This document shows positions 1 to 64,000 of a stretch of 64,000 bases of DNA, in pieces. Location: assembly GCF_033954835.1 (NCBI RefSeq), contig NZ_CP121471.1:4024501-4088500 (forward strand), written 5' to 3'. The notes beneath the pieces are model-generated. The model ran no database searches and was not told the origin of the DNA. It saw only the letters and a list, made by a program, of their open reading frames with translations. Made by a program: the position numbers and the translations under genes. This stretch comes from Thiorhodovibrio frisius. GTDB lineage: Bacteria; Pseudomonadota; Gammaproteobacteria; Chromatiales; Chromatiaceae. Every line of letters starts with the position of its first letter. The first letter of the stretch is position 1.

Positions 1-1083
1 TTGCTCAAAGCGCACGCCGCCGGCATTGAGGCAAAGCGGTCGGGCTGTGGGGGCATCCTGCACCTCAGGCACCCGCGCGAGCAGCTTGACCACCAGGTCC
101 ATATCAGCCAGTGCGTATTTGATCTGCCGATAAACAATGCCAAGAAAACCCAGCGGAATAAACAGCTGCAACATGAGCGCATTGACCAGCACCAGATCGC
201 CGATGCTCATGCGCCCAGCCACCACGCCCTGGGCGGCAAAGAACATAATGCCCGTCACTCCAAGCGCAATAATGCTGCCCTGACCGAAGTTCAACAGCGA
301 CATGGAACTCTGGCTCTTTACAGCATAGTCTTCCCACTGCGACAGAGTGCCGTCGTAGCGCTCCAACTCCATAGACTCGTTGCCGAAGTACTTTACCGTC
401 TCATAGTTCAGCAGGCTGTCGAACGCCTGGGTGTTTGCGTGAGAATCCAGCCGGTTCATCTGATGGCGATAATCCATGCGCCACTCGGTGATCGCAAAGG
501 TGAAGCCAACATAGACCAGCACGGTGGAAAAGGTGACCAAGGTGAACACCAGCGCGTACTTGGTCAGCAGCACGGCGGCAACCAGGGAGAACTCCACCAG
601 CACCGGGATGACGCTAAAGACCATGTAATTGAGAATGGTCGAGACCGAACGGGTGCCCCGCTCAAGGTCCCGACTGATAGCACCGCTCTGCCGCTCAAGG
701 TGATAGCGCAACGACAGGCGGTGCAGATGCTCAAGAACCCGGGTTGAGAGTCGGCGCATGGCACGGAAACGCACCCGTGCGAAAACGACATCGCGCAGTT
801 CGTTAAACAACGAGCTCGAAAGCTTCAGCGCGCCATAGAGCAGCAGCAGACTGACAGGCAGCACCAGCAATTGCGCCTGCCGCCCCTCAAAGGCGTCCAC
901 AATTTCTTTGAACACCATGGGCACGCCAACATTGGCGAACTTGGCCAGCACCAAGGCCGTCAGCGCGAGCAAGGCGCGCCCGCGAAACTCCCACAGATAG
1001 GGCAACATTTCGCGCAGATTCCGCCAGTCGCGGCGATCATTGTGAACGCGCTCGGTGGCGAAGATTCTTCCCGGATTCACCAT
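1..1083 (-). CDS. Atm1-type ABC exporter, N-terminal membrane half (partial)
   Basis: The reading frame is open from an ATG at 1083 to the left edge, giving 361 codons, so the C-terminal ATPase domain lies outside the window. The visible part is an ABC exporter transmembrane domain: hydrophobic helices around residues 30-55, 70-90 and 150-190, and the motif ETVKYFGNE typical of the Atm1/ABCB7/HMT1 branch. Family members export glutathione-bound sulfur or metal species across the inner membrane and usually act as homodimers. It diverges from the S24-like gene at 1160 with only 76 bases between them. The family call is good. The substrate cannot be told without the ATPase half and the rest of the gene. 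Confidence 0.85.
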   Translation of the reverse strand, partial: MVNPGRIFATERVHNDRRDWRNLREMLPYLWEFRGRALLALTALVLAKFANVGVPMVFKEIVDAFEGRQAQLLVLPVSLLLLYGALKLSSSLFNELRDVVFARVRFRAMRRLSTRVLEHLHRLSLRYHLERQSGAISRDLERGTRSVSTILNYMVFSVIPVLVEFSLVAAVLLTKYALVFTLVTFSTVLVYVGFTFAITEWRMDYRHQMNRLDSHANTQAFDSLLNYETVKYFGNESMELERYDGTLSQWEDYAVKSQSSMSLLNFGQGSIIALGVTGIMFFAAQGVVAGRMSIGDLVLVNALMLQLFIPLGFLGIVYRQIKYALADMDLVVKLLARVPEVQDAPTARPLCLNAGGVRFEQ

Positions 1084-1159
1084 GGGTGATTGAGTCTTGG
1101 CGGCAGCGATCCCATGTCCGAACGGTCACCAAGGCGACGCAAAACAGACTGAGACAACG

Positions 1160-1567
1160 ATGAACGAACAGACACCGACAGCCCGCTCGGAGATGGGCTT
1201 GGCACTGGACAATGGCGGCTGCGCATTGCAGGAGCCTTTCGCCCTGCAAGTTCTGGGGCCGGACATGGAACCAGAATTCCCCGACCGCTGCGTGGTTATT
1301 ATCGACCCCGTCAACAAGGTGGCCGATGGCATGTACATCTTCGCCGAGGTTGAAGGGATACGCTGGCTGCGTCAATACCGGCGCGACGAAAAGGGCCGGC
1401 AATGGCTAATTGCCTTAAACCCGGATTTTCCCGACATCGCCCTTGATGGACTCGAATGGAGCATGCTCGGCCTGATCATCCAGCGCAACATCCGGCGCAA
1501 AATCAAGCACTACAAGTATGACGCAGCAGAGGTGGCCGCACCCACCACCGACCTGACCGGCACCTGA
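1160..1567 (+). CDS. S24/LexA-like peptidase-fold protein with lost catalytic residues
   Basis: A protein of 135 residues if the ATG at 1160 is used; a TTG at 1097 is the upstream alternative. The middle resembles the C-terminal S24 (LexA/phage repressor) domain: VLGPDMEPEF corresponds to the usual GDSMEP nucleophile motif, followed by a VIIDP strand and a DGMYIFAEVEG strand. The nucleophilic Ser is replaced by Asp or Met, and the region that should hold the general-base Lys reads WLRQY. Self-cleavage is therefore unlikely. There is no N-terminal helix-turn-helix. It may be a stand-alone sensory or protein-binding domain. The S24 assignment is by motif and moderately secure; the function is unknown. 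Confidence 0.6.
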   Translation: MNEQTPTARSEMGLALDNGGCALQEPFALQVLGPDMEPEFPDRCVVIIDPVNKVADGMYIFAEVEGIRWLRQYRRDEKGRQWLIALNPDFPDIALDGLEWSMLGLIIQRNIRRKIKHYKYDAAEVAAPTTDLTGT

Positions 1568-1577
1568 GGCGAACTAA

Positions 1578-1616
1578 GGCTAATGGTCCCGGCCGCCTAG
1601 GAGGATGAATTCATGT
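1578..1616. repeat. Short dispersed motif, copy 1
   Basis: A stretch beginning GGCTAATGGTCCCGGCC and ending GGATGAATTCATGT closely resembles one at 3987-4025 (GGCATCATGGTACCGGCC through GAATGAACCCATGT). A partial match to the first half occurs at 2680-2695. All lie between genes. It may be a REP-like sequence or the remnant of a duplicated intergenic region. The repeat status rests on eye alignment only. Confidence 0.4.
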
Positions 1617-1701
1617 GATTCGGCAATCATCAGGCAGCGCAGGAGGCCCCACTGCGGGGCCACCCGCTCCTGTTTGTTACAGGTGCTTGTTAGCAACGGC
1701 G

Positions 1702-2589
1702 CTAGCGATATGGATGATATTGCTGCGGAGGCAGGGGCCCATTTTGCTGCATCCAGCTCGGCATGACTGGCCGCCGCGGCATTGGTTGAGGCGCGAAAGG
1801 CTTAACCGGGCGCGCCGGAGCAGCCTTGGGTGGCACAGGCGCAGTCTGAGATTCTGCCGCATCGCCCGAAGCTGGTTGCGCAGACCCCGCTGCTGGTTCC
1901 GGCTTTGCTGGTGCTGGCTTTGCTGGAACTGGCGTTGCTGGCGCAAGCGCTGGCTTGTACGCAGCTGCCGGAGGTGCAGCTGGCGGCGCGGGTTTTGGTG
2001 CTGGCTTACTCGCGGACTGACTGGGCCGGGGCGCAAAAGGCTTGGCGGGGTCGGGTGCCGGCGCACTTGCTGGATGAGGTGTCCCTGGGGAGCCTGCTTG
2101 CGACGCCGGCGCAGCAGCGGCGGGTTTTGGCGCGCTGGTGGATGCGGGTTTCGCGGCACTGGTGGATGCGGGTTTCGCGGCACTGGTGGCTGCGGGTTTT
2201 GGCGCGCTGGTAGCTGCGGGTTTTGGCGCGCTGGTAGCTGCGGGTTTCGCGGCACTGGCAGCTGTTGCGGAAATCTCCCCGGCAGACTGATCCGCCTTGG
2301 GCTGATTGCCAGAGGTGCCCTTGGCATCCGCCCCAGGTGCCGGCGCATCGGCCGGCACTTCCTGGGCGACCGCGACCTGCCCGATTGGGCTGAGACGCTC
2401 GTCGATGGTTTCCCCCGCATGATGATGAGCGGCACTCTTGTGCGAGCCGTAGGGATCGCCAAGCACGAAGATGGAAACGAATATCAGCGCAAGAACAGCA
2501 CCGACAGTTACGACCTGACCAGTCCCGAGCGTGGCAAAGATGCCGCCGGACTTTTGGTTATGCTGATCTGCATCCACGGACTTGCTCAT
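1702..2589 (-). CDS. Membrane-anchored Ala/Pro/Lys-rich protein, cytochrome c5-like N-terminus without haem domain
   Basis: A protein of 295 residues. Residues about 22-44 form one transmembrane anchor, followed by HHHAGETIDERLSPIGQVAV. This resembles the segment just after the anchor in diheme or c5-type cytochromes of sulfur bacteria, where ERIKPVGQV-like sequence precedes a CxxCH domain. Here the rest is low-complexity Ala/Pro/Lys/Ser sequence, including six 8-residue repeats (SAAKPAAT type), and it ends in a Pro/Gln/Tyr tail with no CxxCH. It probably spans the periplasm as an extended linker. It may be a cytochrome-derived protein that lost its haem domain. The gene is likely real, because the opposite-strand frame is Arg/Trp-rich nonsense. 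Function unknown. Confidence 0.6.
   Translation of the reverse strand: MSKSVDADQHNQKSGGIFATLGTGQVVTVGAVLALIFVSIFVLGDPYGSHKSAAHHHAGETIDERLSPIGQVAVAQEVPADAPAPGADAKGTSGNQPKADQSAGEISATAASAAKPAATSAPKPAATSAPKPAATSAAKPASTSAAKPASTSAPKPAAAAPASQAGSPGTPHPASAPAPDPAKPFAPRPSQSASKPAPKPAPPAAPPAAAYKPALAPATPVPAKPAPAKPEPAAGSAQPASGDAAESQTAPVPPKAAPARPVKPFAPQPMPRRPVMPSWMQQNGPLPPQQYHPYR
2120..2263 (-). repeat. Six tandem 24-bp coding repeats
   Basis: Six consecutive 24-bp units (144 bp) inside the Ala/Pro-rich gene encode 8-residue repeats of the type SA(A/P)KPA(A/S)T. Units differ mainly by C/T and G/A changes. The number of units is a multiple-of-three expansion and is likely to vary between strains. Confidence 0.85.
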
Positions 2590-2784
2590 TCATATCTCCT
2601 GTTGTTCCGTTTCACAGTGATGCACATTAGTGCACAGTGGCAAGAAATTGATGTCGTCAAAATAGGTTACCGGGGCTAAGGCTCATGGTCCCGACGACCA
2701 CCCCGGCAAAGGAAACTGCATTTCACGATAAAGCAAACACCGTTCGCCAGATGCATGCAATCACGCACCAGGCTGGATTCACTC

Positions 2785-3369
2785 CTACCCTAAAGGCGCT
2801 CGGCCAAACAACCACTGATGCGCCCAGAACAGGAACAGCAAATAAACCAGCACGCCAGCGATCAGGACGATCCAGTCGTTCCATTGTCCGGCCGAAGCAC
2901 CCGGCACGGACTCGGAACCAAGGCCACGGCGTTTCAGCGATATTCGATCAGCGACAGCCCATGCCAAAAAACTGCCAAAGAGCAGCACATCGGCCAGAGA
3001 TCCATTAGCCAGTAGATGCGCGAAGGCCCAGATTTTGACCCCAGCCAGCATCGGATGCTTGGTGGCCTGCTGAATGCGTCCAGGCAGATAGGCGGCCAAC
3101 AGCAGCGGAAACACCGGCAACATCAGCAGCAACACCAAATGCCGCAGCCAAGTGGGCGGCTGGTAAAGGATTGTCGGATCGAGGCTGGCCCGCGCATCGC
3201 CATAACCCTGGATGATCAACCACAGGCCGAGCAGCGACAGCAGCGCGTAGCCAATTTTCCATACTGCCACGCCCAGGCGATCAATCGCCCGAGCCCGCCA
3301 GGCAGGACGCACTATGGCTGTGGAATGCGTTCCCAAAAACAGCAACAGGCCGGTGATTAGTTCAAACAT
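2785..3369 (-). CDS. NnrU family integral membrane protein
   Basis: A protein of 194 residues with about five or six hydrophobic helices, near residues 3-20, 38-54, 75-95, 108-120, 125-140 and 168-186. The pattern fits NnrU: an N-terminal GLLLFLGTHS, a WRARAIDRLG loop, and a central KHPMLAGVKIWAFAHLLANG segment with conserved His residues. NnrU proteins are associated with nitrite/nitric oxide reduction in denitrifiers but are also widespread elsewhere, and their biochemical role is unsettled. No denitrification gene is visible nearby. The gene downstream of a 165-base gap on the same strand is an unknown small protein. The family call is firm; the role is not. Confidence 0.85.
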   Translation of the reverse strand: MFELITGLLLFLGTHSTAIVRPAWRARAIDRLGVAVWKIGYALLSLLGLWLIIQGYGDARASLDPTILYQPPTWLRHLVLLLMLPVFPLLLAAYLPGRIQQATKHPMLAGVKIWAFAHLLANGSLADVLLFGSFLAWAVADRISLKRRGLGSESVPGASAGQWNDWIVLIAGVLVYLLFLFWAHQWLFGRAPLG

Positions 3370-3534
3370 TATAGAGGAAGCTACTGCACTAAGCAGCCGC
3401 GCTCGGGCGGGCTGCGCAAATTCGCAATTCGGACGAGGATTCTAACCCATCCACTCGGCTCATGCGCGCCCGGCGCATACCGCAAAGGCGCTGGTGGAAT
3501 CCGTTGCTGACAGCCAGCATTGGGGGCGAATACC

Positions 3535-3942
3535 TCAGGAGCTCTCATGCGCATGGCGAGCGCTCTCGTGGCGTTCAAAGAGCGCTTCGAGTTCATCGAT
3601 CACCTCAGCGGCCGGGCGCCCCTGAAGCATGTGCTCCGACATCAGCAAGGATGCCTCGTTGAGCAGATCGCTAGCGTCAAGCTTGGGATAACCGCGCCGC
3701 AGCCGCTTCATCGCGGCGATGACACTCTCTTGCGCCGGTCGCGGCTCGCGCACCTGCGACAAGGATTTGCCATTGCCCTTTGCTTGGGGTTGCCCACCGT
3801 CCGGCAGGGACTCGACCCGCGCTCGCCGCTCAAGCAAAAACTCCGCAAAGGCGCTCAAGGTCTCGCGATCTGCGGTATCAAGCGCCCGAAAGCGCTTGAT
3901 CAAACGACGCTCGCGCGCGTTACCAATTTCAGTTCCCAACAT
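3535..3942 (-). CDS. Small helical protein of unknown function
   Basis: A protein of 135 residues, mostly charged helices: an N-terminal helix (residues 7-45, ARERRLIKRF through LLERRARV), a Lys/Gln/Pro linker, then a second helical part (72-128) containing MKRLRRGYPKLDASDLLNEA. It has no signal peptide, membrane span or recognised motif. It is on the same strand as NnrU and upstream of it. It could be a cytosolic accessory or regulatory protein. I do not recognise the family, but frame length and composition support a real gene. Confidence 0.55.
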   Translation of the reverse strand: MLGTEIGNARERRLIKRFRALDTADRETLSAFAEFLLERRARVESLPDGGQPQAKGNGKSLSQVREPRPAQESVIAAMKRLRRGYPKLDASDLLNEASLLMSEHMLQGRPAAEVIDELEALFERHESARHAHESS

Positions 3943-3986
3943 CAGCGCAGTGACCTGACAAAGACATTTTCAAGCTCATAGTACCG

Positions 3987-4025
3987 GCATCATGGTACCG
4001 GCCACCCGGAGAATGAACCCATGTA
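3987..4025. repeat. Short dispersed motif, copy 2
   Basis: This is the second copy of the motif seen at 1578-1616. The aligned stretch contains CATGGTACCGGCCACC followed by GGAGAATGAACCCATGT, lying in the 5' flank of the small helical protein gene. About three quarters of positions agree by eye. Confidence 0.4.
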
Positions 4026-4082
4026 AATCATGGTGACGGTCAGGCGAGTCTGCGTCGCCCCACACCAACGCGCAATGTCAGG

Positions 4083-4118
4083 AAAAAAAACGCCGCGGCA
4101 CAAGCCCCGCGGCATTTT
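4083..4118 (-). terminator. Rho-independent terminator of the rhd-tusA-dsrE2 cluster
   Basis: A 7-bp perfect GC stem (GCCGCGG at 4092-4098 with CCGCGGC at 4107-4113) is followed, reading leftward, by a run of eight T residues (A-run at 4083-4090). It lies 55 bases after the dsrE2 stop codon. A shorter T-run on the right side could let it also work from the other direction. Confidence 0.85.
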
Positions 4119-4172
4119 TCCGACAACTTGCCACAACTGGCCACAACTGGCCAGTGGCATGTAAAGAGCGGC

Positions 4173-4652
4173 TTAGATATAGAGACAGATGTCGCTCTCG
4201 CCAGCGAATTCAAAGAAAGCCGCCGCGCCGGCATATTCAACGCCGTCGATGAAATCCTTGCGATCCATGTCAAACAGATCCACCGTCATCTGGCAGGCAA
4301 TGAGCTGAACGTCGGCTTCCTGGCACAGCTCGCGCAGCTCTTCGACGCTCGCCACGCCCTTATCCTTCATCTTCTTTTTCATCATGGCCGTCATCATGGT
4401 CTGCATGCCTGGCAGGGCCATGCCGAGAATCGGGAACCATTTGTCCATACCCATAGGCATGGGCATGCCCGGATTCCCAAGTGGCGTGACCTCAAGCGAC
4501 AGTTTCTTCTTGAGAAGCTGTAGGCCGTAGAAGGTGAAAAACACCTGCACCTCATAGCCCAGTGCGGCCGCTGTGGACGCCAGGATAAAAGGCGGATAAG
4601 CCCAGTCGAGCGAGCCCTTGGTTGCGATAATCGCTAATTTCTTTTCTTCCAT
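4173..4652 (-). CDS. dsrE2: DsrE2-type sulfur-transfer protein
   Basis: A protein of 159 residues of the DsrE/DsrF-like family. It has an N-terminal KLAIIATKGSLDWAYPPF strand-loop, a central Met/Lys-rich segment (residues 60-98), and cysteines at 110, 120 and 156. Cys120 and Cys156 match the positions of the conserved redox/persulfide cysteines I recall for DsrE2A of Allochromatium vinosum. Its genes lie last in the order rhd-tusA-dsrE2, the same cluster known from sulfur oxidisers, where rhodanese loads TusA and DsrE2 takes part in moving persulfide sulfur toward the reverse Dsr or sHdr oxidation machinery. The hydrophobic, Met-rich middle fits membrane association. The assignment is strong. 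Confidence 0.9.
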   Translation of the reverse strand: MEEKKLAIIATKGSLDWAYPPFILASTAAALGYEVQVFFTFYGLQLLKKKLSLEVTPLGNPGMPMPMGMDKWFPILGMALPGMQTMMTAMMKKKMKDKGVASVEELRELCQEADVQLIACQMTVDLFDMDRKDFIDGVEYAGAAAFFEFAGESDICLYI

Positions 4653-4738
4653 CGGTTCCTCTCAGCGGGTGTCAGTCGGTTCCCGTGGTTTGTTCGGCCA
4701 GCCAAATTCAGACCGGCCTGTTACCCGGATCACTGTTA

Positions 4739-4969
4739 TCAGGATTTCTTTATTAGGAACAGGAACTTGCCATCTTCTTCACGCGACTCCATCAGCTCGT
4801 TGCCAGTCTGCTTGGCGAAGGCGTCGAAATCCTTGACCGAGCCTGGATCGGTGGCAATGATATGGAGTACCTGACCCGATTCCATGCTGGAAAGGGTCTT
4901 TTTCGCGCGCAGAATCGGCAAAGGGCAATTGAGTCCGCTTGCATCCAGTTCTTGATCAAAATCGGCCAT
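4739..4969 (-). CDS. tusA: TusA sulfur-carrier protein
   Basis: A protein of 76 residues from the ATG at 4969, which has an excellent ribosome-binding site (GGAGG) about 8 bases upstream; a longer frame to 5005 has no such site. The signature is SGLNCPLPILRAKKTL with the single sulfur-carrying Cys in the CPxP motif, and a C-terminal beta strand FLFLIKKS. TusA carries persulfide sulfur between a rhodanese or cysteine desulfurase and acceptors such as DsrEFH in purple sulfur bacteria. It sits between rhd and dsrE2 on the same strand, so joint transcription is likely. Confidence 0.95.
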   Translation of the reverse strand: MADFDQELDASGLNCPLPILRAKKTLSSMESGQVLHIIATDPGSVKDFDAFAKQTGNELMESREEDGKFLFLIKKS

Positions 4970-5232
4970 CGTCAACCTCCAGATTTGTGTTCGCCTCCAA
5001 GGCATGCCCCGGAAAGCATTTCAGCAGTTAACAAAACGCAAAGATTCTGATTTATAGGCGAAGCCAGCGCAAAACGCAAGCCGTAAGGACTAGCCGCCCG
5101 CCCCCATATCAGAGATACCTGCTGCTTGTTCAATGCGTTATAGCTGCAGCAACTGAGTTTTCTGTGTTAGGCCGGGCAAGGGTCAGGGGCCCGGCTGATG
5201 AAAGCTGCTGTTTCACGGCATGGAACCTGCAA

Positions 5233-5562
5233 TTAGCCAGCCTTTTCGAGCACTCCAATCCCGAACCCCTGCCGCGCCCAATCGATGATGCCCCCGCGCA
5301 GGTTGATGACGTTGTCAAACCCCTGCTGCATCAGAAACTGGCAGGCATGATAGGAACGCGCCCCGCTGCGGCAGTAGATCACCAAATCCCGGTCGCGCGG
5401 CAGCTCGGTCTGGCGCAGGGGCAGCAGGTGCATGGGCACATGGGTCGCCTGCGGAATCACACCCTGAGCCACTTCCTCTGGCGTGCGAATATCGACCAGT
5501 TGGAGGTTGTCGAACGCACCCAGACGCAATTTGAGAGAATCCGAATCTATTTCTCGAACCAC
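5233..5562 (-). CDS. rhd: Single-domain rhodanese (sulfurtransferase)
   Basis: A protein of 109 residues starting at a GTG (5562) with AGGAG six bases upstream. The rhodanese fold is clear: QLVDIRTPEEVAQGVIP near residues 21-37, the active-site loop CRSGARS with catalytic Cys64, and a final GGIIDWARQG segment. It would form a Cys64 persulfide and pass sulfur to TusA, encoded next. It diverges from cysG with a 169-base spacer. The gene order rhd-tusA-dsrE2 is the one described in Allochromatium vinosum, which supports a role in dissimilatory sulfur trafficking rather than only tRNA thiolation. Confidence 0.92.
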   Translation of the reverse strand: MVREIDSDSLKLRLGAFDNLQLVDIRTPEEVAQGVIPQATHVPMHLLPLRQTELPRDRDLVIYCRSGARSYHACQFLMQQGFDNVINLRGGIIDWARQGFGIGVLEKAG

Positions 5563-5731
5563 TGTTTCTCCTACCCGTGAGGCTGAAATCTTCAGTATAT
5601 TGTTGGACCCTAGCCGCTGCGGCTCAAGTGTTATCAGCCGCGAGCAGTTCTAAGTCGGCCTGATCCCAGTGCCGAAAGGGCGATGCGCTCGCGTCAGTCA
5701 GGCTGTCTTATTCGCTGTCATCAGTATTTAA

Positions 5732-7162
5732 ATGGAACAATTACCGATTTTTCTCGAGGTCAAGAACCGCCCCTGCCTGGTCGTCGGCGGGGGTCGCGTT
5801 GCATTGCGCAAGCTCAACCATCTGCTGGCGTCGGGTGCTAGCGCGCAGGTGATTGCCCCAGAGGTCATTGACGAGATTCAGACGCTCGCCGACGCGAGCA
5901 AAATCACCCTCAGCTTACGCGCATTTGTCGATGAGGACCTTGACCAGGCATCTCTGGTCATTGCCGCCACCGATAACCGCACGCTAAATCGCACCATCGC
6001 CGGGCAGGCCAAGGCGCGCAAACTGCTGGTCAATGTGGCCGATCAGCCTGAAGACTGCAATTTCCTCATGCCAGCCATCATCGACCGCTCGCCAGTGGTG
6101 GTCGCAGTCTCCACCGGCAGTGCCTCCCCGGTTCTGGCGCGCATGATTCGTGCGCGGCTGGAGTCTCTGGTGCCCGCCGGCTATGGGCGCCTCGCCGAGC
6201 TATGCGCGCGCTATCGCGACCGGGTCAAAGCCCGGTTTAATGATCAACGCGACCGGCGCCGGTTCTGGGATCGCGTTCTTCAGGGGGGGGTGGCCGAGCG
6301 CGTCTTCTCGGGCCACCTTGAAGAAGCCGATCAAACCATGGAGCGCGAGCTTGCCATCGGCATCACCGACTCGGGCAAGGGCGAGGTCTATCTGGTTGGC
6401 GCCGGTCCCGGCGACCCGGACCTGCTCACCTTCCGCGCCCTGCGCTTGCTCCAGCAGGCGGATGTCGTGGTCTATGACCGGCTGGTCGCCAAACCCATTT
6501 TAGCCATGGTGCGCCGCGACGCCCGCCACATCTATGTGGGCAAAGAGCGCAACCATCACGCCATGCGCCAAGAGGAAATCAACGCCCTGCTCGCCAGCCT
6601 GGCCAAAGAAGGACATCGGGTGCTGCGTCTCAAGGGTGGTGATCCCTTTATTTTTGGTCGCGGCGGCGAGGAAATCGACACTCTGGCCGCAGAAGGGATA
6701 CCTTTCCAGGTGGTACCCGGCATCACGGCGGCATCGGGCTGCGCCTGCTACGGCGGCATTCCGCTGACACATCGAGACTACGCGCAGTCCGTGACCTTTG
6801 TCACCGGCCACCTGAAAGATGGCAGCATTGACCTCAACTGGCCACAACTGGCCCAGCCCCACCAGACCCTTGTGTTTTATATGGGGCTGGTTGGCTTACC
6901 GGTGATTGTGGCCAAACTGATGGAGCACGGTGTGCCGCGCGACATGCCTATCGCGCTGGTTCAGCAGGGAACAACCCACATGCAGAAGGTTTATGTTGGC
7001 ACGCTGACCGACATTCTGGCCAAGGTCGAGCAAGACCCGCCGGAACCACCAACGCTCGTCATTGTGGGGCAGGTCGTCAAGCTGCGGGATAAGCTGGCCT
7101 GGTTCAGCGCCAACCCCGACCCCGAGCGCGGCGCCACCACGCCCATTCTGCCGGGCGATTGA
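5732..7162 (+). CDS. cysG: Siroheme synthase (multifunctional)
   Basis: A protein of 476 residues, the usual full length. Residues 1-150 are the precorrin-2 dehydrogenase/ferrochelatase part, with the NAD-binding VVGGGRVALRK and STGSASPVLARMIR. Residues about 215-460 are the uroporphyrinogen-III C-methyltransferase, with YLVGAGPGDPDLLTFRAL, LRLKGGDPFIFGRGGEE and the PGITAASGC motif. It turns uroporphyrinogen III into siroheme, the cofactor of assimilatory sulfite reductase and of DsrAB in sulfur oxidisers. It lies divergent to rhd-tusA-dsrE2, and its stop codon overlaps the start of a solute-binding protein. Confidence 0.97.
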   Translation: MEQLPIFLEVKNRPCLVVGGGRVALRKLNHLLASGASAQVIAPEVIDEIQTLADASKITLSLRAFVDEDLDQASLVIAATDNRTLNRTIAGQAKARKLLVNVADQPEDCNFLMPAIIDRSPVVVAVSTGSASPVLARMIRARLESLVPAGYGRLAELCARYRDRVKARFNDQRDRRRFWDRVLQGGVAERVFSGHLEEADQTMERELAIGITDSGKGEVYLVGAGPGDPDLLTFRALRLLQQADVVVYDRLVAKPILAMVRRDARHIYVGKERNHHAMRQEEINALLASLAKEGHRVLRLKGGDPFIFGRGGEEIDTLAAEGIPFQVVPGITAASGCACYGGIPLTHRDYAQSVTFVTGHLKDGSIDLNWPQLAQPHQTLVFYMGLVGLPVIVAKLMEHGVPRDMPIALVQQGTTHMQKVYVGTLTDILAKVEQDPPEPPTLVIVGQVVKLRDKLAWFSANPDPERGATTPILPGD

Positions 7163-7974
7163 CTTTGCGTGAGATACTTGCCGTCTTTTGGCCCAGCCTT
7201 CAGCCCTGTTTTTGCCCCAGGGTCTGCCTGGGTCTCGCCCTGAGTCTTGGCGGCCCCGTCGCAATGGCGGGTAGCGATCTCGAGTTGCATATCGGCCTTG
7301 CCCGCGAGTCCACACTGCCGCTGGCCACCGTCGAGCATGGCGTTCTCAACGGACTCGCCGTTGACCTCTCCAGCCTGCTCGGCGAGCAACTGGGCATGGA
7401 GCTTCGACTGAGGCAGCTACCAGAGCGCGACCTGATTCCTGCACTCAAGGGAGGCCGCATCGACTTGATGCTGAGCACCCTCCCCAATGAGGAGTTGCGT
7501 GCCCTGCGTCTGTTACCCAGCGAGCCAGTACTGCAAACCGGGCAGCTCGCGCTGGTGCGACAGGCAGATCTGGTGCGCTATACGCGCCAGATCGACGTGC
7601 TATCGACCCGCGGCAAGGTCGGTTTCGAGCGCGGCACCACAGCGGCGCGCGCGGTCCACCAGCTCATGCCCCAAGCCGAGCGTATCCCCTTCCCCAATGC
7701 CTGGCAGGCATTGGTTGCTCTCAAACGCGGGCAGATCGCCTTGCTGGTGCTCGATGCCCTGCGCGCCTGGAATCTGCTCGCAGACCCAGAGGAGTCCGAA
7801 CTTGCGGCTCTGCTCGACCCGCTGATCAGCGAGCATCTAGTCTGGACTGTGCGCGAGAAGGACGTTCATCTGCTTGCTCGCGTGAACACCGCCATCGCCC
7901 AATGGCGAAACGACGGCACCCTCGAACGCTTGATCAGCCGCTGGATTCCGATGCGGATTCAACCCGCACAATGA
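7159..7974 (+). CDS. Periplasmic solute-binding protein, family 3
   Basis: A protein of 271 residues starting at a TTG whose last bases overlap the cysG stop (TTGA); an in-frame TTG at 7165 is another choice. There is a signal-peptide-like stretch near residues 20-37 (LGLALSLGGPVAMAG). The body has the type-3 solute-binding pattern: GLAVDLSSLLGEQLG, GGRIDLMLSTL and GTTAARAV, ending in ARVNTAIAQWRNDGTLERLISRW. Such proteins bind polar amino acids or related ligands. No ABC permease or ATPase follows, so it is an orphan that could serve another transporter or a sensor. The family is fairly sure; the ligand is unknown. Confidence 0.75.
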   Translation: MTLREILAVFWPSLQPCFCPRVCLGLALSLGGPVAMAGSDLELHIGLARESTLPLATVEHGVLNGLAVDLSSLLGEQLGMELRLRQLPERDLIPALKGGRIDLMLSTLPNEELRALRLLPSEPVLQTGQLALVRQADLVRYTRQIDVLSTRGKVGFERGTTAARAVHQLMPQAERIPFPNAWQALVALKRGQIALLVLDALRAWNLLADPEESELAALLDPLISEHLVWTVREKDVHLLARVNTAIAQWRNDGTLERLISRWIPMRIQPAQ

Positions 7975-8034
7975 ACCCGCAATGACCCCAGAATGAACTA
8001 AAAAAACGGGCTTGTTCAGCGCAATCGCCATAGG

Positions 8035-8592
8035 TCACGGCAGCCCTGTTTCATCCAACACCTGCGCCATAGGCAAGCGTTCGATAATCTGCTGGTAGCG
8101 AATTCGCCCGCACTGATCAGCCAAGCGCTCGCCCGTCCTTGGGTCGCGCAACTCAGGCGCAATTTCAACGAGTGGCAACAACATAAAGTCGCGCTCGAGC
8201 AGACCGGGGTGGGGCACGCACAGGTCCGCGTCTCGGTGCTGTTCGGCGCCGATCAGCAGCAGATCGATATCCATGGTGCGCGCGGCGTTGCGACGGGAGC
8301 GCTTGCGCCCGAGCGCAAGTTCAATCCGCTGGGTGCGTGTTAGCAACCTCCGCGCGGAAAGATCGGTTTGCAGCGCCACCGCCAGATTGAGGAATTCCGC
8401 CTCGGTCACGCCGCCCCAGGGGCTGGTGCGGTAGAGGCTCGAGACCGCGACCATGGCCACCCCAGGGAGCGCGCGCAACAGCGCAAGACTGCGTCTGACA
8501 TTGCCCAAGGGGTCGATATTCGAGCCAATGGATAGATAGGCCATGCGCTCGCTCGCCGACTGCGGCGGCGCGAGCTGGTCCGGGCTATTCAT
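8035..8592 (-). CDS. folK: 2-amino-4-hydroxy-6-hydroxymethyldihydropteridine pyrophosphokinase
   Basis: A protein of 185 residues, slightly longer than most FolK because of an N-terminal tail of about 16 residues before MAYLSIGSNIDP. Family motifs are SIGSN at the start, SLYRTSPWGGVTEAEFLN, and the metal/ATP-binding ARTMDIDLLLIG followed by CVPHPGLLERDFMLLPL. It transfers pyrophosphate from ATP to hydroxymethyl-dihydropterin in folate synthesis. It lies 81 bases downstream of fbp on the same strand. Confidence 0.93.
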   Translation of the reverse strand: MNSPDQLAPPQSASERMAYLSIGSNIDPLGNVRRSLALLRALPGVAMVAVSSLYRTSPWGGVTEAEFLNLAVALQTDLSARRLLTRTQRIELALGRKRSRRNAARTMDIDLLLIGAEQHRDADLCVPHPGLLERDFMLLPLVEIAPELRDPRTGERLADQCGRIRYQQIIERLPMAQVLDETGLP

Positions 8593-8673
8593 CTTAATGG
8601 TGGAGCGCCTTGGCCCGGTCCGAGCGCCGGCGATGCCGACCCTCCTGACCCATGGCGAGACTTGCTCTAGAGG

Positions 8674-9693
8674 TTAGCTGGTGGCTTCCTCGTGGTACTG
8701 ACGAATGCGCTCGACCTCGTTGCGCGAGCCAAGAATGACCGGCACCCGCTGGTGCAGGTCTTCCGGCTGCAGTTCCATGATGCGCTCCTGCCCGATGACG
8801 GAACCGCCGCCGGCCTGCTCGACAATAAAGGACATGGGATTGGCTTCATACATCAGGCGCAGCTTGCCGCCCTGCCCTTTGGAGCGAATTTTCGCGTCCA
8901 TCGGATACATGAACACCCCTCCTCGAGTCAGAATCCGATGCACCTCGGCCACCATGGAAGCGATCCAGCGCATATTGAAGTCCTCACCGCGCGGCCCCTC
9001 CTTGCCAGCCAGGCACTCATCGACATAGCGCTTCACCGGCGCGTCCCAGAAGCGCATGTTGGAGGCATTAATGGCAAACTCCCGGGTATCGGCCGGAATG
9101 GTCATGTTCGGATGGGTCAGAATAAACTCGCCGATGTTCTGATCCAGGGTAAAGCCGTTCACACCCTTCCCGGAGGTCAGCACCATCATGGTTGAGGGAC
9201 CATAAAGTGCATAACCCGCCGCCACCTGTTGGGTGCCAGCTTGCAGAAAATCTCGCACCGTGGGTTTCTCTGCGCCGCCCGGGCACTTGAGGATGGAGAA
9301 AATGGTCCCGACCGAGACATTCACGTCGATATTCGACGAGCCGTCGAGCGGATCGAAGGTGAGCAGATACTTGCCGCGCGGATACTCATCCGGAATATGG
9401 TAGATGTCATCCATTTCCTCAGACGCCATGGCGCCCAGATGGCCAGCCCAGGCATTGCACTGCAGAAAAATATCATTCGACAGCACATCGAGCTTTTTCT
9501 GCGTCTCGCCCTGCACATTCTCGCTACCGGCGCTCCCCAGGGCGCCCACCAGCGCGCCATGATTGACCTGATTGGAGATCATCTTGCACGCTGTCACAAT
9601 GTCGTTCAGCAAGGCGGTGAAGTCGCCGGTCGCGCCTGGCGCACGGCGCTGCTCTTCGCTGATAAACTGAGTGATGGTCGTTCCGTGTGGCAT
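8674..9693 (-). CDS. fbp: Fructose-1,6-bisphosphatase, class I
   Basis: A protein of 339 residues, full length. The metal- and substrate-binding motif [17 protein letters not shown] is intact, as are the acidic EEMDD segment before it and [20 protein letters not shown] near the C-terminus. It hydrolyses fructose-1,6-bisphosphate in gluconeogenesis and in the Calvin-Benson cycle, as expected for an autotrophic purple bacterium. The 223-base region upstream separates it from divergent dacB. No other Calvin-cycle genes are adjacent. Confidence 0.96.
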
Positions 9694-9916
9694 GGTGTTA
9701 AAACCTCTTGAGTGAAACCATAAACGGCCAAAGCAGCCCGCAGGCCATCAGCCGGTGCAAAAACCACGCATTATAGTCACTTTTTCGGTTAGGTTCGACG
9801 CCAGGATGCAACGGTGAACCTCCAACGAGGCTGCATCCAACCCGAATACATGTGCATCCGACCGACAATTCTGCTTCGCGCAAGCGCACAACCAGCCCCG
9901 ACATGAAGAGACCCCG

Positions 9917-11182
9917 ATGAATCACAACAAGACTCGGCATGACCGCCACTTTGACACTGGGTGCGACACTGGGTGCGGCACTGGGCGTCGTTCCGCCCTC
10001 GTGCTCGCCTTCAGCGCGCTGCTTGCCTGGGCACCCCTGAGCCTGGCCGGCCCCATTGAGCAAGTGCTCGCAATGGACCAGGCAAGCCTGGTCGTCGGGC
10101 CCGCCAGACAACGCCTGATCAGCCGCCACGCCAGCGAGCCTATGATCCCCGCCTCCACCATGAAGCTGGTCACCGCGCTGGCGGCTATCGAGCGCTGGGG
10201 GCTGTCGCATCACTTCACCACCGAAGTGCTGGTCGATGGCAATCAAAGGCTGTGGATCAAAGGCAGCGGTGACCCTTATCTGGTCGCTGAGGAACTCGAC
10301 CTTCTGGTCCAGGCGCTCAAGGCGCGCGGGCTGAACCGGGTGCGCGGCCTCGGGCTCGACGACGGGCTCTATGCGAGCGACTTGCGCGTTCCCGGACGCT
10401 CGCGCAGCAATAACCCCTATGACGCGCCGCTGTCGGCTCTGGCGGTCAACTTCAACACAGTCAATTTATCCATCGGGCAAGCCGGCATTCGCAGCGGCGA
10501 GCCGCAAACTCCGCTAACAGCCACTGGCCGGCGCATGGGTGCCGGACTAGCGGGGGGCAAACATCGCGTCAATCTCGGCACCCGAGCCAGTGCGCTCAGC
10601 TATTTTGGCGAAGTCTTGACCGCCAAGCTGCAACAGGCTGGCATTCAGGTCGAGGGCGATGTGCTCATGGGCTCGGTGCCCGCAAGCGCCAACCGGCTGC
10701 ATCTGCATGCCAATAGCCGAACCCTGGAGCAAGTCCTCCGCAGCATGCTTGAGTATTCCAACAACTTTGTCGCCAATAACCTGTTCTTGCTGCTTGGCGA
10801 ACAGGCCGGACAGACCAGTTTTGCGCAGGCGCAGCGGCACATGGAAGATTGGGCGCGAAGGAAGTTCGGCTGGCGGGATTTCCGTATCGAGGACGGCGCC
10901 GGGCTGTCGCGCGGCAACCGTCTGAGCGGCGAGCAAATGATTGAACTCCTGGGCGCCCTGGCCGACTATCGCCAGTTATTGCCAGAGCAGGACAATGAGC
11001 CCCGAGTGCGCGCCAAGACCGGCACCCTGAGCGCAGTGAGCTGCTACGCGGGTTTTGTCGAGCGCCCGCAGGGCTGGGTGCCCTTTAGCCTGATGATCAA
11101 CCAGGCCGCGCCCTATGACCTGCGCCGGCGCCTGGCGCAGGCCCTGGCGGACACGCCGACCCTCGCACGCCCAGCACGATGA
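9917..11182 (+). CDS. dacB: D-alanyl-D-alanine carboxypeptidase/endopeptidase, PBP4 type
   Basis: A protein of 421 residues of peptidase family S13. A signal peptide spans about residues 24-44 (ALVLAFSALLAWAPLSLAG). The three penicillin-binding motifs are present: SxxK at S80-K83 (PASTMK), SxN at S281-N283 (EYSNN) and KTG at 367-369 (AKTGTL). It trims or cleaves peptidoglycan peptides in the periplasm. The n-region contains three near-perfect 12-bp repeats (GACACTGGGTGC, from 9953), giving a Thr-Gly-Cys pattern. It overlaps the next gene by four bases (ATGA), so the two are translationally coupled. Confidence 0.93.
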   Translation: MNHNKTRHDRHFDTGCDTGCGTGRRSALVLAFSALLAWAPLSLAGPIEQVLAMDQASLVVGPARQRLISRHASEPMIPASTMKLVTALAAIERWGLSHHFTTEVLVDGNQRLWIKGSGDPYLVAEELDLLVQALKARGLNRVRGLGLDDGLYASDLRVPGRSRSNNPYDAPLSALAVNFNTVNLSIGQAGIRSGEPQTPLTATGRRMGAGLAGGKHRVNLGTRASALSYFGEVLTAKLQQAGIQVEGDVLMGSVPASANRLHLHANSRTLEQVLRSMLEYSNNFVANNLFLLLGEQAGQTSFAQAQRHMEDWARRKFGWRDFRIEDGAGLSRGNRLSGEQMIELLGALADYRQLLPEQDNEPRVRAKTGTLSAVSCYAGFVERPQGWVPFSLMINQAAPYDLRRRLAQALADTPTLARPAR

Positions 11183-12144
11183 CCCAGCCAGTCGTCGCGG
11201 CTAGTCTTTCGGGCGTGTCCGCCAATCGCAAATTGACTGAAAACCCCGCTCGCCGTCGCCTGCGGGCGAAACACACAGGCGTGCTGCTGCTATCATTTCT
11301 CGTCTTGACCGCATCCGGCTGCCAAACCACCAATCCGGCAGCCAGCGCGCAAACACCGATGCCGGAAACGTCAGCGGCCCTGTCCGCGCCCGCGCTGATG
11401 CCCGACGTCCTCTATCGCAAGGCCCGAGGTGGCTATCCCTCGCTCGCGCCTATGTTGGCGCGCATCACTCCGGCGGTGGTTAATGTCTCAGTGGTCTCGG
11501 AGGTCAAAGTCGAAGACCACCCCTTCCTGCGCGATCCAGAATTCCGCCGCTTTCTCGAGCACTTCGACATCCCGCTGCCACCTGCGGGCGGTGGCACCGA
11601 GAAACGCGGCAGTGTAGGTTCCGGCTTTCTGATCGACGGCCGTCGCGGCCTGGTGCTGACCAACGCGCATGTCATCGAGAACGCAACCGACATCACCATC
11701 ACCTTGAAAGACAGGCGCAACTTCAAAGCACAGCTGGTCGGGCGTGACCCTGGCTCTGATACCGCCCTGCTGCGCATTCCACCGGTGGCTATCGACGGGC
11801 TGCGATGGGGCGACTCCAAAGCCTTGGAGGTCGGGGATTTCGTCATTGTGATCGGAAATCCCTTCGGGCTCGGTCAGACGGTTACCTCGGGCATTGTCAG
11901 TGCGCTCGGGCGCTCCGGCGTCGCTGGCGACCGACTCGGGGATCTGATCCAGACCGATGCCTCCATCAACCCTGGTAACTCCGGTGGCCCGCTGATCAAT
12001 CTCGCCGGCGAAGTAGTCGGCATCAACTCCGCCCTTCTCGGCCCCAGCGGCGGCAATATCGGCATTGGCTTTGCCGTACCGAGCAATCGAGTCAGACAAT
12101 CCCTTGCCCGCATCATGGCGCGGACGGATTCGGCGATTCGCTAG
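11179..12144 (+). CDS. Deg-like (S1C) serine protease lipoprotein without PDZ domain
   Basis: A protein of 321 residues. The N-terminus has a long basic stretch, then a hydrophobic region ending LVLTASGC, a lipobox with Cys48. The trypsin-like domain has the complete triad: His164 (LTNAHVIEN), Asp194 (GSDTALLRI) and Ser268 (NPGNSGGPL). Family members of the DegP/DegQ/DegS type run to roughly 350-480 residues because one or two PDZ domains follow; here the protein stops about 20 residues after the protease domain. The stop region overlaps the 3' end of convergent apbE. The ATGA overlap with dacB suggests a shared envelope role. It is a catalytically complete but PDZ-less protease. Confidence 0.88.
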   Translation: MTQPVVAASLSGVSANRKLTENPARRRLRAKHTGVLLLSFLVLTASGCQTTNPAASAQTPMPETSAALSAPALMPDVLYRKARGGYPSLAPMLARITPAVVNVSVVSEVKVEDHPFLRDPEFRRFLEHFDIPLPPAGGGTEKRGSVGSGFLIDGRRGLVLTNAHVIENATDITITLKDRRNFKAQLVGRDPGSDTALLRIPPVAIDGLRWGDSKALEVGDFVIVIGNPFGLGQTVTSGIVSALGRSGVAGDRLGDLIQTDASINPGNSGGPLINLAGEVVGINSALLGPSGGNIGIGFAVPSNRVRQSLARIMARTDSAIR

Positions 12145-13182
12145 CACCCGCGATGCGCTCGAAGGCGCTGCTCATGTGTGCCTGATAACCTGACTCCAAG
12201 CGCTCGATGAAAAAGGCCGCAATCCCCTGCTGTTCGGCCAGCGCCAGTCCGTCCTCCGGTCCTAGCACCAGCAACCCGGTGGCCAGCGCGTCGGCGCGCA
12301 TGCAACTTTCGTCCAGCACCGACACCGACGCCAGCAGATGATCGACCGGGCGTCCCCTGTGGGGATTGATGGTGTGAGAATAAAGCTTGCCATCCTGCTC
12401 GAAGAAATTGCGGTAGTCGCCCGAGGTGGCCATGGCGATGTCGTTGAGACGCACCACGCGGAACACCGCGCGCGTGCTGCTCTCCGGGCGCTCGATAGCG
12501 ACACGCCAGGGCCGTTCGGGATGCTGGCCGGCGGCGCGCAGCTCGCCGCCCACTTCGACCAGATAGTCACCAAAACCGCGCTCTGCCAACACCTCGGCCA
12601 AACGGTCCACCGCATAGCCCTTGGCGATGGCGGAAAGATCGACATAGAGCTCGGGCTGAGTCTTGCACAGCGCTGGCGGGTCAGCGCGAACAGCAAGCTT
12701 GTGGTAGCCCGTCACCGCCAGTGTCTTGGCAATCGCCTCGGGCGTCGGTATCCGATCCGGATGAAACTCAGGCCCAAAGCCCCACAGATTGACCAGGCGC
12801 CCGACAGTGACATCAAAGGCGCCATCACTGAGCCGGCTGATCCGCCGCGCCTCTGCCACCACCTGTGCCAGTTCCGGTGGCACCGCAAACCAATGGGTTG
12901 AGCCCGACTGGTTGAAGCGCGACAGGCTGGAGTCGGGGTCATAGGTCGACATTTGCGCATTGATGCGCGCCAGTTCGTCCGCGATGGACTGCTGCAGAGC
13001 GGCAGGGTCGATATCTGGCGGCGGATTGGCCAGTTGCACCGAGTAGGTGGTCCCCATGGTCCGCCCTTGGAGTTCCAGCACCTCGGCCTGCTCGTGCCCG
13101 CTACAAGCACCGAGCAGCAAGAGCGCAAGCACGATGATCACTAGGCGGATTGTTACCTCCGATGGCGGGAAGGCTAATGCCA

Positions 13183-13183
<1 letters not shown>
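12113..13183 (-). CDS. apbE: FAD:protein FMN transferase
   Basis: A protein of 356 residues from the ATG at 13183, which overlaps the SPOR gene's stop codon (TGATG); a GTG three bases upstream is an alternative. It has a lipoprotein signal (LLLLGACSG), then the ApbE fold: RTMGTTYSVQL, the FDVTVGRLVNLWGFG segment, DLSAIAKGYAVDRLA and SGDYRNFFEQDGKLYSHTIN. It attaches FMN covalently to Thr/Ser of target proteins such as Na+-NQR or RnfG/RnfD. No such target is encoded here. The gene ends inside the 3' end of the convergent protease gene (32-base overlap). Confidence 0.93.
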
Positions 13184-15849
<2,666 letters not shown>

Positions 15850-15870
15850 TCAAAGCAGTCGCTTGCATTC

Positions 15871-16055
15871 TATACCGAAACCCTTTGAAATTTCGGCGCG
15901 TTTTGGGCCAAGTGACGGCCACGAGGGACGCCGTGAATACATCCCTATTTGCATCTAGAGAGGCTACTTCCTGGCGGCGTCCCTGATCCGATCAAGGACC
16001 GCCGAGACCCCCGTGGCCGTCACCCGACCGAAAACCATTCGTTTGCGATTGGTAT
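15871..16055 (+). repeat. Palindromic dispersed element, copy A
   Basis: A full copy of the roughly 160-185 bp repeat seen also at 28.3, 40.1 and 51.9 kb. It begins TATACCGAAACCCTTTGAAA and ends GTTTGCGATTGGTAT. Inner arms GTGACGGCCACG and CGTGGCCGTCAC are inverted. It lies between the start codons of the divergent SPOR gene and uppP, so it could affect either promoter. It has no coding capacity of its own. Confidence 0.85.
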
Positions 16056-16160
16056 CTACCCATCATCAATGCGTTTTAGCCCCGATTGTCATGGGCATTG
16101 CGAATACAATAGGCTATTTAATGGGCGACTTTTAGCCTTCAGCACAAGGATCATCATCCC

Positions 16161-16970
16161 ATGGATCTTAGTCAGATCACGCTTTTGAGCCTGGCCCAGG
16201 GCTTGACCGAATTCCTGCCAATTTCAAGCTCGGCCCATTTGATTTTAGCCCCTTTGCTATTTGGCTACGAACTCCAGAGCCTGGCCTTCGATGTCGCCGT
16301 GCATCTGGGCACCCTGTCTGCCGTGATGCTCTATTTTCGCCGTGAGCTGATTGGCATGACGGGCGCCATGCTCGGACGCGCCCAGCATGCCCAGGCGCAG
16401 CAGGAGCGCCGCCTGGGTTGGTTGCTGGTGGTCGCCACCCTGCCGCTGTTGCTGCTTGGGCTGCCGCTCAAAGCCTTGCTGGAAGTCTTGCGCGAGGACG
16501 AGCACTTGGTCGCCCTGGTGATTGCCGCCACGACCATTGGTTTTGGTCTGCTCCTGTGGCTGGCCGACTGGCGCGGCCGGCGAGTCAAGGACGAATACGC
16601 GCTCGACTGGAAGGCGGCATTGGCCATCGGCTGCGCCCAGACGCTGGCCATTATTCCTGGCACCTCGCGCTCGGGCATCACCATGACCGCCGGCCTGATG
16701 CTCGGCCTGACACGCGAGGCCAGCTCAAGATTCTCCTTTCTGCTGTCGATTCCAACTATTCTGCTCGCCGGCATGGTGGAAACCCGCGAGCTACTGGCCA
16801 GCCCGACGCCAGTGGACTGGTTGGCGTTAGGTGTCGGTGCCATGATCTCCGCCCTGGTGGCCTATGTGACCATTCACTTTTTCCTGCGGCTGATCGAGCG
16901 CATCAGCATGCTGCCCTTCGTGCTCTATCGCTTGCTGCTTGGGGGAATCATTCTTTTCCTAATTCTGTGA
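16161..16970 (+). CDS. uppP: Undecaprenyl-diphosphate phosphatase
   Basis: A polytopic protein of 269 residues (about eight helices). It carries both BacA/UppP signatures: GLTEFLPISSSAHL near the N-terminus, with the catalytic Glu and Ser residues, and PGTSRSGITM in the middle. It dephosphorylates undecaprenyl diphosphate to recycle the lipid carrier for cell-wall and O-antigen synthesis at the cytoplasmic membrane. It stands alone, downstream of a palindromic element and followed by a 270-base gap with no gene that I can see. Confidence 0.96.
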   Translation: MDLSQITLLSLAQGLTEFLPISSSAHLILAPLLFGYELQSLAFDVAVHLGTLSAVMLYFRRELIGMTGAMLGRAQHAQAQQERRLGWLLVVATLPLLLLGLPLKALLEVLREDEHLVALVIAATTIGFGLLLWLADWRGRRVKDEYALDWKAALAIGCAQTLAIIPGTSRSGITMTAGLMLGLTREASSRFSFLLSIPTILLAGMVETRELLASPTPVDWLALGVGAMISALVAYVTIHFFLRLIERISMLPFVLYRLLLGGIILFLIL

Positions 16971-17240
16971 TCCTGCTGTCATCTTGCTGCAGGAACCTCG
17001 CAGCTGTGATGGCTGCTGTCATAGCGGCAGCCAAGACACTCAGATTTTCACACCGATGACCAGAACCCCTGTGGACAAGCCGTCAAAGACTTGGCTTTTT
17101 CGATAATTATGTGCGCCTTCCAACTGAGTGCTTATTTTTCGATCAAATCGGGACGCTGCCGACTCTTGGGGTTTGTGCCAAACTATGGGCCAGCCAACCG
17201 TCAGACCGCAAAAAACTACCGCTAGAGAATTCCAATACTT

Positions 17241-17954
17241 ATGACGCAAGCAAGCGCGAACGTGGATCACGCCGAAATCAGCAAGTTCGAGCAACTGGCC
17301 GCGCGCTGGTGGGACCCGGACAGCGAATTCAAGACCCTGCACGACATCAACCCGCTGCGCCTAGCCTTTATCGAACGCAAGGTCGAACTCCAGGGCAAAC
17401 AAGTGCTGGATGTCGGCTGCGGCGGTGGCATTCTGTCCGAGGCCATGGCAGCGCGGGGGGCCAAGGTGACTGGCATCGACATGGGCGAGATGCCGTTGCG
17501 CATTGCCGAGTTGCATACGCTTGAGACCGGCGTGCAAGTCGACTACCGTCAGACCTCGGCCGAGGCCCTGGCCGAGGAAACACCCGCAAGCTTTGATGTC
17601 ATCACCTGCATGGAGCTACTCGAGCATGTGCCAGAGCCTGCCTCGGTTGTGCGCGCTTGCGCCCGGCTGGTGCGACCTGGCGGATATCTGTTTTTCTCCA
17701 CGCTCAACCGCAACCCCAAGTCCTATCTGTTCGCGGTGCTGGGGGCTGAGTATCTGCTAAACATGCTGCCCAAAGGCACGCATGACTACACGCGTTTTCT
17801 GCGCCCATCTGAGCTGGCGCGTTTTGCCCGCGCCGCCGACTTGCAAATCGATGAGATTAGCGGCATGACCTACAACCCACTGACCCAGGTCTACCACCTT
17901 GACTCCAAGGATATCTCGGTCAATTACCTGCTGAGTTGCCAACGTCCGGCCTGA
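17241..17954 (+). CDS. ubiG: Ubiquinone biosynthesis O-methyltransferase
   Basis: A protein of 237 residues, normal length. It has the N-terminal EISKFEQLAARWWDPDSEFK signature of UbiG, the SAM-binding motif VLDVGCGGGILSE, and the post-II CMELLEHVPEP. It methylates the two phenolic hydroxyls in ubiquinone synthesis. In many Gammaproteobacteria a HAD phosphatase gene (gph/mupP) and a YciK-type SDR follow. Here the SDR follows after 115 bases and the phosphatase gene is absent. Confidence 0.96.
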   Translation: MTQASANVDHAEISKFEQLAARWWDPDSEFKTLHDINPLRLAFIERKVELQGKQVLDVGCGGGILSEAMAARGAKVTGIDMGEMPLRIAELHTLETGVQVDYRQTSAEALAEETPASFDVITCMELLEHVPEPASVVRACARLVRPGGYLFFSTLNRNPKSYLFAVLGAEYLLNMLPKGTHDYTRFLRPSELARFARAADLQIDEISGMTYNPLTQVYHLDSKDISVNYLLSCQRPA

Positions 17955-18069
17955 GTTTTTTCTGCCCCCAGCACCAAGGTTTGACCTAGCCTAGCCTAAT
18001 CAGTCAGGCTCAGGTCCACCTCCATCCACCCATATCCATGACCGCCCTGTCCCGCAAGCCTCTGTCGCA

Positions 18070-18840
18070 ATGAACCCAAGCACCGATTCTTCCCCTTCCT
18101 CCTCCAATCTGCTCGCCGAGCGCGTGATTCTGATCACTGGCGCCGCCGAGGGTCTCGGCCGTGCGGTCGCCCTGGCTTGCGCCCGCCATGGCGCCACCGC
18201 AGTGCTGGTTGACTACGAGGACACCGACCTCGACGGCCTGTATGACGAGATCGAAGCGAGCGGCGCGCCCCAGCCGGCCAGTTTCCCGCTTGATCTGGAA
18301 AAAGGCGACGAGACGCTCTTCACCGGTGCTGCCGACACCCTAGGGAACGAGTTCGGGCGCCTCGACGGCATCGCCCATTGCGCCGCCTTCGCGCCCTATC
18401 TGACGCGCATTGATGACTATGAGTTAAAGGACTGGGAGCGGGTGCTGCGAGTGAACCTCACCGCCCCCTTTTTGCTCACTCAGGCTTGTCTGCCGCTGTT
18501 GCGCGCAGCACCGGACCCTAGCGTGGTGTTCGCCGCTGATCGCGTCGGCCGCCAAGGGCGGGCTTACTGGGGCGCCTTTGCCGCAGCCAAATTCGGTCTT
18601 GAGGGGCTGATGCAGGTGCTGGCGGCGGAGAATCAAACCGAGCAGCCGATTCGTTTCAACAGCCTGGACCCTGGCATTCTGAACACCGCCATGCGCCGGG
18701 TGCTCTATCCGGGAGAGAATCCCGGCAACAACCCGCCTCCCGATTCGGTTACCCCGAGCTTTTTGTATCTGCTTGGGCCCGAGAGCTGCGGTGTGAGTGG
18801 AGAGATGCTGACCGCACCCTGCCATGCAGGGGCCAATTAA
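18070..18840 (+). CDS. yciK: YciK-type SDR family protein with altered active site
   Basis: A protein of 256 residues of the short-chain dehydrogenase family. The cofactor loop LITGAAEGLGRAVA is intact, as is the NLTAPFLLTQACLPLL helix. VGRQGRAYWGAF...KFGLEGLMQVLA aligns well with YciK. The catalytic positions differ: the Tyr of YxxxK is Phe (GAFAAAK), and the Ser region reads VVFAADRVG where YciK has Ser residues. Ordinary Tyr/Ser/Lys catalysis should be impaired. The reaction of YciK itself is not settled. Placement after ubiG matches the conserved neighbourhood. Name by similarity. Confidence 0.8.
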   Translation: MNPSTDSSPSSSNLLAERVILITGAAEGLGRAVALACARHGATAVLVDYEDTDLDGLYDEIEASGAPQPASFPLDLEKGDETLFTGAADTLGNEFGRLDGIAHCAAFAPYLTRIDDYELKDWERVLRVNLTAPFLLTQACLPLLRAAPDPSVVFAADRVGRQGRAYWGAFAAAKFGLEGLMQVLAAENQTEQPIRFNSLDPGILNTAMRRVLYPGENPGNNPPPDSVTPSFLYLLGPESCGVSGEMLTAPCHAGAN

Positions 18841-18874
18841 CCTGCCCCGACAAGCGCCCTGGCTTTCAGGAATC

Positions 18875-20083
18875 TTAAGAGCACCCGCAGGACTGGGAGG
18901 CCCCGCCAGTCAGCAAATGCTTGATTTGCGCCGAATGCTCCAGCGCGCCCGTCCAGCGGTAGGCTTCGCGCAGGGTTCGGCCCCAGGCATACACACCATG
19001 ACTAGACACCATAGCAATCGGGGAAGCGCTCAGCGCCGATGACACCCGCCGAGGCACATCGCGGATGTAGTCCTCGAAGCTGTCGGGTATAGGCACGATC
19101 GGCACCTGAGAGAAATAGTGCTTGCCCTCAAAATCCACCGGCATGAAGCCCCCCCCGGGGCCGCAACTTGCTGCAATCGAATAAGGACCGTGGCTGTGCA
19201 GAATCGCCCTCGCCTCGGGCTGGTTCAAATAAACAAGCTGATGCAGCAGGCTATCAAATGACGCGCCCTCGGGTATGGGGCCACTTAGCGGACAGGCCAC
19301 CAGCTCATGAGGGGAAAGATCATCGCCGCCGGCACCGGTGGGGGTGATCAGAAACCCATTGTCTGTGCGCACCGAGGCATTGCCCGATTGCGCATCGTTA
19401 TAGCCATGGCGCCGCAACAGGCCATAGTAAAACACCAATTGCTCGCGCGGATTGGATGGCGCGCAGGCAGGGGATAGGTCATGGAAAGAGCGGGAAGGCG
19501 CGGGAGATTCACTGGCGCTCAGACCGACGCGCGGGTGATTCAGAATGAAATCGGCGATCACTTCCGGCTCGCCAAGCGCAAGCTTCGGCAAACTGCCCGG
19601 CACTTGTTCGGGCGCGTCGGTCGCCACGGCAATCAGATCGGGATCATCAAAGCGCGAGAACGCCAGCCCAGAGGCAGTCCGATGCACCGCAATGCGCGGG
19701 AAGGACGCACCATGCCAGCCTTCAATCAGCACCAGGTCGGTGACATGCGGGTCAAAACGCGACAGCAGGGAATCGAACAGCCGGGGGGCGTCTTGGCCTG
19801 TTGCCGAGGCCGCCCGATGTTCTGCCCGCTCACTTTCGGGCAAACCCTCCTGCATCAGGGCCCAGCGCCGGGAGGAAGCGATCAGCACGGCGCTCGCGCC
19901 GGCCTCGCGCAACAGGTAACTGTCCTTACCTGGAGTGTCGAGATCAAAGCCATGATGGGCGTGCTTGAGGTAACCCAAGCGCAGACCGCGCGCGCGCAGC
20001 ACCGGGAGCAGCCGCGTCAGCAGGGTGGTCTTGCCGGTCCCGCTAGGGGCAGCGAAACCGACGTGCGCAACGGCTCGACTCAT
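18875..20083 (-). CDS. MobB / class II aldolase fusion protein
   Basis: A protein of 402 residues from the ATG at 20083 (AGGGA nine bases upstream). Residues about 5-185 match MobB, the GTP-binding adapter of molybdenum cofactor guanylation: GFAAPSGTGKTTLLTRLLP P-loop, KHAHHGFDLDTPGKDSY and LIEGWHGASFPRIAV. Residues about 215-395 are a class II aldolase/adducin domain: LLRRHGYNDAQSGNASVR, zinc-site LHSHGPYS and a later SSHGVYAWGRTLREAY. The C-domain resembles MtnB (methylthioribulose-1-phosphate dehydratase) or a related sugar-phosphate aldolase. The fusion is one uninterrupted frame. It converges on yciK. MobB is sure; the exact aldolase substrate is inferred. Confidence 0.85.
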   Translation of the reverse strand: MSRAVAHVGFAAPSGTGKTTLLTRLLPVLRARGLRLGYLKHAHHGFDLDTPGKDSYLLREAGASAVLIASSRRWALMQEGLPESERAEHRAASATGQDAPRLFDSLLSRFDPHVTDLVLIEGWHGASFPRIAVHRTASGLAFSRFDDPDLIAVATDAPEQVPGSLPKLALGEPEVIADFILNHPRVGLSASESPAPSRSFHDLSPACAPSNPREQLVFYYGLLRRHGYNDAQSGNASVRTDNGFLITPTGAGGDDLSPHELVACPLSGPIPEGASFDSLLHQLVYLNQPEARAILHSHGPYSIAASCGPGGGFMPVDFEGKHYFSQVPIVPIPDSFEDYIRDVPRRVSSALSASPIAMVSSHGVYAWGRTLREAYRWTGALEHSAQIKHLLTGGASQSCGCS

Positions 20084-20300
20084 TCGGAACAATCCCTATC
20101 CGTCGCCATTCGCCTGGCAAATGGCATCCCTGGCAAGAGCGTCACCATGCCCTTGAGACGCGTTAGATGGCAAAGGTAGCAACTCAACGAATCCAGCCGC
20201 CCTGCGACCAAGGGTCTTGTTGGACCCTTATTTAATGATTGTCTGTGCACCGCTCGCAGGCTGGGACACTTTTCCGCAGCATCACCAGTCCGCTGCACCA

Positions 20301-22643
20301 CTAGCCCCCAGCCAGGCCACCTTTGAGAATTTTTGGCGTCACAAAGATCAGAAGCTCCGAGTTGATCTCCCGACGACCCGTTGTCTTGAACAGATTTCCC
20401 AGGACGGGAATATCCCCCAGCCAAGGCACCTGTTCGCGACTAAAGGTCTTATCGCCTTCAAACACCCCACCAAGAACAACGGTTTCGCCGTTATTGACTA
20501 AGACCGAAGTTTCCACAGATCGCGTATCGATCGGCGGAACACCGTTTCTTTCTCTCGTGTAATCCGGATTATCTTTGTTGACCACGAGATCCATGATAAT
20601 GCGATCATCGGGCGTGATCTGCGGAGTGACGTCCAGTTTCAACAGGGCCTCCTTAAAAGCGACGGTCGTTCCGCCGCCAAGACCACCGGCCTCTTGCTGA
20701 TAGGGAATCTCCTTGCCCAGTTTGATCGTCGCCTGATGCCCATCCGAGGTGACCACCCGAGGGGCGGAAACGATCTCGCCGCGACCTTCCGTCTGCATGG
20801 CCGACAATTCGAGCTGCAACAGATGCGAACCGACTTTTCCGAGCAGGAAGTTCACCGCGCCCGAGGGAGTGCCGGCGGGGAGACTGACCATCAACCCCGC
20901 CGCATCATTTTCCGTAATGATAGTGGAATTCACCGGTGAGTCAGGCGCTCCGTAAATGCCCATGAACCCTCCCATGTCTAGCGTACCGCTATCATCGATA
21001 TTGCCTTGCTGCGAACCGGAAATCATCAGCTCGTTGCTCCCAATGTTACCCATCGACCCCGATACACCAAACCGCACCCCCAAATCCCGCGAGAAGTTGT
21101 TATCCGCAATCACCACGCGTGACTCGACCAGCACCTGTCGCACAGGGATATCCAGTCGCAATACCAGTGCGCGGATTTCCTCGAGCTTGTTGCCGGTATC
21201 CTGCACCAACAGCGTATTGGTGCGCTGATCGACGGTGACGGCGCCGCGCTCAGATAGAAGGTTATTGCCCTCGGATTTGATCAGGGACGCGAGATCTCCT
21301 GCCTTGGCGTAATTGACCTGAATGAACTCGGAGCGCAGCGGAGCAAGCTCCTCAATCTGCTGGATGGATTCAAGCTCCAGTTTCTCCTGGGCGGCAATTT
21401 CCTGGGTCGGCGCGACCATGACCACATTGCCAGTCTGGCGCATGGACAAACCCTTGGTCTTGAGCACAATGTCCAAGGCCTGATCCCAGGGAACATTTTG
21501 CAGGCGCAGGGTAATGTTGCCGCGCACGGTGTCGCTGGCGACCAGATTCAGGCCGGTGAAGTCGGCCAGCAACTGGAGCACGGCGCGCACTTCGATATCC
21601 TGGAAATTCAGCGACAAGCGGTCGCCATCGTAGACGACCTTGTCGCGCTCGAGCTGTTCCTTCTCAGCCGGCGTCAAGGCGCGGAATTCGACCGTGAAGA
21701 GGTTGTCGCTTTGGTAGGCCAGATAGTCGTAGTCCTCGGTGGTATCGATCTTGACCTGGATGTCCTCACCCTCGGCGCGCGACTCCACCGCGACCACGGG
21801 AGTGGCAAAGTCAACCACGTCGAGCCGGCGGAACAACCGCTGCGGCAGCTGGGTATTGCCGATATCCACCACAACAGAGTCACCTTGTTCGCGCACATTC
21901 ACCGGCGTACTGGCCGAGGGCAGACTGATCAGCACCCGCCCGGCACCATCGGCGCCGCGGCGAAAGTCGATATTCTTGAGCGCGGCACGGCGGTTGGATG
22001 CTGCTTCGCGCCCGAAGCGAGAGGTGCGCAAGGCGCCGATCTGGCGCGGCATTTCAGGTGCGACCTCCGCCGGCGGAATTAGGTCTCCGGTGGCCGCGGT
22101 GTCGGCTGTTTCTCCTGCTGGGGAGTCACCAGGTCGCAAATCCTCATCGGCAAGATCCACTTCCGTCACGACATCCGCAGCAGGCATATTCAGGCCGACA
22201 ATAATGCGGTTTCCATCGGTTCTGAGCTTGTAAGGCACCGCATCGGCCAGATTCAGCACCACCCTGGTGCGACTGCCGGCCTGAATAGCGTTCAGACTCT
22301 GGGCGACGCCAATCCCGATCGGCACTTCCTTGCTGGTCAGATCGGTGGTGACATCGGGCAGATCAATGGCGATGCGCGCCGGATTGTCGGTGGCGAAATC
22401 CGTTGCCGTCGGCGGTGTGCCCGAGAAGATCAGATCGACCTCGACGGCATTGCCCGGCAAGGACGAGAATTCGACATCCTCAAGCAGCGTCGCCGCCCCA
22501 GCTGCCAGAGGCAACAACAGGCCGAACAGTAGGAAGGGCCGAAGGACAGGCCGGCTACCATCAAGGCACGCGCTGGCGGCACCTCGAAAACGCCTGCGTT
22601 CAAACCCATGGGTTGAGTGTATCTCTGTCTTGCGTCTGGTCAT
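20301..22643 (-). CDS. pilQ: Type IV pilus secretin
   Basis: A protein of 780 residues from the ATG at 22643, which has GGAGA nine bases upstream; a frame to 22697 would overlap pilP. Order: signal peptide, two AMIN domains (from LLEDVEFSSLPGNAVEVDL, and around residue 225), an STN domain (LSLNFQDIEVRAVLQLLADF), a secretin N-domain (IQVNYAKAGDLASLI), and the C-terminal secretin barrel (RQVLVESRVVIADNNFSRDL through LLIFVTPKIL). It forms the outer-membrane pore for pili used in twitching, adhesion and DNA uptake. It is last in the operon; aroK/aroB, common downstream elsewhere, are not here. Confidence 0.97.
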   Translation of the reverse strand: MTRRKTEIHSTHGFERRRFRGAASACLDGSRPVLRPFLLFGLLLPLAAGAATLLEDVEFSSLPGNAVEVDLIFSGTPPTATDFATDNPARIAIDLPDVTTDLTSKEVPIGIGVAQSLNAIQAGSRTRVVLNLADAVPYKLRTDGNRIIVGLNMPAADVVTEVDLADEDLRPGDSPAGETADTAATGDLIPPAEVAPEMPRQIGALRTSRFGREAASNRRAALKNIDFRRGADGAGRVLISLPSASTPVNVREQGDSVVVDIGNTQLPQRLFRRLDVVDFATPVVAVESRAEGEDIQVKIDTTEDYDYLAYQSDNLFTVEFRALTPAEKEQLERDKVVYDGDRLSLNFQDIEVRAVLQLLADFTGLNLVASDTVRGNITLRLQNVPWDQALDIVLKTKGLSMRQTGNVVMVAPTQEIAAQEKLELESIQQIEELAPLRSEFIQVNYAKAGDLASLIKSEGNNLLSERGAVTVDQRTNTLLVQDTGNKLEEIRALVLRLDIPVRQVLVESRVVIADNNFSRDLGVRFGVSGSMGNIGSNELMISGSQQGNIDDSGTLDMGGFMGIYGAPDSPVNSTIITENDAAGLMVSLPAGTPSGAVNFLLGKVGSHLLQLELSAMQTEGRGEIVSAPRVVTSDGHQATIKLGKEIPYQQEAGGLGGGTTVAFKEALLKLDVTPQITPDDRIIMDLVVNKDNPDYTRERNGVPPIDTRSVETSVLVNNGETVVLGGVFEGDKTFSREQVPWLGDIPVLGNLFKTTGRREINSELLIFVTPKILKGGLAGG

Positions 22644-22662
22644 GGCGAAAATCTCCGGTCGA

Positions 22663-23199
22663 TCATTCGCTGAGCTTGATCGAGGCTTGGCGTTCAACCC
22701 ATTCGTTCACACCCTCGTTGATGAGTTCCATCAACTGGATGCCCTGCTGACTGATACTGGTCACGCGACCATAGTTGCGCCCCAGGTAGTTCCCCACCGT
22801 GACCCGATGCAAAATACCGTCCGGAGAGGTGATCAGGCCCCAGTTCGTATCGTTCTGATCCAGGGTTCCGACCATGCGCAGGGAGTCGAGCGAATACTGC
22901 TCAAGCACCTCTTTGCTCCTAAGCGGGTCCGGCGCGGGGCCTGTGCCGTTGGCGCTTTCGGGTATGACCGCCTCCGCGCTCTGCTCGTCCATCACAAAGG
23001 GACTGCGCCGGCCATCGGGGTCGTAAATAAAGTTCTCCACCTGCTTAATCTGCGGTACCGGCTCCAGCGGCGGTGCGGGCTTTTGTTTGGCATCGTCAAC
23101 AAAGCCCTGCACTTCCCACAGATTGGCATCACCACAGGCGGCAAGACCGAGCGTGGCACTCAAGGCCGTCGCAAAGACAAGGCGGGCTGGAATCCTCAT
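22663..23199 (-). CDS. pilP: Type IV pilus inner-membrane lipoprotein
   Basis: A protein of 178 residues with a lipoprotein signal ending LGLAACG. It has a Pro-rich linker and the C-terminal beta domain (LDSLRMVGTLDQNDTNWGLI, VGNYLGRNYGRV) that binds the N-domains of PilQ. With PilM, PilN and PilO it forms the alignment complex linking the pilus motor to the secretin. It overlaps pilO by four bases. Confidence 0.95.
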   Translation of the reverse strand: MRIPARLVFATALSATLGLAACGDANLWEVQGFVDDAKQKPAPPLEPVPQIKQVENFIYDPDGRRSPFVMDEQSAEAVIPESANGTGPAPDPLRSKEVLEQYSLDSLRMVGTLDQNDTNWGLITSPDGILHRVTVGNYLGRNYGRVTSISQQGIQLMELINEGVNEWVERQASIKLSE

Positions 23200-23768
23200 T
23201 GCAGGGCGTTCTCTTCCAGGTAGCGATAGGTCTTGACGGTCGCGCTCAAACTATCGCCGTTGGTGGAAATATTGTGAATGGTCACAATTCGCGGCAAAGC
23301 CGCTAGGCCACTGACAAACTCGCCGAACTGGTGGTACTTGCCAGTGACACTGATCTGAATCGGATATTCGGCGTAAAAGTCCCGTTTCTGTTCGCCCGTG
23401 GGCTTAAAAAATTGGAATTCCAGCCCAGCAGCAAGGCCCGTTTGGGAGACATCGATCAATAGATCATCCACCTCGGTCTCATTCGGCAGCCGCTTGAGCA
23501 GCGCGCCGAAGGATTCGTCCATCTCGGCCAGCTGCATCTTGTAGGCATCGAGATTGGCGGCCTTTTTCTGCTTTGTTTCAAAGGTTTGCTTCAGCTCGCT
23601 TTCCTTGCGCTGGGCCGCCTCGAGTTGCTCGATCTGCTTGCTGGTGTTGAAGTGATACCAGCCATAGCCGATGCCCGCGCACAACAGCACAATCAACACT
23701 GCCTTGACCCCAATGGGAGCCTCACCAAGGTTGTTGAAATCGATTTCGTTGAGTTGATTGATATCCAT
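23196..23768 (-). CDS. pilO: Type IV pilus assembly protein PilO
   Basis: A protein of 190 residues. One transmembrane helix (about 22-42, VKAVLIVLLCAGIGYGWYHF), a coiled coil (LEAAQRKESELKQTF) and a ferredoxin-like periplasmic domain ending with ATVKTYRYLEE. It pairs with PilN and PilP at the inner membrane. A 63-base gap separates it from pilN, and it overlaps pilP by four bases. Confidence 0.94.
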   Translation of the reverse strand: MDINQLNEIDFNNLGEAPIGVKAVLIVLLCAGIGYGWYHFNTSKQIEQLEAAQRKESELKQTFETKQKKAANLDAYKMQLAEMDESFGALLKRLPNETEVDDLLIDVSQTGLAAGLEFQFFKPTGEQKRDFYAEYPIQISVTGKYHQFGEFVSGLAALPRIVTIHNISTNGDSLSATVKTYRYLEENALQ

Positions 23769-23831
23769 GCTGTCACTCGCTGCGCAATGATTCGACGCCT
23801 GAAGATATCACCACAGCCACTTTGCTTTGCC

Positions 23832-24398
23832 CTAACCTGCCTCTGCCGCGTCCGGTTTCTTCCGCTGCTGCTTGAAGCTCAGGCGAAAATGCGACAGACC
23901 TGTGCCTGTCTGGTCTTTGTTTTCAATGAGGAGAAGCTGCGGCGAGCCAATCCAGTCGGAATCCTCAATGTTGCGCATCAACGCCGAGACTCGCGCGTTC
24001 GACTGTGCTCGGCCACTAATGGTCACAGTGCTGCCATCTTGTTTTAGATCGACCAAAAAAACGCCCTCTGGCATCACGCGCACCATCTCGTCGAAGAGTC
24101 GCACGATTTCGGGCCGACTTTCCTGTAGCTTTTGGATGATGTTCATGCGCGCGAGCAGATCCTGCTTCATGGCATCCAGTCGCTCAATTTCTTTAATGAT
24201 CTCGTCGAGTTTGCGAATCTCGGCGGTGAGAAAATCGTTGCGCCGATTCTGATTCTCGATCATGTGCGAGTACTGCATCTGCACCGCAATGCCCGCAAGC
24301 AGGGTCACCACCACGGCCGCGATAACGGCCGAGATAAAGTCGCGCTGACGGCGCTGGCGGCGCGCTTCGCGCCAGGGCAGAAGATTGATTCTGGCCAT
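23832..24398 (-). CDS. pilN: Type IV pilus assembly protein PilN
   Basis: A protein of 188 residues. It starts with the PilM-binding INLLPWREARR peptide in the cytoplasm, followed by a transmembrane helix (about 22-44) and a periplasmic coiled coil and ferredoxin-like domain. It links the PilM ring to PilO. Its start codon directly abuts the pilM stop codon. Confidence 0.95.
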   Translation of the reverse strand: MARINLLPWREARRQRRQRDFISAVIAAVVVTLLAGIAVQMQYSHMIENQNRRNDFLTAEIRKLDEIIKEIERLDAMKQDLLARMNIIQKLQESRPEIVRLFDEMVRVMPEGVFLVDLKQDGSTVTISGRAQSNARVSALMRNIEDSDWIGSPQLLLIENKDQTGTGLSHFRLSFKQQRKKPDAAEAG

Positions 24399-25505
24399 TT
24401 AGTTAAACCCTCGCAGCGCCAGCCCGACGGCAATCATCATGCCTGGTGCGGCGCGCTCCAGGCCATCGCGATCCACGCCACGGGCAAGCGCCATGTCCTC
24501 GAAGGGGTTTGCCACCTGCACCGGGAAACCGAGTCGTTGCTCGACCAGATCGGCGATATTGAGCAAACGTGCGGCGCCACCAGCCAGTATGAGCTGATCC
24601 GTGCGACCGAAACTGCTTGCCGAGTAGAAAAACTGCAAGGCTCTGCTCACCTGTTGGGCCAGCGCCTCCTTGAAAGGACCTACGACTTCAGTTTCAGCAT
24701 TCTCGGGTAGCCCGCCCTTGGCCAGCAGGTTTGGCTGTGCCGCCGCCGGTTGATTGAGTCCTGCTAGCGCTTCTTCAACCGACAGGTCATAGCGCCGTTG
24801 CAAATCAGAGAGCAACTGATTGCCACCGAAATTCTGCTCGCGCGTGTATACAATGGCTCCGCCATGGAGTACGTGCAGGGTTGTGGTGGTGGCCCCAACG
24901 TCGGCGACGGCGATGATTTTGGCTTCCAGTGCGTCGTCTATGTTGGCCAGTTGCAGCGCGCAGGCGTTTTCCATCGCATAGGTCTCAATATCCACCACCT
25001 CGGCCGTGAGCCCGGCGAATTCGAGCGCGGCAACCCGGTCGTCGACATTTTCGCGTCGGGAAGCGGCCAGCAAGACATCAACCATGCCCGAGGAGACTGC
25101 GGAGGGCCCTAGAATGTCGAAGTCAAGATTCACTTCCTCGAGCGGATAGGGGATATACTGATCCGCCTCGAGTTGGATTTGTGCTTCCATCTCGCTTTCG
25201 GACAACTCGGCGGACATAGCGATGGACTTGGTGATGGCGGCCGAGGCTGGCACGGCCACCGCAGCCTGCCGGGTTTTTGAGCGCGAGCGCTGTAGGGCTT
25301 TCTGGATAGCGCCACCAACCACTTCAGCGTCGGCGATTTTCTTCTCCACCACAGCCCCGACCGGCAAAGGCTCAAGCGCGAAAGATTCGACCCGGTACAT
25401 GCCCGAGGAATAACTGCCGGTTCGCGCCAGCTCAACCAGCTTGATTGAGGTGGAGCTGATGTCGATGCCGAGAAGGGCGTGTTTGTTGCGACCTAGGTTG
25501 AACAT
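24399..25505 (-). CDS. pilM: Type IV pilus actin-like protein PilM
   Basis: A protein of 368 residues with the actin-like ATPase fold: LLGIDISSTSIKLVELAR at the N-terminus, the central IIAVADVGATTTTLHVL phosphate loop, and LAGGAARLLNIADLV. It forms a cytoplasmic ring that binds the PilN N-terminus. It is the first gene of pilMNOPQ. Its upstream region carries a TATAAT-like box (25560-25565, leftward) but no recognisable -35 at the ideal distance. Confidence 0.96.
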   Translation of the reverse strand: MFNLGRNKHALLGIDISSTSIKLVELARTGSYSSGMYRVESFALEPLPVGAVVEKKIADAEVVGGAIQKALQRSRSKTRQAAVAVPASAAITKSIAMSAELSESEMEAQIQLEADQYIPYPLEEVNLDFDILGPSAVSSGMVDVLLAASRRENVDDRVAALEFAGLTAEVVDIETYAMENACALQLANIDDALEAKIIAVADVGATTTTLHVLHGGAIVYTREQNFGGNQLLSDLQRRYDLSVEEALAGLNQPAAAQPNLLAKGGLPENAETEVVGPFKEALAQQVSRALQFFYSASSFGRTDQLILAGGAARLLNIADLVEQRLGFPVQVANPFEDMALARGVDRDGLERAAPGMMIAVGLALRGFN

Positions 25506-25840
25506 GGCATGCAGCGGCGTTAAAGATGGCAGGCTTTGTTAATGATGCTTCGAGTTTAGATTATAAAACCGTCTTAAACAAGTACTGTGACAGGCTTTTT
25601 TTATTTCTTCTCTCGGGTATAGACTAAGTTCCGTGCGCTTGTAACAGCCTTTTCACCCTCCTTGAGCAATCCGCGTCAAGGCCCGACACATCTCAAGCCC
25701 CGCTTTGCCGGCTTGCACATTGCTGCTCCCAGGGTGCAGGATGCCACTTAGGCAGACGCCTTGATGGCGCGAACGGCGGCCGTCCCAAGCGCCCACCTCA
25801 AAATGATCAGGCCAGCTCCCGCTTGGAGCACGATCAAACC
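25506..25840. other. Intergenic region between pilM and a rightward unknown gene
   Basis: A region of 335 bases without a convincing gene. It contains an AT-rich part (25540-25620) with a TATAAT-like box for leftward transcription of pilM, and the start region of the divergent unknown gene. I saw no sigma-54 element and no repeat. Confidence 0.5.
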
Positions 25841-26566
25841 ATGGCCCGAAAACACTCTCGCAAGAATCAGACACACACCGGACCAGCGCCGGCCGGCAAG
25901 AGCAGAAGCCGCCAGGCAGCGGGCATTGCCGCCCTGCGCCAGCAACTCGCCTATGAGGCGGCACGCATCATGGCGGATGGCCAGATTGGCGAATTCGAGC
26001 ACGCCAGACGCAAAGCCGCCGAGCGCATGGCCGTGACCAACAAAGCTCTGTGGCCGGACAACGAGGAAATTGAGCAACGCCTGCTCGAACAGCAGCGGCT
26101 CTTTGGCGGCCTGGCGCAGCAGCGTGAAAGACACAGCTTGCTGGAGCAAGCACTGGCCGCAATGCAGCTTTTCGATGCCTATGCTCCTCGTCTAGTCGGC
26201 TCCGCCCTGGCCGGCACCGCAACCCGCGCGCAGGGAATTACGCTGCAGGTCTTTAGCGAAAGCACCGAAGACATCATCTGGTTATTGATTGACCGTCAGA
26301 TGCCCTGGAGCGCCGATCAGGCGTCCTTCCGATACGCGGGTAATCAGCGTCTGGACCACCCGGTCGTGCGCTTCTTGGCTGGCGAGGTGCCAGTGCGGAT
26401 CGATGTGCTGCCGTACAAGGCCCAGCGTAATCCGCCGCTCGACCCGGTTTCCAATCGCCCCAGGCGCGGCGCGAGCCCGAATCGCGTGAAACAACTGCTC
26501 ACCGAGACCGAGCGCAACATGAACCCACCGCTTGACGACCATAATAGGCACCAAGCTCCCGACTGA
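25841..26566 (+). CDS. Conserved hypothetical protein
   Basis: A protein of 241 residues from the ATG at 25841; an in-frame TTG at 25823 is an alternative. A basic N-terminus (ARKHSRKNQ) leads to a helical segment with many Glu/Arg/Gln. The middle LVGSALAGTATRAQGITLQVF and EDIIWLLIDRQMPW resembles proteins sometimes annotated as nucleotidyltransferase-like, where GSALAGTA-type loops precede an acidic beta hairpin. The C-terminus is Arg/Asn/Pro-rich (NRPRRGASPNRVKQLL). No signal peptide. I cannot confirm catalytic residues, so function is left open. Confidence 0.6.
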   Translation: MARKHSRKNQTHTGPAPAGKSRSRQAAGIAALRQQLAYEAARIMADGQIGEFEHARRKAAERMAVTNKALWPDNEEIEQRLLEQQRLFGGLAQQRERHSLLEQALAAMQLFDAYAPRLVGSALAGTATRAQGITLQVFSESTEDIIWLLIDRQMPWSADQASFRYAGNQRLDHPVVRFLAGEVPVRIDVLPYKAQRNPPLDPVSNRPRRGASPNRVKQLLTETERNMNPPLDDHNRHQAPD

Positions 26567-26620
26567 CCCTCCCCCGAGCCCCCTGTCAAACAACCAGCAA
26601 TCAAACAAAAGGACACCAAA

Positions 26621-27235
26621 ATGCACACCGCCAAGACCATTCACATCGGTTGCAGCTTGCTTTTGCTGCTCGTCACCGCACAGTCAGGCGCTGCCGATCC
26701 GGTGACCGATCAAATCGACGCCGCATTGCGTGCTTACAAGGATGGCGAGCCCCGAGTTGCCATTCAGGCACTACAGTTCGCCGCCGCGCAGATTGAGGAG
26801 CAACTTGCCGAACAACGTGCCAGTCTGTTGCCGGAACCCCTGAAAGGCTGGAGCGCCGAGCCGGCGGACAGCACCTCCGGCGGGCTAATTGGTCTGCTGA
26901 CCGGCACCAACATCTCGCGCAGCTATCGCCAGGACGGCAGCGGCGCGCGAGTTAGCATCACGGTCACGGCCGACTCGCCATTGCTGACGATGATGAACAT
27001 GCTAATGGCATCGCCCATGCTGATGCAGGCGGAACCAGGCACCAAGCCCTACAGCTTTGGCGCTTACCGCGGCATGATGCAAACGGATGGCGCGGGGGAC
27101 ACCCAGCTCTCTTTGATGCTGGGCACCCGAATTCTGATGCAGATTGATGGCAGCGGCGGGGCCACCAAGGACATGCTCGAAGCCTATCTGAAAGCCATGG
27201 ATTTAAAGGCCCTGGAAAAAGCCCTGATTGGCTAA
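26621..27235 (+). CDS. Exported hypothetical protein
   Basis: A protein of 204 residues. Signal peptide about 1-25 (CSLLLLLVTAQSGAAD). The mature part begins with a tetratricopeptide-like helix pair (DAALRAYKDGEPRVAIQALQ), then a Ser/Gly region with beta pattern (SYRQDGSGARVSITVTADS), a Met-rich helix (MMNMLMASPMLMQ), and a C-terminal helix. It lies 54 bases after the preceding unknown gene on the same strand. I do not recognise a characterised family; a periplasmic location is likely. Confidence 0.65.
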   Translation: MHTAKTIHIGCSLLLLLVTAQSGAADPVTDQIDAALRAYKDGEPRVAIQALQFAAAQIEEQLAEQRASLLPEPLKGWSAEPADSTSGGLIGLLTGTNISRSYRQDGSGARVSITVTADSPLLTMMNMLMASPMLMQAEPGTKPYSFGAYRGMMQTDGAGDTQLSLMLGTRILMQIDGSGGATKDMLEAYLKAMDLKALEKALIG

Positions 27236-27372
27236 CCCGAGCAACTGAACACTTTTTACCGCGAAGGCCCAGCCACAAACAGCAACCCTAACCGATCAAT
27301 CACCGCCATGGATGGCTGCCCCACCCAAGCACCCGCATGACCCGCATGCGAGAGATGGGCAAGCCGGCCCCA

Positions 27373-28248
27373 TCAGGCCATTAAACGCCGCAGATACCTG
27401 GAAAACTCCTCCCCAAGCTCGGGATGCTCGAGCGCCAGCTCCACGGTCGCCTCCAGATAGCCCTGCTTGCTGCCGCAGTCGTAGCGCTTGCCGACAAAAG
27501 GATGGGCGATCACGAGTTCTTTCTCAAGCAGGCTTGCGATGCCATCGGTGAGCTGAATTTCGCCCCCGGCGCCGGGTTCCGTCGCTTCAAGTTCGGTAAA
27601 TATTGTTGGTGAAAGCAGGTACCGGCCAACAACCGCGAGATTGGATGGGGCTTGGGAGGGATCAGGCTTTTCAACAATGGAGATCACCTTGAGCGTCCCA
27701 TCGGCTTGGCGCTCGGTCTCGACAATGCCGTATTTATTGGTCTCGCTTGGCGGCACTTCTTCCACACTGAGCACGCTGGCACCCGTACGCGCATGGACCT
27801 CGGCCATTTGCTCCACCACTCCTGGCCCGCCTGGATTGCGGATGAGGTCATCGGCGAGCACCACGGCAAACGCCTCGTTGCCAACCACGGGCTGGGCGCA
27901 GAGCACGGCATGCCCCAAACCAAGCGCCTCGGCCTGGCGCAGGTAAATGCAACTGACATGATCTGGCAGCACGCTTTGCACAATTTCTAGCAGTTTGGTC
28001 TTACCCGCGCGTTCGAGCTCAGACTCAAGCTCGTAGGCTTTATCAAAGTGGTCTTCAATCGAACGCTTGCTGCGCCCGGTCACAAACACCAGCCGCCCGG
28101 CTCCGGCCGCTTCCGCCTCCTCGGCGGCGTATTGAATCAGCGGCTTATCAACAACCGGAAGCATTTCTTTCGGGCTCGCCTTCGTTGCCGGAAGAAAGCG
28201 GGTCCCAAGCCCTGCCACCGGAAATACCGTCTTGCCAATCGTTGCCAT
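27373..28248 (-). CDS. galU: UTP-glucose-1-phosphate uridylyltransferase
   Basis: A protein of 291 residues starting at an ATG with AGGAG upstream. The nucleotidyl-transferase motif [20 protein letters not shown] is intact, followed by [26 protein letters not shown] and [17 protein letters not shown]. It makes UDP-glucose for LPS, exopolysaccharide and glucan synthesis. A palindromic element lies just upstream of its start, between it and lapB. Confidence 0.96.
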
Positions 28249-28288
28249 GATGACTCCTGAAATCTCTGATACTGGCCCAGGCCAGTTG

Positions 28289-28460
28289 TATACCGAAACC
28301 CTTTAAGATTTCGGCTCGTTCGGGGCCGGGTGCTGGCCACGGTGGACACCGTAAATCCATCCATGGAGGCTTCCCGGCGGTGTCCCTGATCTGATCAAGG
28401 GCCGCCGAGACCCCCGTGACCATCACCCGACCCAAAACCGAAAACCATTTGCGATGGGTA
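28289..28460 (+). repeat. Palindromic dispersed element, copy B
   Basis: Same orientation as copy A. It begins TATACCGAAACCCTTTAAGA and ends CATTTGCGATGGGTAT. The inner arms have diverged (TGCTGGCCACGG against CCCGTGACCATCAC), so the long hairpin is weaker than in copies C and D. It sits upstream of galU and directly beyond the 3' end of lapB. Confidence 0.8.
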
Positions 28461-28471
28461 TACGCGTGAAT

Positions 28472-29674
28472 TTAGGTGATGCGTCGTTGCCGCAAGGGCG
28501 CCACATCCGTCACCAAGCGGTCAGGCTCGACCGCCATGATGCTTCCCCAGTGCTTGCAACTCGGGCACTGCCAGTGCAGCGCCCGCGCCTCGAACCCGCA
28601 ATGTTCGCACTGATAAGCCGGCCGCGCAGACAACAGATGCGCCACAACACCGAGGACGATTTCTGCGGTCGGATCGGCCGTCCCGCCCTCTTGTCGCTGC
28701 TGACGAACCCGCAAATCGAGCAGGCGCTCGGCTGCCGACAAGTCCGCGTGCCCACGCAAGTAATCGACCAAAAAGCTGACTGCGGCATCTATGCCCTGCT
28801 CGCGCTCGAGTGCCTCGGACAGCTCCAACATCAGCGGCGGGCTCGGCTGCGCCTGGAACAGCTGGCCAAGCTCGCCTGCCACGCGTTCATAGCCAAGCCG
28901 CCGGTAACAGTCGAGCAGCCCGGGCAGCATCGCAGGAACAAAACGCGGACCGCGCTCAGTCACGCGGGCATAAAGCGCGAGCGCCGATTTTGCATCACCA
29001 TCGGCCATGTCCATTTCGGCCTGTAACAGGCTTGCCCGAATGCAGTCCGGGGCGGCCCGCTGTGCATCCTGCAAGTGCCGCCGTGCGGCGCGATTATCCT
29101 GCTCGCGCAGATGTTGTTCGGCCAGTTCGCAGTGAAATTGTGCGATCTCGGCGCGCAATGGAACCTCTCCGGCCGCTTCAAGCTGGCGCGCGGTTTCCAG
29201 ACAACGCTGCCAGTCTTTCTCTTGCTGATAGATATCAATCAGCGCACGCAGTGCCGGCTGAACCTGCATCTGCATTTCTGCAAGTTCTTTAAACAAGCTC
29301 TCAGCGCGGTCGAGCAGTCCGGCGCGCATGTAGTCGAGCCCCAGCTCATAAAGCCCGAAGGCGCGCTGCTGAGCGGTCAGTTTCGGCCGCGCGATCAGAT
29401 CCTGATGAATGCGAATAGCGCGATCAACCTCGCCCCGACGACGAAAGAGCGCACCCAGCGCCAGATGCGTCTCGGCGGTCTCGCGGTCGACCTCAGCCAG
29501 CTCCAGAAAGACATCGATTGCCTTGTCCGGTTGCTCGTTGAGCAGATAATTCAAACCGCGAAAGTACGCTGAACCAGGACCGCGCTCAGCTGACCGCGCG
29601 CCACCCGCGCCCCGCCGCCCAACCCACCAGCCAGATGCGGCGGCGACAGGTAATAGCAGAAACAACCATTCCAT
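28472..29674 (-). CDS. lapB: Lipopolysaccharide assembly protein LapB
   Basis: A protein of 400 residues from the ATG at 29674 (start MEWLFLLLPVAAASGWW); a frame to 29755 adds 27 unlikely residues. It has an N-terminal membrane anchor, a chain of TPR repeats (residues 40-330, e.g. YFRGLNYLLNEQPDKAIDVF), and a C-terminal rubredoxin-like metal site with two CxxC pairs (CEHCGFEA and WQCPSC). LapB works with FtsH to control LpxC turnover and so LPS synthesis. The usual neighbour lapA is not next to it. It ends 11 bases beyond a palindromic element. Confidence 0.93.
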   Translation of the reverse strand: MEWLFLLLPVAAASGWWVGRRGAGGARSAERGPGSAYFRGLNYLLNEQPDKAIDVFLELAEVDRETAETHLALGALFRRRGEVDRAIRIHQDLIARPKLTAQQRAFGLYELGLDYMRAGLLDRAESLFKELAEMQMQVQPALRALIDIYQQEKDWQRCLETARQLEAAGEVPLRAEIAQFHCELAEQHLREQDNRAARRHLQDAQRAAPDCIRASLLQAEMDMADGDAKSALALYARVTERGPRFVPAMLPGLLDCYRRLGYERVAGELGQLFQAQPSPPLMLELSEALEREQGIDAAVSFLVDYLRGHADLSAAERLLDLRVRQQRQEGGTADPTAEIVLGVVAHLLSARPAYQCEHCGFEARALHWQCPSCKHWGSIMAVEPDRLVTDVAPLRQRRIT

Positions 29675-30085
29675 CAGCAAACCCCGGCAGCAGTGGTTGA
29701 GTCCAGATTGATCGCTGGAGGACTGAAGATTGAGGACAAAGGCAGCAAGGCCCAAACAGGCGAAACACCAGCCAATGCCAGCGGAAACGAAAGATCTCTA
29801 ATCGCCTGTTTTGAATACTGGCTCTGAAAACAGGCGCAAAAAAAGAATCAGTCGGGCCCAAAGGCAAAGCATGCGCGCGGAACTCACAAGCCTCTATGAT
29901 ACAGACAAGCGCTCCAAGACGCATCGCCGACACCACGGACATCCTGAGTTGACCACCCAGCGCTCAGGCGTACCATAACCGCCAACACAGTGCTGCAAGA
30001 TCCGTTTTATGCCCATCGCAAACTGGCTTTCGGTCCTGGGGGTTCGGGTGGGCCGCGAGCCGGCGCCAACAGATGAAGGACAGTA
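29675..30085. other. Intergenic region between lapB and a phosphatase gene
   Basis: A region of 411 bases without a convincing gene. It contains one perfect 10-bp inverted repeat, CGCCTGTTTT at 29803-29812 and AAAACAGGCG at 29827-29836, with a 14-base loop and an A-run on the right. The T-run is on the wrong side for a terminator in either direction. It must hold the divergent promoters of lapB and the phosphatase-kinase run. Confidence 0.5.
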
Positions 30086-30616
30086 ATGCCCATGAATGAC
30101 ACAACCAAGAACAACCCCCAAAACACCCTCAAAAACCAGCAAAGCCCGGTGCGGGTGCTCTTCGTTTGCATGGGCAATATCTGCCGCTCCCCAACCGCCC
30201 AAGGTGTCTTCCGCCAACTGGTGGAGCAGGCCGGACTCGCTGATCGTATCGAGATCGACTCTGCCGGCACCCATGCCTACCATGTCGGCGAGCCGCCAGA
30301 TGCGCGCGCGGCCCAGACGGCACGCCTGCGCGGAATTGATCTCAGCGATCTGCGCGCGCGCCGTGCGAGGGTGGAGGATTTCCACGCCTTCGACTACGTA
30401 CTGGCGATGGATGGTGACAATTTTCGCGATCTGAGCGAGTTGTGCCCGCCGGGGTTGAGCAACAGGCTCAAGCTCTTTATGGATTTTGCCCCCCAGGCGC
30501 CGGTGCGCGAGGTGCCCGATCCCTACTATGGCGGCCCCAGTGGTTTCGACCGGGTGCTGGATCTGGTCGAGGCGGCCAGCGCCGGTTTGCTGGACGACAT
30601 CCGGCGCCGGCTCTAA
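30086..30616 (+). CDS. Low-molecular-weight protein-tyrosine phosphatase
   Basis: A protein of 176 residues. The catalytic loop VLFVCMGNICRSPTAQGVF (Cys-x5-Arg-Ser) is intact at about residues 24-42, and the general-acid loop VPDPYYGG is near the C-terminus. It has about 20 extra polar residues before the core. It dephosphorylates Tyr-phosphorylated proteins, often kinases of exopolysaccharide export, but no such kinase is nearby. A hybrid histidine kinase gene follows 32 bases later on the same strand. Confidence 0.92.
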   Translation: MPMNDTTKNNPQNTLKNQQSPVRVLFVCMGNICRSPTAQGVFRQLVEQAGLADRIEIDSAGTHAYHVGEPPDARAAQTARLRGIDLSDLRARRARVEDFHAFDYVLAMDGDNFRDLSELCPPGLSNRLKLFMDFAPQAPVREVPDPYYGGPSGFDRVLDLVEAASAGLLDDIRRRL

Positions 30617-30648
30617 CCCTGGCAACCCCAAGGCTCCTCTGCTCAGGG

Positions 30649-33132
30649 ATGAAACTTCGCTACTACATCCTCGCGCTGCTGCTGCTCTTTGGCCTGGTAC
30701 CGCTGATTCTGGCGGTACTGATCAATCTGCCGCTGGTGGTGGAGCGCACCGCCATGTTCTATCAGAAAGCCTATCTGCAGAACTTGCGTGCGGATTTTCG
30801 CGATCTTGATCAGCATCTGGCCAGTCGCGATGAAATCATCCGGCTACTGGCCAAGCTGCCCGACCCTGAGATTTTGCTCGGCACCCTCAGCAGCGAGCAG
30901 CAAATCGAGCTGACGCGCGCGCGTTACACCAGCTGGATCAACCAGATGCTGTCTGATCAGGGCGATATCATTCAGATTCTGTTTCTCGACCATCACGGCC
31001 AGGAGCGCTTCTGGCTGGAGCGCAATGCCCAAGATCGCCAGTGGCGCCAGAGCGAGAACCCGCCCGAGCCGCCCAATTTTGGTTTCATCAATGCCGCCGC
31101 CAAGCTTCAGCCAGGCGAGGTCATGGTCAGCAGAATTCGCGTCAATCCCTATGCCTCCAGCCGCGATCCGCGCCGGCTGCTCACCCTGCAACTGGCGAGC
31201 CCCATCGGCGAACCGAAAAAGCCCGGCGGACCTGCGCTGGGGCTGCTGTTAATGACGGTCGATGTGGGTGGTCTGGCGAAGTTCTACCGCAACACCCTTT
31301 GGGTACACCACCGCGGAAGCTATCTTGTGCCCGGACAGCCGATTAGCGACGCCCCCCAGGCCTTCACCGATTTTCCCGGGCTCGAGCAGGTGTTTGCCGA
31401 GGGCAAGCTGGCGCTGTCAAAATCCACTGCGGGCGAGCCCTATCTCTGGGTACCCATGTTTCTGACCGAGGACGCGCTGCCCCTGTGGGTAGGCCGGCCG
31501 GTGGACTCCTCGCCCATCGCCGATTTTCGCAACACCTTGATTGTGAGGGTACTGTCCATCGTACTGGTGCTGGTGCTGGTGGTCATGGTCATGGCGCGGA
31601 CCATCGCGCGCCGCGCCGAGCGCTTCGGGCGCGAGCTGACCGCCGGCGTGCAGCACATTCTGCGCGCCGGCGAACCCTTACAGCTCCAATGGCGCGGCCC
31701 CTTCGAGGTGCGCGAACTCGGCGAGCAACTCAGCGCCCTGTCGCGCTCCCACTCCGAGCATATCGCAAGCGAGCGCCAACACACGCGTGAATTGGAACGT
31801 TCCAACCGCTACAAGTCGGAGTTTCTAGCCAATGTCAGTCATGAACTGCGCACGCCGCTCAATGCCATTTTGCTGCTGTCGAAAATGCTTGCCGACCAGG
31901 AATCCGGCCTGGAAGGCGAGCAACGCCGCCAGGCGCAGGTGATTCACGAGGCCAGCCGCGATCTGCGCGGACTGATCGACAACATTCTGGATATCTCGCG
32001 CATTGAGGCCGGTCAGGTGGCCATGCATCTGGAATGGGTGGACCTGCCCTCCATGCTCGAGGAACTGGCCAACCTGACCGAGGCAATTTTCACCGCCAAG
32101 GACTTGCCACTCGAGCTCGAAATCGCCCCCAATGTGCCCACCCGCATCTACAGTGATCGCGACAAAATTCGGCAGATTATCAAGAACTTTCTATCCAACG
32201 CAGCCAAGTTTACCCATCAGGGCCGGGTGCTGATCACTGCCGAGGCGCACAGCGACCCGAAATACCCGGTAGCCATCAGCGTCAGCGACACTGGCATCGG
32301 CATCCCGCCGGGCAAGGAGGAGATCATTTTCGACGCCTTCCAGCAGGCGGATGGCTCAACCCGCCGGCGCTATGGCGGCACCGGGCTGGGGCTGTCCATC
32401 AGCCGTGAACTCGCCGGACTGCTGAATGGCAAAATTTCGGTCGACAGCGCTCTTGGCCAGGGCAGTCGCTTCACGCTGGCGCTACCGCTGTCACTCGGCC
32501 CCGATCAACTCGATGGCATGGAGGTCACCGAGACACACAACACACCCATCAGCACCCATCTGATCCCAATCAATGACGACAGCATGGACGATGACCTGCC
32601 AGAAGACATGCCAAAGGACGACATGCGACATGGCAATGACAATCCAGGCAAGCGCCGCACCAAGCGCTGGGACACCGAATCTGCCAGGCAGCGGCTGGCG
32701 CAGGCCAATCTTGGCAACCGCTGGATTCTGCTGCTCGAGCGCGACGTCCAGAGCCTGCTCGATCTCACCGCCTATCTAAAGGACTTTGGCCTGCGCGTGC
32801 AGGCAGCCGCAGATGTCGATGAAGCACTCGAAGCCCTGAACGAGGAACCCGACTGCGCCCTGATCCTGTTCGCCGCCCTGCCCGAGCCCGGGCGCACCTG
32901 TGATAGCATCGCGCGTTTGCGCGCCGATCCGGCTGGCGCCCAGTTCCCGGTGATTGTGATGGGCCCACCCAAAGATGACGCCCTGCAAGACTATCTGGCC
33001 GCCGGCGCGACGGCCTTCTTCAGCAAGCCGCTGGCAGCCGATGATCTCATCGAATTGATTGATCGTCTGGTCGCGCAGGAGGCCGAGTCGGATGACCAGC
33101 GCGACGCGCCAACGCAGGACAGTCAGACATGA
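30649..33132 (+). CDS. Hybrid sensor histidine kinase with degenerate receiver
   Basis: A protein of 827 residues from the ATG at 30649; the frame extends upstream but that part is an out-of-frame shadow of the phosphatase gene. TM1 at about 5-26, a periplasmic sensor of about 250 residues, TM2 near 295-320 (VRVLSIVLVLVLVVMVMA), a HisKA domain with phospho-His398 (ANVSHELRTPLNAIL), and an HATPase with NAAKFT, DTGIGIPPGKEE and GGTGLGLSI. The C-terminal receiver-like domain (about 680-815) lacks the phospho-Asp (ALILFAALPEP) and the paired N-terminal acids (LLLERD). It probably signals to the response regulator encoded next. Confidence 0.92.
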   Translation: MKLRYYILALLLLFGLVPLILAVLINLPLVVERTAMFYQKAYLQNLRADFRDLDQHLASRDEIIRLLAKLPDPEILLGTLSSEQQIELTRARYTSWINQMLSDQGDIIQILFLDHHGQERFWLERNAQDRQWRQSENPPEPPNFGFINAAAKLQPGEVMVSRIRVNPYASSRDPRRLLTLQLASPIGEPKKPGGPALGLLLMTVDVGGLAKFYRNTLWVHHRGSYLVPGQPISDAPQAFTDFPGLEQVFAEGKLALSKSTAGEPYLWVPMFLTEDALPLWVGRPVDSSPIADFRNTLIVRVLSIVLVLVLVVMVMARTIARRAERFGRELTAGVQHILRAGEPLQLQWRGPFEVRELGEQLSALSRSHSEHIASERQHTRELERSNRYKSEFLANVSHELRTPLNAILLLSKMLADQESGLEGEQRRQAQVIHEASRDLRGLIDNILDISRIEAGQVAMHLEWVDLPSMLEELANLTEAIFTAKDLPLELEIAPNVPTRIYSDRDKIRQIIKNFLSNAAKFTHQGRVLITAEAHSDPKYPVAISVSDTGIGIPPGKEEIIFDAFQQADGSTRRRYGGTGLGLSISRELAGLLNGKISVDSALGQGSRFTLALPLSLGPDQLDGMEVTETHNTPISTHLIPINDDSMDDDLPEDMPKDDMRHGNDNPGKRRTKRWDTESARQRLAQANLGNRWILLLERDVQSLLDLTAYLKDFGLRVQAAADVDEALEALNEEPDCALILFAALPEPGRTCDSIARLRADPAGAQFPVIVMGPPKDDALQDYLAAGATAFFSKPLAADDLIELIDRLVAQEAESDDQRDAPTQDSQT

Positions 33133-33206
33133 TCCCGCCCAGGCCAACTCCCTGTCCCCAGCAGCGAGCCAAGCATTCAGCCCAACCCTGAGCGACAGCA
33201 ACCGCC

Positions 33207-34124
33207 ATGCCCGCCAAACCTGGTTACAAGGTGCTGATTGTCGATGACCACCAGCACAATCTCTTCACCCTGCGCACCCTGATTGAAAAGCATCTGGACG
33301 CGGAGGTGCTGGAGGCCACCTGCGGCCGCGAGGCCATCGACAGCACTCTCGATCAGCGCGACATCGATTTAATCATCCTCGACGTGCAGATGCCGGAGAT
33401 GGACGGCTTTCAGACCGCCTCATTGCTCAAGCTGCGCAAGCGTACCCGGGATATTCCCATTATTTTTCTGACTGCCGCCTTTAAGTCGGAAGAATTCCAG
33501 CAGCGCGGCTTCGCCGTGGGCGCGGTGGATTATCTGCTCAAACCCATTGACGATTTGCTGCTGATCAACAAAATCAGCACCTATTTTCGACTCATCGAGA
33601 AAGAACGCGGTCTCAACCGCACGCTCGAACAAAAAGTCGCCGAACGCACCGCTGAGCTTGAGCGCGAAAAACAATACAGCGAGCGCATTATCACCCACAT
33701 GGGCGAGGCCTTGCTGGTCCTCAACCCGCAAGGCGAGATCAAATTTGCCAACCCGGCCGCCTGCGCCATGCTCGACTACCAGTCCGAGGATCTCATCGGC
33801 ATGGCCATTGGCGATGTCTTCGAAGAAGAAGGCGACGAGGAAGCTGGCGCCTTCATGGGAACCTGGCTGGAGGCGCTGATCCGCACCGGCGCCCTGAGCA
33901 AGATCGACGCCCGCTTTATCGCCAGAGACGGCTCGCGAGTTCCCATCTTGTTTTCGCGCACCGCCCTGCTGGACCCGAGCGGACAAATCAGCGACATTAT
34001 CTGCATCGCCAAGAACATGACCGGCTACACCCGGGTGCCGGAAGACCAGGATCAGGACCCAGATGCCCTGGTTCCAGCAGAGCCGGCGGCGAACCAAGGC
34101 GACAGCAAAGCCATCCGGGTTTGA
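33207..34124 (+). CDS. Response regulator with C-terminal PAS domain
   Basis: A protein of 305 residues. The receiver domain has an intact acidic pair D13-D14 (LIVDDHQHN), phospho-acceptor D59 (LIILDVQMPEMDG), switch Thr (IIFLTAAF) and Lys (YLLKPID). A coiled-coil linker (AERTAELEREKQYSERII) leads to a PAS domain (about 165-280, ALLVLNPQGEIKFANPAACAML). There is no DNA-binding or enzymatic output domain, so it likely acts by protein contact. It follows the hybrid kinase by 74 bases and is its probable partner. Confidence 0.9.
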   Translation: MPAKPGYKVLIVDDHQHNLFTLRTLIEKHLDAEVLEATCGREAIDSTLDQRDIDLIILDVQMPEMDGFQTASLLKLRKRTRDIPIIFLTAAFKSEEFQQRGFAVGAVDYLLKPIDDLLLINKISTYFRLIEKERGLNRTLEQKVAERTAELEREKQYSERIITHMGEALLVLNPQGEIKFANPAACAMLDYQSEDLIGMAIGDVFEEEGDEEAGAFMGTWLEALIRTGALSKIDARFIARDGSRVPILFSRTALLDPSGQISDIICIAKNMTGYTRVPEDQDQDPDALVPAEPAANQGDSKAIRV

Positions 34125-34228
34125 GTAGCGCCGCACGGAAAGAGAAGATTGACTCTGAATCACAAGGATTCATTGTCCTGGGTCGCCAGAACAATGAGCC
34201 AATGGTCTCCAGCACGAGGGCTGGCCGC

Positions 34229-34585
34229 ATGAGCGAGCAACAAACCGAGCAACCAACCGAGCAACCGACCGCCAAGGCAACCACAGAGAACGCCGCCCTG
34301 ACCGCCAATGCGCTCAAGGCCATGGCGCATCCGCTGCGGTGGAAAATCCTCTGCTCGCTTGGTGATCGCGAACTCTCGGTCGGCGAGATCGTCGAACGCA
34401 CCGGTACGTCGCAGAGCAATATCTCCCAGCATCTTGAGCAACTACGCAACAAAAATATCGTTATCTCGCGCAAAGATGCCAACCGGATTTTTTACCGCAT
34501 CCGCAACAGCCAACTACTTGAACTGATCGGAATCATGCGCGACGTGCTCTGCCCCGCCAATCTCGATGATCACTACCCACGCTGA
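34229..34585 (+). CDS. ArsR family regulator with SqrR/BigR-like Cys pair
   Basis: A protein of 118 residues if the ATG at 34229 is used; in-frame starts at 34202 and 34121 (TTG) are alternatives. The winged helix-turn-helix is clear: MAHPLRWKILCSLG, LSVGEIVERTGTSQSNISQHL and a DANRIFYRI wing. Cys42 (ILC) and Cys108 (DVLCP) are 66 residues apart. This is the spacing and placement of the two redox cysteines of the persulfide sensors SqrR/BigR/YgaV as I recall them. No metal-binding CxC motif is present. It may therefore be a reactive-sulfur-responsive repressor. It lies between the response regulator and speE. The ArsR call is firm; sulfur sensing is inferred. Confidence 0.85.
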   Translation: MSEQQTEQPTEQPTAKATTENAALTANALKAMAHPLRWKILCSLGDRELSVGEIVERTGTSQSNISQHLEQLRNKNIVISRKDANRIFYRIRNSQLLELIGIMRDVLCPANLDDHYPR

Positions 34586-34651
34586 CATCGAACCGGCCCG
34601 GCGCTCCCTTTTCCCTCAATTATCCTTTAAATACCGATTGCTGGAGACATC

Positions 34652-35521
34652 ATGCTGAATCCCGAGGAATGGTTCACCGAGATCGTCGAAGACTCGGGCA
34701 GCGCCTTTTCATTGCGCATCAAAAGCAAGGTGCATGAAGAACAGACGCCCTACCAGAGCATCGAGGTCTATGACACCGATGGCTTCGGCCAGCTGATGGT
34801 GATCGACGGCTTCACCATGCTGAGCAGCCGGGATAATTTTCTGTATCACGAGATGCTCGCCCACCCGGTGCTCTTCACCCACCAGGCTCCGCGCCATGTC
34901 GCCATCATTGGCGGCGGCGACTGCGGCACCCTGCGCGAGGTACTCAAGCACCAAGAGGTTGAAGTCGCGGTGCAGATCGACATCGACGAACGCGTTACCC
35001 GAGTCGCCGAGCAGTTTTTTCCCGAACTGACCGAAAGCAACCAGGACCCGCGCGCCAGCCTGCTGTTTGAGGACGGCATTGCCTGGATTCGCAATGTCGA
35101 GAACGCCAGCCTGGATGTCATCATCATCGACAGCACCGACCCGGTCGGCCCGGCCGAGGGCCTGTTCACCGCCGACTTTTACCGCGACTGCTTGGCTGCG
35201 CTTGCCCCGGGCGGCCTCTTGGTGCAACAGAGCGAGTCCCCGCTCTACCACATGGAGATCATTCGCGGCATGTACGCCGACTTAACCAGCGCCGGCTTTG
35301 CCGACCGGCGCACCCTGTTCTTTCCGCAGGCTATTTATCCTTCCGGCTGGTGGAGCGCCACCATGGCGGCCAAGGACAGCAGCCTGGACGACTGGCGCCG
35401 GGAAGCCGCCGAGGCACGCGGCTTTGCCACCAAGTATTACAACGCCGCCATGCATCAGGCGGCGCTAGCGGCGCCTCAGTTCTTTCTTGACGCCATGGCC
35501 GAAGCGCCGCCGCCCGTCTGA
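34652..35521 (+). CDS. speE: Spermidine synthase
   Basis: A protein of 289 residues with GGAGA upstream of the ATG. It has YQSIEVYDTDGFGQLMVIDG, the decarboxy-SAM site IIGGGDCGTLREVLKH (Cys in place of the commoner Gly), the catalytic IIIDSTDPVGPAEGLF and QSESPLYH. It transfers aminopropyl from decarboxylated SAM to putrescine, releasing methylthioadenosine, which MtaD and MtnA encoded a few kilobases away could process. No speD is adjacent. Confidence 0.95.
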   Translation: MLNPEEWFTEIVEDSGSAFSLRIKSKVHEEQTPYQSIEVYDTDGFGQLMVIDGFTMLSSRDNFLYHEMLAHPVLFTHQAPRHVAIIGGGDCGTLREVLKHQEVEVAVQIDIDERVTRVAEQFFPELTESNQDPRASLLFEDGIAWIRNVENASLDVIIIDSTDPVGPAEGLFTADFYRDCLAALAPGGLLVQQSESPLYHMEIIRGMYADLTSAGFADRRTLFFPQAIYPSGWWSATMAAKDSSLDDWRREAAEARGFATKYYNAAMHQAALAAPQFFLDAMAEAPPPV

Positions 35522-35536
35522 GCGGCGAAAACTGAC

Positions 35537-36106
35537 ATGACTCCGGATAGCACGAATGCGCAGACGCTGGCCCCTAAGGCGAGCCCGGCGCCCGAGGTGC
35601 TGACCTTCGCCGCAGCGGATCGCGCGCTGATCATCAGAGTGCTCAGCGGCTATGGTTTGGAACTGCGCGAACTGCCAGCCGATGCCGAGATCCCCGGCTC
35701 CTACTGGGGCGCACCCGAGGCCGGTCTGGTCGGCCAGCAGCTGCTGGTGCGTCCCGACACACCGGTGCATTCCCTGCTGCACGAGGCCTGTCACTTTATC
35801 TGCATGAACGACGCCCGCCGCGCCAGTCTGCACACCGACGCCGGCGGCACGGTGGAGGAGGAAAACGCCGTCTGCATGCTGCAAATCCTGATTGGCGAGC
35901 AGCTGCTCGGCCTGCCGCGCGCGCGCCTTTTCGCCGACATGGACGCCTGGGGTTATTCCTTTCGCCTTGGCAACGCCCAAGCCTGGTTCGAACAGGACGC
36001 TGAGGATGCCCACGACTGGCTGAATGATGCCGGGCTAATCGCCCGCGACGCTCGGGTGCTGGTGCGCAATCTAAGCCGCTCAATGCCAGAACCGGGTCAC
36101 CCTTAG
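35537..36106 (+). CDS. HExxH-containing hypothetical protein
   Basis: A protein of 189 residues starting 15 bases after speE, so probably co-transcribed. The core contains VHSLLHEACHFICM, a zincin-type HEACH, followed about 25 residues later by the acidic GGTVEEENAVCMLQ, which could give a third ligand. The rest is mixed alpha/beta with a C-terminal acidic helix (FEQDAEDAHDWLNDAG). No signal peptide or membrane span, so it is likely cytoplasmic. A metallopeptidase-like role is possible but unproven; I do not recognise a characterised family. Confidence 0.7.
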   Translation: MTPDSTNAQTLAPKASPAPEVLTFAAADRALIIRVLSGYGLELRELPADAEIPGSYWGAPEAGLVGQQLLVRPDTPVHSLLHEACHFICMNDARRASLHTDAGGTVEEENAVCMLQILIGEQLLGLPRARLFADMDAWGYSFRLGNAQAWFEQDAEDAHDWLNDAGLIARDARVLVRNLSRSMPEPGHP

Positions 36107-36208
36107 CCACTGAGCTGCGGCTATAATGCACGCCTGTCGCGCGGCTCACCAAAAGCCTCGGGATGTCTCCGCTGCCTTCTTTCGCCGATGCCTGGGGAAA
36201 TACCGCCA

Positions 36209-36868
36209 ATGACCATCAACACCGTCTCTACCCGCCTGCTGTTCACCACCCTGCTGTGCGCCCTGCCCTTCACCGCCGCTGTGGCGCAAACCCCGCCAAC
36301 CAATCCACCATCAGCTGCGGCATCCAATCCGGCCAGCCAGCCAGCGCCTGTCGCACCCGCTTATGTGGCCGGTTATGGACCGGGCTACTCCCAAGGGGCA
36401 CCAGGCACTTATCCCTTGCCGCCCTCTTATGGAAATTTCAATCTGCCGAGCTATCAGCCTAGCTACCCACCAGCCTACCGACCTGACCCGGGATCAGCTT
36501 ACGCCAGACCCGGCTATCACGGGCCCGGTTACTCAAGAACTGGCTCGCACCCTTCGCGCCAGATGCCAGAGCTGATTCAGGACATCACCGACCAAGGCTA
36601 TCGGCTAACCATCCGGCTAAGTCCCAACCAGAAGCCCGAGGACATCAAGATCGAGCCACGCGGGCGCGGCCTGCTCATCAGCAGCGTGCGGGAGAGCTAC
36701 AGCAGCTCCGAGCAGGAGAATCAAAACGGGCGCGGTTATAGCCGCAGCTTCAGCTTCTCGAGCGGCCGCTTCCAGCGCCGCCTCGGCGTGCCGCCCGATG
36801 CCAATCTCGGCGCTATGACGCGTTCGGACCAAGACAACAGCGTCATCATCATCCTGCCGCGACCCTGA
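36209..36868 (+). CDS. Exported Hsp20/alpha-crystallin-like protein
   Basis: A protein of 219 residues from the ATG at 36209. A signal peptide (LLFTTLLCALPFTAAVAQ) is followed by a Pro/Tyr/Gly/Ser-rich segment (about 27-115, with repeated GY, PSY and PAY motifs), then an alpha-crystallin-like beta domain: ITDQGYRLTIRLSPNQKPED, IEPRGRGLLISSVRES, RSFSFSSGRFQRRLGVPPDA and NSVIIILPRP. Hsp20 proteins are normally cytoplasmic holdase chaperones; here export to the periplasm or surface is predicted. The gene sits between the HExxH protein and mtaB. The domain call is reasonable; the role is unknown. Confidence 0.75.
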   Translation: MTINTVSTRLLFTTLLCALPFTAAVAQTPPTNPPSAAASNPASQPAPVAPAYVAGYGPGYSQGAPGTYPLPPSYGNFNLPSYQPSYPPAYRPDPGSAYARPGYHGPGYSRTGSHPSRQMPELIQDITDQGYRLTIRLSPNQKPEDIKIEPRGRGLLISSVRESYSSSEQENQNGRGYSRSFSFSSGRFQRRLGVPPDANLGAMTRSDQDNSVIIILPRP

Positions 36869-36892
36869 ACGCGTCCTTCCCGGCATCTCAAG

Positions 36893-38296
36893 GTGCACAT
36901 CCGACTCGAAACACTCGGCTGTCGGCTGAACGAGGCCGAACTCCAGCGCTGGGCGCGGGAGTTCCAGGCACTGGGGCACAGCCCAAGCGCATCCGGTCAG
37001 GACACTGATCGGCCTGTCGATCTTGTCGTGGTCAACACCTGCGCAGTTACCCAAGAAGCAGTGCGAAAATCGCGCCAATTGCTGCGCCGGGTGCAGCGGC
37101 AAAATCCGCGCGCGCGCCTGATCGTCAGCGGCTGCGCCACCGCACTGGATGAATCCAGCGGAAAACCAACGGGCATTGACCACAGCGGCATCGATCTGCT
37201 CATCGCCAATTCCGACAAGGACCGTCTGGTCGAGATCGCCACCCGCGAGTTGGCGTTGCCGGTCATGCCCACCACTGCCCAGACCAGCCAGGCCAATCCG
37301 CTGTTTGCGCGTGGTCGCCAGCGGGCTTTTGTCAAAATCCAGGATGGCTGCCGCTACCAGTGCACCTTCTGCATCACAACCATTGCCCGTGGTCCGGAAC
37401 GCAGCCGGCCCTTGGCGGAGATCGTCGCCGAGGTGCAAGAGGCCGCCACTGAGGGCATCCAAGAGGCCGTGCTGACCGGCGTGCATGCGACCGGCTATGG
37501 GGCCGATATCAACAGCCGGCTTGAGGATCTGATCGCTGCCGTCCTGCAAGACACCGACATCCCGCGACTGCGCCTCGGCTCAATCGAGCCCTGGGGCCTG
37601 AGCGAGGGTTTCTGGCGCCTGTTCGAGAATCCGCGTCTGGCGCCCCATCTGCATCTGCCGCTGCAAAGCGGCTCTGATCATATCCTGCGGCGCATGGGCC
37701 GGCGTTGCGACAGCTCAGCCTACCGCGCACTGATCGCACAGGCGCGCCAATCCATCACCGATTTCAACCCAACCACCGACATCATCCTTGGCTTTCCCGG
37801 GGAGAGTGAATCAGACTGGCGGGAGACAATGACCACAGTCGCCGAAATCGGCTTCAGCCATGTCCATATATTTTCCTATTCGCCGCGCCCCGGCACCCGC
37901 GCCGCCGAGATGCCAGAGCAGGTACCGGACCAGATCAAGCGCGTCCGCACCGAGCAATTGCACCAGCTTGCAGAAGAGTTAAGAGCCCGGGCCTTCGATG
38001 CGCACCTTGGGCGCACCATGCCGGTCCTGCTCGAAAACGGCTTTGCTGGGGCTCGCGGTGATACCCTTTTTGGCTACACGCTCAACTATCTACCAGTGCG
38101 TCTTGACATCAGCAGCGCGGCGGGCAGAATCCATCAGGACTGGCTGAATCAGATAGAATCCCTGACCCTAAACAGCATCAGCCAGGACAGCAAAGCGCTG
38201 GTCGGCACGCCGCTCGCGGAGTCGGATACAACGGCGACGCGCGCCGATACCCACCAACCGATGGCAGAGCGCGGCCCAGTGGCATCGTCCCCTTGA
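36893..38296 (+). CDS. mtaB: tRNA t6A37 methylthiotransferase MtaB
   Basis: A protein of 467 residues starting at GTG (36893). The N-terminal UPF0004 domain carries the second-cluster cysteines (TLGCRLNEAE, NTCAVT and SGCAT). The radical-SAM motif is CRYQCTFC (CxxxCxxC), followed by LTGVHATGYG, LHLPLQSGSD and ILGFPGESESDW. It adds a methylthio group to t6A at position 37 of tRNAs. The last 70 residues are polar and hold no obvious TRAM domain, and look like low-conservation tail. A palindromic-element remnant lies just downstream. Confidence 0.9.
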   Translation: MHIRLETLGCRLNEAELQRWAREFQALGHSPSASGQDTDRPVDLVVVNTCAVTQEAVRKSRQLLRRVQRQNPRARLIVSGCATALDESSGKPTGIDHSGIDLLIANSDKDRLVEIATRELALPVMPTTAQTSQANPLFARGRQRAFVKIQDGCRYQCTFCITTIARGPERSRPLAEIVAEVQEAATEGIQEAVLTGVHATGYGADINSRLEDLIAAVLQDTDIPRLRLGSIEPWGLSEGFWRLFENPRLAPHLHLPLQSGSDHILRRMGRRCDSSAYRALIAQARQSITDFNPTTDIILGFPGESESDWRETMTTVAEIGFSHVHIFSYSPRPGTRAAEMPEQVPDQIKRVRTEQLHQLAEELRARAFDAHLGRTMPVLLENGFAGARGDTLFGYTLNYLPVRLDISSAAGRIHQDWLNQIESLTLNSISQDSKALVGTPLAESDTTATRADTHQPMAERGPVASSP

Positions 38297-38310
38297 TGCA
38301 ATTTCCTCAC

Positions 38311-38377
38311 CGGCTTGTTTCGGGCCGGGAGCGCTACCCGACCCAAAACAGAAAACGCATTTGCGACTGCTATATAC
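38311..38377 (+). repeat. Internally deleted remnant of the palindromic element, copy E
   Basis: Left-arm sequence CGGCTTGTTTCGGGCCGGG is joined after six bases to right-arm sequence ACCCGACCCAAAAC and CATTTGCGA. The central 100 or so bases present in other copies are missing. It retains a compact hairpin (GGGCCGGG ... ACCCGACCC) and lies just beyond the mtaB stop, where it could serve as a transcript 3' end. Confidence 0.7.
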
Positions 38378-38473
38378 TCAGACACGCAGACCTAAGCTAG
38401 TGCCGCCAGCCCCGCAATGCGTCAGCCTGCGCACTGGTGTAACCGACCAAAAACTCCTGCCGGAGCATACAGG

Positions 38474-38920
38474 ATGAACGACACGCTGAGTAAAATTCGC
38501 CGGAAGGCCAGCCAAAGCGGCGAATCTCAGATGATGGAAAAAGAGTCAAAAGACTCGGACGCCGTCAAGCGCGCCAAGGCTGCGGAGCCGCTAATCAAGG
38601 CATTTGAGGACATTCAAAACGAATTCGTCAAGATCGATTTGCTCAAGCAAATCTGGCCCACAGACTTCGATCGCCGCAACGACCGCCTAGGCGGACTGGT
38701 GGCGGAGGTGATCGGCGGTCCAGAGAATCCCTGCGGCATCAAACTGATGGTCCCGGGTGGCTTCAGGAGCTTTGTGGTCGACTTAGCCGGCGAAGGGGGT
38801 ATCCGCTATACCTCGGCGCGCGAGCCGCACAGCGGACGCGCCCAGTACATTAACTTCCAAACCGAAGAGCAATGGATGGAGTTTTTCTATAAAACCATGG
38901 CCTACATCCTCGAGGTATGA
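38474..38920 (+). CDS. Conserved hypothetical cytoplasmic protein
   Basis: A protein of 148 residues from the ATG at 38474; the frame is open further up to 38417. A charged helical N-terminus (SKIRRKASQSGESQMMEKESKDSD, interrupted) leads to FEDIQNEFVKIDLLKQIWP, then a compact beta-rich part (LGGLVAEVIGGPENPCGIKL, VPGGFRSFVVDLAGEGG) and a C-terminal helix EEQWMEFFYKTMAYILEV. No signal or membrane segment. Unknown function; composition matches its neighbours, so a real gene is likely. Confidence 0.65.
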   Translation: MNDTLSKIRRKASQSGESQMMEKESKDSDAVKRAKAAEPLIKAFEDIQNEFVKIDLLKQIWPTDFDRRNDRLGGLVAEVIGGPENPCGIKLMVPGGFRSFVVDLAGEGGIRYTSAREPHSGRAQYINFQTEEQWMEFFYKTMAYILEV

Positions 38921-38944
38921 CACTAAGCCACCTCCGGCCATAAT

Positions 38945-40015
38945 TCACGAATCACACTCCCCCTCCATCAAGCGCGCAATCTTTTCTCCATCCGGCCGTT
39001 CAATCACACCACGCTCGGTCACTATGGCATCGACCAGCGCGGCCGGGGTCACGTCAAACACAGGATTGCGCGCTTCGGCCGCCTGTGGGGCCAACCGCTT
39101 GCCGCCGCAGGCGAGCACCTCCGCCGCCGCCCGTTCCTCAATAGGAATGTCCGCACCACTGGCGACCGACAAGTCGATAGTCGAGGTCGGCGCCGCAACC
39201 ATGAATTTGACCCCAAAATGGCGCGCCAAAATCGCCAGCCCAAAGGTGCCGATTTTGTTGCACACATCGCCATTGGCCGCGATACGGTCCGAACCGACAA
39301 TGACCCAGCCGATCTCGCCCCCTGCCATCAGGCTGGCGGCGGCCCCGTCGGCCTGCAGGGTGACGGGAATGCCGGATTCCATCAGCTCCCAAGCGGTCAG
39401 GCGACTGCCCTGCATCCAGGGGCGAGTCTCATCGGCATAGACCCGGGTGATCTTGCCAGCGGCGTGGGCGCTGCGCACCACCCCAAGCGCGGTGCCATAG
39501 CCACCAGTGGCCAGGGCGCCGGCATTGCAATGGGTGACCACGGCGGTGGGGGATGCGATCAAGGCCGCACCAAGCTCGCCAATGCGCTGATTGGCAGCCA
39601 GATCCTCGGCATGGATGCGCTTGGCCTCGGCCAGTAGCGCCGGCACCGGGTCGAGATGGTCGAGCGGCGCCATGAAGGCACGCATGCGCTCAATGGCCCA
39701 GAAGAGGTTGATCGCCGTCGGACGCGCGGCAGCGAGCCGCTGCAAGTCCTCCTCAATACGCTCGCGCCAGTGATTGCCAGCATCGGCGACGCGCGCCCGC
39801 GCCGCAAGTACCACGCCATAGGCCGCCGCCACGCCAATGGCTGGCGCGCCGCGCACCACCATATCGGTGATGGCCTGAGCCGTGTCTTGCACGCTCTCGC
39901 AGGCGACAAAGGCTGTCGTTTCAGGCAACAGGCGCTGATCGAGCAAATACAGCCGCTCATCATGCCAGAGGACGGCGTGATCCGGATGAGCGACCAAAGC
40001 TTTTGTGGTTTCCAT
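38945..40015 (-). CDS. mtnA: Methylthioribose-1-phosphate isomerase
   Basis: A protein of 356 residues of the eIF2B-like family. It has [17 protein letters not shown], the catalytic-Cys segment [20 protein letters not shown], and the catalytic-Asp segment [18 protein letters not shown]. It converts methylthioribose-1-phosphate to methylthioribulose-1-phosphate in methionine salvage. It diverges from mtaD, with copy C of the palindromic element between the two start codons. Product could feed the class II aldolase domain encoded at 18.9-20.1 kb. Confidence 0.95.
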
Positions 40016-40078
40016 GTTTCCGACCTTTGTGACAAATTAACAGGCTGATCCCAAAGCGCGCCATTGTCGATCCTTTTG

Positions 40079-40252
40079 TACCAATCGCAAATGGTTTTCG
40101 GTTTTGGGCCGGGTGACGGCCACGGGGGGGCTCAGCGGCAAGGATGCCGCCGGGAAGCCTCCCTGAATGCAATGGGGGGAGGTATTCACGGCGCCCCCCG
40201 TGGCTGTCACCCGACCCAGAACGAGCCGCAATTTCGAAGGGTTTCGGTATAC
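40079..40252 (-). repeat. Palindromic dispersed element, copy C
   Basis: Inverted relative to copies A and B. It begins TACCAATCGCAAATGGTTTT and ends GGGTTTCGGTATA. Arms GTGACGGCCACGGGGG and CCCCCCGTGGCTGTCAC are nearly perfect complements, so a long hairpin is expected. It occupies most of the 307-base space between the divergent mtnA and mtaD start codons. Confidence 0.88.
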
Positions 40253-40322
40253 TGGTGCTTCTCAAGCCCGTCGCTTCTCCGGCAATCATCCCCACCAGTC
40301 AAGCAACCCATAAGAGGCCTGA

Positions 40323-41639
40323 ATGGACGTTGAACTTCTCATCCATGCAGACTGGATTTTGCCAGTCGATGCCGAGGACCGAACGCTCGCACAGCACAGC
40401 ATCGCGATTGAGCGCGGGCGCATCGCGGCGCTACTACCCAGTGCCGAGGCGCACGAGCAGATCCAGGCCAAGACCACCTTAAAGCTCGAGGGCCATGCGC
40501 TCATCCCGGGCCTGATCAACGCCCACACCCATGCCCCCATGGCGTTGCTGCGCGGGCTGGCCGACGACCTGCCGCTGATGACCTGGCTGCACGAGCATAT
40601 CTGGCCAGCCGAGGGACGCTGGGTCGATCCGGACTTTGTCGCTGACGGCACCCGGCTCGCGCTGCTCGAGATGCTACGCGGCGGCATTACCTGCTTTAAC
40701 GACATGTACTTTTTTCCGGAGGTCACCGCCCGGGTCGCCGCCGAGGCCGGCATGCGCGCGGTGATCGGCATGATTGTGGTCGACTTCCCCACCCGCTATG
40801 CCGAGAATCCCGAGCAATATTTCAGTCGCGGCCTGGCGCTGCACGAGCGCTATCGCGACCATCATCTAATCCGCACCGCCTTCGCACCCCATTCGCCCTA
40901 CGCCGTCTCCGAAGAACCCTTGCGACGCATCGCGACCCTGGCCGAAGAACTGCAAGTGCCGGTGCACATCCACCTGCACGAGACGCGCGATGAGGTCACC
41001 CAGTCGCTGCGCGATCATGGCGAGCGCCCCCTCGCGCGACTCGATCATCTGGGCCTGCTAAGCCCGCTGCTGGTCGCCATCCACATGACCCAGCTCAACG
41101 ATGAGGAAATCGACCGCCTGGCGCAGAGCGGCGCCCAGGTGGTGCATTGTCCTGAGTCTAACCTCAAGCTCGCGAGCGGCTTCTGCCCGGTCACCAAGCT
41201 GCTCAAGGCCGGGGTGAATATCGCCCTGGGTACTGACGGGGCCGCCAGCAACAACGATCTGAATCTACTCGGTGAAATGCGCACCGCCGCCCTGCTCGCC
41301 AAGGGCGTGGCCCAATCCGCCTCAGCCCTGCCCGCGGCGACCGCGTTACGCATGGCCACTCTCAATGGCGCGCGTGCACTTGGCCTGGATGAAGAAACCG
41401 GCTCGCTCGAACCCGGCAAGGCCGCCGACCTGGTGGCGCTGGACTTGCGCGACCCCCACACCCAGCCGCTCTACAACGCCTGCTCGCAGATTGTCTATGC
41501 CGCCAGCAGCCATCAGGTGCGCCATGTCTGGATCAGCGGCCAGCAGGTGATTCGCGATGGCAACCCCCTCACGCTCGAGCCCGAACGCGTACTAAACGAG
41601 GCCCGCGCCTGGGGCAAGCGCATCGCAGAGGCAGATTAG
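40323..41639 (+). CDS. mtaD: 5-methylthioadenosine/S-adenosylhomocysteine deaminase
   Basis: A protein of 438 residues of the TRZ/ATZ amidohydrolase family. It has the metal-binding GLINAHTHAPMALLRG, AFAPHSPYAVS, VHIHLHETRDEV, HCPESNLKLASGFCPV and ALGTDGAASNNDLNLL motifs. It deaminates methylthioadenosine and/or S-adenosylhomocysteine. In Pseudomonas the mtnA-mtaD-ubiG-mupP-yciK genes are clustered; here mtaD and mtnA are divergent and lie 22 kb from ubiG. The family is firm; the preferred substrate is not settled by sequence. Confidence 0.92.
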   Translation: MDVELLIHADWILPVDAEDRTLAQHSIAIERGRIAALLPSAEAHEQIQAKTTLKLEGHALIPGLINAHTHAPMALLRGLADDLPLMTWLHEHIWPAEGRWVDPDFVADGTRLALLEMLRGGITCFNDMYFFPEVTARVAAEAGMRAVIGMIVVDFPTRYAENPEQYFSRGLALHERYRDHHLIRTAFAPHSPYAVSEEPLRRIATLAEELQVPVHIHLHETRDEVTQSLRDHGERPLARLDHLGLLSPLLVAIHMTQLNDEEIDRLAQSGAQVVHCPESNLKLASGFCPVTKLLKAGVNIALGTDGAASNNDLNLLGEMRTAALLAKGVAQSASALPAATALRMATLNGARALGLDEETGSLEPGKAADLVALDLRDPHTQPLYNACSQIVYAASSHQVRHVWISGQQVIRDGNPLTLEPERVLNEARAWGKRIAEAD

Positions 41640-41734
41640 CGCTGCAACAGCCAGCCACGACTGAAGCCACTTCCAACTGCGGAGTTTCTGAAGCTGCTGA
41701 AGATCTAGCCTTGCGCGCTTTTGTGCTGCTATAC

Positions 41735-41775
41735 TGTCAGGACAGATTGACATCTATCCGACTTGACACTTTAAT
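41735..41775 (+). promoter_or_regulatory. crtI-crtB promoter with PpsR/CrtJ-type operator
   Basis: TTGACA (41747-41752) and TTTAAT (41770-41775) are separated by 17 bases, a good sigma-70 promoter. A TGT-N12-ACA palindrome (41735-41752), the consensus of the aerobic photosynthesis repressor PpsR/CrtJ, overlaps the -35 box exactly. The site precedes crtI by about 35-60 bases. This predicts repression of carotenoid synthesis under oxygen or light, as in other purple bacteria. Confidence 0.7.
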
Positions 41776-41810
41776 TCATCTTATCTTAAGTGAGCTACGG
41801 GAGCAGCACC

Positions 41811-43349
41811 TTGGCCGACGCCGCACCAGCTTCATCCTCGGCAAAACCTCTGGCCGTGGTCATCGGCAGCGGCTTCGGCGGTCTGGCGGCAGCCATTCGA
41901 CTGGGTGCGCGCGGATACCATGTCACGGTGCTCGAGAAGCTAGACGCCCCAGGCGGGCGGGCCTATGTGCATCATATCGATGGCTTCTCCTTCGATGCCG
42001 GGCCGACCATCATCACCGCCCCTTTCCTGCTTGAGGAACTCTGGCAACTGTGCGGGCGGCGCTTCGAAGACGATATCGACCTGCGCCCGATGGATCCTTT
42101 CTATCGGATTCGTTTCGACAACGGCGACACCTTCGACACCAATGGCGACGCCGAGGCCATGCGCGAGCAAGTGCGCCGCTTCTCGCCCGAGGATGTCGAG
42201 GGCTACGAGCGCTTTCTTGAGACAAGCAAGAAGATTTTTGATGTTGGGTTCAAGGAACTCGGCCATCTGCCCTTCACCCACTGGACCGACATGGCGCGCA
42301 TTGCGCCAAAGATGGTCGCGCTGCAAAGCTACCGCAGCGTCTACAGTATGGTCTCAAGCTTCGTCAAGGACGAACGCCTACGCGTGGCGCTGAGCTTCCA
42401 TCCACTGCTGATCGGCGGCAACCCATTGTCAGTCACCTCGATCTACACGCTCATCTCCTATCTGGAGCGCCACTGGGGCGTGCATTCAGCTATGGGCGGC
42501 ACCGGCGCTATCGTCGATGGCATGGTGAAACTGATTAATGGCCAGGGCGGCAGCATCCGCTACAACACCGAGGTGGCTGAAATCACCACCGCCAAGAACC
42601 AAGGCCCCGGCAAGGGCAAGCCTCGAACCAACGGCGTGCGCCTGACCGATGGTGATTATGTACCGGCCGAGGTGGTGGTGTGCAACGCCGATGTGGCCTG
42701 GACCTACCAGCACCTGCTGCCGTCCATCAAGCGCCGCCACTGGACCGACAAGAAACTCAAAAACGCCAAATACTCCAACGGGCTCTTCGTCTGGTACTTC
42801 GGCACCAAGCGTCAGTACCCGGAGGTCAAGCACCACAGCATTCTGCTTGGCCCGCGCTATCGCGGTCTGCTCGACGACATTTTCAATCGCAAGGTACTGG
42901 CCGAGGACTTCAGCCTCTATCTGCATCGGCCCACCGCAACCGACCCATCCCTGGCGCCCGAGGGTTGTGACACTTTCTACGCCTTGGCTCCCGTGCCCCA
43001 CTTAGGCGCCGATGTCGACTGGGACGAGCGCACCGAGCCTTTCCGCGCGGCCATTGCCCAGTATCTAGAAAACACCGTGCTGCCTGGCCTGAGCGACGCC
43101 ATCGCCGTCTCCCGGGTCACCACACCAAAAGATTTCGAACGACGCCTGCTCTCGACTATGGGTGCTGGCTTCAGCCTGGAACCCGTGCTCCTGCAGAGCG
43201 CCTGGTTCCGTCCCCACAACCTGAGCGAGGAAGTCGACCGACTGTATTTTGTCGGTGCCGGCACCCATCCCGGCGCCGGTTTGCCGGGTGTCATTTCCTC
43301 CGCGCGCGTGCTCGATAGGGTGGTCCCAGATGCCTCTGTTCATTCGTGA
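41811..43349 (+). CDS. crtI: Phytoene desaturase
   Basis: A protein of 512 residues from the TTG at 41811, chosen because GGGAG lies seven bases upstream; a GTG at 41790 lacks a ribosome site. The FAD-binding VVIGSGFGGLAAAIRLG is at the N-terminus and the C-terminal bacterial phytoene dehydrogenase signature YFVGAGTHPGAGLPGVISSA is intact. It introduces double bonds into phytoene to give neurosporene or lycopene, depending on type, for the light-harvesting carotenoids. It overlaps crtB by 20 bases; the two form an operon. Confidence 0.95.
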   Translation: MADAAPASSSAKPLAVVIGSGFGGLAAAIRLGARGYHVTVLEKLDAPGGRAYVHHIDGFSFDAGPTIITAPFLLEELWQLCGRRFEDDIDLRPMDPFYRIRFDNGDTFDTNGDAEAMREQVRRFSPEDVEGYERFLETSKKIFDVGFKELGHLPFTHWTDMARIAPKMVALQSYRSVYSMVSSFVKDERLRVALSFHPLLIGGNPLSVTSIYTLISYLERHWGVHSAMGGTGAIVDGMVKLINGQGGSIRYNTEVAEITTAKNQGPGKGKPRTNGVRLTDGDYVPAEVVVCNADVAWTYQHLLPSIKRRHWTDKKLKNAKYSNGLFVWYFGTKRQYPEVKHHSILLGPRYRGLLDDIFNRKVLAEDFSLYLHRPTATDPSLAPEGCDTFYALAPVPHLGADVDWDERTEPFRAAIAQYLENTVLPGLSDAIAVSRVTTPKDFERRLLSTMGAGFSLEPVLLQSAWFRPHNLSEEVDRLYFVGAGTHPGAGLPGVISSARVLDRVVPDASVHS

Positions 43350-44406
43350 TTCCAGCTTTGCCGATCCGGCCGATCTGCTTGCCTGCCGCAAACTGCTAAG
43401 CAACGGCTCAAAGTCCTTCTACGCCGCGTCCTTCTTCCTGCCCAAGCGGCTGCGCGAGCCTGCCACAGCCCTCTACGCCTTCTGTCGCTTGGCCGACGAT
43501 GCCATTGACGACAATCCCGAGGACCATCAGGTCGCCCTCGCCGGCCTGCGCGAGCGCCTCGAGCGCGCCTATCGCGGCAACCCGATTGATGATCCCGCCG
43601 ACCGCGCCTTTGCCGGCGCCATTGAGCGCTTCGACATCCCGCGCGAACTGCCCGAGGCCCTGCTCGAAGGCTTCGAATGGGACGCCGAAGGCCGGGTTTA
43701 CCAGGATCTGTCCGGCGTTTATGCTTACTCCGCCCGGGTCGCCGCCGCCGTCGGCGGCATGATGGCCGCCATCATGGGGGCGCGTTCGACATCGGAGCTC
43801 GCCCGCGCTTGCGACCTCGGCACCGCCATGCAGATCACCAACATCTGCCGCGACGTGGGCGAGGACGCGCGCAACGGTCGCATCTATCTGCCACTCGAGT
43901 GGCTGCGCGAAGCCGGTCTTGATCCCGACGCCTGGCTGCAACGCCCAGTCTTCAATGAGGTGATTGGCGACATCGTCAAACGTCTGCTCGACACCGCCGA
44001 GACACTCTACCAACGCGCCGAAGCCGGCATCGCCAAGCTACCCACCACCTGTCGGCCGGGTATCTATGCCGCGCGCCTGCTCTATGCCGAGATCGGGCAG
44101 GAAATCGCGCGCAATGGCTACGACTCTGTCTCTCAGCGCGCCTTCGTCAGCCCCACGCGCAAGCTGACCCTGCTTGGCCGCGCCATGGCCGTAACGCCTT
44201 TACCCATCAAGGCCGTCTGCACCGCCGCCCCCCTGGAAGAAAATCGCTTCCTGGTCGACGCACTCGCCGTCCCCGATCCAGGCGAGGTGGACGGTGCCGT
44301 AAGCGCCAAGGTACTTTGGGTGCTAGAACTATTTCAACAACTTGAGGAACGCGAGCGCGCCGCTAATGCCGAATTCGGCCCAACCACTGCGGTTAGCAAC
44401 GGGTAA
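43330..44406 (+). CDS. crtB: Phytoene synthase
   Basis: A protein of 358 residues from the ATG at 43330, inside the end of crtI. Prenyl-substrate motifs are ADDAIDDN (first Asp-rich) and CRDVGEDARNGRIYLP (second Asp-rich, squalene/phytoene synthase signature). KSFYAASFFLPKRLR at the N-terminus is typical. It joins two geranylgeranyl diphosphates to phytoene, the first carotenoid step. The final 70 residues are a variable tail. Only crtI and crtB are clustered here; later crt genes and bch genes must be elsewhere. Confidence 0.96.
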   Translation: MPLFIRDSSFADPADLLACRKLLSNGSKSFYAASFFLPKRLREPATALYAFCRLADDAIDDNPEDHQVALAGLRERLERAYRGNPIDDPADRAFAGAIERFDIPRELPEALLEGFEWDAEGRVYQDLSGVYAYSARVAAAVGGMMAAIMGARSTSELARACDLGTAMQITNICRDVGEDARNGRIYLPLEWLREAGLDPDAWLQRPVFNEVIGDIVKRLLDTAETLYQRAEAGIAKLPTTCRPGIYAARLLYAEIGQEIARNGYDSVSQRAFVSPTRKLTLLGRAMAVTPLPIKAVCTAAPLEENRFLVDALAVPDPGEVDGAVSAKVLWVLELFQQLEERERAANAEFGPTTAVSNG

Positions 44407-44412
44407 TACACC

Positions 44413-44904
44413 ATGCCTTCATTCATCGGAATTAGCTTGACACTCATTGGCGCCTTCTTTTTGTTTCAGGCGCTCAAAACTCGCGGTATTGCACTGAAAC
44501 TGCACGCAGCGAGAGAAAACGCCGACCAAAGCAGCGAAGAAGCGCCCCAGAGCAGCGAGGGCGCTCAATCAGACGAGGATGCTCAATCAGGCGAGGATGG
44601 TCTATCAGAACAGGAGTTGTTCATCGCCGCTCGACGCCGCCGCGGCCAAGAGATACAAAGCGTAGCGAGTGGCTGCGCACCTGTGGCGGCTGCGGGCTTT
44701 TTTCTGTTGGCGCTTGCCGTGGGCGCCATCGCCATGGTGGCGAAAGGGCCAGGGAGACTGTCCCTTTTCGATGCTCTGAGCATTCCCTTCTTCGCCGGCA
44801 TGTTTTTAATGAAAACCTACTACAGCTCGCTCCTCGCCCAAGCCGAAAGCACGCCCGAGGCTGCACCCACGGATAGCAAAGGCGACAGCCAGAACGAAAG
44901 CTAG
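44413..44904 (+). CDS. Small membrane protein of unknown function
   Basis: A protein of 163 residues starting six bases after crtB, so likely in the same transcript. Three transmembrane helices: near residues 3-20, 92-112 and 120-138. Between the first two is an acidic Ser/Glu/Gln linker (ENADQSSEEAPQSSEG). The C-terminus is polar. No family recognised. Proximity to crtIB may reflect read-through rather than a carotenoid role. Confidence 0.6.
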   Translation: MPSFIGISLTLIGAFFLFQALKTRGIALKLHAARENADQSSEEAPQSSEGAQSDEDAQSGEDGLSEQELFIAARRRRGQEIQSVASGCAPVAAAGFFLLALAVGAIAMVAKGPGRLSLFDALSIPFFAGMFLMKTYYSSLLAQAESTPEAAPTDSKGDSQNES

Positions 44905-45213
44905 GTCTACAAGGCGAATTCATTCGCCATAAGGCCGAACGCTTGGCACATCGCCTTGCAGATCGGCTTTCAGCACCACAGTACGCAGTTAGCGCCTTGG
45001 GTTGATCCTTATTTGATAACCCAAGAGCGCAAATCGTCCGCATTTCCCCCATTTGGCCGAAGACCATGGGGAATGATGCGAGCAATCCGTGCGACTATAA
45101 GGTCAGATGCCAGGCCCGAGCGTAACCAAGGCCATCCTCAGTCATCCCTGACCGAGGTCTGGCCCAGATCGGGCCGAGTTCTGAAAGGATTTCAGGAACT
45201 GGATCGCAAGGAT
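44905..45213. other. Intergenic region with hairpins after the crt operon
   Basis: A convergent intergenic region of 309 bases without a convincing gene. It holds a short perfect palindrome (GGCGAATTCATTCGCC, near 44913) and a longer imperfect hairpin at 44992-45030 (GCGC-C-TTGGGTT with AACCCAA-GA-GCGC). Neither has a clear T-run. They may end or stabilise the crtIB transcript and the converging RRM transcript. Confidence 0.5.
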
Positions 45214-45498
45214 TTACCAGCGCTCTCCACCACCGCCACTGCGGGGGGCCCGCTCAGCCCGGGGCTTGGCCTGATTGACGCGAATCGGGCGACCCTTCAG
45301 CGGGGTCTCGTTCAGGGCCTTGATCGCGGCATCCGCCTCGGAATTGTTCGGCATCTCAACAAAGCCGAACCCTTTGGACTGGCCGGTAAATTTGTCGGTG
45401 ATCAGATTCGCGCTTTCGACATCGCCATAAGCAGCAAAGGCATCGCGCAGTTCGTCCTGGGTCACGCCATAGGCGAGGTTGCCAACGTAAATATTCAT
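45214..45498 (-). CDS. RRM RNA-binding protein (cold-shock Rbp type)
   Basis: A protein of 94 residues made of a single RNA recognition motif: RNP2 IYVGNLAYGV near the N-terminus and RNP1 KGFGFVEM at about 42-49, followed by an Arg/Gly tail. Such small RRM proteins act as RNA chaperones, often induced in cold. A structured 5' leader (45521-45559) lies just upstream of the ribosome site, which suggests post-transcriptional control. Confidence 0.93.
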   Translation of the reverse strand: MNIYVGNLAYGVTQDELRDAFAAYGDVESANLITDKFTGQSKGFGFVEMPNNSEADAAIKALNETPLKGRPIRVNQAKPRAERAPRSGGGGERW

Positions 45499-45520
45499 CA
45501 GTCTCTCTCATCAAAAAGAT

Positions 45521-45559
45521 GTGCATTGCGGAACGGGCGCCTCCGCCCGGCCAATGCAC
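45521..45559 (-). promoter_or_regulatory. Structured 5' leader of the RRM gene
   Basis: A perfect 8-bp outer stem (GTGCATTG/CAATGCAC) encloses a perfect 6-bp GC inner stem (CGGGCG at 45534-45539 with CGCCCG at 45544-45549) with a four-base loop. It starts 22 bases upstream of the start codon, just before the ribosome-binding region. It could be an RNA thermometer, an RNA-binding site of the protein itself, or an anti-decay hairpin. Confidence 0.55.
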
Positions 45560-46037
45560 TCACCGGACGAAGATCGGACTGCCAGATGCGCTCGCCGAGG
45601 ATCGATGATCCGTCTCCTGTCCTGTTGCGCCCCGCGCTCAATAGGTGAAATGCGCAGTCAGTTCCAACGGGCGAAGATCTGATCGCAGGGCGGCGTGGGA
45701 CCGGCAGCGACCAAGTCTGAGCGAGATCGAAACGGAACAGATTGAGCGGGAGGGGGAATAAGCCAGGCGGGAGGATCGGTCACCGAAATAGCAGCAGGCG
45801 GTTCCGGCGCATATTACGCGAAAACCATGCAGGTGCAAAGGGAATCTTTCTGCCTTTGTCAACTCATTCAAACGCGTGACAGCAGTCAAATCTCCTATTG
45901 ACGCATCGGTCATATCAGGATGGCATGCTATCCCAGATGGCTTGCCAAAATCCCCGAGGTCGCAGAGAAGCTCTCCCGCGAATCCGGCCCTTTTTACCTA
46001 GATCTTCACCTACAATCCAATTGGAACACCATCCGTC
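45560..46037. other. Intergenic region between the RRM gene and pyk
   Basis: A divergent intergenic region of about 480 bases. A leftward TTGACA (45870s) could be part of an RRM promoter but has no good -10 at 17 bases. Short frames here, such as 45638-45913 leftward, have atypical composition and I do not accept them. I see no RNA gene or repeat. Confidence 0.4.
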
Positions 46038-47486
46038 ATGCAGTTTCGTTCTCACAAAACCAAAATCGTTGCCACCATCGGCCCCGCATCGGATCAGCCG
46101 GAGGTACTGTGCCAGATGCTCAAAGCCGGGATGAACATCGCCCGGCTTAATTTCTCTCATGGCGACCCCCAATCCCACGCCGAGCGCATTGCGCGCCTGC
46201 GCCAGGCCGCGCTAGAAACCGGCCAGCGGCTGGCCATCATGGGCGACCTGCCCGGTCCCAAGATGCGCATCGGCGACCTCGCCGAAGAGCCGGTTGAATT
46301 GGTGCGCGACAACCTCTTTACCCTGACCACCGAGGACATTCTCGGTAACGTCGAACGCGCCAGCGTGACCTTCAAGGACCTGCCTGCGGCGGTCAAGCCC
46401 GGCGACCGGCTGTTCTTGAACGACGGCTTCATTCTGCTGAAAGTGGTGGAGGTCAGCCCGACCGAAGTGGTCTGCAATGTGCGCGCAGGCGGTGAGTTGC
46501 GCTCGCGCAAAGGGCTCAACCTGCCCGGCATTGATCTTGGCATCAGCGCATTCACCGAGGAAGACCACGACTGGCTGCGCTTTGCCGCCGAGCAGGGCGT
46601 GGATGCCATCAGCCAATCCTTCGTCGCCAACGCCGAGGATATGCAAGCAGTGCGCGCAGCGGCGGCTGAACTCAACTACCAGCCCTTTCTCATCGCCAAG
46701 ATCGAACGCGCCGATGCCCTCGACAAACTGGAATCCATTCTGGAGGCCAGCGACGGCATCATGGTGGCACGCGGCGATCTGGGCGTGGAAATCCCCATCG
46801 AGAACATCGCCGTCGCCCAAAGGCGCATCACCGAGATCGCCAATATGCGCGGTAAACCGGTCATCACCGCCACCCAGATGCTTGAATCCATGGTGCTGTT
46901 CCGCCGCCCGACGCGCGCCGAGGCCACAGATGTAGCCAATGCCATCCTTGGCGGCACCGACTGCGTCATGCTCTCGGCCGAATCGGCCATGGGCCGCTTC
47001 CCGGTTGAATCCGTCGCCATGCTCGCAGGCATCGCCGCCGCCACCGAGCCCGAACGCGACAACCGCGCCCTAGCCGCAGCACTGGGCGCCTACGGCAGCG
47101 ACGGCAGCCTGCGCGCGGTGGATTTGATTGCGCGCAGCGTTTATCACACCGCCGAACGCAGCGCGCCCCAGGTCATCATCACCCCAACCCGCAACGGCAA
47201 CACCGCGCGCAACATCGCCCGCTTCCGTCTGCCGCATTGGATTGTCGCCTTCAGCCCCCTGCCCGCTACCGCCCAGGCGCTGGAATTCTCCTACGGTATC
47301 CAGCCGATTGATGTGCGCGAGGATCGCGCCGAGTGGGGCGAGTTCGTGCGCGCCTGGCTGCGCGACATGGGCATCCTCGATGGCCTGGTATTGCTGACCC
47401 AGGGCCCATCGGATGAGCATCCCTGCGGCAACCATCGCCTGGAGCTGATCGAACTCGACCGAGCTACCGCCCATGCCTGCCAGTAA
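46038..47486 (+). CDS. pyk: Pyruvate kinase
   Basis: A protein of 482 residues, normal length. TKIVATIGPASDQPE at the start, NIARLNFSHGD, the catalytic LIAKIERADAL, MVARGDLGVEIP with the metal ligand, and a C-terminal allosteric domain from about 355. It converts phosphoenolpyruvate and ADP to pyruvate and ATP. The stop codon overlaps the start of an alpha/beta hydrolase by 14 bases. Confidence 0.96.
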   Translation: MQFRSHKTKIVATIGPASDQPEVLCQMLKAGMNIARLNFSHGDPQSHAERIARLRQAALETGQRLAIMGDLPGPKMRIGDLAEEPVELVRDNLFTLTTEDILGNVERASVTFKDLPAAVKPGDRLFLNDGFILLKVVEVSPTEVVCNVRAGGELRSRKGLNLPGIDLGISAFTEEDHDWLRFAAEQGVDAISQSFVANAEDMQAVRAAAAELNYQPFLIAKIERADALDKLESILEASDGIMVARGDLGVEIPIENIAVAQRRITEIANMRGKPVITATQMLESMVLFRRPTRAEATDVANAILGGTDCVMLSAESAMGRFPVESVAMLAGIAAATEPERDNRALAAALGAYGSDGSLRAVDLIARSVYHTAERSAPQVIITPTRNGNTARNIARFRLPHWIVAFSPLPATAQALEFSYGIQPIDVREDRAEWGEFVRAWLRDMGILDGLVLLTQGPSDEHPCGNHRLELIELDRATAHACQ

Positions 47487-48354
47487 CGTCTTATCCTTCC
47501 GCAACGCCGATGGCCGGCGCATTGCCTGGCACGAGTTCGGTCAGCCCGACGGCCGCCCGGTGTTTTACTGCCACGGATTCCCCAGTTCCGGGCGCGAAGC
47601 CGCGCTGCTGCACCAGCCAGCAACAGCGCTCGGCCTGCGCCTGATCGCCCCGGATCGACCCGGCTACGGCGGCTCCGATGACCAGCCGGGCCTTGAACTG
47701 CGCGACTGGCCAACCGATCTTGCCGCACTGGCCGATCATCTGGGCATCGAACGCTTCGCCCTGCTCGGCCTCTCCGGCGGCGGTCCCTATGCCCTTGCCT
47801 GCGCCTGGCGACTGCCCGAACGGCTCAGCGCGCGCATCCTGGTCTGCCCACTCGGTCCGGTGTACCTGCAAGAGGTACTCGCCGCCATGCATCGACCGGC
47901 CCGCTCCAGCCTGGCCCTGGCCAAACGCTCGCCCTGGCTGGCCCAGCGGCTCTATGGCGGACCAACCCCCTGGCTGCTCGCGCGCTGGCCCGGGCTGGTT
48001 GAGCACGTGCGCACCCTGAACCTCCCGTCCAAGGATCTGACCGCATTGTCCGCGGGCGACAATCAAGCCATCTTGAACAGCACCATCGGCGATGCCATGG
48101 CCCGGGGCGCGCGCGGAGCCCGACGCGATCTGCATCTCTACACCCACGACTGGCGCATCCCTTGCGACGCCATCCATGCGCCCATCAGCATTTGGCACGG
48201 CGAGGCCGACGCCACTGTCCCTCCGGCTCACGCCCGCTGGTATCGCGACCATCTGTCCGGTGCCAATCTCACCACCCTCCCTGATCAGGGGCATTTCTCG
48301 CTGCCGATTCATTTTGGCGAGCGAATACTGCGTGGCCTGATCGCGGATGATTGA
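47473..48354 (+). CDS. Alpha/beta hydrolase
   Basis: A protein of 293 residues. The oxyanion-hole segment is FYCHGFPSSGREA, the nucleophile elbow GLSGGGPYALA has Ser in the GxSxG frame, the acid is probably in the WHGEADATVP loop, and the His is in DQGHFSLP. The fold fits epoxide-hydrolase/haloperoxidase-like enzymes. It has no signal peptide. It is translationally coupled to pyk. Substrate unknown. Confidence 0.88.
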   Translation: MPASNVLSFRNADGRRIAWHEFGQPDGRPVFYCHGFPSSGREAALLHQPATALGLRLIAPDRPGYGGSDDQPGLELRDWPTDLAALADHLGIERFALLGLSGGGPYALACAWRLPERLSARILVCPLGPVYLQEVLAAMHRPARSSLALAKRSPWLAQRLYGGPTPWLLARWPGLVEHVRTLNLPSKDLTALSAGDNQAILNSTIGDAMARGARGARRDLHLYTHDWRIPCDAIHAPISIWHGEADATVPPAHARWYRDHLSGANLTTLPDQGHFSLPIHFGERILRGLIADD

Positions 48355-48418
48355 TCGCCTGCACCCCTTGGGGTCAGAATGCGCCTGAATTGAACCCAAC
48401 TAACCCCGCCTGCCATGA

Positions 48419-49261
<843 letters not shown>

Positions 49262-49275
49262 GCGTCAGACATTAA

Positions 49276-50124
49276 TCAGGGCGTGCGCGCAACCGCCCAA
49301 ACATCGACACGCTCGGCGCCTGCCTGGCGCAGCACCCGCGCCAGCTCTCCAACCGTGGCGCCGGTGGTGACCACATCGTCGATAATGGCGACATGGCGCG
49401 CCATCAATGGCCGTCGCACGCGAAAGGCGTTGCGCACGTTGCTTTGGCGCTCTTCGCGCGCAAGCGTGAGCTGCGGCGGCGTCGCGACCACCCGCTCGAC
49501 CCCGCTGCGGTCTGCGTCAATCCCCAGCGCGCGGCCTGCGACCCGCGCTACTTCCAGCGACTGGTTGTAACCGCGCTGGCGCAGCCGTGAAGGATGCAGC
49601 GGAACCGGCACCAACAGGTCCGGCAATGATGCATCGGGTTGCCAGCGTGCCGCCTCAGCCAGGAGTTGACCGAACAGTCGCCCCAGGTGCAGCCGCTGGC
49701 GAAATTTAAAATCGCCAACCAGCCGAGCCACCGCACCCTGATAGCGAAAGAGCGCAATGCATCGATCATAGGCCGGCGGCTGGCGCTGACACTTTCCGCA
49801 GACAATGCCATCTGGCGTACCAGCCGGGAGCGGCAGCGCACAGCGCTCGCAACTTGGCGCAACATCCGGCAGGTCCGCCAGACACCCCAGGCACAGATCC
49901 AGCTCGCCAAAACCCGCAGCGCCACAGAGCACGCAAGTCGGCGGATAAGCGCTCTCAAACGCCAATCGCAGCAGTTGCCTGCTCAATCGCTGAGCCAGTC
50001 GCCGGGCCGCTGTCAACCGCCGAAGGCCATCATGGTTGACAGCCTCGGCAATGGCCTTAAGCTTGTCTGCTTTTGCCCCGAGGCGCGGCCCTTTCTCCGC
50101 ACCCTGCTCCGGGCGCCTATTCAC
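49276..50124 (-). CDS. comF: ComF family phosphoribosyltransferase-like protein
   Basis: A protein of 282 residues if the GTG at 50124 is used; the frame is open to 50184 but that would overlap bioB. The N-terminal zinc-finger cysteines are CVLC, DLCLGC, SCERC and VCGKC. The PRTase domain ends with the PRPP loop [17 protein letters not shown]. ComF proteins support natural transformation (single-stranded DNA uptake) in several bacteria. The start is uncertain. It diverges from bioB with almost no spacer, as in many Gammaproteobacteria. Confidence 0.88.
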
Positions 50125-50136
50125 GGAATTTCCACC

Positions 50137-51156
50137 ATGCCATTGGATCTCGCCCCAGATTCGCACCCGACAGACTTGCGCCATGACTGGTCGCAGCAGG
50201 ATGCCGAAGCCCTGCTGAGTCAGCCCTTAAATGATCTGCTGTTCGCCGCCCAGCAGGCCCATCGCCAGCATTTCGAGCCCAATCGGGTGCAGGTCAGCAC
50301 CCTGCTCAGCATCAAAACCGGTGCCTGCCCGGAGGACTGCGGCTACTGCTCCCAGAGCGCCAAACATGACACCGGGCTTGAGCGCGAGCGCCTGCTGTCG
50401 CTTGATGAGGTCACCGAGGCCGCGCGCGCGGCAAAGGCCACCGGCGCCACCCGCTTTTGCATGGGGGCAGCCTGGCGCAACCCAAGCGACAGCCATCTTG
50501 AGCAGGTCATGGCCATGATCGCGGCGGCGCATGATCTCGGGCTTGAAACCTGCGTCACCCTAGGCATGCTGACCCTCGCCCAGGCACAACGGCTGAAAGA
50601 CGTTGGGCTGGATTACTACAACCACAACCTGGACACCTCGCCCGAATTTTACGGGCAAGTAATCAGCACCCGCACCTATCAGGAACGGCTCGACACCCTG
50701 GAGCATATCCGCGCCGTCGGTCTCAAGACCTGTAGCGGCGGTATTCTCGGCATGGGCGAAGCGCGCGCTGATCGTGCCGGGCTACTGTGCCAGCTTGCCA
50801 ATCTGCCGGCGCATCCGGAATCCGTGCCCATCAACCTGCTGGTCAAGGTCGAGGGCACGCCACTAGCAGACGCGCCCGCGCTGGACCCCTTTGAATTCGT
50901 CCGCACCGTTGCAGCCGCACGAATCATGATGCCGGCCTCCTATGTGCGACTATCCGCCGGACGTGCGACCATGAGCGACGAACTCCAGGCTCTGTGCTAC
51001 CTGGCTGGCGCCAACTCCATCTTCTATGGCGAGCGCCTGCTGACAACCGAGAACACCGGCGCCAACCGCGATCTCGCCCTCTTTGAGCGCCTGGGCCTTG
51101 CGTTTGAAGCCATGCCGCACGAGGGGCGCAACGAGCCCGGCGGCTGCTTTAAATGA
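50137..51156 (+). CDS. bioB: Biotin synthase
   Basis: A protein of 339 residues from the ATG at 50137. The radical-SAM motif is [17 protein letters not shown] (CxxxCxxC), followed by [12 protein letters not shown] and [13 protein letters not shown]. It inserts sulfur into dethiobiotin. It is the first gene of bioBFHCD and overlaps bioF by four bases (ATGA). Confidence 0.97.
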
Positions 51157-52595
51157 CTGCCGCAATCCCTGCCGACCCGGAGCCCTCCCATCGGGCTCGC
51201 GCGCTCGGCTCGCAACTTGCGGAACTCGCCGACCGCCAACTCTATCGGCGCCGACGGCTGTGCGAAAGCCCCCAGGCTCCGCTGATGGAGGTCGAGGGGC
51301 GCACTCTGCTGACCTTTTGCAGCAACGACTACCTCGGCCTGGCCGCCGATGCGCGGGTGATCGAAACCTTTACCCGCGCCGCTGGCGAGTTCGGCGTCGG
51401 CAGCGGCGCATCCCATCTGATCAATGGCCATAGCCGCTACCATCACCAGCTTGAGGAAGCCCTGGCCGACTTCACCCAAAGACCGCGGGCGCTGCTCTTT
51501 TCCACAGGCTATATGGCCAACCTTGGGGTGATCAGCGCACTGGCAGGGCGCGGCGAGCAGATTCTGTGCGACCGGCTCAATCATGCCTCGCTGATCGACG
51601 GCGCGCGCTTGAGTGGCGCGCGTCCACGCCGCTATCGCCATGCGGACCCGGCCGATCTCCAGCGCCTGCTAGCCAGCGCCCGGAGTGACAAAGCCACGGC
51701 CATGATAATAAGCGACGGCGTCTTTAGCATGGACGGCGACCTGGCGCCCGTGCCCGAGCTGGCCCGAGCGGCAAAACAGGCAGATGCCTGGCTGCTGATC
51801 GATGACGCCCATGGTCTGGGTGTGATCGGAGCGGATGGGCGCGGCACCCTGGCAGAAATCGAGGCGCAGGCCACATCCGCGCGGGATGCGAACGATACCA
51901 ATCGCAAACTGGTTGTCGGTTTTGGGTCGGGTGACGGCCACGGGGGTCTCGGCGGCAGGACGCCGCCGGGAAGCCTAGAGGGAGGTATTCACGGCGTCCC
52001 CCGTGGCCGTCACCCGGCCCAGAACGAGCCGAAATCTCAAAGGGGTTCGGTATATACGCTTGGCGAGCAGCAAGTCCCCATTCTGGTTGGCACCCTGGGC
52101 AAAGCCTTCGGCACCTTCGGGGCCTTTGTCGCCGGCAGCGACGCACTGATTGAAACCCTGATTCAGCGCGCGCGCAGCTACATCTACACCACCGCCCTGC
52201 CGCCTGCGGTCGCGGCAGCCAGCTTAACATCACTTGAGCTGATGCAGGCCGAGCCCTGGCGTCGGGACCATCTCGGCCAACTGGTGCGTTACTTCCGTCA
52301 GGGCGCTGCCGAGCTTGGCCTGCCGCTGATGCCTTCGATCACGCCCATTCAGCCGCTGTTGGCAGGTTCCTCCGCGCGCGCGCTCGACTGGAGCCGCCGG
52401 CTTGAGGCGCGGGGGTTGCTGGTGCCCGCCATTCGACCGCCGACCGTCCCGCAAGGCCACGCCCGGCTGCGCATCAGTTTCTCGGCCAGCCACCGGATTG
52501 AGGATATCGACCGGCTACTTGAAGCACTGGCAGCACTACCGACAACCGATCACCCAAGCACTGATCACCCCAAGCAGGGAGCACCAGCCACATGA
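51153..52595 (+). CDS. bioF: 8-amino-7-oxononanoate synthase with in-frame repeat insertion
   Basis: A protein of 480 residues, about 90 longer than usual BioF. Normal features: [43 protein letters not shown], and the PLP-lysine segment [15 protein letters not shown] with Lys317. Residues about 248-301 are translated from copy D of the palindromic element, rich in Gly/Arg/Pro, placed in a loop between the DAHG strand and the strand leading to the lysine. The frame stays open through it. The rest of the extra length is terminal tail. BioF makes 8-amino-7-oxononanoate from pimeloyl-ACP and alanine. Whether the enzyme still works is unknown, though the downstream bio genes are intact. Confidence 0.93.
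51895..52054 (-). repeat. Palindromic dispersed element, copy D, inside bioF
   Basis: Same orientation as copy C. Begins ATACCAATCGCAAACTGGTT and ends GGGGTTCGGTATA. The arms GTGACGGCCACGGGGG (51931-51946) and CCCCCGTGGCCGTCAC (51999-52014) are a perfect 16-bp inverted repeat. It is wholly inside the bioF reading frame with no stop codon. Confidence 0.92.
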
Positions 52596-53344
52596 GCCCT
52601 GACCCGCTCGTTTTATTGCATGGCTGGGGCATGAACCCGGCCATCTGGTCCAGCTTACCAGACAGCCTGGCCGCCGGGCGCGAGCGCTGTGCGCTCGCCC
52701 TGCCCGGCCATGCCGGTGCTCCCTGGCAACCCGACTGGACCAGGCTGCCCGATTGGGCCGATGCCTGTCTTGCGCAGGCGCCCGAGCAGGCGATCTGGCT
52801 TGGCTGGTCACTTGGCGGTCTGGTTGCGCTCCAGGCCGCACGCCAAGCATCCAAGCGGGTCAAGGCATTGATTCTAATTAGCAGCACGCCGCGTTTCACC
52901 CGGGCCGTTGACTGGCAAGTCGCCATGCCGGAGGAGACGCTGGCACAGTTTCACAGCACCCTGCTCGAGGATACGAACGCTACGCTTCAGCGCTTTCTCA
53001 CTTTGCAGGTGCGCGGCAGCGATGAGGCGCCAAAATTGCTCAAGCAGCTCCGCCTGGCGCTCAAAACCGCGCCCGTCGCCCAGCCCGAGGCGCTGGGCAT
53101 CGGGCTAGACTTGCTGCGAGATGAAGACCTCCGCGGCCCGCTGCCAGACATCCGCCAACCCACGCTCTGGTTGTTTGGCGAGCGCGACACCCTGGTGCCA
53201 GCCGCCGTGGCCAAGCGCATCACCATCCTGCATCCGCAGGCGCAGGTCGAGTGCCTGCAAGGCGCCGGGCATGCGCCCTTTCTGTCGCATGCCCAGGCCG
53301 TGAGTGAGCTGATCCATGGTTTTCTTTCCGAGGTGGTCAGTTGA
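52592..53344 (+). CDS. bioH: Pimeloyl-ACP methyl ester esterase
   Basis: A protein of 250 residues. It has LLHGWGMNPAIW, the nucleophile elbow GWSLGGLVAL, FGERDTLVP with the acid, and GAGHAPFLSH with the His. It frees pimeloyl-ACP from its methyl ester after the BioC-dependent chain elongation. Its start overlaps the bioF stop by four bases, and its stop overlaps bioC. Confidence 0.95.
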   Translation: MSPDPLVLLHGWGMNPAIWSSLPDSLAAGRERCALALPGHAGAPWQPDWTRLPDWADACLAQAPEQAIWLGWSLGGLVALQAARQASKRVKALILISSTPRFTRAVDWQVAMPEETLAQFHSTLLEDTNATLQRFLTLQVRGSDEAPKLLKQLRLALKTAPVAQPEALGIGLDLLRDEDLRGPLPDIRQPTLWLFGERDTLVPAAVAKRITILHPQAQVECLQGAGHAPFLSHAQAVSELIHGFLSEVVS

Positions 53345-54255
53345 GCGTGCCACCCAGCCAACAGCAGACGAAGATGTCAACCGGCGCCATCGATAAGAGC
53401 GCCGCGCGCCGCTCCTTTGAACGCGCGGCAAGCAGCTATGACGCCGCCGCCCTGTTACAGCGAGAAGTCGGCGCGCGTCTGCTCGAGCGCCTGGACTATG
53501 TGCGTCTACAACCCGCCACTGTGTTGGATCTCGGCTGCGGCACCGGCCTGGCACTCAATGACTTGTGCCGACGCTATCGCAACGCCCGCGTCATCGGCCT
53601 GGATTTTGCCACCGGCATGCTCACGCGCGCCCGACGCTGCGGCCACTGGCGCAACCGCCCGCGCGCCCTGTGCGCCGACATCGACCGGCTGCCGTTGGCG
53701 GACAACTCCGTCGATTTGGTGTTCTCCAACGCGACCCTGCAATGGTCGAACGACCTCAGCGCCTGCTTCAGCGAGCTTTACCGCGTCCTGCGGCCAAAGG
53801 GGCTGCTGATGTTCACCACCTTCGGCCCGGACACCCTGATCGAACTGCGCCGCGCCTGGGCCGAGGCCGACGGCGGCGAGCATGTCGTCCCTTTCATGGA
53901 CATGCACGACATCGGCGACATGCTAGTGCGCACGCGCTTTGCCGACCCCGTGATGGACTGCGAACGTCTGACCCTGACCTATTCAGAGGTCACCGACCTG
54001 ATGGCCGACATGAAATCTCTCGGCACCCAAAACCGCTTACACAGCCGCCAGCGCGGACTGACCGGCCGCGAGCGACTGCGCCGCATGACCGCCGCCTACG
54101 AGCGGCAACGCCAGGATGGTCGCCTACCCTCGACCTGGGAGGTGATCTACGGACAGGCATGGATGGCAGCAGAGAAAGTGCCCGCGCAGCAGCTGACCGA
54201 CCAGGGCGTCGCCATCCCAGTCAGCGCCATTGGGCGCCGCCCCATGTCTGGATAA
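53341..54255 (+). CDS. bioC: Malonyl-ACP O-methyltransferase
   Basis: A protein of 304 residues from a TTG that overlaps the bioH stop (TTGA) and has GAGG seven bases upstream; an ATG at 53374 is the alternative. Features: RRSFERAASSYDAAALLQ, the SAM motif VLDLGCGTGLAL, LPLADNSVDLVFSN and LMFTTFGPDTLIELR. It methylates malonyl-ACP to disguise it for pimelate synthesis by the fatty-acid machinery. Fourth gene of the operon. Confidence 0.94.
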   Translation: MSVPPSQQQTKMSTGAIDKSAARRSFERAASSYDAAALLQREVGARLLERLDYVRLQPATVLDLGCGTGLALNDLCRRYRNARVIGLDFATGMLTRARRCGHWRNRPRALCADIDRLPLADNSVDLVFSNATLQWSNDLSACFSELYRVLRPKGLLMFTTFGPDTLIELRRAWAEADGGEHVVPFMDMHDIGDMLVRTRFADPVMDCERLTLTYSEVTDLMADMKSLGTQNRLHSRQRGLTGRERLRRMTAAYERQRQDGRLPSTWEVIYGQAWMAAEKVPAQQLTDQGVAIPVSAIGRRPMSG

Positions 54256-54262
54256 CAGCTCG

Positions 54263-54979
54263 ATGAGCAGAGGCCTTTTCATCACCGGCACAGACACCGG
54301 CGCGGGCAAGACCCTGGTCGCCGCTGGTCTGCTGCGCGCCCTGCAAGCCCAGGGCGCCAGCGCGCTTGGCATGAAGCCGATCGCCTCGGGCTGCCAACAG
54401 ACCCGAGAGGGCCTGCGCAACGCCGATGCCCTCGCTCTGCTGGCCGCCAGCTCCCAGCCCCTGCCCTACAACCGGGTCAATCCCATCGCGTACGCGCCAC
54501 CCATCGCGCCGCACCTTGCGGCGGAATCCAGCGGACAGCGGATCGATCCCGACCGCATCCTGTCCGCTTACCGCTGGCTCGGCACCCAGGCCGACTGGGT
54601 GGTGGTGGAAGGCGTCGGCGGCTGGCATGTCCCGCTCAGCGAACAGCTGATGGTGCGCGATCTGCCCGCGCTGCTTGGCGACCCCGAGCCCCTGCCCGTG
54701 GTGCTGGCGGTTGGTCTGCGGCTCGGTTGTATCAATCACGCTCTGCTAACCGCCGCCGCCATCGCTGCCGACGGCTGCCACCTGGCTGCTTGGGTCGCCA
54801 CCCAGACCGACCCCGAGATGCTAGCCGTCGAAGCCAATATCGCCGCGCTAAGATCCCGCTTATCGGCTCCCTGCCTTGGATGCATCCCTAATCTGCCAAA
54901 CCCCACACCCGAGGCCGTCGCGAGCCATTTGGATTGCGCTCCACTGCAAGCGGGATCGGCACCGAGCCAATGCGGGTAA
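54263..54979 (+). CDS. bioD: Dethiobiotin synthetase
   Basis: A protein of 238 residues from the ATG at 54263, seven bases after bioC; the frame extends upstream into bioC. It has the P-loop FITGTDTGAGKT, GMKPIASGC, NPIAYAPPIAPHLAA and VVEGVGGWHVPL. It closes the ureido ring of biotin using CO2 and ATP. It ends the bioBFHCD operon; bioA is not in the window. Confidence 0.95.
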   Translation: MSRGLFITGTDTGAGKTLVAAGLLRALQAQGASALGMKPIASGCQQTREGLRNADALALLAASSQPLPYNRVNPIAYAPPIAPHLAAESSGQRIDPDRILSAYRWLGTQADWVVVEGVGGWHVPLSEQLMVRDLPALLGDPEPLPVVLAVGLRLGCINHALLTAAAIAADGCHLAAWVATQTDPEMLAVEANIAALRSRLSAPCLGCIPNLPNPTPEAVASHLDCAPLQAGSAPSQCG

Positions 54980-55067
54980 TGGCGCAACCCCCCAAGCAGT
55001 GCGCCATGCCAGGACCCGGGGGTTGCATCAGCTGCTGATTGTTGCTGAAGGTTCTGGCGACCTTGGC

Positions 55068-55856
55068 TCAAAGGGCAGCAATCCCCAAAGTCTGGTGGAT
55101 CGTCTGCACCACGCTTGAATGCAGGCCGGTCTTTTCGGCAAACTGGCGCAGATAGTCGCGCTCCTCATCGGTATCGACCTCGACCGCAAGCAAGGAGGCA
55201 GCATAGACCTCGGCGGCAACCTCCTGATTCGGGATCTCCGCCACGAAGGCGTCCAGATTGAGCGGTTTGCTCAGCTCCGTCATCAGCCATGCCTGCTCAT
55301 CCGAGCCCACGCCCGATTGCTGAGCCTTACCAAGAATGCGCTGGATCTCGTCGCCGCTCACCTCCCCGTCCGATTTGGCGATATTCATCATGCCCTTGAT
55401 GATCAACTGGGTTTTTTGTTCAACCACCTGCTCCTCGGCAGCAGTTTGCGGCGGCTGCAAACCCAGAGGCAGATTGCCACCGCTGAAAGGCGCTTGCGCA
55501 TCACCGCCCTGATTGGCATTCATCAGGGCCTTGTAGGCAACGCCTGCGATCATCGCCAGCGCCCCGCCCGACAAAGCGCCTTTGACAGAATCCCCGCCGC
55601 CTCCAAACAAAGACCCCAGCACGGCACCAACACCGCCGGCCTGAAGCGGATTATTCGAGGCCCCCGCCAGCGAATTCTTGGCTGCGCCAAGAAGGCTGCC
55701 GAGCATTCCACCCTGACTCGCACCCGCCGCGCCACCTCCACTCAGCTGCCCAAAGCTGGATTGCAAGTCCTGCAGCGCATTGCCCATGCGTTGCTGGCCC
55801 GATGGGCCAAGGTTGTTTTGAATGACAGATCCTAACAGATCAGCAAAATTCGCCAT
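55068..55856 (-). CDS. DUF533/TerB-like protein
   Basis: A protein of 262 residues. The N-terminal half is Gly/Ala/Ser-rich with a hydrophobic Gly stretch (residues 70-110, VGAVLGSLFGGGG and GALAMIAGVAYKAL) that may associate with membrane. The C-terminal half (about 140-258) is helical and TerB-like: IIKGMMNIAKSDGEVSGDEI, LDAFVAEIPNQEVAAEVY and VDTDEERDYLRQFAEKTGL. This arrangement matches YebE/DUF533 proteins of the envelope-stress regulons of enteric bacteria. Function is unknown. Monocistronic, convergent with bioD. Confidence 0.85.
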   Translation of the reverse strand: MANFADLLGSVIQNNLGPSGQQRMGNALQDLQSSFGQLSGGGAAGASQGGMLGSLLGAAKNSLAGASNNPLQAGGVGAVLGSLFGGGGDSVKGALSGGALAMIAGVAYKALMNANQGGDAQAPFSGGNLPLGLQPPQTAAEEQVVEQKTQLIIKGMMNIAKSDGEVSGDEIQRILGKAQQSGVGSDEQAWLMTELSKPLNLDAFVAEIPNQEVAAEVYAASLLAVEVDTDEERDYLRQFAEKTGLHSSVVQTIHQTLGIAAL

Positions 55857-56072
55857 GTTGGCAGCCTCCGTCGATTAAGTGATGAGAAGTCTCGATTTTC
55901 CAGGCAACAGGCTTATGCAGGTTTCTCATGATCAGGGCCTTGGTGAAATCAAAGAATGGCGATGATAACGACCAGTGCGACCCGAAGCGGGTCTTTCAGG
56001 ATACCAGTCTTTGGGCACGCCCAATCGACCTGGGTTGCCTGCCAACAAGCCGAACCTTCATGCCCGTTGGGT

Positions 56073-57218
56073 CTATCTTTCTGTCGGTGTCAGAAACATC
56101 GCATCCCCATAGCTGAAAAAGCGATACCTCTCAGCGACGGCGTGCCGGTAGGCGGCCAGGATATTCCGGTATCCGGCAAAGGCGGACACCAGCATCAGCA
56201 GCGTGGACTCGGGCAGGTGAAAGTTGGTCACCATGGCATCGATGACGCGAAAGCGATAGCCGGGGCGGATGAACAGCCTGCTGTCGCCGCAGAAAGGCTT
56301 GAGCTGGCCATCGGCGGCAGCAGTTTCCAGGCTGCGCACGCTGGTGGTGCCGACCGCAACTACCCGTCCGCCTTTGGCTTTGGTGCGGGTAATCGCGTCG
56401 ACCACTTCGCTGCTGACCTCAAGCCATTCGGCGTGCATTTGATGTTCGTCGAGATTGTCCACCCGCACCGGCTGGAAGGTGCCGGCGCCGACGTGCAACG
56501 TTAGCTCGGCAAAGTCGACGCCCATGGCCTCAAGCTGCTTTAGCATCCCGTCATCGAAATGCAGCCCGGCGGTTGGCGCCGCCACGGCACCGGCGCGACT
56601 TGCGTAGACCGTCTGATAGCGTTCGAGGTCGCTGGTGTCGTCCGCGCGCTCGATATAGGGCGGCAGCGGCACATGGCCGTGGCGTGCGAGCAGCGTGGTG
56701 AGGTCTTCCTGCTCGGCTTGAAGCTGGTAGAAGCTGTCCTGGCGGGCGCTCACAATCAGGGTCTGGCCATCGGCGAGCCGGATGCGCGTGCCGGGCCGTG
56801 GTGGTTTGCTAGCGCGCACCTGCGCGATGGCGTCGCGCACGCCGGTCAGGCGCTCGATTAGCACCTCGACCTTGCCGCCGGTTTCCTTTTGCCCATAAAG
56901 CCGCGCCGGGATGACGCGAGTGTTGTTGAACACCAGCAGATCGCCGGCACGCAGCAGGCTCGGGAGATCGCCAAAGTGCAGGTCGCGCAGCGCGCCCGTC
57001 TGGCCATCGAGCGCCAGCAGACGGCTGGCACCGCGCTCCGGCAGCGGGCGCTGGGCGATCAGCTCGGGCGGGAGGTCGAAATGAAAGTCGGAGCGCTGCA
57101 GCGGGCGCTGCCTGGTTTCGGATTCAGTCGCTGGTCGATCCCAAGGCCCGGCGACTACTGGTTGCTCGCCGAACTCGGCATCGGGCTCAATTGCGAGGGG
57201 GCTACTCACGATACGCAT
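56073..57218 (-). CDS. queA: tRNA preQ1(34) S-adenosylmethionine ribosyltransferase-isomerase
   Basis: A protein of 381 residues. The QueA core starts at about residue 43 ([21 protein letters not shown]) and includes [39 protein letters not shown] and [14 protein letters not shown]. It adds the epoxycyclopentanediol part of queuosine using SAM. About 40 residues precede the usual start, in the part next to recD2; no internal ATG/GTG is better placed, so the long start is kept with reserve. Overlaps recD2 by 13 bases. Confidence 0.94.
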
Positions 57219-59512
57219 TCTCCCGATTCGCCAGTTGGGTTGCTTTGCTGGGCAGTGGGTGAAAATTGCACAAATTGGTCTTCTGGGACATCCGGGACTT
57301 TAGAAGTGAGGCGCGCGGCAAGGCGCGTCAAGCGCGCCTCCCCGGTCTGCTCAGCGGCCATGCTCAGCGCCTGTGGCTGGGCGATCAGAACCACTAGGCG
57401 CTTGCCACGCGTCATGCCGGTGTAGAGCAGGTTGCGCCGTAGCATCATGAAATGCTGGTTCGATAGCGGGATGACCACGGCGGGATACTCCGAGCCTTGC
57501 GCTTTATGGACGCTGATGGCATAGGCCAGCGCCAGTTCGTCGAGTTCGCCGAATTCGTAGATCAGCACCCGGCCGTCAAAAGCCACGCGCAGATCGCGTG
57601 CGTCGGTGTCGATGCTGAGAATCCGGCCGATATCGCCGTTGAACACCTCTTTATCATAGTTATTGACCGTCTGTATCACCTTGTCCCCCGGAGCAAAGAC
57701 CCAGCCGAAGCGCTCGACGCGCGGCTCGGCAGCGCCGTTCAGCGCCCGTTGCAGGCTGGCATTGAGCGCGCGGGTGCCAAGATCGCCGCGATTCATCGGC
57801 GTGAGCACCTGAATGTCTTGCAGCGGATCGAGCCCGAAGCGCTGCGGGATGCGCTCGGTCACGGTGCGTAGCAGTCGCTCGCCGATCTGCGGAGGCTTTT
57901 CGCAACGGATCAGAAAGAAATCTCCGTCCGGCGGCTGGGGCTCGGGCACCTCGGGCAGCTGTCCCGCGTTCACCCAATGCGCATTCAGCACAATGCGCGA
58001 GCTTTGGCCCTGACGAAAAATCTCGCGCAGGCGCACCGTGGTGACGGCGCCCGAGGCGATCAGATCGGCCAGCACGGCACCCGGGCCGACTGACGGGAGC
58101 TGATCGACATCGCCCACCAGCAAGAGCGCGGCATGATCAGGCAGCGCCTGCACCAGCTTGTGCATCAGACTCACATCCACCATGGAGGCCTCATCGCAGA
58201 CGACCAGGTCGGTATCCAACGGCTCGCGCGCGTCGTGCTTGAAGCCCTGACGCCGCGGATCGTACTCCAACAAGCGATGAATGGTCTTGGCTTCCTGCCC
58301 GGTCGTCTCGGCCAGGCGCTTGGCTGCGCGGCCGGTCGGCGCGCACAGGCGAATGCTGATGCGCTTGGCGCGCAGCATCAGCAGCAGCGCATTGACCACT
58401 GTGGTCTTGCCGACACCAGGGCCTCCAGTGATGATACTGACCTTGTTGTCAAGCACCGCAGCAATGGCCGCGCGCTGTGAGGTCGCCAGTATGAGCCCCG
58501 CGCGCTGCTCCACCCAGGGCCAGGCTTGATCGACATCCAGGGTTCCCCCCAGAATCCCCCAAGGCAGGCGCCCCTCGCGCAGGCGCCGGATATGGCGGGC
58601 CACGCCCAGCTCGGCGCGGTGCAGATGGGTCAGGAACAAAAGCTCGCGCCCAGCAACCGTCTCCTTGATCAGGCGCTCGGCCTCCAGCTCGTTAGCGAGT
58701 GCCGCATCGACAGCCACCGCACTGGCCCCCAGCCAGGCCGATGCGCGAGCGGTCAATTCATCGCGCCAGTCGGCACAATGACCGGCTGCGGCGCCCTGCC
58801 ACAACAGATGCCGCACCCCGGCCTGAATGCGCACCGGCGCATCGCGCGCGATTCCTAAACGATTGGCGAGCTGATCGGCGGTCTGAAAGCCAATGCCGCT
58901 GATGTCGAGCGCGAGGCGATAGGGATTCTCTCGCACCCGTTCAATTGCCTGATCGCCATAGGTCTTGTAAATGCGCACCGCGCGCGCCGTGCCAACGCCA
59001 TGGGATTGCAAGAAGACCACAATGTCGCGCACCCCATGCTGCTCGCGCCAGGCCCTGAGCACCCGCTGCTGGCGCTTGCGCCCGATACCCGGCAGCTCAA
59101 GCAGGCGCTCCGGCTGCTGCTCGATCACCTCGAACACCTGCTCGCCGAAAGCCCGCACCAGGGTCTTGGCCAGGTGTGGTCCGATCCCTTCGACCAACCC
59201 GGAACTCAGATAGCGCAAAATGCCCGCGCGCGTGCCGGGCGGCTTCAGCCGCAGCTCGTCGGCTTTGAACTGCCGGCCATGGCGCTTGTCCGTTACCCAG
59301 CGCCCGCGCGCCTCGACCCACTCGCCGACATTCACCCGCAACGCCTGCCCCACCACCGCCGCCGGCTCCCAATCATCGCGCGTGCGTACCCGCAGCACGC
59401 AAAAGCCCGATTCGGGATTGTGAAATCCAATGCTCTCGACGGTGCCGGTCAGCGCAACCGTGTCAGACCGATCGACCATGCCGGACAGCCGTTTCTGATC
59501 CTGCTCCAACAC
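57206..59512 (-). CDS. recD2: RecD2-type ATP-dependent DNA helicase
   Basis: A protein of 768 residues. N-terminal OB-like domain and helix-hairpin-helix region (LEGIGPH-type, [25 protein letters not shown]), then superfamily 1B helicase motifs: Walker [26 protein letters not shown], Walker [25 protein letters not shown], and C-terminal [14 protein letters not shown] and [10 protein letters not shown]. RecD2 unwinds DNA 5' to 3' without RecBC and is linked to repair and replication restart. It is upstream of and overlapping queA. Confidence 0.94.
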
Positions 59513-59713
59513 TCCGGCCCCTCAACGCCAAATGAATAACGCCAGATTCCAGTGTAACAGCCCCACCCTCCGCCACCCCTTCGCCCCGAAAAGGCCCAAC
59601 GAACCAACACCAGCCTTCTCCTCCCCCATTGTCTGCCAACGCCGCCTGAGCTATGCTTGTCAGCGCTGATCAAGCAGCATCCCATTCAGAGGATGCCAAC
59701 AGCCAGGTTCCTT

Positions 59714-59800
59714 GCCGGGGTGGCGAAACTGGTAGACGCATCAGACTCAAAATCTGACGGTGGCAACACCGTGCCGGTTCGAGTCCGGCTCCCGGTACCA
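59714..59800 (+). tRNA. tRNA-Leu(CAA)
   Basis: A tRNA of 87 bases with encoded CCA. Acceptor GCCGGGG pairs with TCCCGGT through G-U at both ends. The D-arm has TGGTAGACGC, the anticodon stem is TCAGA/TCTGA with loop CTCAAAA (anticodon CAA), there is a long variable arm (CGGTGGCAACACCG), and the T-arm is GCCGGTTCGAGTCCGGC. It closely resembles the Escherichia coli leuX tRNA. It reads UUG codons. Confidence 0.96.
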
Positions 59801-59806
59801 ATCTAC

Positions 59807-59833
59807 GAGGGGATGAGTGGCAACTCACCCCTC
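59807..59833 (+). terminator. Probable terminator after tRNA-Leu
   Basis: Stem GAGGGG(A)TGAGT pairs with ACTCACCCCTC with one bulge and a GGCA loop, starting six bases after the tRNA. It is followed by a pyrimidine-rich CTTCCCTTC rather than a pure T-run, so termination may be partial. Confidence 0.5.
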
Positions 59834-59923
59834 CTTCCCTTCAATCATCACGGCACGCACAGGCTGCAACAGCTAAGGTGCGCTTTCAATCCCAATCCTA
59901 ATCGAACCCAATTGATTCCCCAC

Positions 59924-60589
59924 ATGAGCAACGACACTAATGTGACCTGGCACGAGCATCGTGTCTCCCGTGAGGATCGCGAGCGCCTGAACGGGCATCG
60001 CGGCTGTGTGATCTGGTTTACCGGTCTGAGCGGTTCCGGCAAGAGCACCCTGGCCAATGTGCTCGACCACATGCTAAGCAAGCGCGGCGCTCACACGGCC
60101 GTGCTTGATGGCGATAATGTTCGCCACGCCCTAAATGCCGGGACGAACATGCTGCGGGAGACCCACGGCGATGAATTCGCCGAGCGGTTCGGCCTTGGCT
60201 TCACGGCAATTGATCGCGAAGAGAACATCCGCCGCATTGGCGCGGTGGCGCAGCTGTTTTGCGAGGTCGGTCTGATTGCGCTAACGGCTTTCATCAGCCC
60301 CTATCGCATTGATCGGAACCGGGTCAGAAAGAGCATGCGCGAGGAGGATTTCATTGAGATCTTCGTCGATACGCCACTTTCAGTCTGCGAGGAGCGCGAC
60401 CCCAAAGGGCTCTACAAGAAGGCGCGCGCTGGAGAAATCAAGCATTTCACCGGGATTGATGATCCCTACGAGGCCCCGGAGTCACCAGAGTTGGTCATTC
60501 ACGCAGATGGCAAACGCACGCCCGAGGCCTTGGCGGAGGAAGTGATCGATTATCTGGTCCGTCGCGCCATTCTACCGGCGGCCGCATAA
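59924..60589 (+). CDS. cysC: Adenylylsulfate kinase
   Basis: A protein of 221 residues from the ATG at 59924; longer upstream frames run through the tRNA and are not real. P-loop [55 protein letters not shown] and [11 protein letters not shown]. It phosphorylates APS to PAPS for assimilatory sulfate reduction or sulfation. No sat or cysDN gene is adjacent. Confidence 0.95.
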
Positions 60590-60643
60590 AGGTACTGGTT
60601 TGCGAGAGCTTGCTGGCGCCAACCGCACTCCGAGCCCAATGCG

Positions 60644-61159
60644 ATGAAAATCTGCATTCTTTCCGACAGCCATGATCGCGGGCCGATGCTGGCAACCGCG
60701 ATCGCGGAGGCCAAGACGCGCGGTGCCGAGTGCGTGTTGCACTGCGGCGACTTGATCGGCACCAACACCCTGCTGGCATCGCTGAAGCTGGATCTGCCCA
60801 TCCATGTCATTCACGGCAATAACCTTGGCGATCCGGTTTCTATCTCGCGCTTGGCATGCCGGTCGGACGGGCAACTTCAGTACCATGGCAATGACGCCGA
60901 CCTGACGCTGCACGGTCGCCGCATCTTCATGACCCACTATCCCCACATCGGCGAGGCGTTCGCCTGCGCCGGAGATTACGACCTGGTCTGTTGCGGACAC
61001 AGCCATGAGCCAGCAATCCGTTGCCTGGACACCGTCAAGGGTGGTCAGACATGGCTAGTCAATCCGGGCACCGTCGCCGGATTGGGTGCACCGGCAGCCA
61101 CCTGGATTTTCGCCGATCTGGACAGCATGGACTTTGATCTGCAGGAGCTCGAGCGCTGA
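60644..61159 (+). CDS. YfcE/MJ0936-type metallophosphoesterase
   Basis: A protein of 171 residues. Metal-binding motifs: ILSDSHDRG at the N-terminus, HCGDLIG, VIHGNN, FMTHYPH and CCGHSHEP, near-complete for the small two-metal phosphodiesterase family. Likely a cytosolic phosphodiesterase with unknown natural substrate. Follows cysC by 54 bases on the same strand. Confidence 0.9.
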   Translation: MKICILSDSHDRGPMLATAIAEAKTRGAECVLHCGDLIGTNTLLASLKLDLPIHVIHGNNLGDPVSISRLACRSDGQLQYHGNDADLTLHGRRIFMTHYPHIGEAFACAGDYDLVCCGHSHEPAIRCLDTVKGGQTWLVNPGTVAGLGAPAATWIFADLDSMDFDLQELER

Positions 61160-61281
61160 AGCGCGGGTTCTGTTCCGTCTCGATCGCCAGTGCTTGACAG
61201 TCTGAGCGGCGCGCGATAAGTTCCATGGTCCTTGTCCTGAAATGATTTGATTTGATTGACGCACAGCAAGAAAGGTCACTT

Positions 61282-61443
61282 ATGAGCGATGCACCAAAAA
61301 CCCGCCCAAAGGTTCCCGACGGCCATAGCCGATTTGTCATGACCCGCCAAAAGCCAGCGAATGAAAAAGGCTATGTTGGCTACGATGTCATCTGGGAACA
61401 GTTCCAGAAAGAAGTCCCCTACCAGACCCCCAAACGCCCCTGA
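61282..61443 (+). CDS. Small hypothetical protein
   Basis: A protein of 53 residues from the ATG at 61282, with AGAAAGG about six bases upstream. It is polar and basic in the first half (SDAPKTRPKVPDGHSRF) and aromatic later (GYVGYDVIWEQF). No membrane segment. No family recognised. The good ribosome site and normal composition support it. Confidence 0.5.
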   Translation: MSDAPKTRPKVPDGHSRFVMTRQKPANEKGYVGYDVIWEQFQKEVPYQTPKRP

Positions 61444-61585
61444 AAAAGCGCCCTTAAAATCTCTTTACACCCTCTAAACGGATGTTTTAACGGCACGGGA
61501 CATTTTGTCCTAAGGGGTATGTTCGCCGCGAGCCGGCGCTGCGCCGGCTCGCAATTGGCCAAAAGACAAAAGGCCCCTCATCGCG

Positions 61586-61897
61586 ATGAAACTGAGGCTG
61601 GAAAGCGAGCCATTCGGCGAACATCAGGCGATTTTTATCGCCGAGATTGTCGAACGCATCAAGATCAAGTTGCTCGAAGGTGGCGTGGCGCAGGACAAAC
61701 TCGAAGACCTCACCGCGAGTATTGCGTTGAGCATCGCCGGCGTAATTGACGATCTCTCCGGCATCGAGGCAGACGGCACAGAGGTCCACCCCTACCTGAC
61801 GTTCCGCACCGGGGATGATGAGTTGATTCATTGCGGTGAAAACTCATACACCTATGAGCAGGTGTACGGCGCCATGAGGAAGCTTTTCCCCTCATGA
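61586..61897 (+). CDS. Conserved hypothetical protein
   Basis: A protein of 103 residues. An amphipathic helix (AIFIAEIVERIKIKLLEGG), a second helix (LEDLTASIALSIAGVIDDL), then a beta-rich end (VHPYLTFRTGDDELIHCGEN) and a final helix YEQVYGAMRKLFP. Soluble, single Cys. No characterised family recognised. It converges on the HIT gene with 30 bases between stops. Confidence 0.6.
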   Translation: MKLRLESEPFGEHQAIFIAEIVERIKIKLLEGGVAQDKLEDLTASIALSIAGVIDDLSGIEADGTEVHPYLTFRTGDDELIHCGENSYTYEQVYGAMRKLFPS

Positions 61898-61927
61898 TAA
61901 GTCGTGCGAGAGACACCTTATCCAGCC

Positions 61928-62350
61928 TTAATCCGGCGCAAGGTTATAGAGCTTCTTGCTCGGAATCACGCCGCGCACGCCGCCTTTGGGATTCTCGACG
62001 TCGCCCTGGTAGCGCGGGATCACATGGATATGCAGGTGGTGAATGGACTGACCTGCCCAGTGACCGACGTTGATGCCGATGTTGTAGCCATCGGGATGGA
62101 ATTTCGCCTCGACAATCTCCTTGCCGCGCGCCACCAGCCCCCAAAGATCAACAAGCTCCTGGTCGTTGATGTCGAAGTAGCTCGCGAAATGCCGAAACGG
62201 GATCACCAGAAAATGCCCGGGGCTTGCCGGGTGGCGATCATAGGCAGCAAACCCATACTCGCTCTCGAGCATCAATTCCCTGCCAGGCTTGGAGACGCAA
62301 AAGCGGCATTCTTCACCGCCGGCTTGTGCGTTTGAATCTGTATTACTCAT
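61928..62350 (-). CDS. HIT family nucleotide hydrolase
   Basis: A protein of 140 residues. The histidine triad is HHLHIHVIPRY near residue 110. Other features are FLVIPFRHFASYFDI and a CRFC pair near the N-terminus that may bind zinc. HIT hydrolases act on nucleoside phosphoramidates or dinucleotides. Exact substrate unknown. Confidence 0.92.
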   Translation of the reverse strand: MSNTDSNAQAGGEECRFCVSKPGRELMLESEYGFAAYDRHPASPGHFLVIPFRHFASYFDINDQELVDLWGLVARGKEIVEAKFHPDGYNIGINVGHWAGQSIHHLHIHVIPRYQGDVENPKGGVRGVIPSKKLYNLAPD

Positions 62351-62474
62351 GAGTTGCTAATGGTGGCTTGGTAAGAAATGGCCAGTTGTCGGTGATCAGC
62401 AGCCCGCAAAGCTTTTGATCATTGGCATGTCATGGTAACAGCGGCGTTGACCAGGCTGCGGCTTGCCGCGACCA

Positions 62475-62984
62475 TCAGATCGGCTTGGTTTCGAGCCCAC
62501 CGAGGTCCGGTCCGCGTTCGAGCCTGCCTCCAGCAAGGACCTCTTCGTCGGTGGCATCGCGCACGCTCAGGACTTCCAGCTCAAAAATCACTTCCCGCTC
62601 GCAAAGCGGATGGTTGCCGTCGATGGTCAGGGTCTCTTCATCCATGCGCGTGACAAGAAAGCTCTTGGCTTCGCCCTTGTCGTTTTCCATCATAATGCGG
62701 GTGCCGATTTCCCGATACTCCTCGGGAACATTCTCGATCCGGTCGGTCACGACTAGGGACTCATCTCGGGTGCCATAGAGGTCCGTGCAATCAATGGGCA
62801 CCGAGATGGTATCGCCCGGCCCCTTTCCCTCCAGTTCCGTCATCACGCGCGAATCCAGCACTTGATTGCTGCCATGCACATAGCCGATCGGGAATTCGAC
62901 GGTAATCAGAGTCGCGCCGGTCTGTTGATCCACCACCCGGTAGGTCAGCTCGACAAACTTGTTGTGCTGGATGGTCTGTTTCAT
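62475..62984 (-). CDS. SlyD-like FKBP-type peptidyl-prolyl isomerase
   Basis: A protein of 169 residues. FKBP core: FVELTYRVVDQQTGATL, FPIGYVHGSNQVL and EGKGPGDTISVPI, then an insert-in-flap domain with DGNHPLCEREVIFELEVLSVRDAT. No C-terminal His/Cys metal-binding tail, unlike Escherichia coli SlyD. It likely acts as a chaperone with prolyl isomerase activity in the cytoplasm. Lies 31 bases downstream of the unknown gene at 63015-63365. Confidence 0.88.
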   Translation of the reverse strand: MKQTIQHNKFVELTYRVVDQQTGATLITVEFPIGYVHGSNQVLDSRVMTELEGKGPGDTISVPIDCTDLYGTRDESLVVTDRIENVPEEYREIGTRIMMENDKGEAKSFLVTRMDEETLTIDGNHPLCEREVIFELEVLSVRDATDEEVLAGGRLERGPDLGGLETKPI

Positions 62985-63014
62985 AGTCTTGAGGAGAAAA
63001 AACTCGCAGCTGGA

Positions 63015-63365
63015 TCAGAAAATGGACGCGGCGAAGATTTTCACTTCCCCTTTCTCAAAGCCAAGAACCATGCGCCCAAGCCATTCACCTTCACGCGTCT
63101 TGCTGCGCACCCGGTAGAGCGCCGTCACATGCTCCCCGCGACGGATGAGCCCGAGGAAGTCCCGTTCCTCAACCAGATTCCGTGCCAACTCACTGTGCGC
63201 GAACTGCTTGCCCACTTCGACCTCGTTTAACCCGAGGAGCAGGTTGTACGAGAAATGCCGGATGAACTTGCCGTATTGGCCCTTGTTCGAGTAATTAATC
63301 AGATCGTCCCACATGGGGTGGGCAAACTCGGTGATTTCTTCGTCGGTCAGATCGATAATGTTCAT
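63015..63365 (-). CDS. Conserved hypothetical protein next to aprA
   Basis: A protein of 116 residues. A helical N-terminus (DLTDEEITEFAHPMWDDLI), a cystatin-like or NTF2-like alpha/beta arrangement (FIRHFSYNLLLGLNEVEV, LGLIRRGEHVTALYRVRS) and C-terminal strands (WLGRMVLGFEKGEVKIFAASIF). The final beta hairpin pattern suggests an NTF2/SnoaL-like cone fold, but no catalytic residue is clear. Between aprA (beyond its terminator) and the FKBP gene. Function unknown. Confidence 0.65.
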   Translation of the reverse strand: MNIIDLTDEEITEFAHPMWDDLINYSNKGQYGKFIRHFSYNLLLGLNEVEVGKQFAHSELARNLVEERDFLGLIRRGEHVTALYRVRSKTREGEWLGRMVLGFEKGEVKIFAASIF

Positions 63366-63534
63366 GTCACATCGCCATCAATCGCGCGCCCAAGGCACCT
63401 TGCGCTAAGGCATCCAGGAGCAAAACCACAAGGTTAACCCGCGCCTGAAAGACCGACAAGCGCAGTCCAGCTTTTTGCATCTGCCGATCAAGCAGAAGCC
63501 TTTCGTTTTGGGCCAGAAAACCATGCCATCTTGG

Positions 63535-63573
63535 AAAAAAAAAACGGGGCTCCCGGCTTACCCGGGAGCCCCG
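63535..63573 (-). terminator. Rho-independent terminator of aprA
   Basis: A perfect 12-bp stem (CGGGGCTCCCGG at 63545-63556 with CCGGGAGCCCCG at 63562-63573), five-base loop, and a ten-base T-run on the leftward strand (A-run 63535-63544). It lies 21 bases after the aprA stop codon. Confidence 0.95.
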
Positions 63574-63594
63574 CCGTTTAAGACACCAGTGAGA

Positions 63595-64000
63595 CTAGGC
63601 CTCGACGAGGTGGTAGCAAGGTGCCTTTTCCATGGTGTACTCGCCGGTTTCGGGATCGCGACGAGAGACGGTCAGCACATGCCAGTTCTGGTCGTCCACC
63701 TTCATGGCATCGCCACGGTAGTAGTAGCCCGGCCAGCGGGTTTCCTTGCGGAACAATGTGTGCTGCATGACCGCTTCGGAGGTCAGATGGCGATGCTTCA
63801 ACTCCCAGGCGCGCAGTAGCTCGTGGATGTTTTCCGCAGCGATCTTCTCGAGGTCCTCCTCTAAGACCTTCATCTTCTTCAAGCCGATGTGCAGCAGCTT
63901 GTCGTTGGTCATGTAGCTGACGGTCACACCGCCGCAGTACTCGTCCATCAACTTTTGCAGGCGATCCAGGCCCTGACGCGGGTTGATGTAGTTGGGGTTG
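63595..64000 (-). CDS. aprA: Adenylylsulfate reductase alpha subunit, C-terminal part (partial)
   Basis: The final 134 or so residues of AprA; the frame is open through the right edge. The visible part matches the C-terminal helical/flavoprotein segment: NPNYINPRQGLDRLQKLMDE, LRAWELKHRHLTSEAVMQHTLF, RKETRWPGYYYRGD and DPETGEYTMEKAPCYHL. AprBA oxidises sulfite with AMP to APS in purple sulfur bacteria, with electrons going to AprM or QmoABC. The strong terminator immediately after shows it is the last gene of its operon; aprB would lie to the right. Confidence 0.95.
   Translation of the reverse strand, partial: NPNYINPRQGLDRLQKLMDEYCGGVTVSYMTNDKLLHIGLKKMKVLEEDLEKIAAENIHELLRAWELKHRHLTSEAVMQHTLFRKETRWPGYYYRGDAMKVDDQNWHVLTVSRRDPETGEYTMEKAPCYHLVEA

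Follow-up and report, generated by a model that had tools for sequence, protein, structure and literature searches.

The bioF gene of Thiorhodovibrio frisius carries a palindromic DNA element within its reading frame, which raises the question of how a dispersed repeat came to be translated inside a conserved enzyme and whether the enlarged protein still works. The window analysed here comprises 64,000 nucleotides (positions 4,024,501 to 4,088,500 of contig NZ_CP121471.1); all coordinates are window positions on the forward strand unless stated otherwise. The gene, recognised from the ORF list and a profile match, extends from 51153 to 52595 and codes for a 480-residue 8-amino-7-oxononanoate synthase, which exceeded the TIGR00858 bioF cut-off in the profile search (467.5 vs 426.45 bits). 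The match was split into two stretches, the first of which ends at residue 239. Residues D217, D218, A219, H220 and G221, which form the conserved motif most closely preceding the loop considered below (DDAHG codons at 51801-51815), and K317, the PLP lysine by alignment (codon 52101-52103), are invariant in the homologue alignment. An ORF holding bioB (49639-51156, with a profile match from about 50185) lies directly upstream, and bioH (52592-53344, overlapping the end of bioF), bioC (53341-54255) and bioD (54230-54979) follow, according to the ORF list and profiles. On the chromosome, a single contig of 5,417,120 bases, bioA was found elsewhere, above its profile cut-off. A second intact bioF, an objection that the original prediction had raised against itself, was not detected, the genome giving a single bioF match at E<=1e-30. 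The bioF gene is thus intact and belongs to a biotin pathway that is complete by gene content.

Model alignment places the element, of 161 bp, at 51894-52054. It has the form TATACC...GGTATA, the first T being replaced by G in this copy, and codes in frame for residues 248-300. The original prediction that a repeat copy sits wholly within the bioF frame without a stop codon is therefore borne out, with two small corrections: the limits given earlier (51895-52054) were one base too narrow, and the insert, described as about 54 residues (248-301), adds 53. These extra residues are rich in Gly, Arg and Pro and stop some 17 positions short of the PLP lysine. A fold search identified a main hairpin with arms of 28 nt at 51919-51946 and 51998-52025, which are 93% complementary; direct reading showed 19 bp of perfect pairing, so that the inverted repeat was real and its perfect part longer than the 16 bp first announced. 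Between the arms, the consensus and the fold indicate a small inner hairpin (TCTCGGCGGC/GCCGCCGGGA, 51947-51971), where the short and long forms of the family differ by 14 bp. The folding z-score of the element was -8.1 as DNA and -9.8 as RNA, with none of 200 shuffled sequences equally stable, and the RNA fold reached -102.4 kcal/mol. The bioF copy matches the family consensus at all but 4 of 161 positions and is therefore young. All four differences alter an amino acid, and thus give no sign of purifying selection on the insert, while stop codons were neither gained nor removed. The arms had been taken as evidence of either recent insertion or selection for the palindrome. The low divergence agrees with the former; the latter finds no argument here, because the family consensus has the same arms, which would make their near-perfection a property of the family.

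The length of the protein bears on how the element arrived. His220 and Lys317 are 97 residues apart in T. frisius BioF. Among 34 other BioF proteins (the 29 best-scoring loci of other genomes plus 5 more, a choice that favours insert-free proteins), the spacing from the DDAH histidine to the catalytic lysine is 32 (n=28), 31 (n=3) or 29 (n=1) residues, whereas the nearest congener (G001) has 44 and the other (G002) 72. The element is absent from all 34. By segment coordinates, 17 further genomes have at most 27 nt left at the insertion point; three (G007, G038 and G053) gave no usable segment pair, and four had no bioF match. The difference between 97 and 44 is 53 codons or 159 nt, that is, the 161-nt element minus one TA, and insertion with duplication of a TA would for this reason explain both the added length and the preserved frame. 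The exact agreement could be partly due to chance, as a loop of variable length might arrive at it through indels. For an empty-site comparison, five sites were searched in the two congeners and two could be aligned. The element was absent from G001 at both and present in G002 at one, with spacers too diverged for a duplication to be read.

The approximate remains of the loop into which the element fell, enlarged in the genus as a whole, lie by alignment at 51858-51893 to its left and 52055-52072 to its right, and the loops of the congeners are 12 (G001) and 40 (G002) residues longer than usual. Part of the extra length of BioF is thus a genus trait, and the loop struck by the element was of variable length beforehand. 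This accords with the proposal that the loop ahead of the PLP lysine is permissive, and it qualifies the expectation that the whole segment would be unique on alignment with homologues: the element is unique, the added length only in part. No relative was seen to have the same segment without the repeat DNA; the relatives lack the segment itself. The longer loop of G002 (L048) contains an Ala/Glu-rich stretch dissimilar to the element, and an unfiltered model search of both congener bioF loci, in which the loops were considered as old element copies, returned matches at chance level only. That this loop is a recurrent landing and decay site, with the extra residues of the congeners as older, eroded insertions and the palindrome as the newest layer, is rather unlikely; if true, it would offer a snapshot of a repeat turning into a protein segment.

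Large inserts are not unheard of in BioF, since the enzyme of a genome from another genus of the same family (G023, L237:571-1935, outside the best-scoring homologue set) has about 60 extra residues. They lie in a different loop, upstream of DGVFSMDGD, where the spacing is 106 vs 40-46 residues in the other BioF measured. This segment was rejected as an element insertion, its best DNA match to the element model being 2.7 bits. A weak family copy (27 bits) lies directly upstream of the same gene (L237:410-557).

The element belongs to a dispersed family, as first proposed: the window holds four copies including that in bioF, the other three, located by model search at 15872-16055 (reverse strand), 28290-28461 (reverse strand) and 40079-40250, being outside predicted genes, and 70 places with full or partial copies were examined in the genome. 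A DNA search of the chromosome yielded 89 matches (40 of 123 candidates scored), and a model built from 27 copies yielded 115, both strands of the palindrome being counted. The 27 aligned copies share the TATACC and GGTATA ends as well as the hairpin, and are 159-178 nt long, in two size forms of 161 and roughly 175 nt that differ by 14 nt at the inner hairpin. Frame +0 is open in the consensus and in 15 of the 27 copies, and the net length is divisible by three in 10 of them. Matches were found in 6 of 55 genomes, T. frisius included: three Thiorhodovibrio and three from other genera of the same family, in one of which, G023, the 102 model matches belong to a relative of the palindromic family that has diverged further. 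Several loci (L123, L124, L128, L135 and L136, and likewise L138, L140, L227, L234 and L236) hold internally deleted copies with both types of end, the shortest of about 30 nt; these deletions look like loss of the hairpin by slippage. Around one copy shared by T. frisius (G000, about 396300-398000) and G002 (compared as loci L013, about 1200-2900, and L031), some 1.7 kb are mostly 94-100% identical between the two species and are flanked by sequence of 55-85% identity, so that the element looks as if carried between them by recent exchange. Two tandem arrays were also noted in the window, one at 14738-15271 (spaced at 12 and 18 nt, with a 204-nt reference recurring in 21 overlapping copies) and one at 2093-2284 (24-nt repeat, six overlapping copies of a 72-nt reference).

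The location of the copies relative to genes was assessed with a hexamer model trained on the window, of which predicted genes cover 87%. Only one of 69 copies, that in bioF, lies inside an uninterrupted predicted gene with at least 30 nt to spare on both sides, and two more overlap a predicted gene by more than 60 nt. Random placement would put copies inside genes in 66% of cases within the window and in 71% within the sequence flanking the copies; at the lower rate, the binomial probability of one in 69 is 8.7e-31. The copies of the two congeners showed the same scarcity, with none of 32 (3 overlapping in part) and none of 8 inside genes against 78% and 60% expected in flanks. The count covers copies among the matches listed by the model search; a 25-nt fragment (L121) and four weaker places were set aside, as were the deleted forms and every copy in G023. 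It sees uninterrupted genes only and gene-breaking insertions escape it; it thus indicates that translated copies are rare and does not address how many genes were destroyed. A second score based on the same hexamer table singled out bioF as the sole locus of 70 with a strong two-sided coding signal and one open frame. Other coding copies were sought by comparing the spanning ORFs of ten loci with Pfam; two matched (SSF and Gluconate_2-dh3), and neither is a domain insertion, because both matches start past the element.

The family is therefore a mostly intergenic repeat with one translated exception. Its members are short (159-178 nt in the 27 copies), dispersed over 70 places and without a transposase gene, and end in terminal inverted repeats of 6 bp (TATACC...GGTATA), which is short for a MITE. 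Since the search brought up no autonomous partner and the duplication was not observed directly, we call it MITE-like and stop short of naming it a MITE. The search for a transposase sharing the element's ends covered IS630-type genes: no such (DDE_3) gene was found in the T. frisius genome, and the family ends were absent from nine IS630-type loci. An IS630-like element of G002, about 1.2 kb long with CTAGTACC-type ends and examined in 11 near-identical copies (L147-L157), lay near a family-end match and was considered as the parent; it was rejected, its ends reading CTAGT(A/T)CC in 10 of 10 copies shown. The T. frisius genome gave 13 matches to Y1_Tnp transposase genes. No longer element was seen at nineteen lone 3' ends read by eye about 250 nt inward, nor at eleven lone 5' ends for which the partner end was searched; several of the lone ends are internally deleted copies and the remainder look decayed.

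Starting from what the sequence itself provides (a dispersed family, one copy in frame within an intact gene, a difference of 53 codons and the rarity of copies inside uninterrupted genes), we consider it very probable that a MITE-like element recently inserted at a TA in bioF, in frame, and was tolerated in a variable loop of an enzyme that most likely still works. A non-autonomous element dispersed in Thiorhodovibrio, mobilised by a transposase that may since have been lost or is yet to be identified, would have duplicated its TA target on insertion. The short form would add 159 nt, a multiple of three, with one of its open frames falling in register, so that the ribosome would read through the element and BioF would gain its 53 residues as part of a stable, active protein. 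Tolerance would come from the position between the DDAHG strand and the strand carrying the PLP lysine, in a loop that was already longer and variable in the genus and that presumably lies on the protein surface. For the insert as such, neutrality or a slight cost is most likely.

The most serious challenge to this account is that bioF might be a fresh pseudogene, still open but inactivated by the 53 residues and too recently hit for decay to have begun. A copy as young as this one (4/161) would be expected to leave the frame open even without function, and the structure models are unusable on this point, two AlphaFold runs with 6 and 7 sequences having given mean pLDDT values of 47.5 and 49.0, both below 50; scans of viral contigs for homologues added little alignment depth. 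Over 369 codons away from gapped regions, bioF compared with that of the nearest congener has a dN/dS of 0.095, and with the third species as reference the T. frisius branch carries no surplus dN (0.102 vs 0.108). Both results count towards a working enzyme, but the ratio spans the whole branch and says little on the short time since insertion. Against loss of function stand the absence of any substitute for this bioF at the threshold given above, the presence of the remaining pathway genes above their cut-offs, and the additional 12 and 40 residues at the same point in the congeners. Moreover, since the other copies scored stay out of uninterrupted genes, survival of this one suggests tolerance. 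The medium listed for T. frisius 970 in the part consulted of PMC10609205 (CRs medium) contains salts, bicarbonate, sulfide and trace elements and no vitamins, with acetate added for stocks, and the word biotin is absent from the main text of that paper. If the sequenced strain is 970, this suggests that it makes biotin with the enlarged BioF; trace biotin from agar or inoculum, or from components of the cited recipe, may also support growth. Taken together, these observations make an inactive gene improbable and a working enzyme most likely.

Other explanations have less in their favour. RNase III cleaves the NEMIS hairpins of Neisseria, and the hairpin in the bioBFHCD mRNA might likewise be a site of processing or attenuation and so govern the balance between upstream and downstream enzymes. 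The very stable RNA fold noted above is consistent with such a role, and similar small repeats do act on mRNA, as described in the part of PMC2229807 consulted. A cut inside bioF would, however, destroy the gene's own message, the bioF of both congeners lies between bioB and bioH and lacks the element, and the hairpin is common to all 27 aligned copies; a role as nucleic acid is thus very unlikely. The idea that the family evolved to be translated within proteins, as in Rickettsia, with which the original prediction had compared it, draws on the similar size of the palindrome, its in-frame position in a conserved enzyme and the open consensus frame. Against it stand the gene-placement counts in T. 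frisius and its congeners and the fact that just 10 of 27 copies have a net length that is a multiple of three, and we give it hardly any chance. Finally, repeats are classic sites of misassembly, and a copy could in principle have been misplaced into bioF. Long reads far exceed the element in length, the assembly published for T. frisius 970, the matching strain, rests on PacBio data at 911x, and the gene halves on either side of the element align to homologues without loss, so that an artefact, also named beforehand as a possible objection, can be practically dismissed.

If recent insertion into a tolerant loop is indeed the explanation, bioF offers a recent insertion made by nature, in an enzyme whose activity can be scored by growth without biotin and whose relatives show the loop before the event, and hence a clean test of how well the core of a PLP enzyme tolerates inserts. 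Coding palindromes are best known from host-restricted bacteria; here, the scarcity of copies in intact genes can be set against one survivor outside that group.

The comparison with known systems draws on the parts consulted of the papers cited. Rickettsia palindromic elements (RPEs) are palindromes of 105-146 bp translated in frame inside conserved proteins, and a guanylate kinase with an RPE insert was reported to be translated and active (PMC2229807). In mechanism only, the bioF copy behaves like an RPE, a likeness drawn from descriptions and not from sequences; a large proportion of RPEs lie within genes, whereas frequent in-frame insertion is not a trait of the Thiorhodovibrio family (1/69), and the host is a free-living gammaproteobacterium. 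A coding palindrome outside Rickettsia is also less surprising than first thought, as in-frame fusions of small palindromic repeats are known from other bacteria (PMC2229807, PMC10969869). The dispersed palindromes of the REP/REPIN type with RAYT genes recall the present family, and Y1_Tnp genes are present in the T. frisius genome, but REPs are units of 20-40 bp (PMC3733652), in contrast to a unit of 159-178 nt with TA ends. QMITE2 of Coxiella burnetii resembles it in length (150-190 bp), in copy number (about 50), in having a large and a small version and in its mostly intergenic or 3' untranslated location (PMC5896051); it carries a GTAG REP and has direct repeats of 7-11 nt, which were not evident by eye in the flanks of the Thiorhodovibrio copies. 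Correia/NEMIS, ERIC/RU-1, RUP and Yersinia YPAL/RU-2 repeats share a size of about 100-200 bp, a long hairpin and a short terminal inverted repeat, the first three of them also the TA ends, and in-frame fusions have been reported for some (PMC2229807). The present family differs from these in being a sequence family of its own, confined among the 55 genomes to 6 of the same bacterial family. No prior account of such a repeat in Chromatiaceae was found in the literature on miniature inverted-repeats, nor any earlier report of an in-frame insertion in BioF, in searches that left subscription literature mostly uncovered. In its anatomy, the element is closest to the small TA-ended MITE-like repeats (Correia/NEMIS, ERIC and RUP), and the bioF case is a new instance of a known phenomenon and a good natural experiment.
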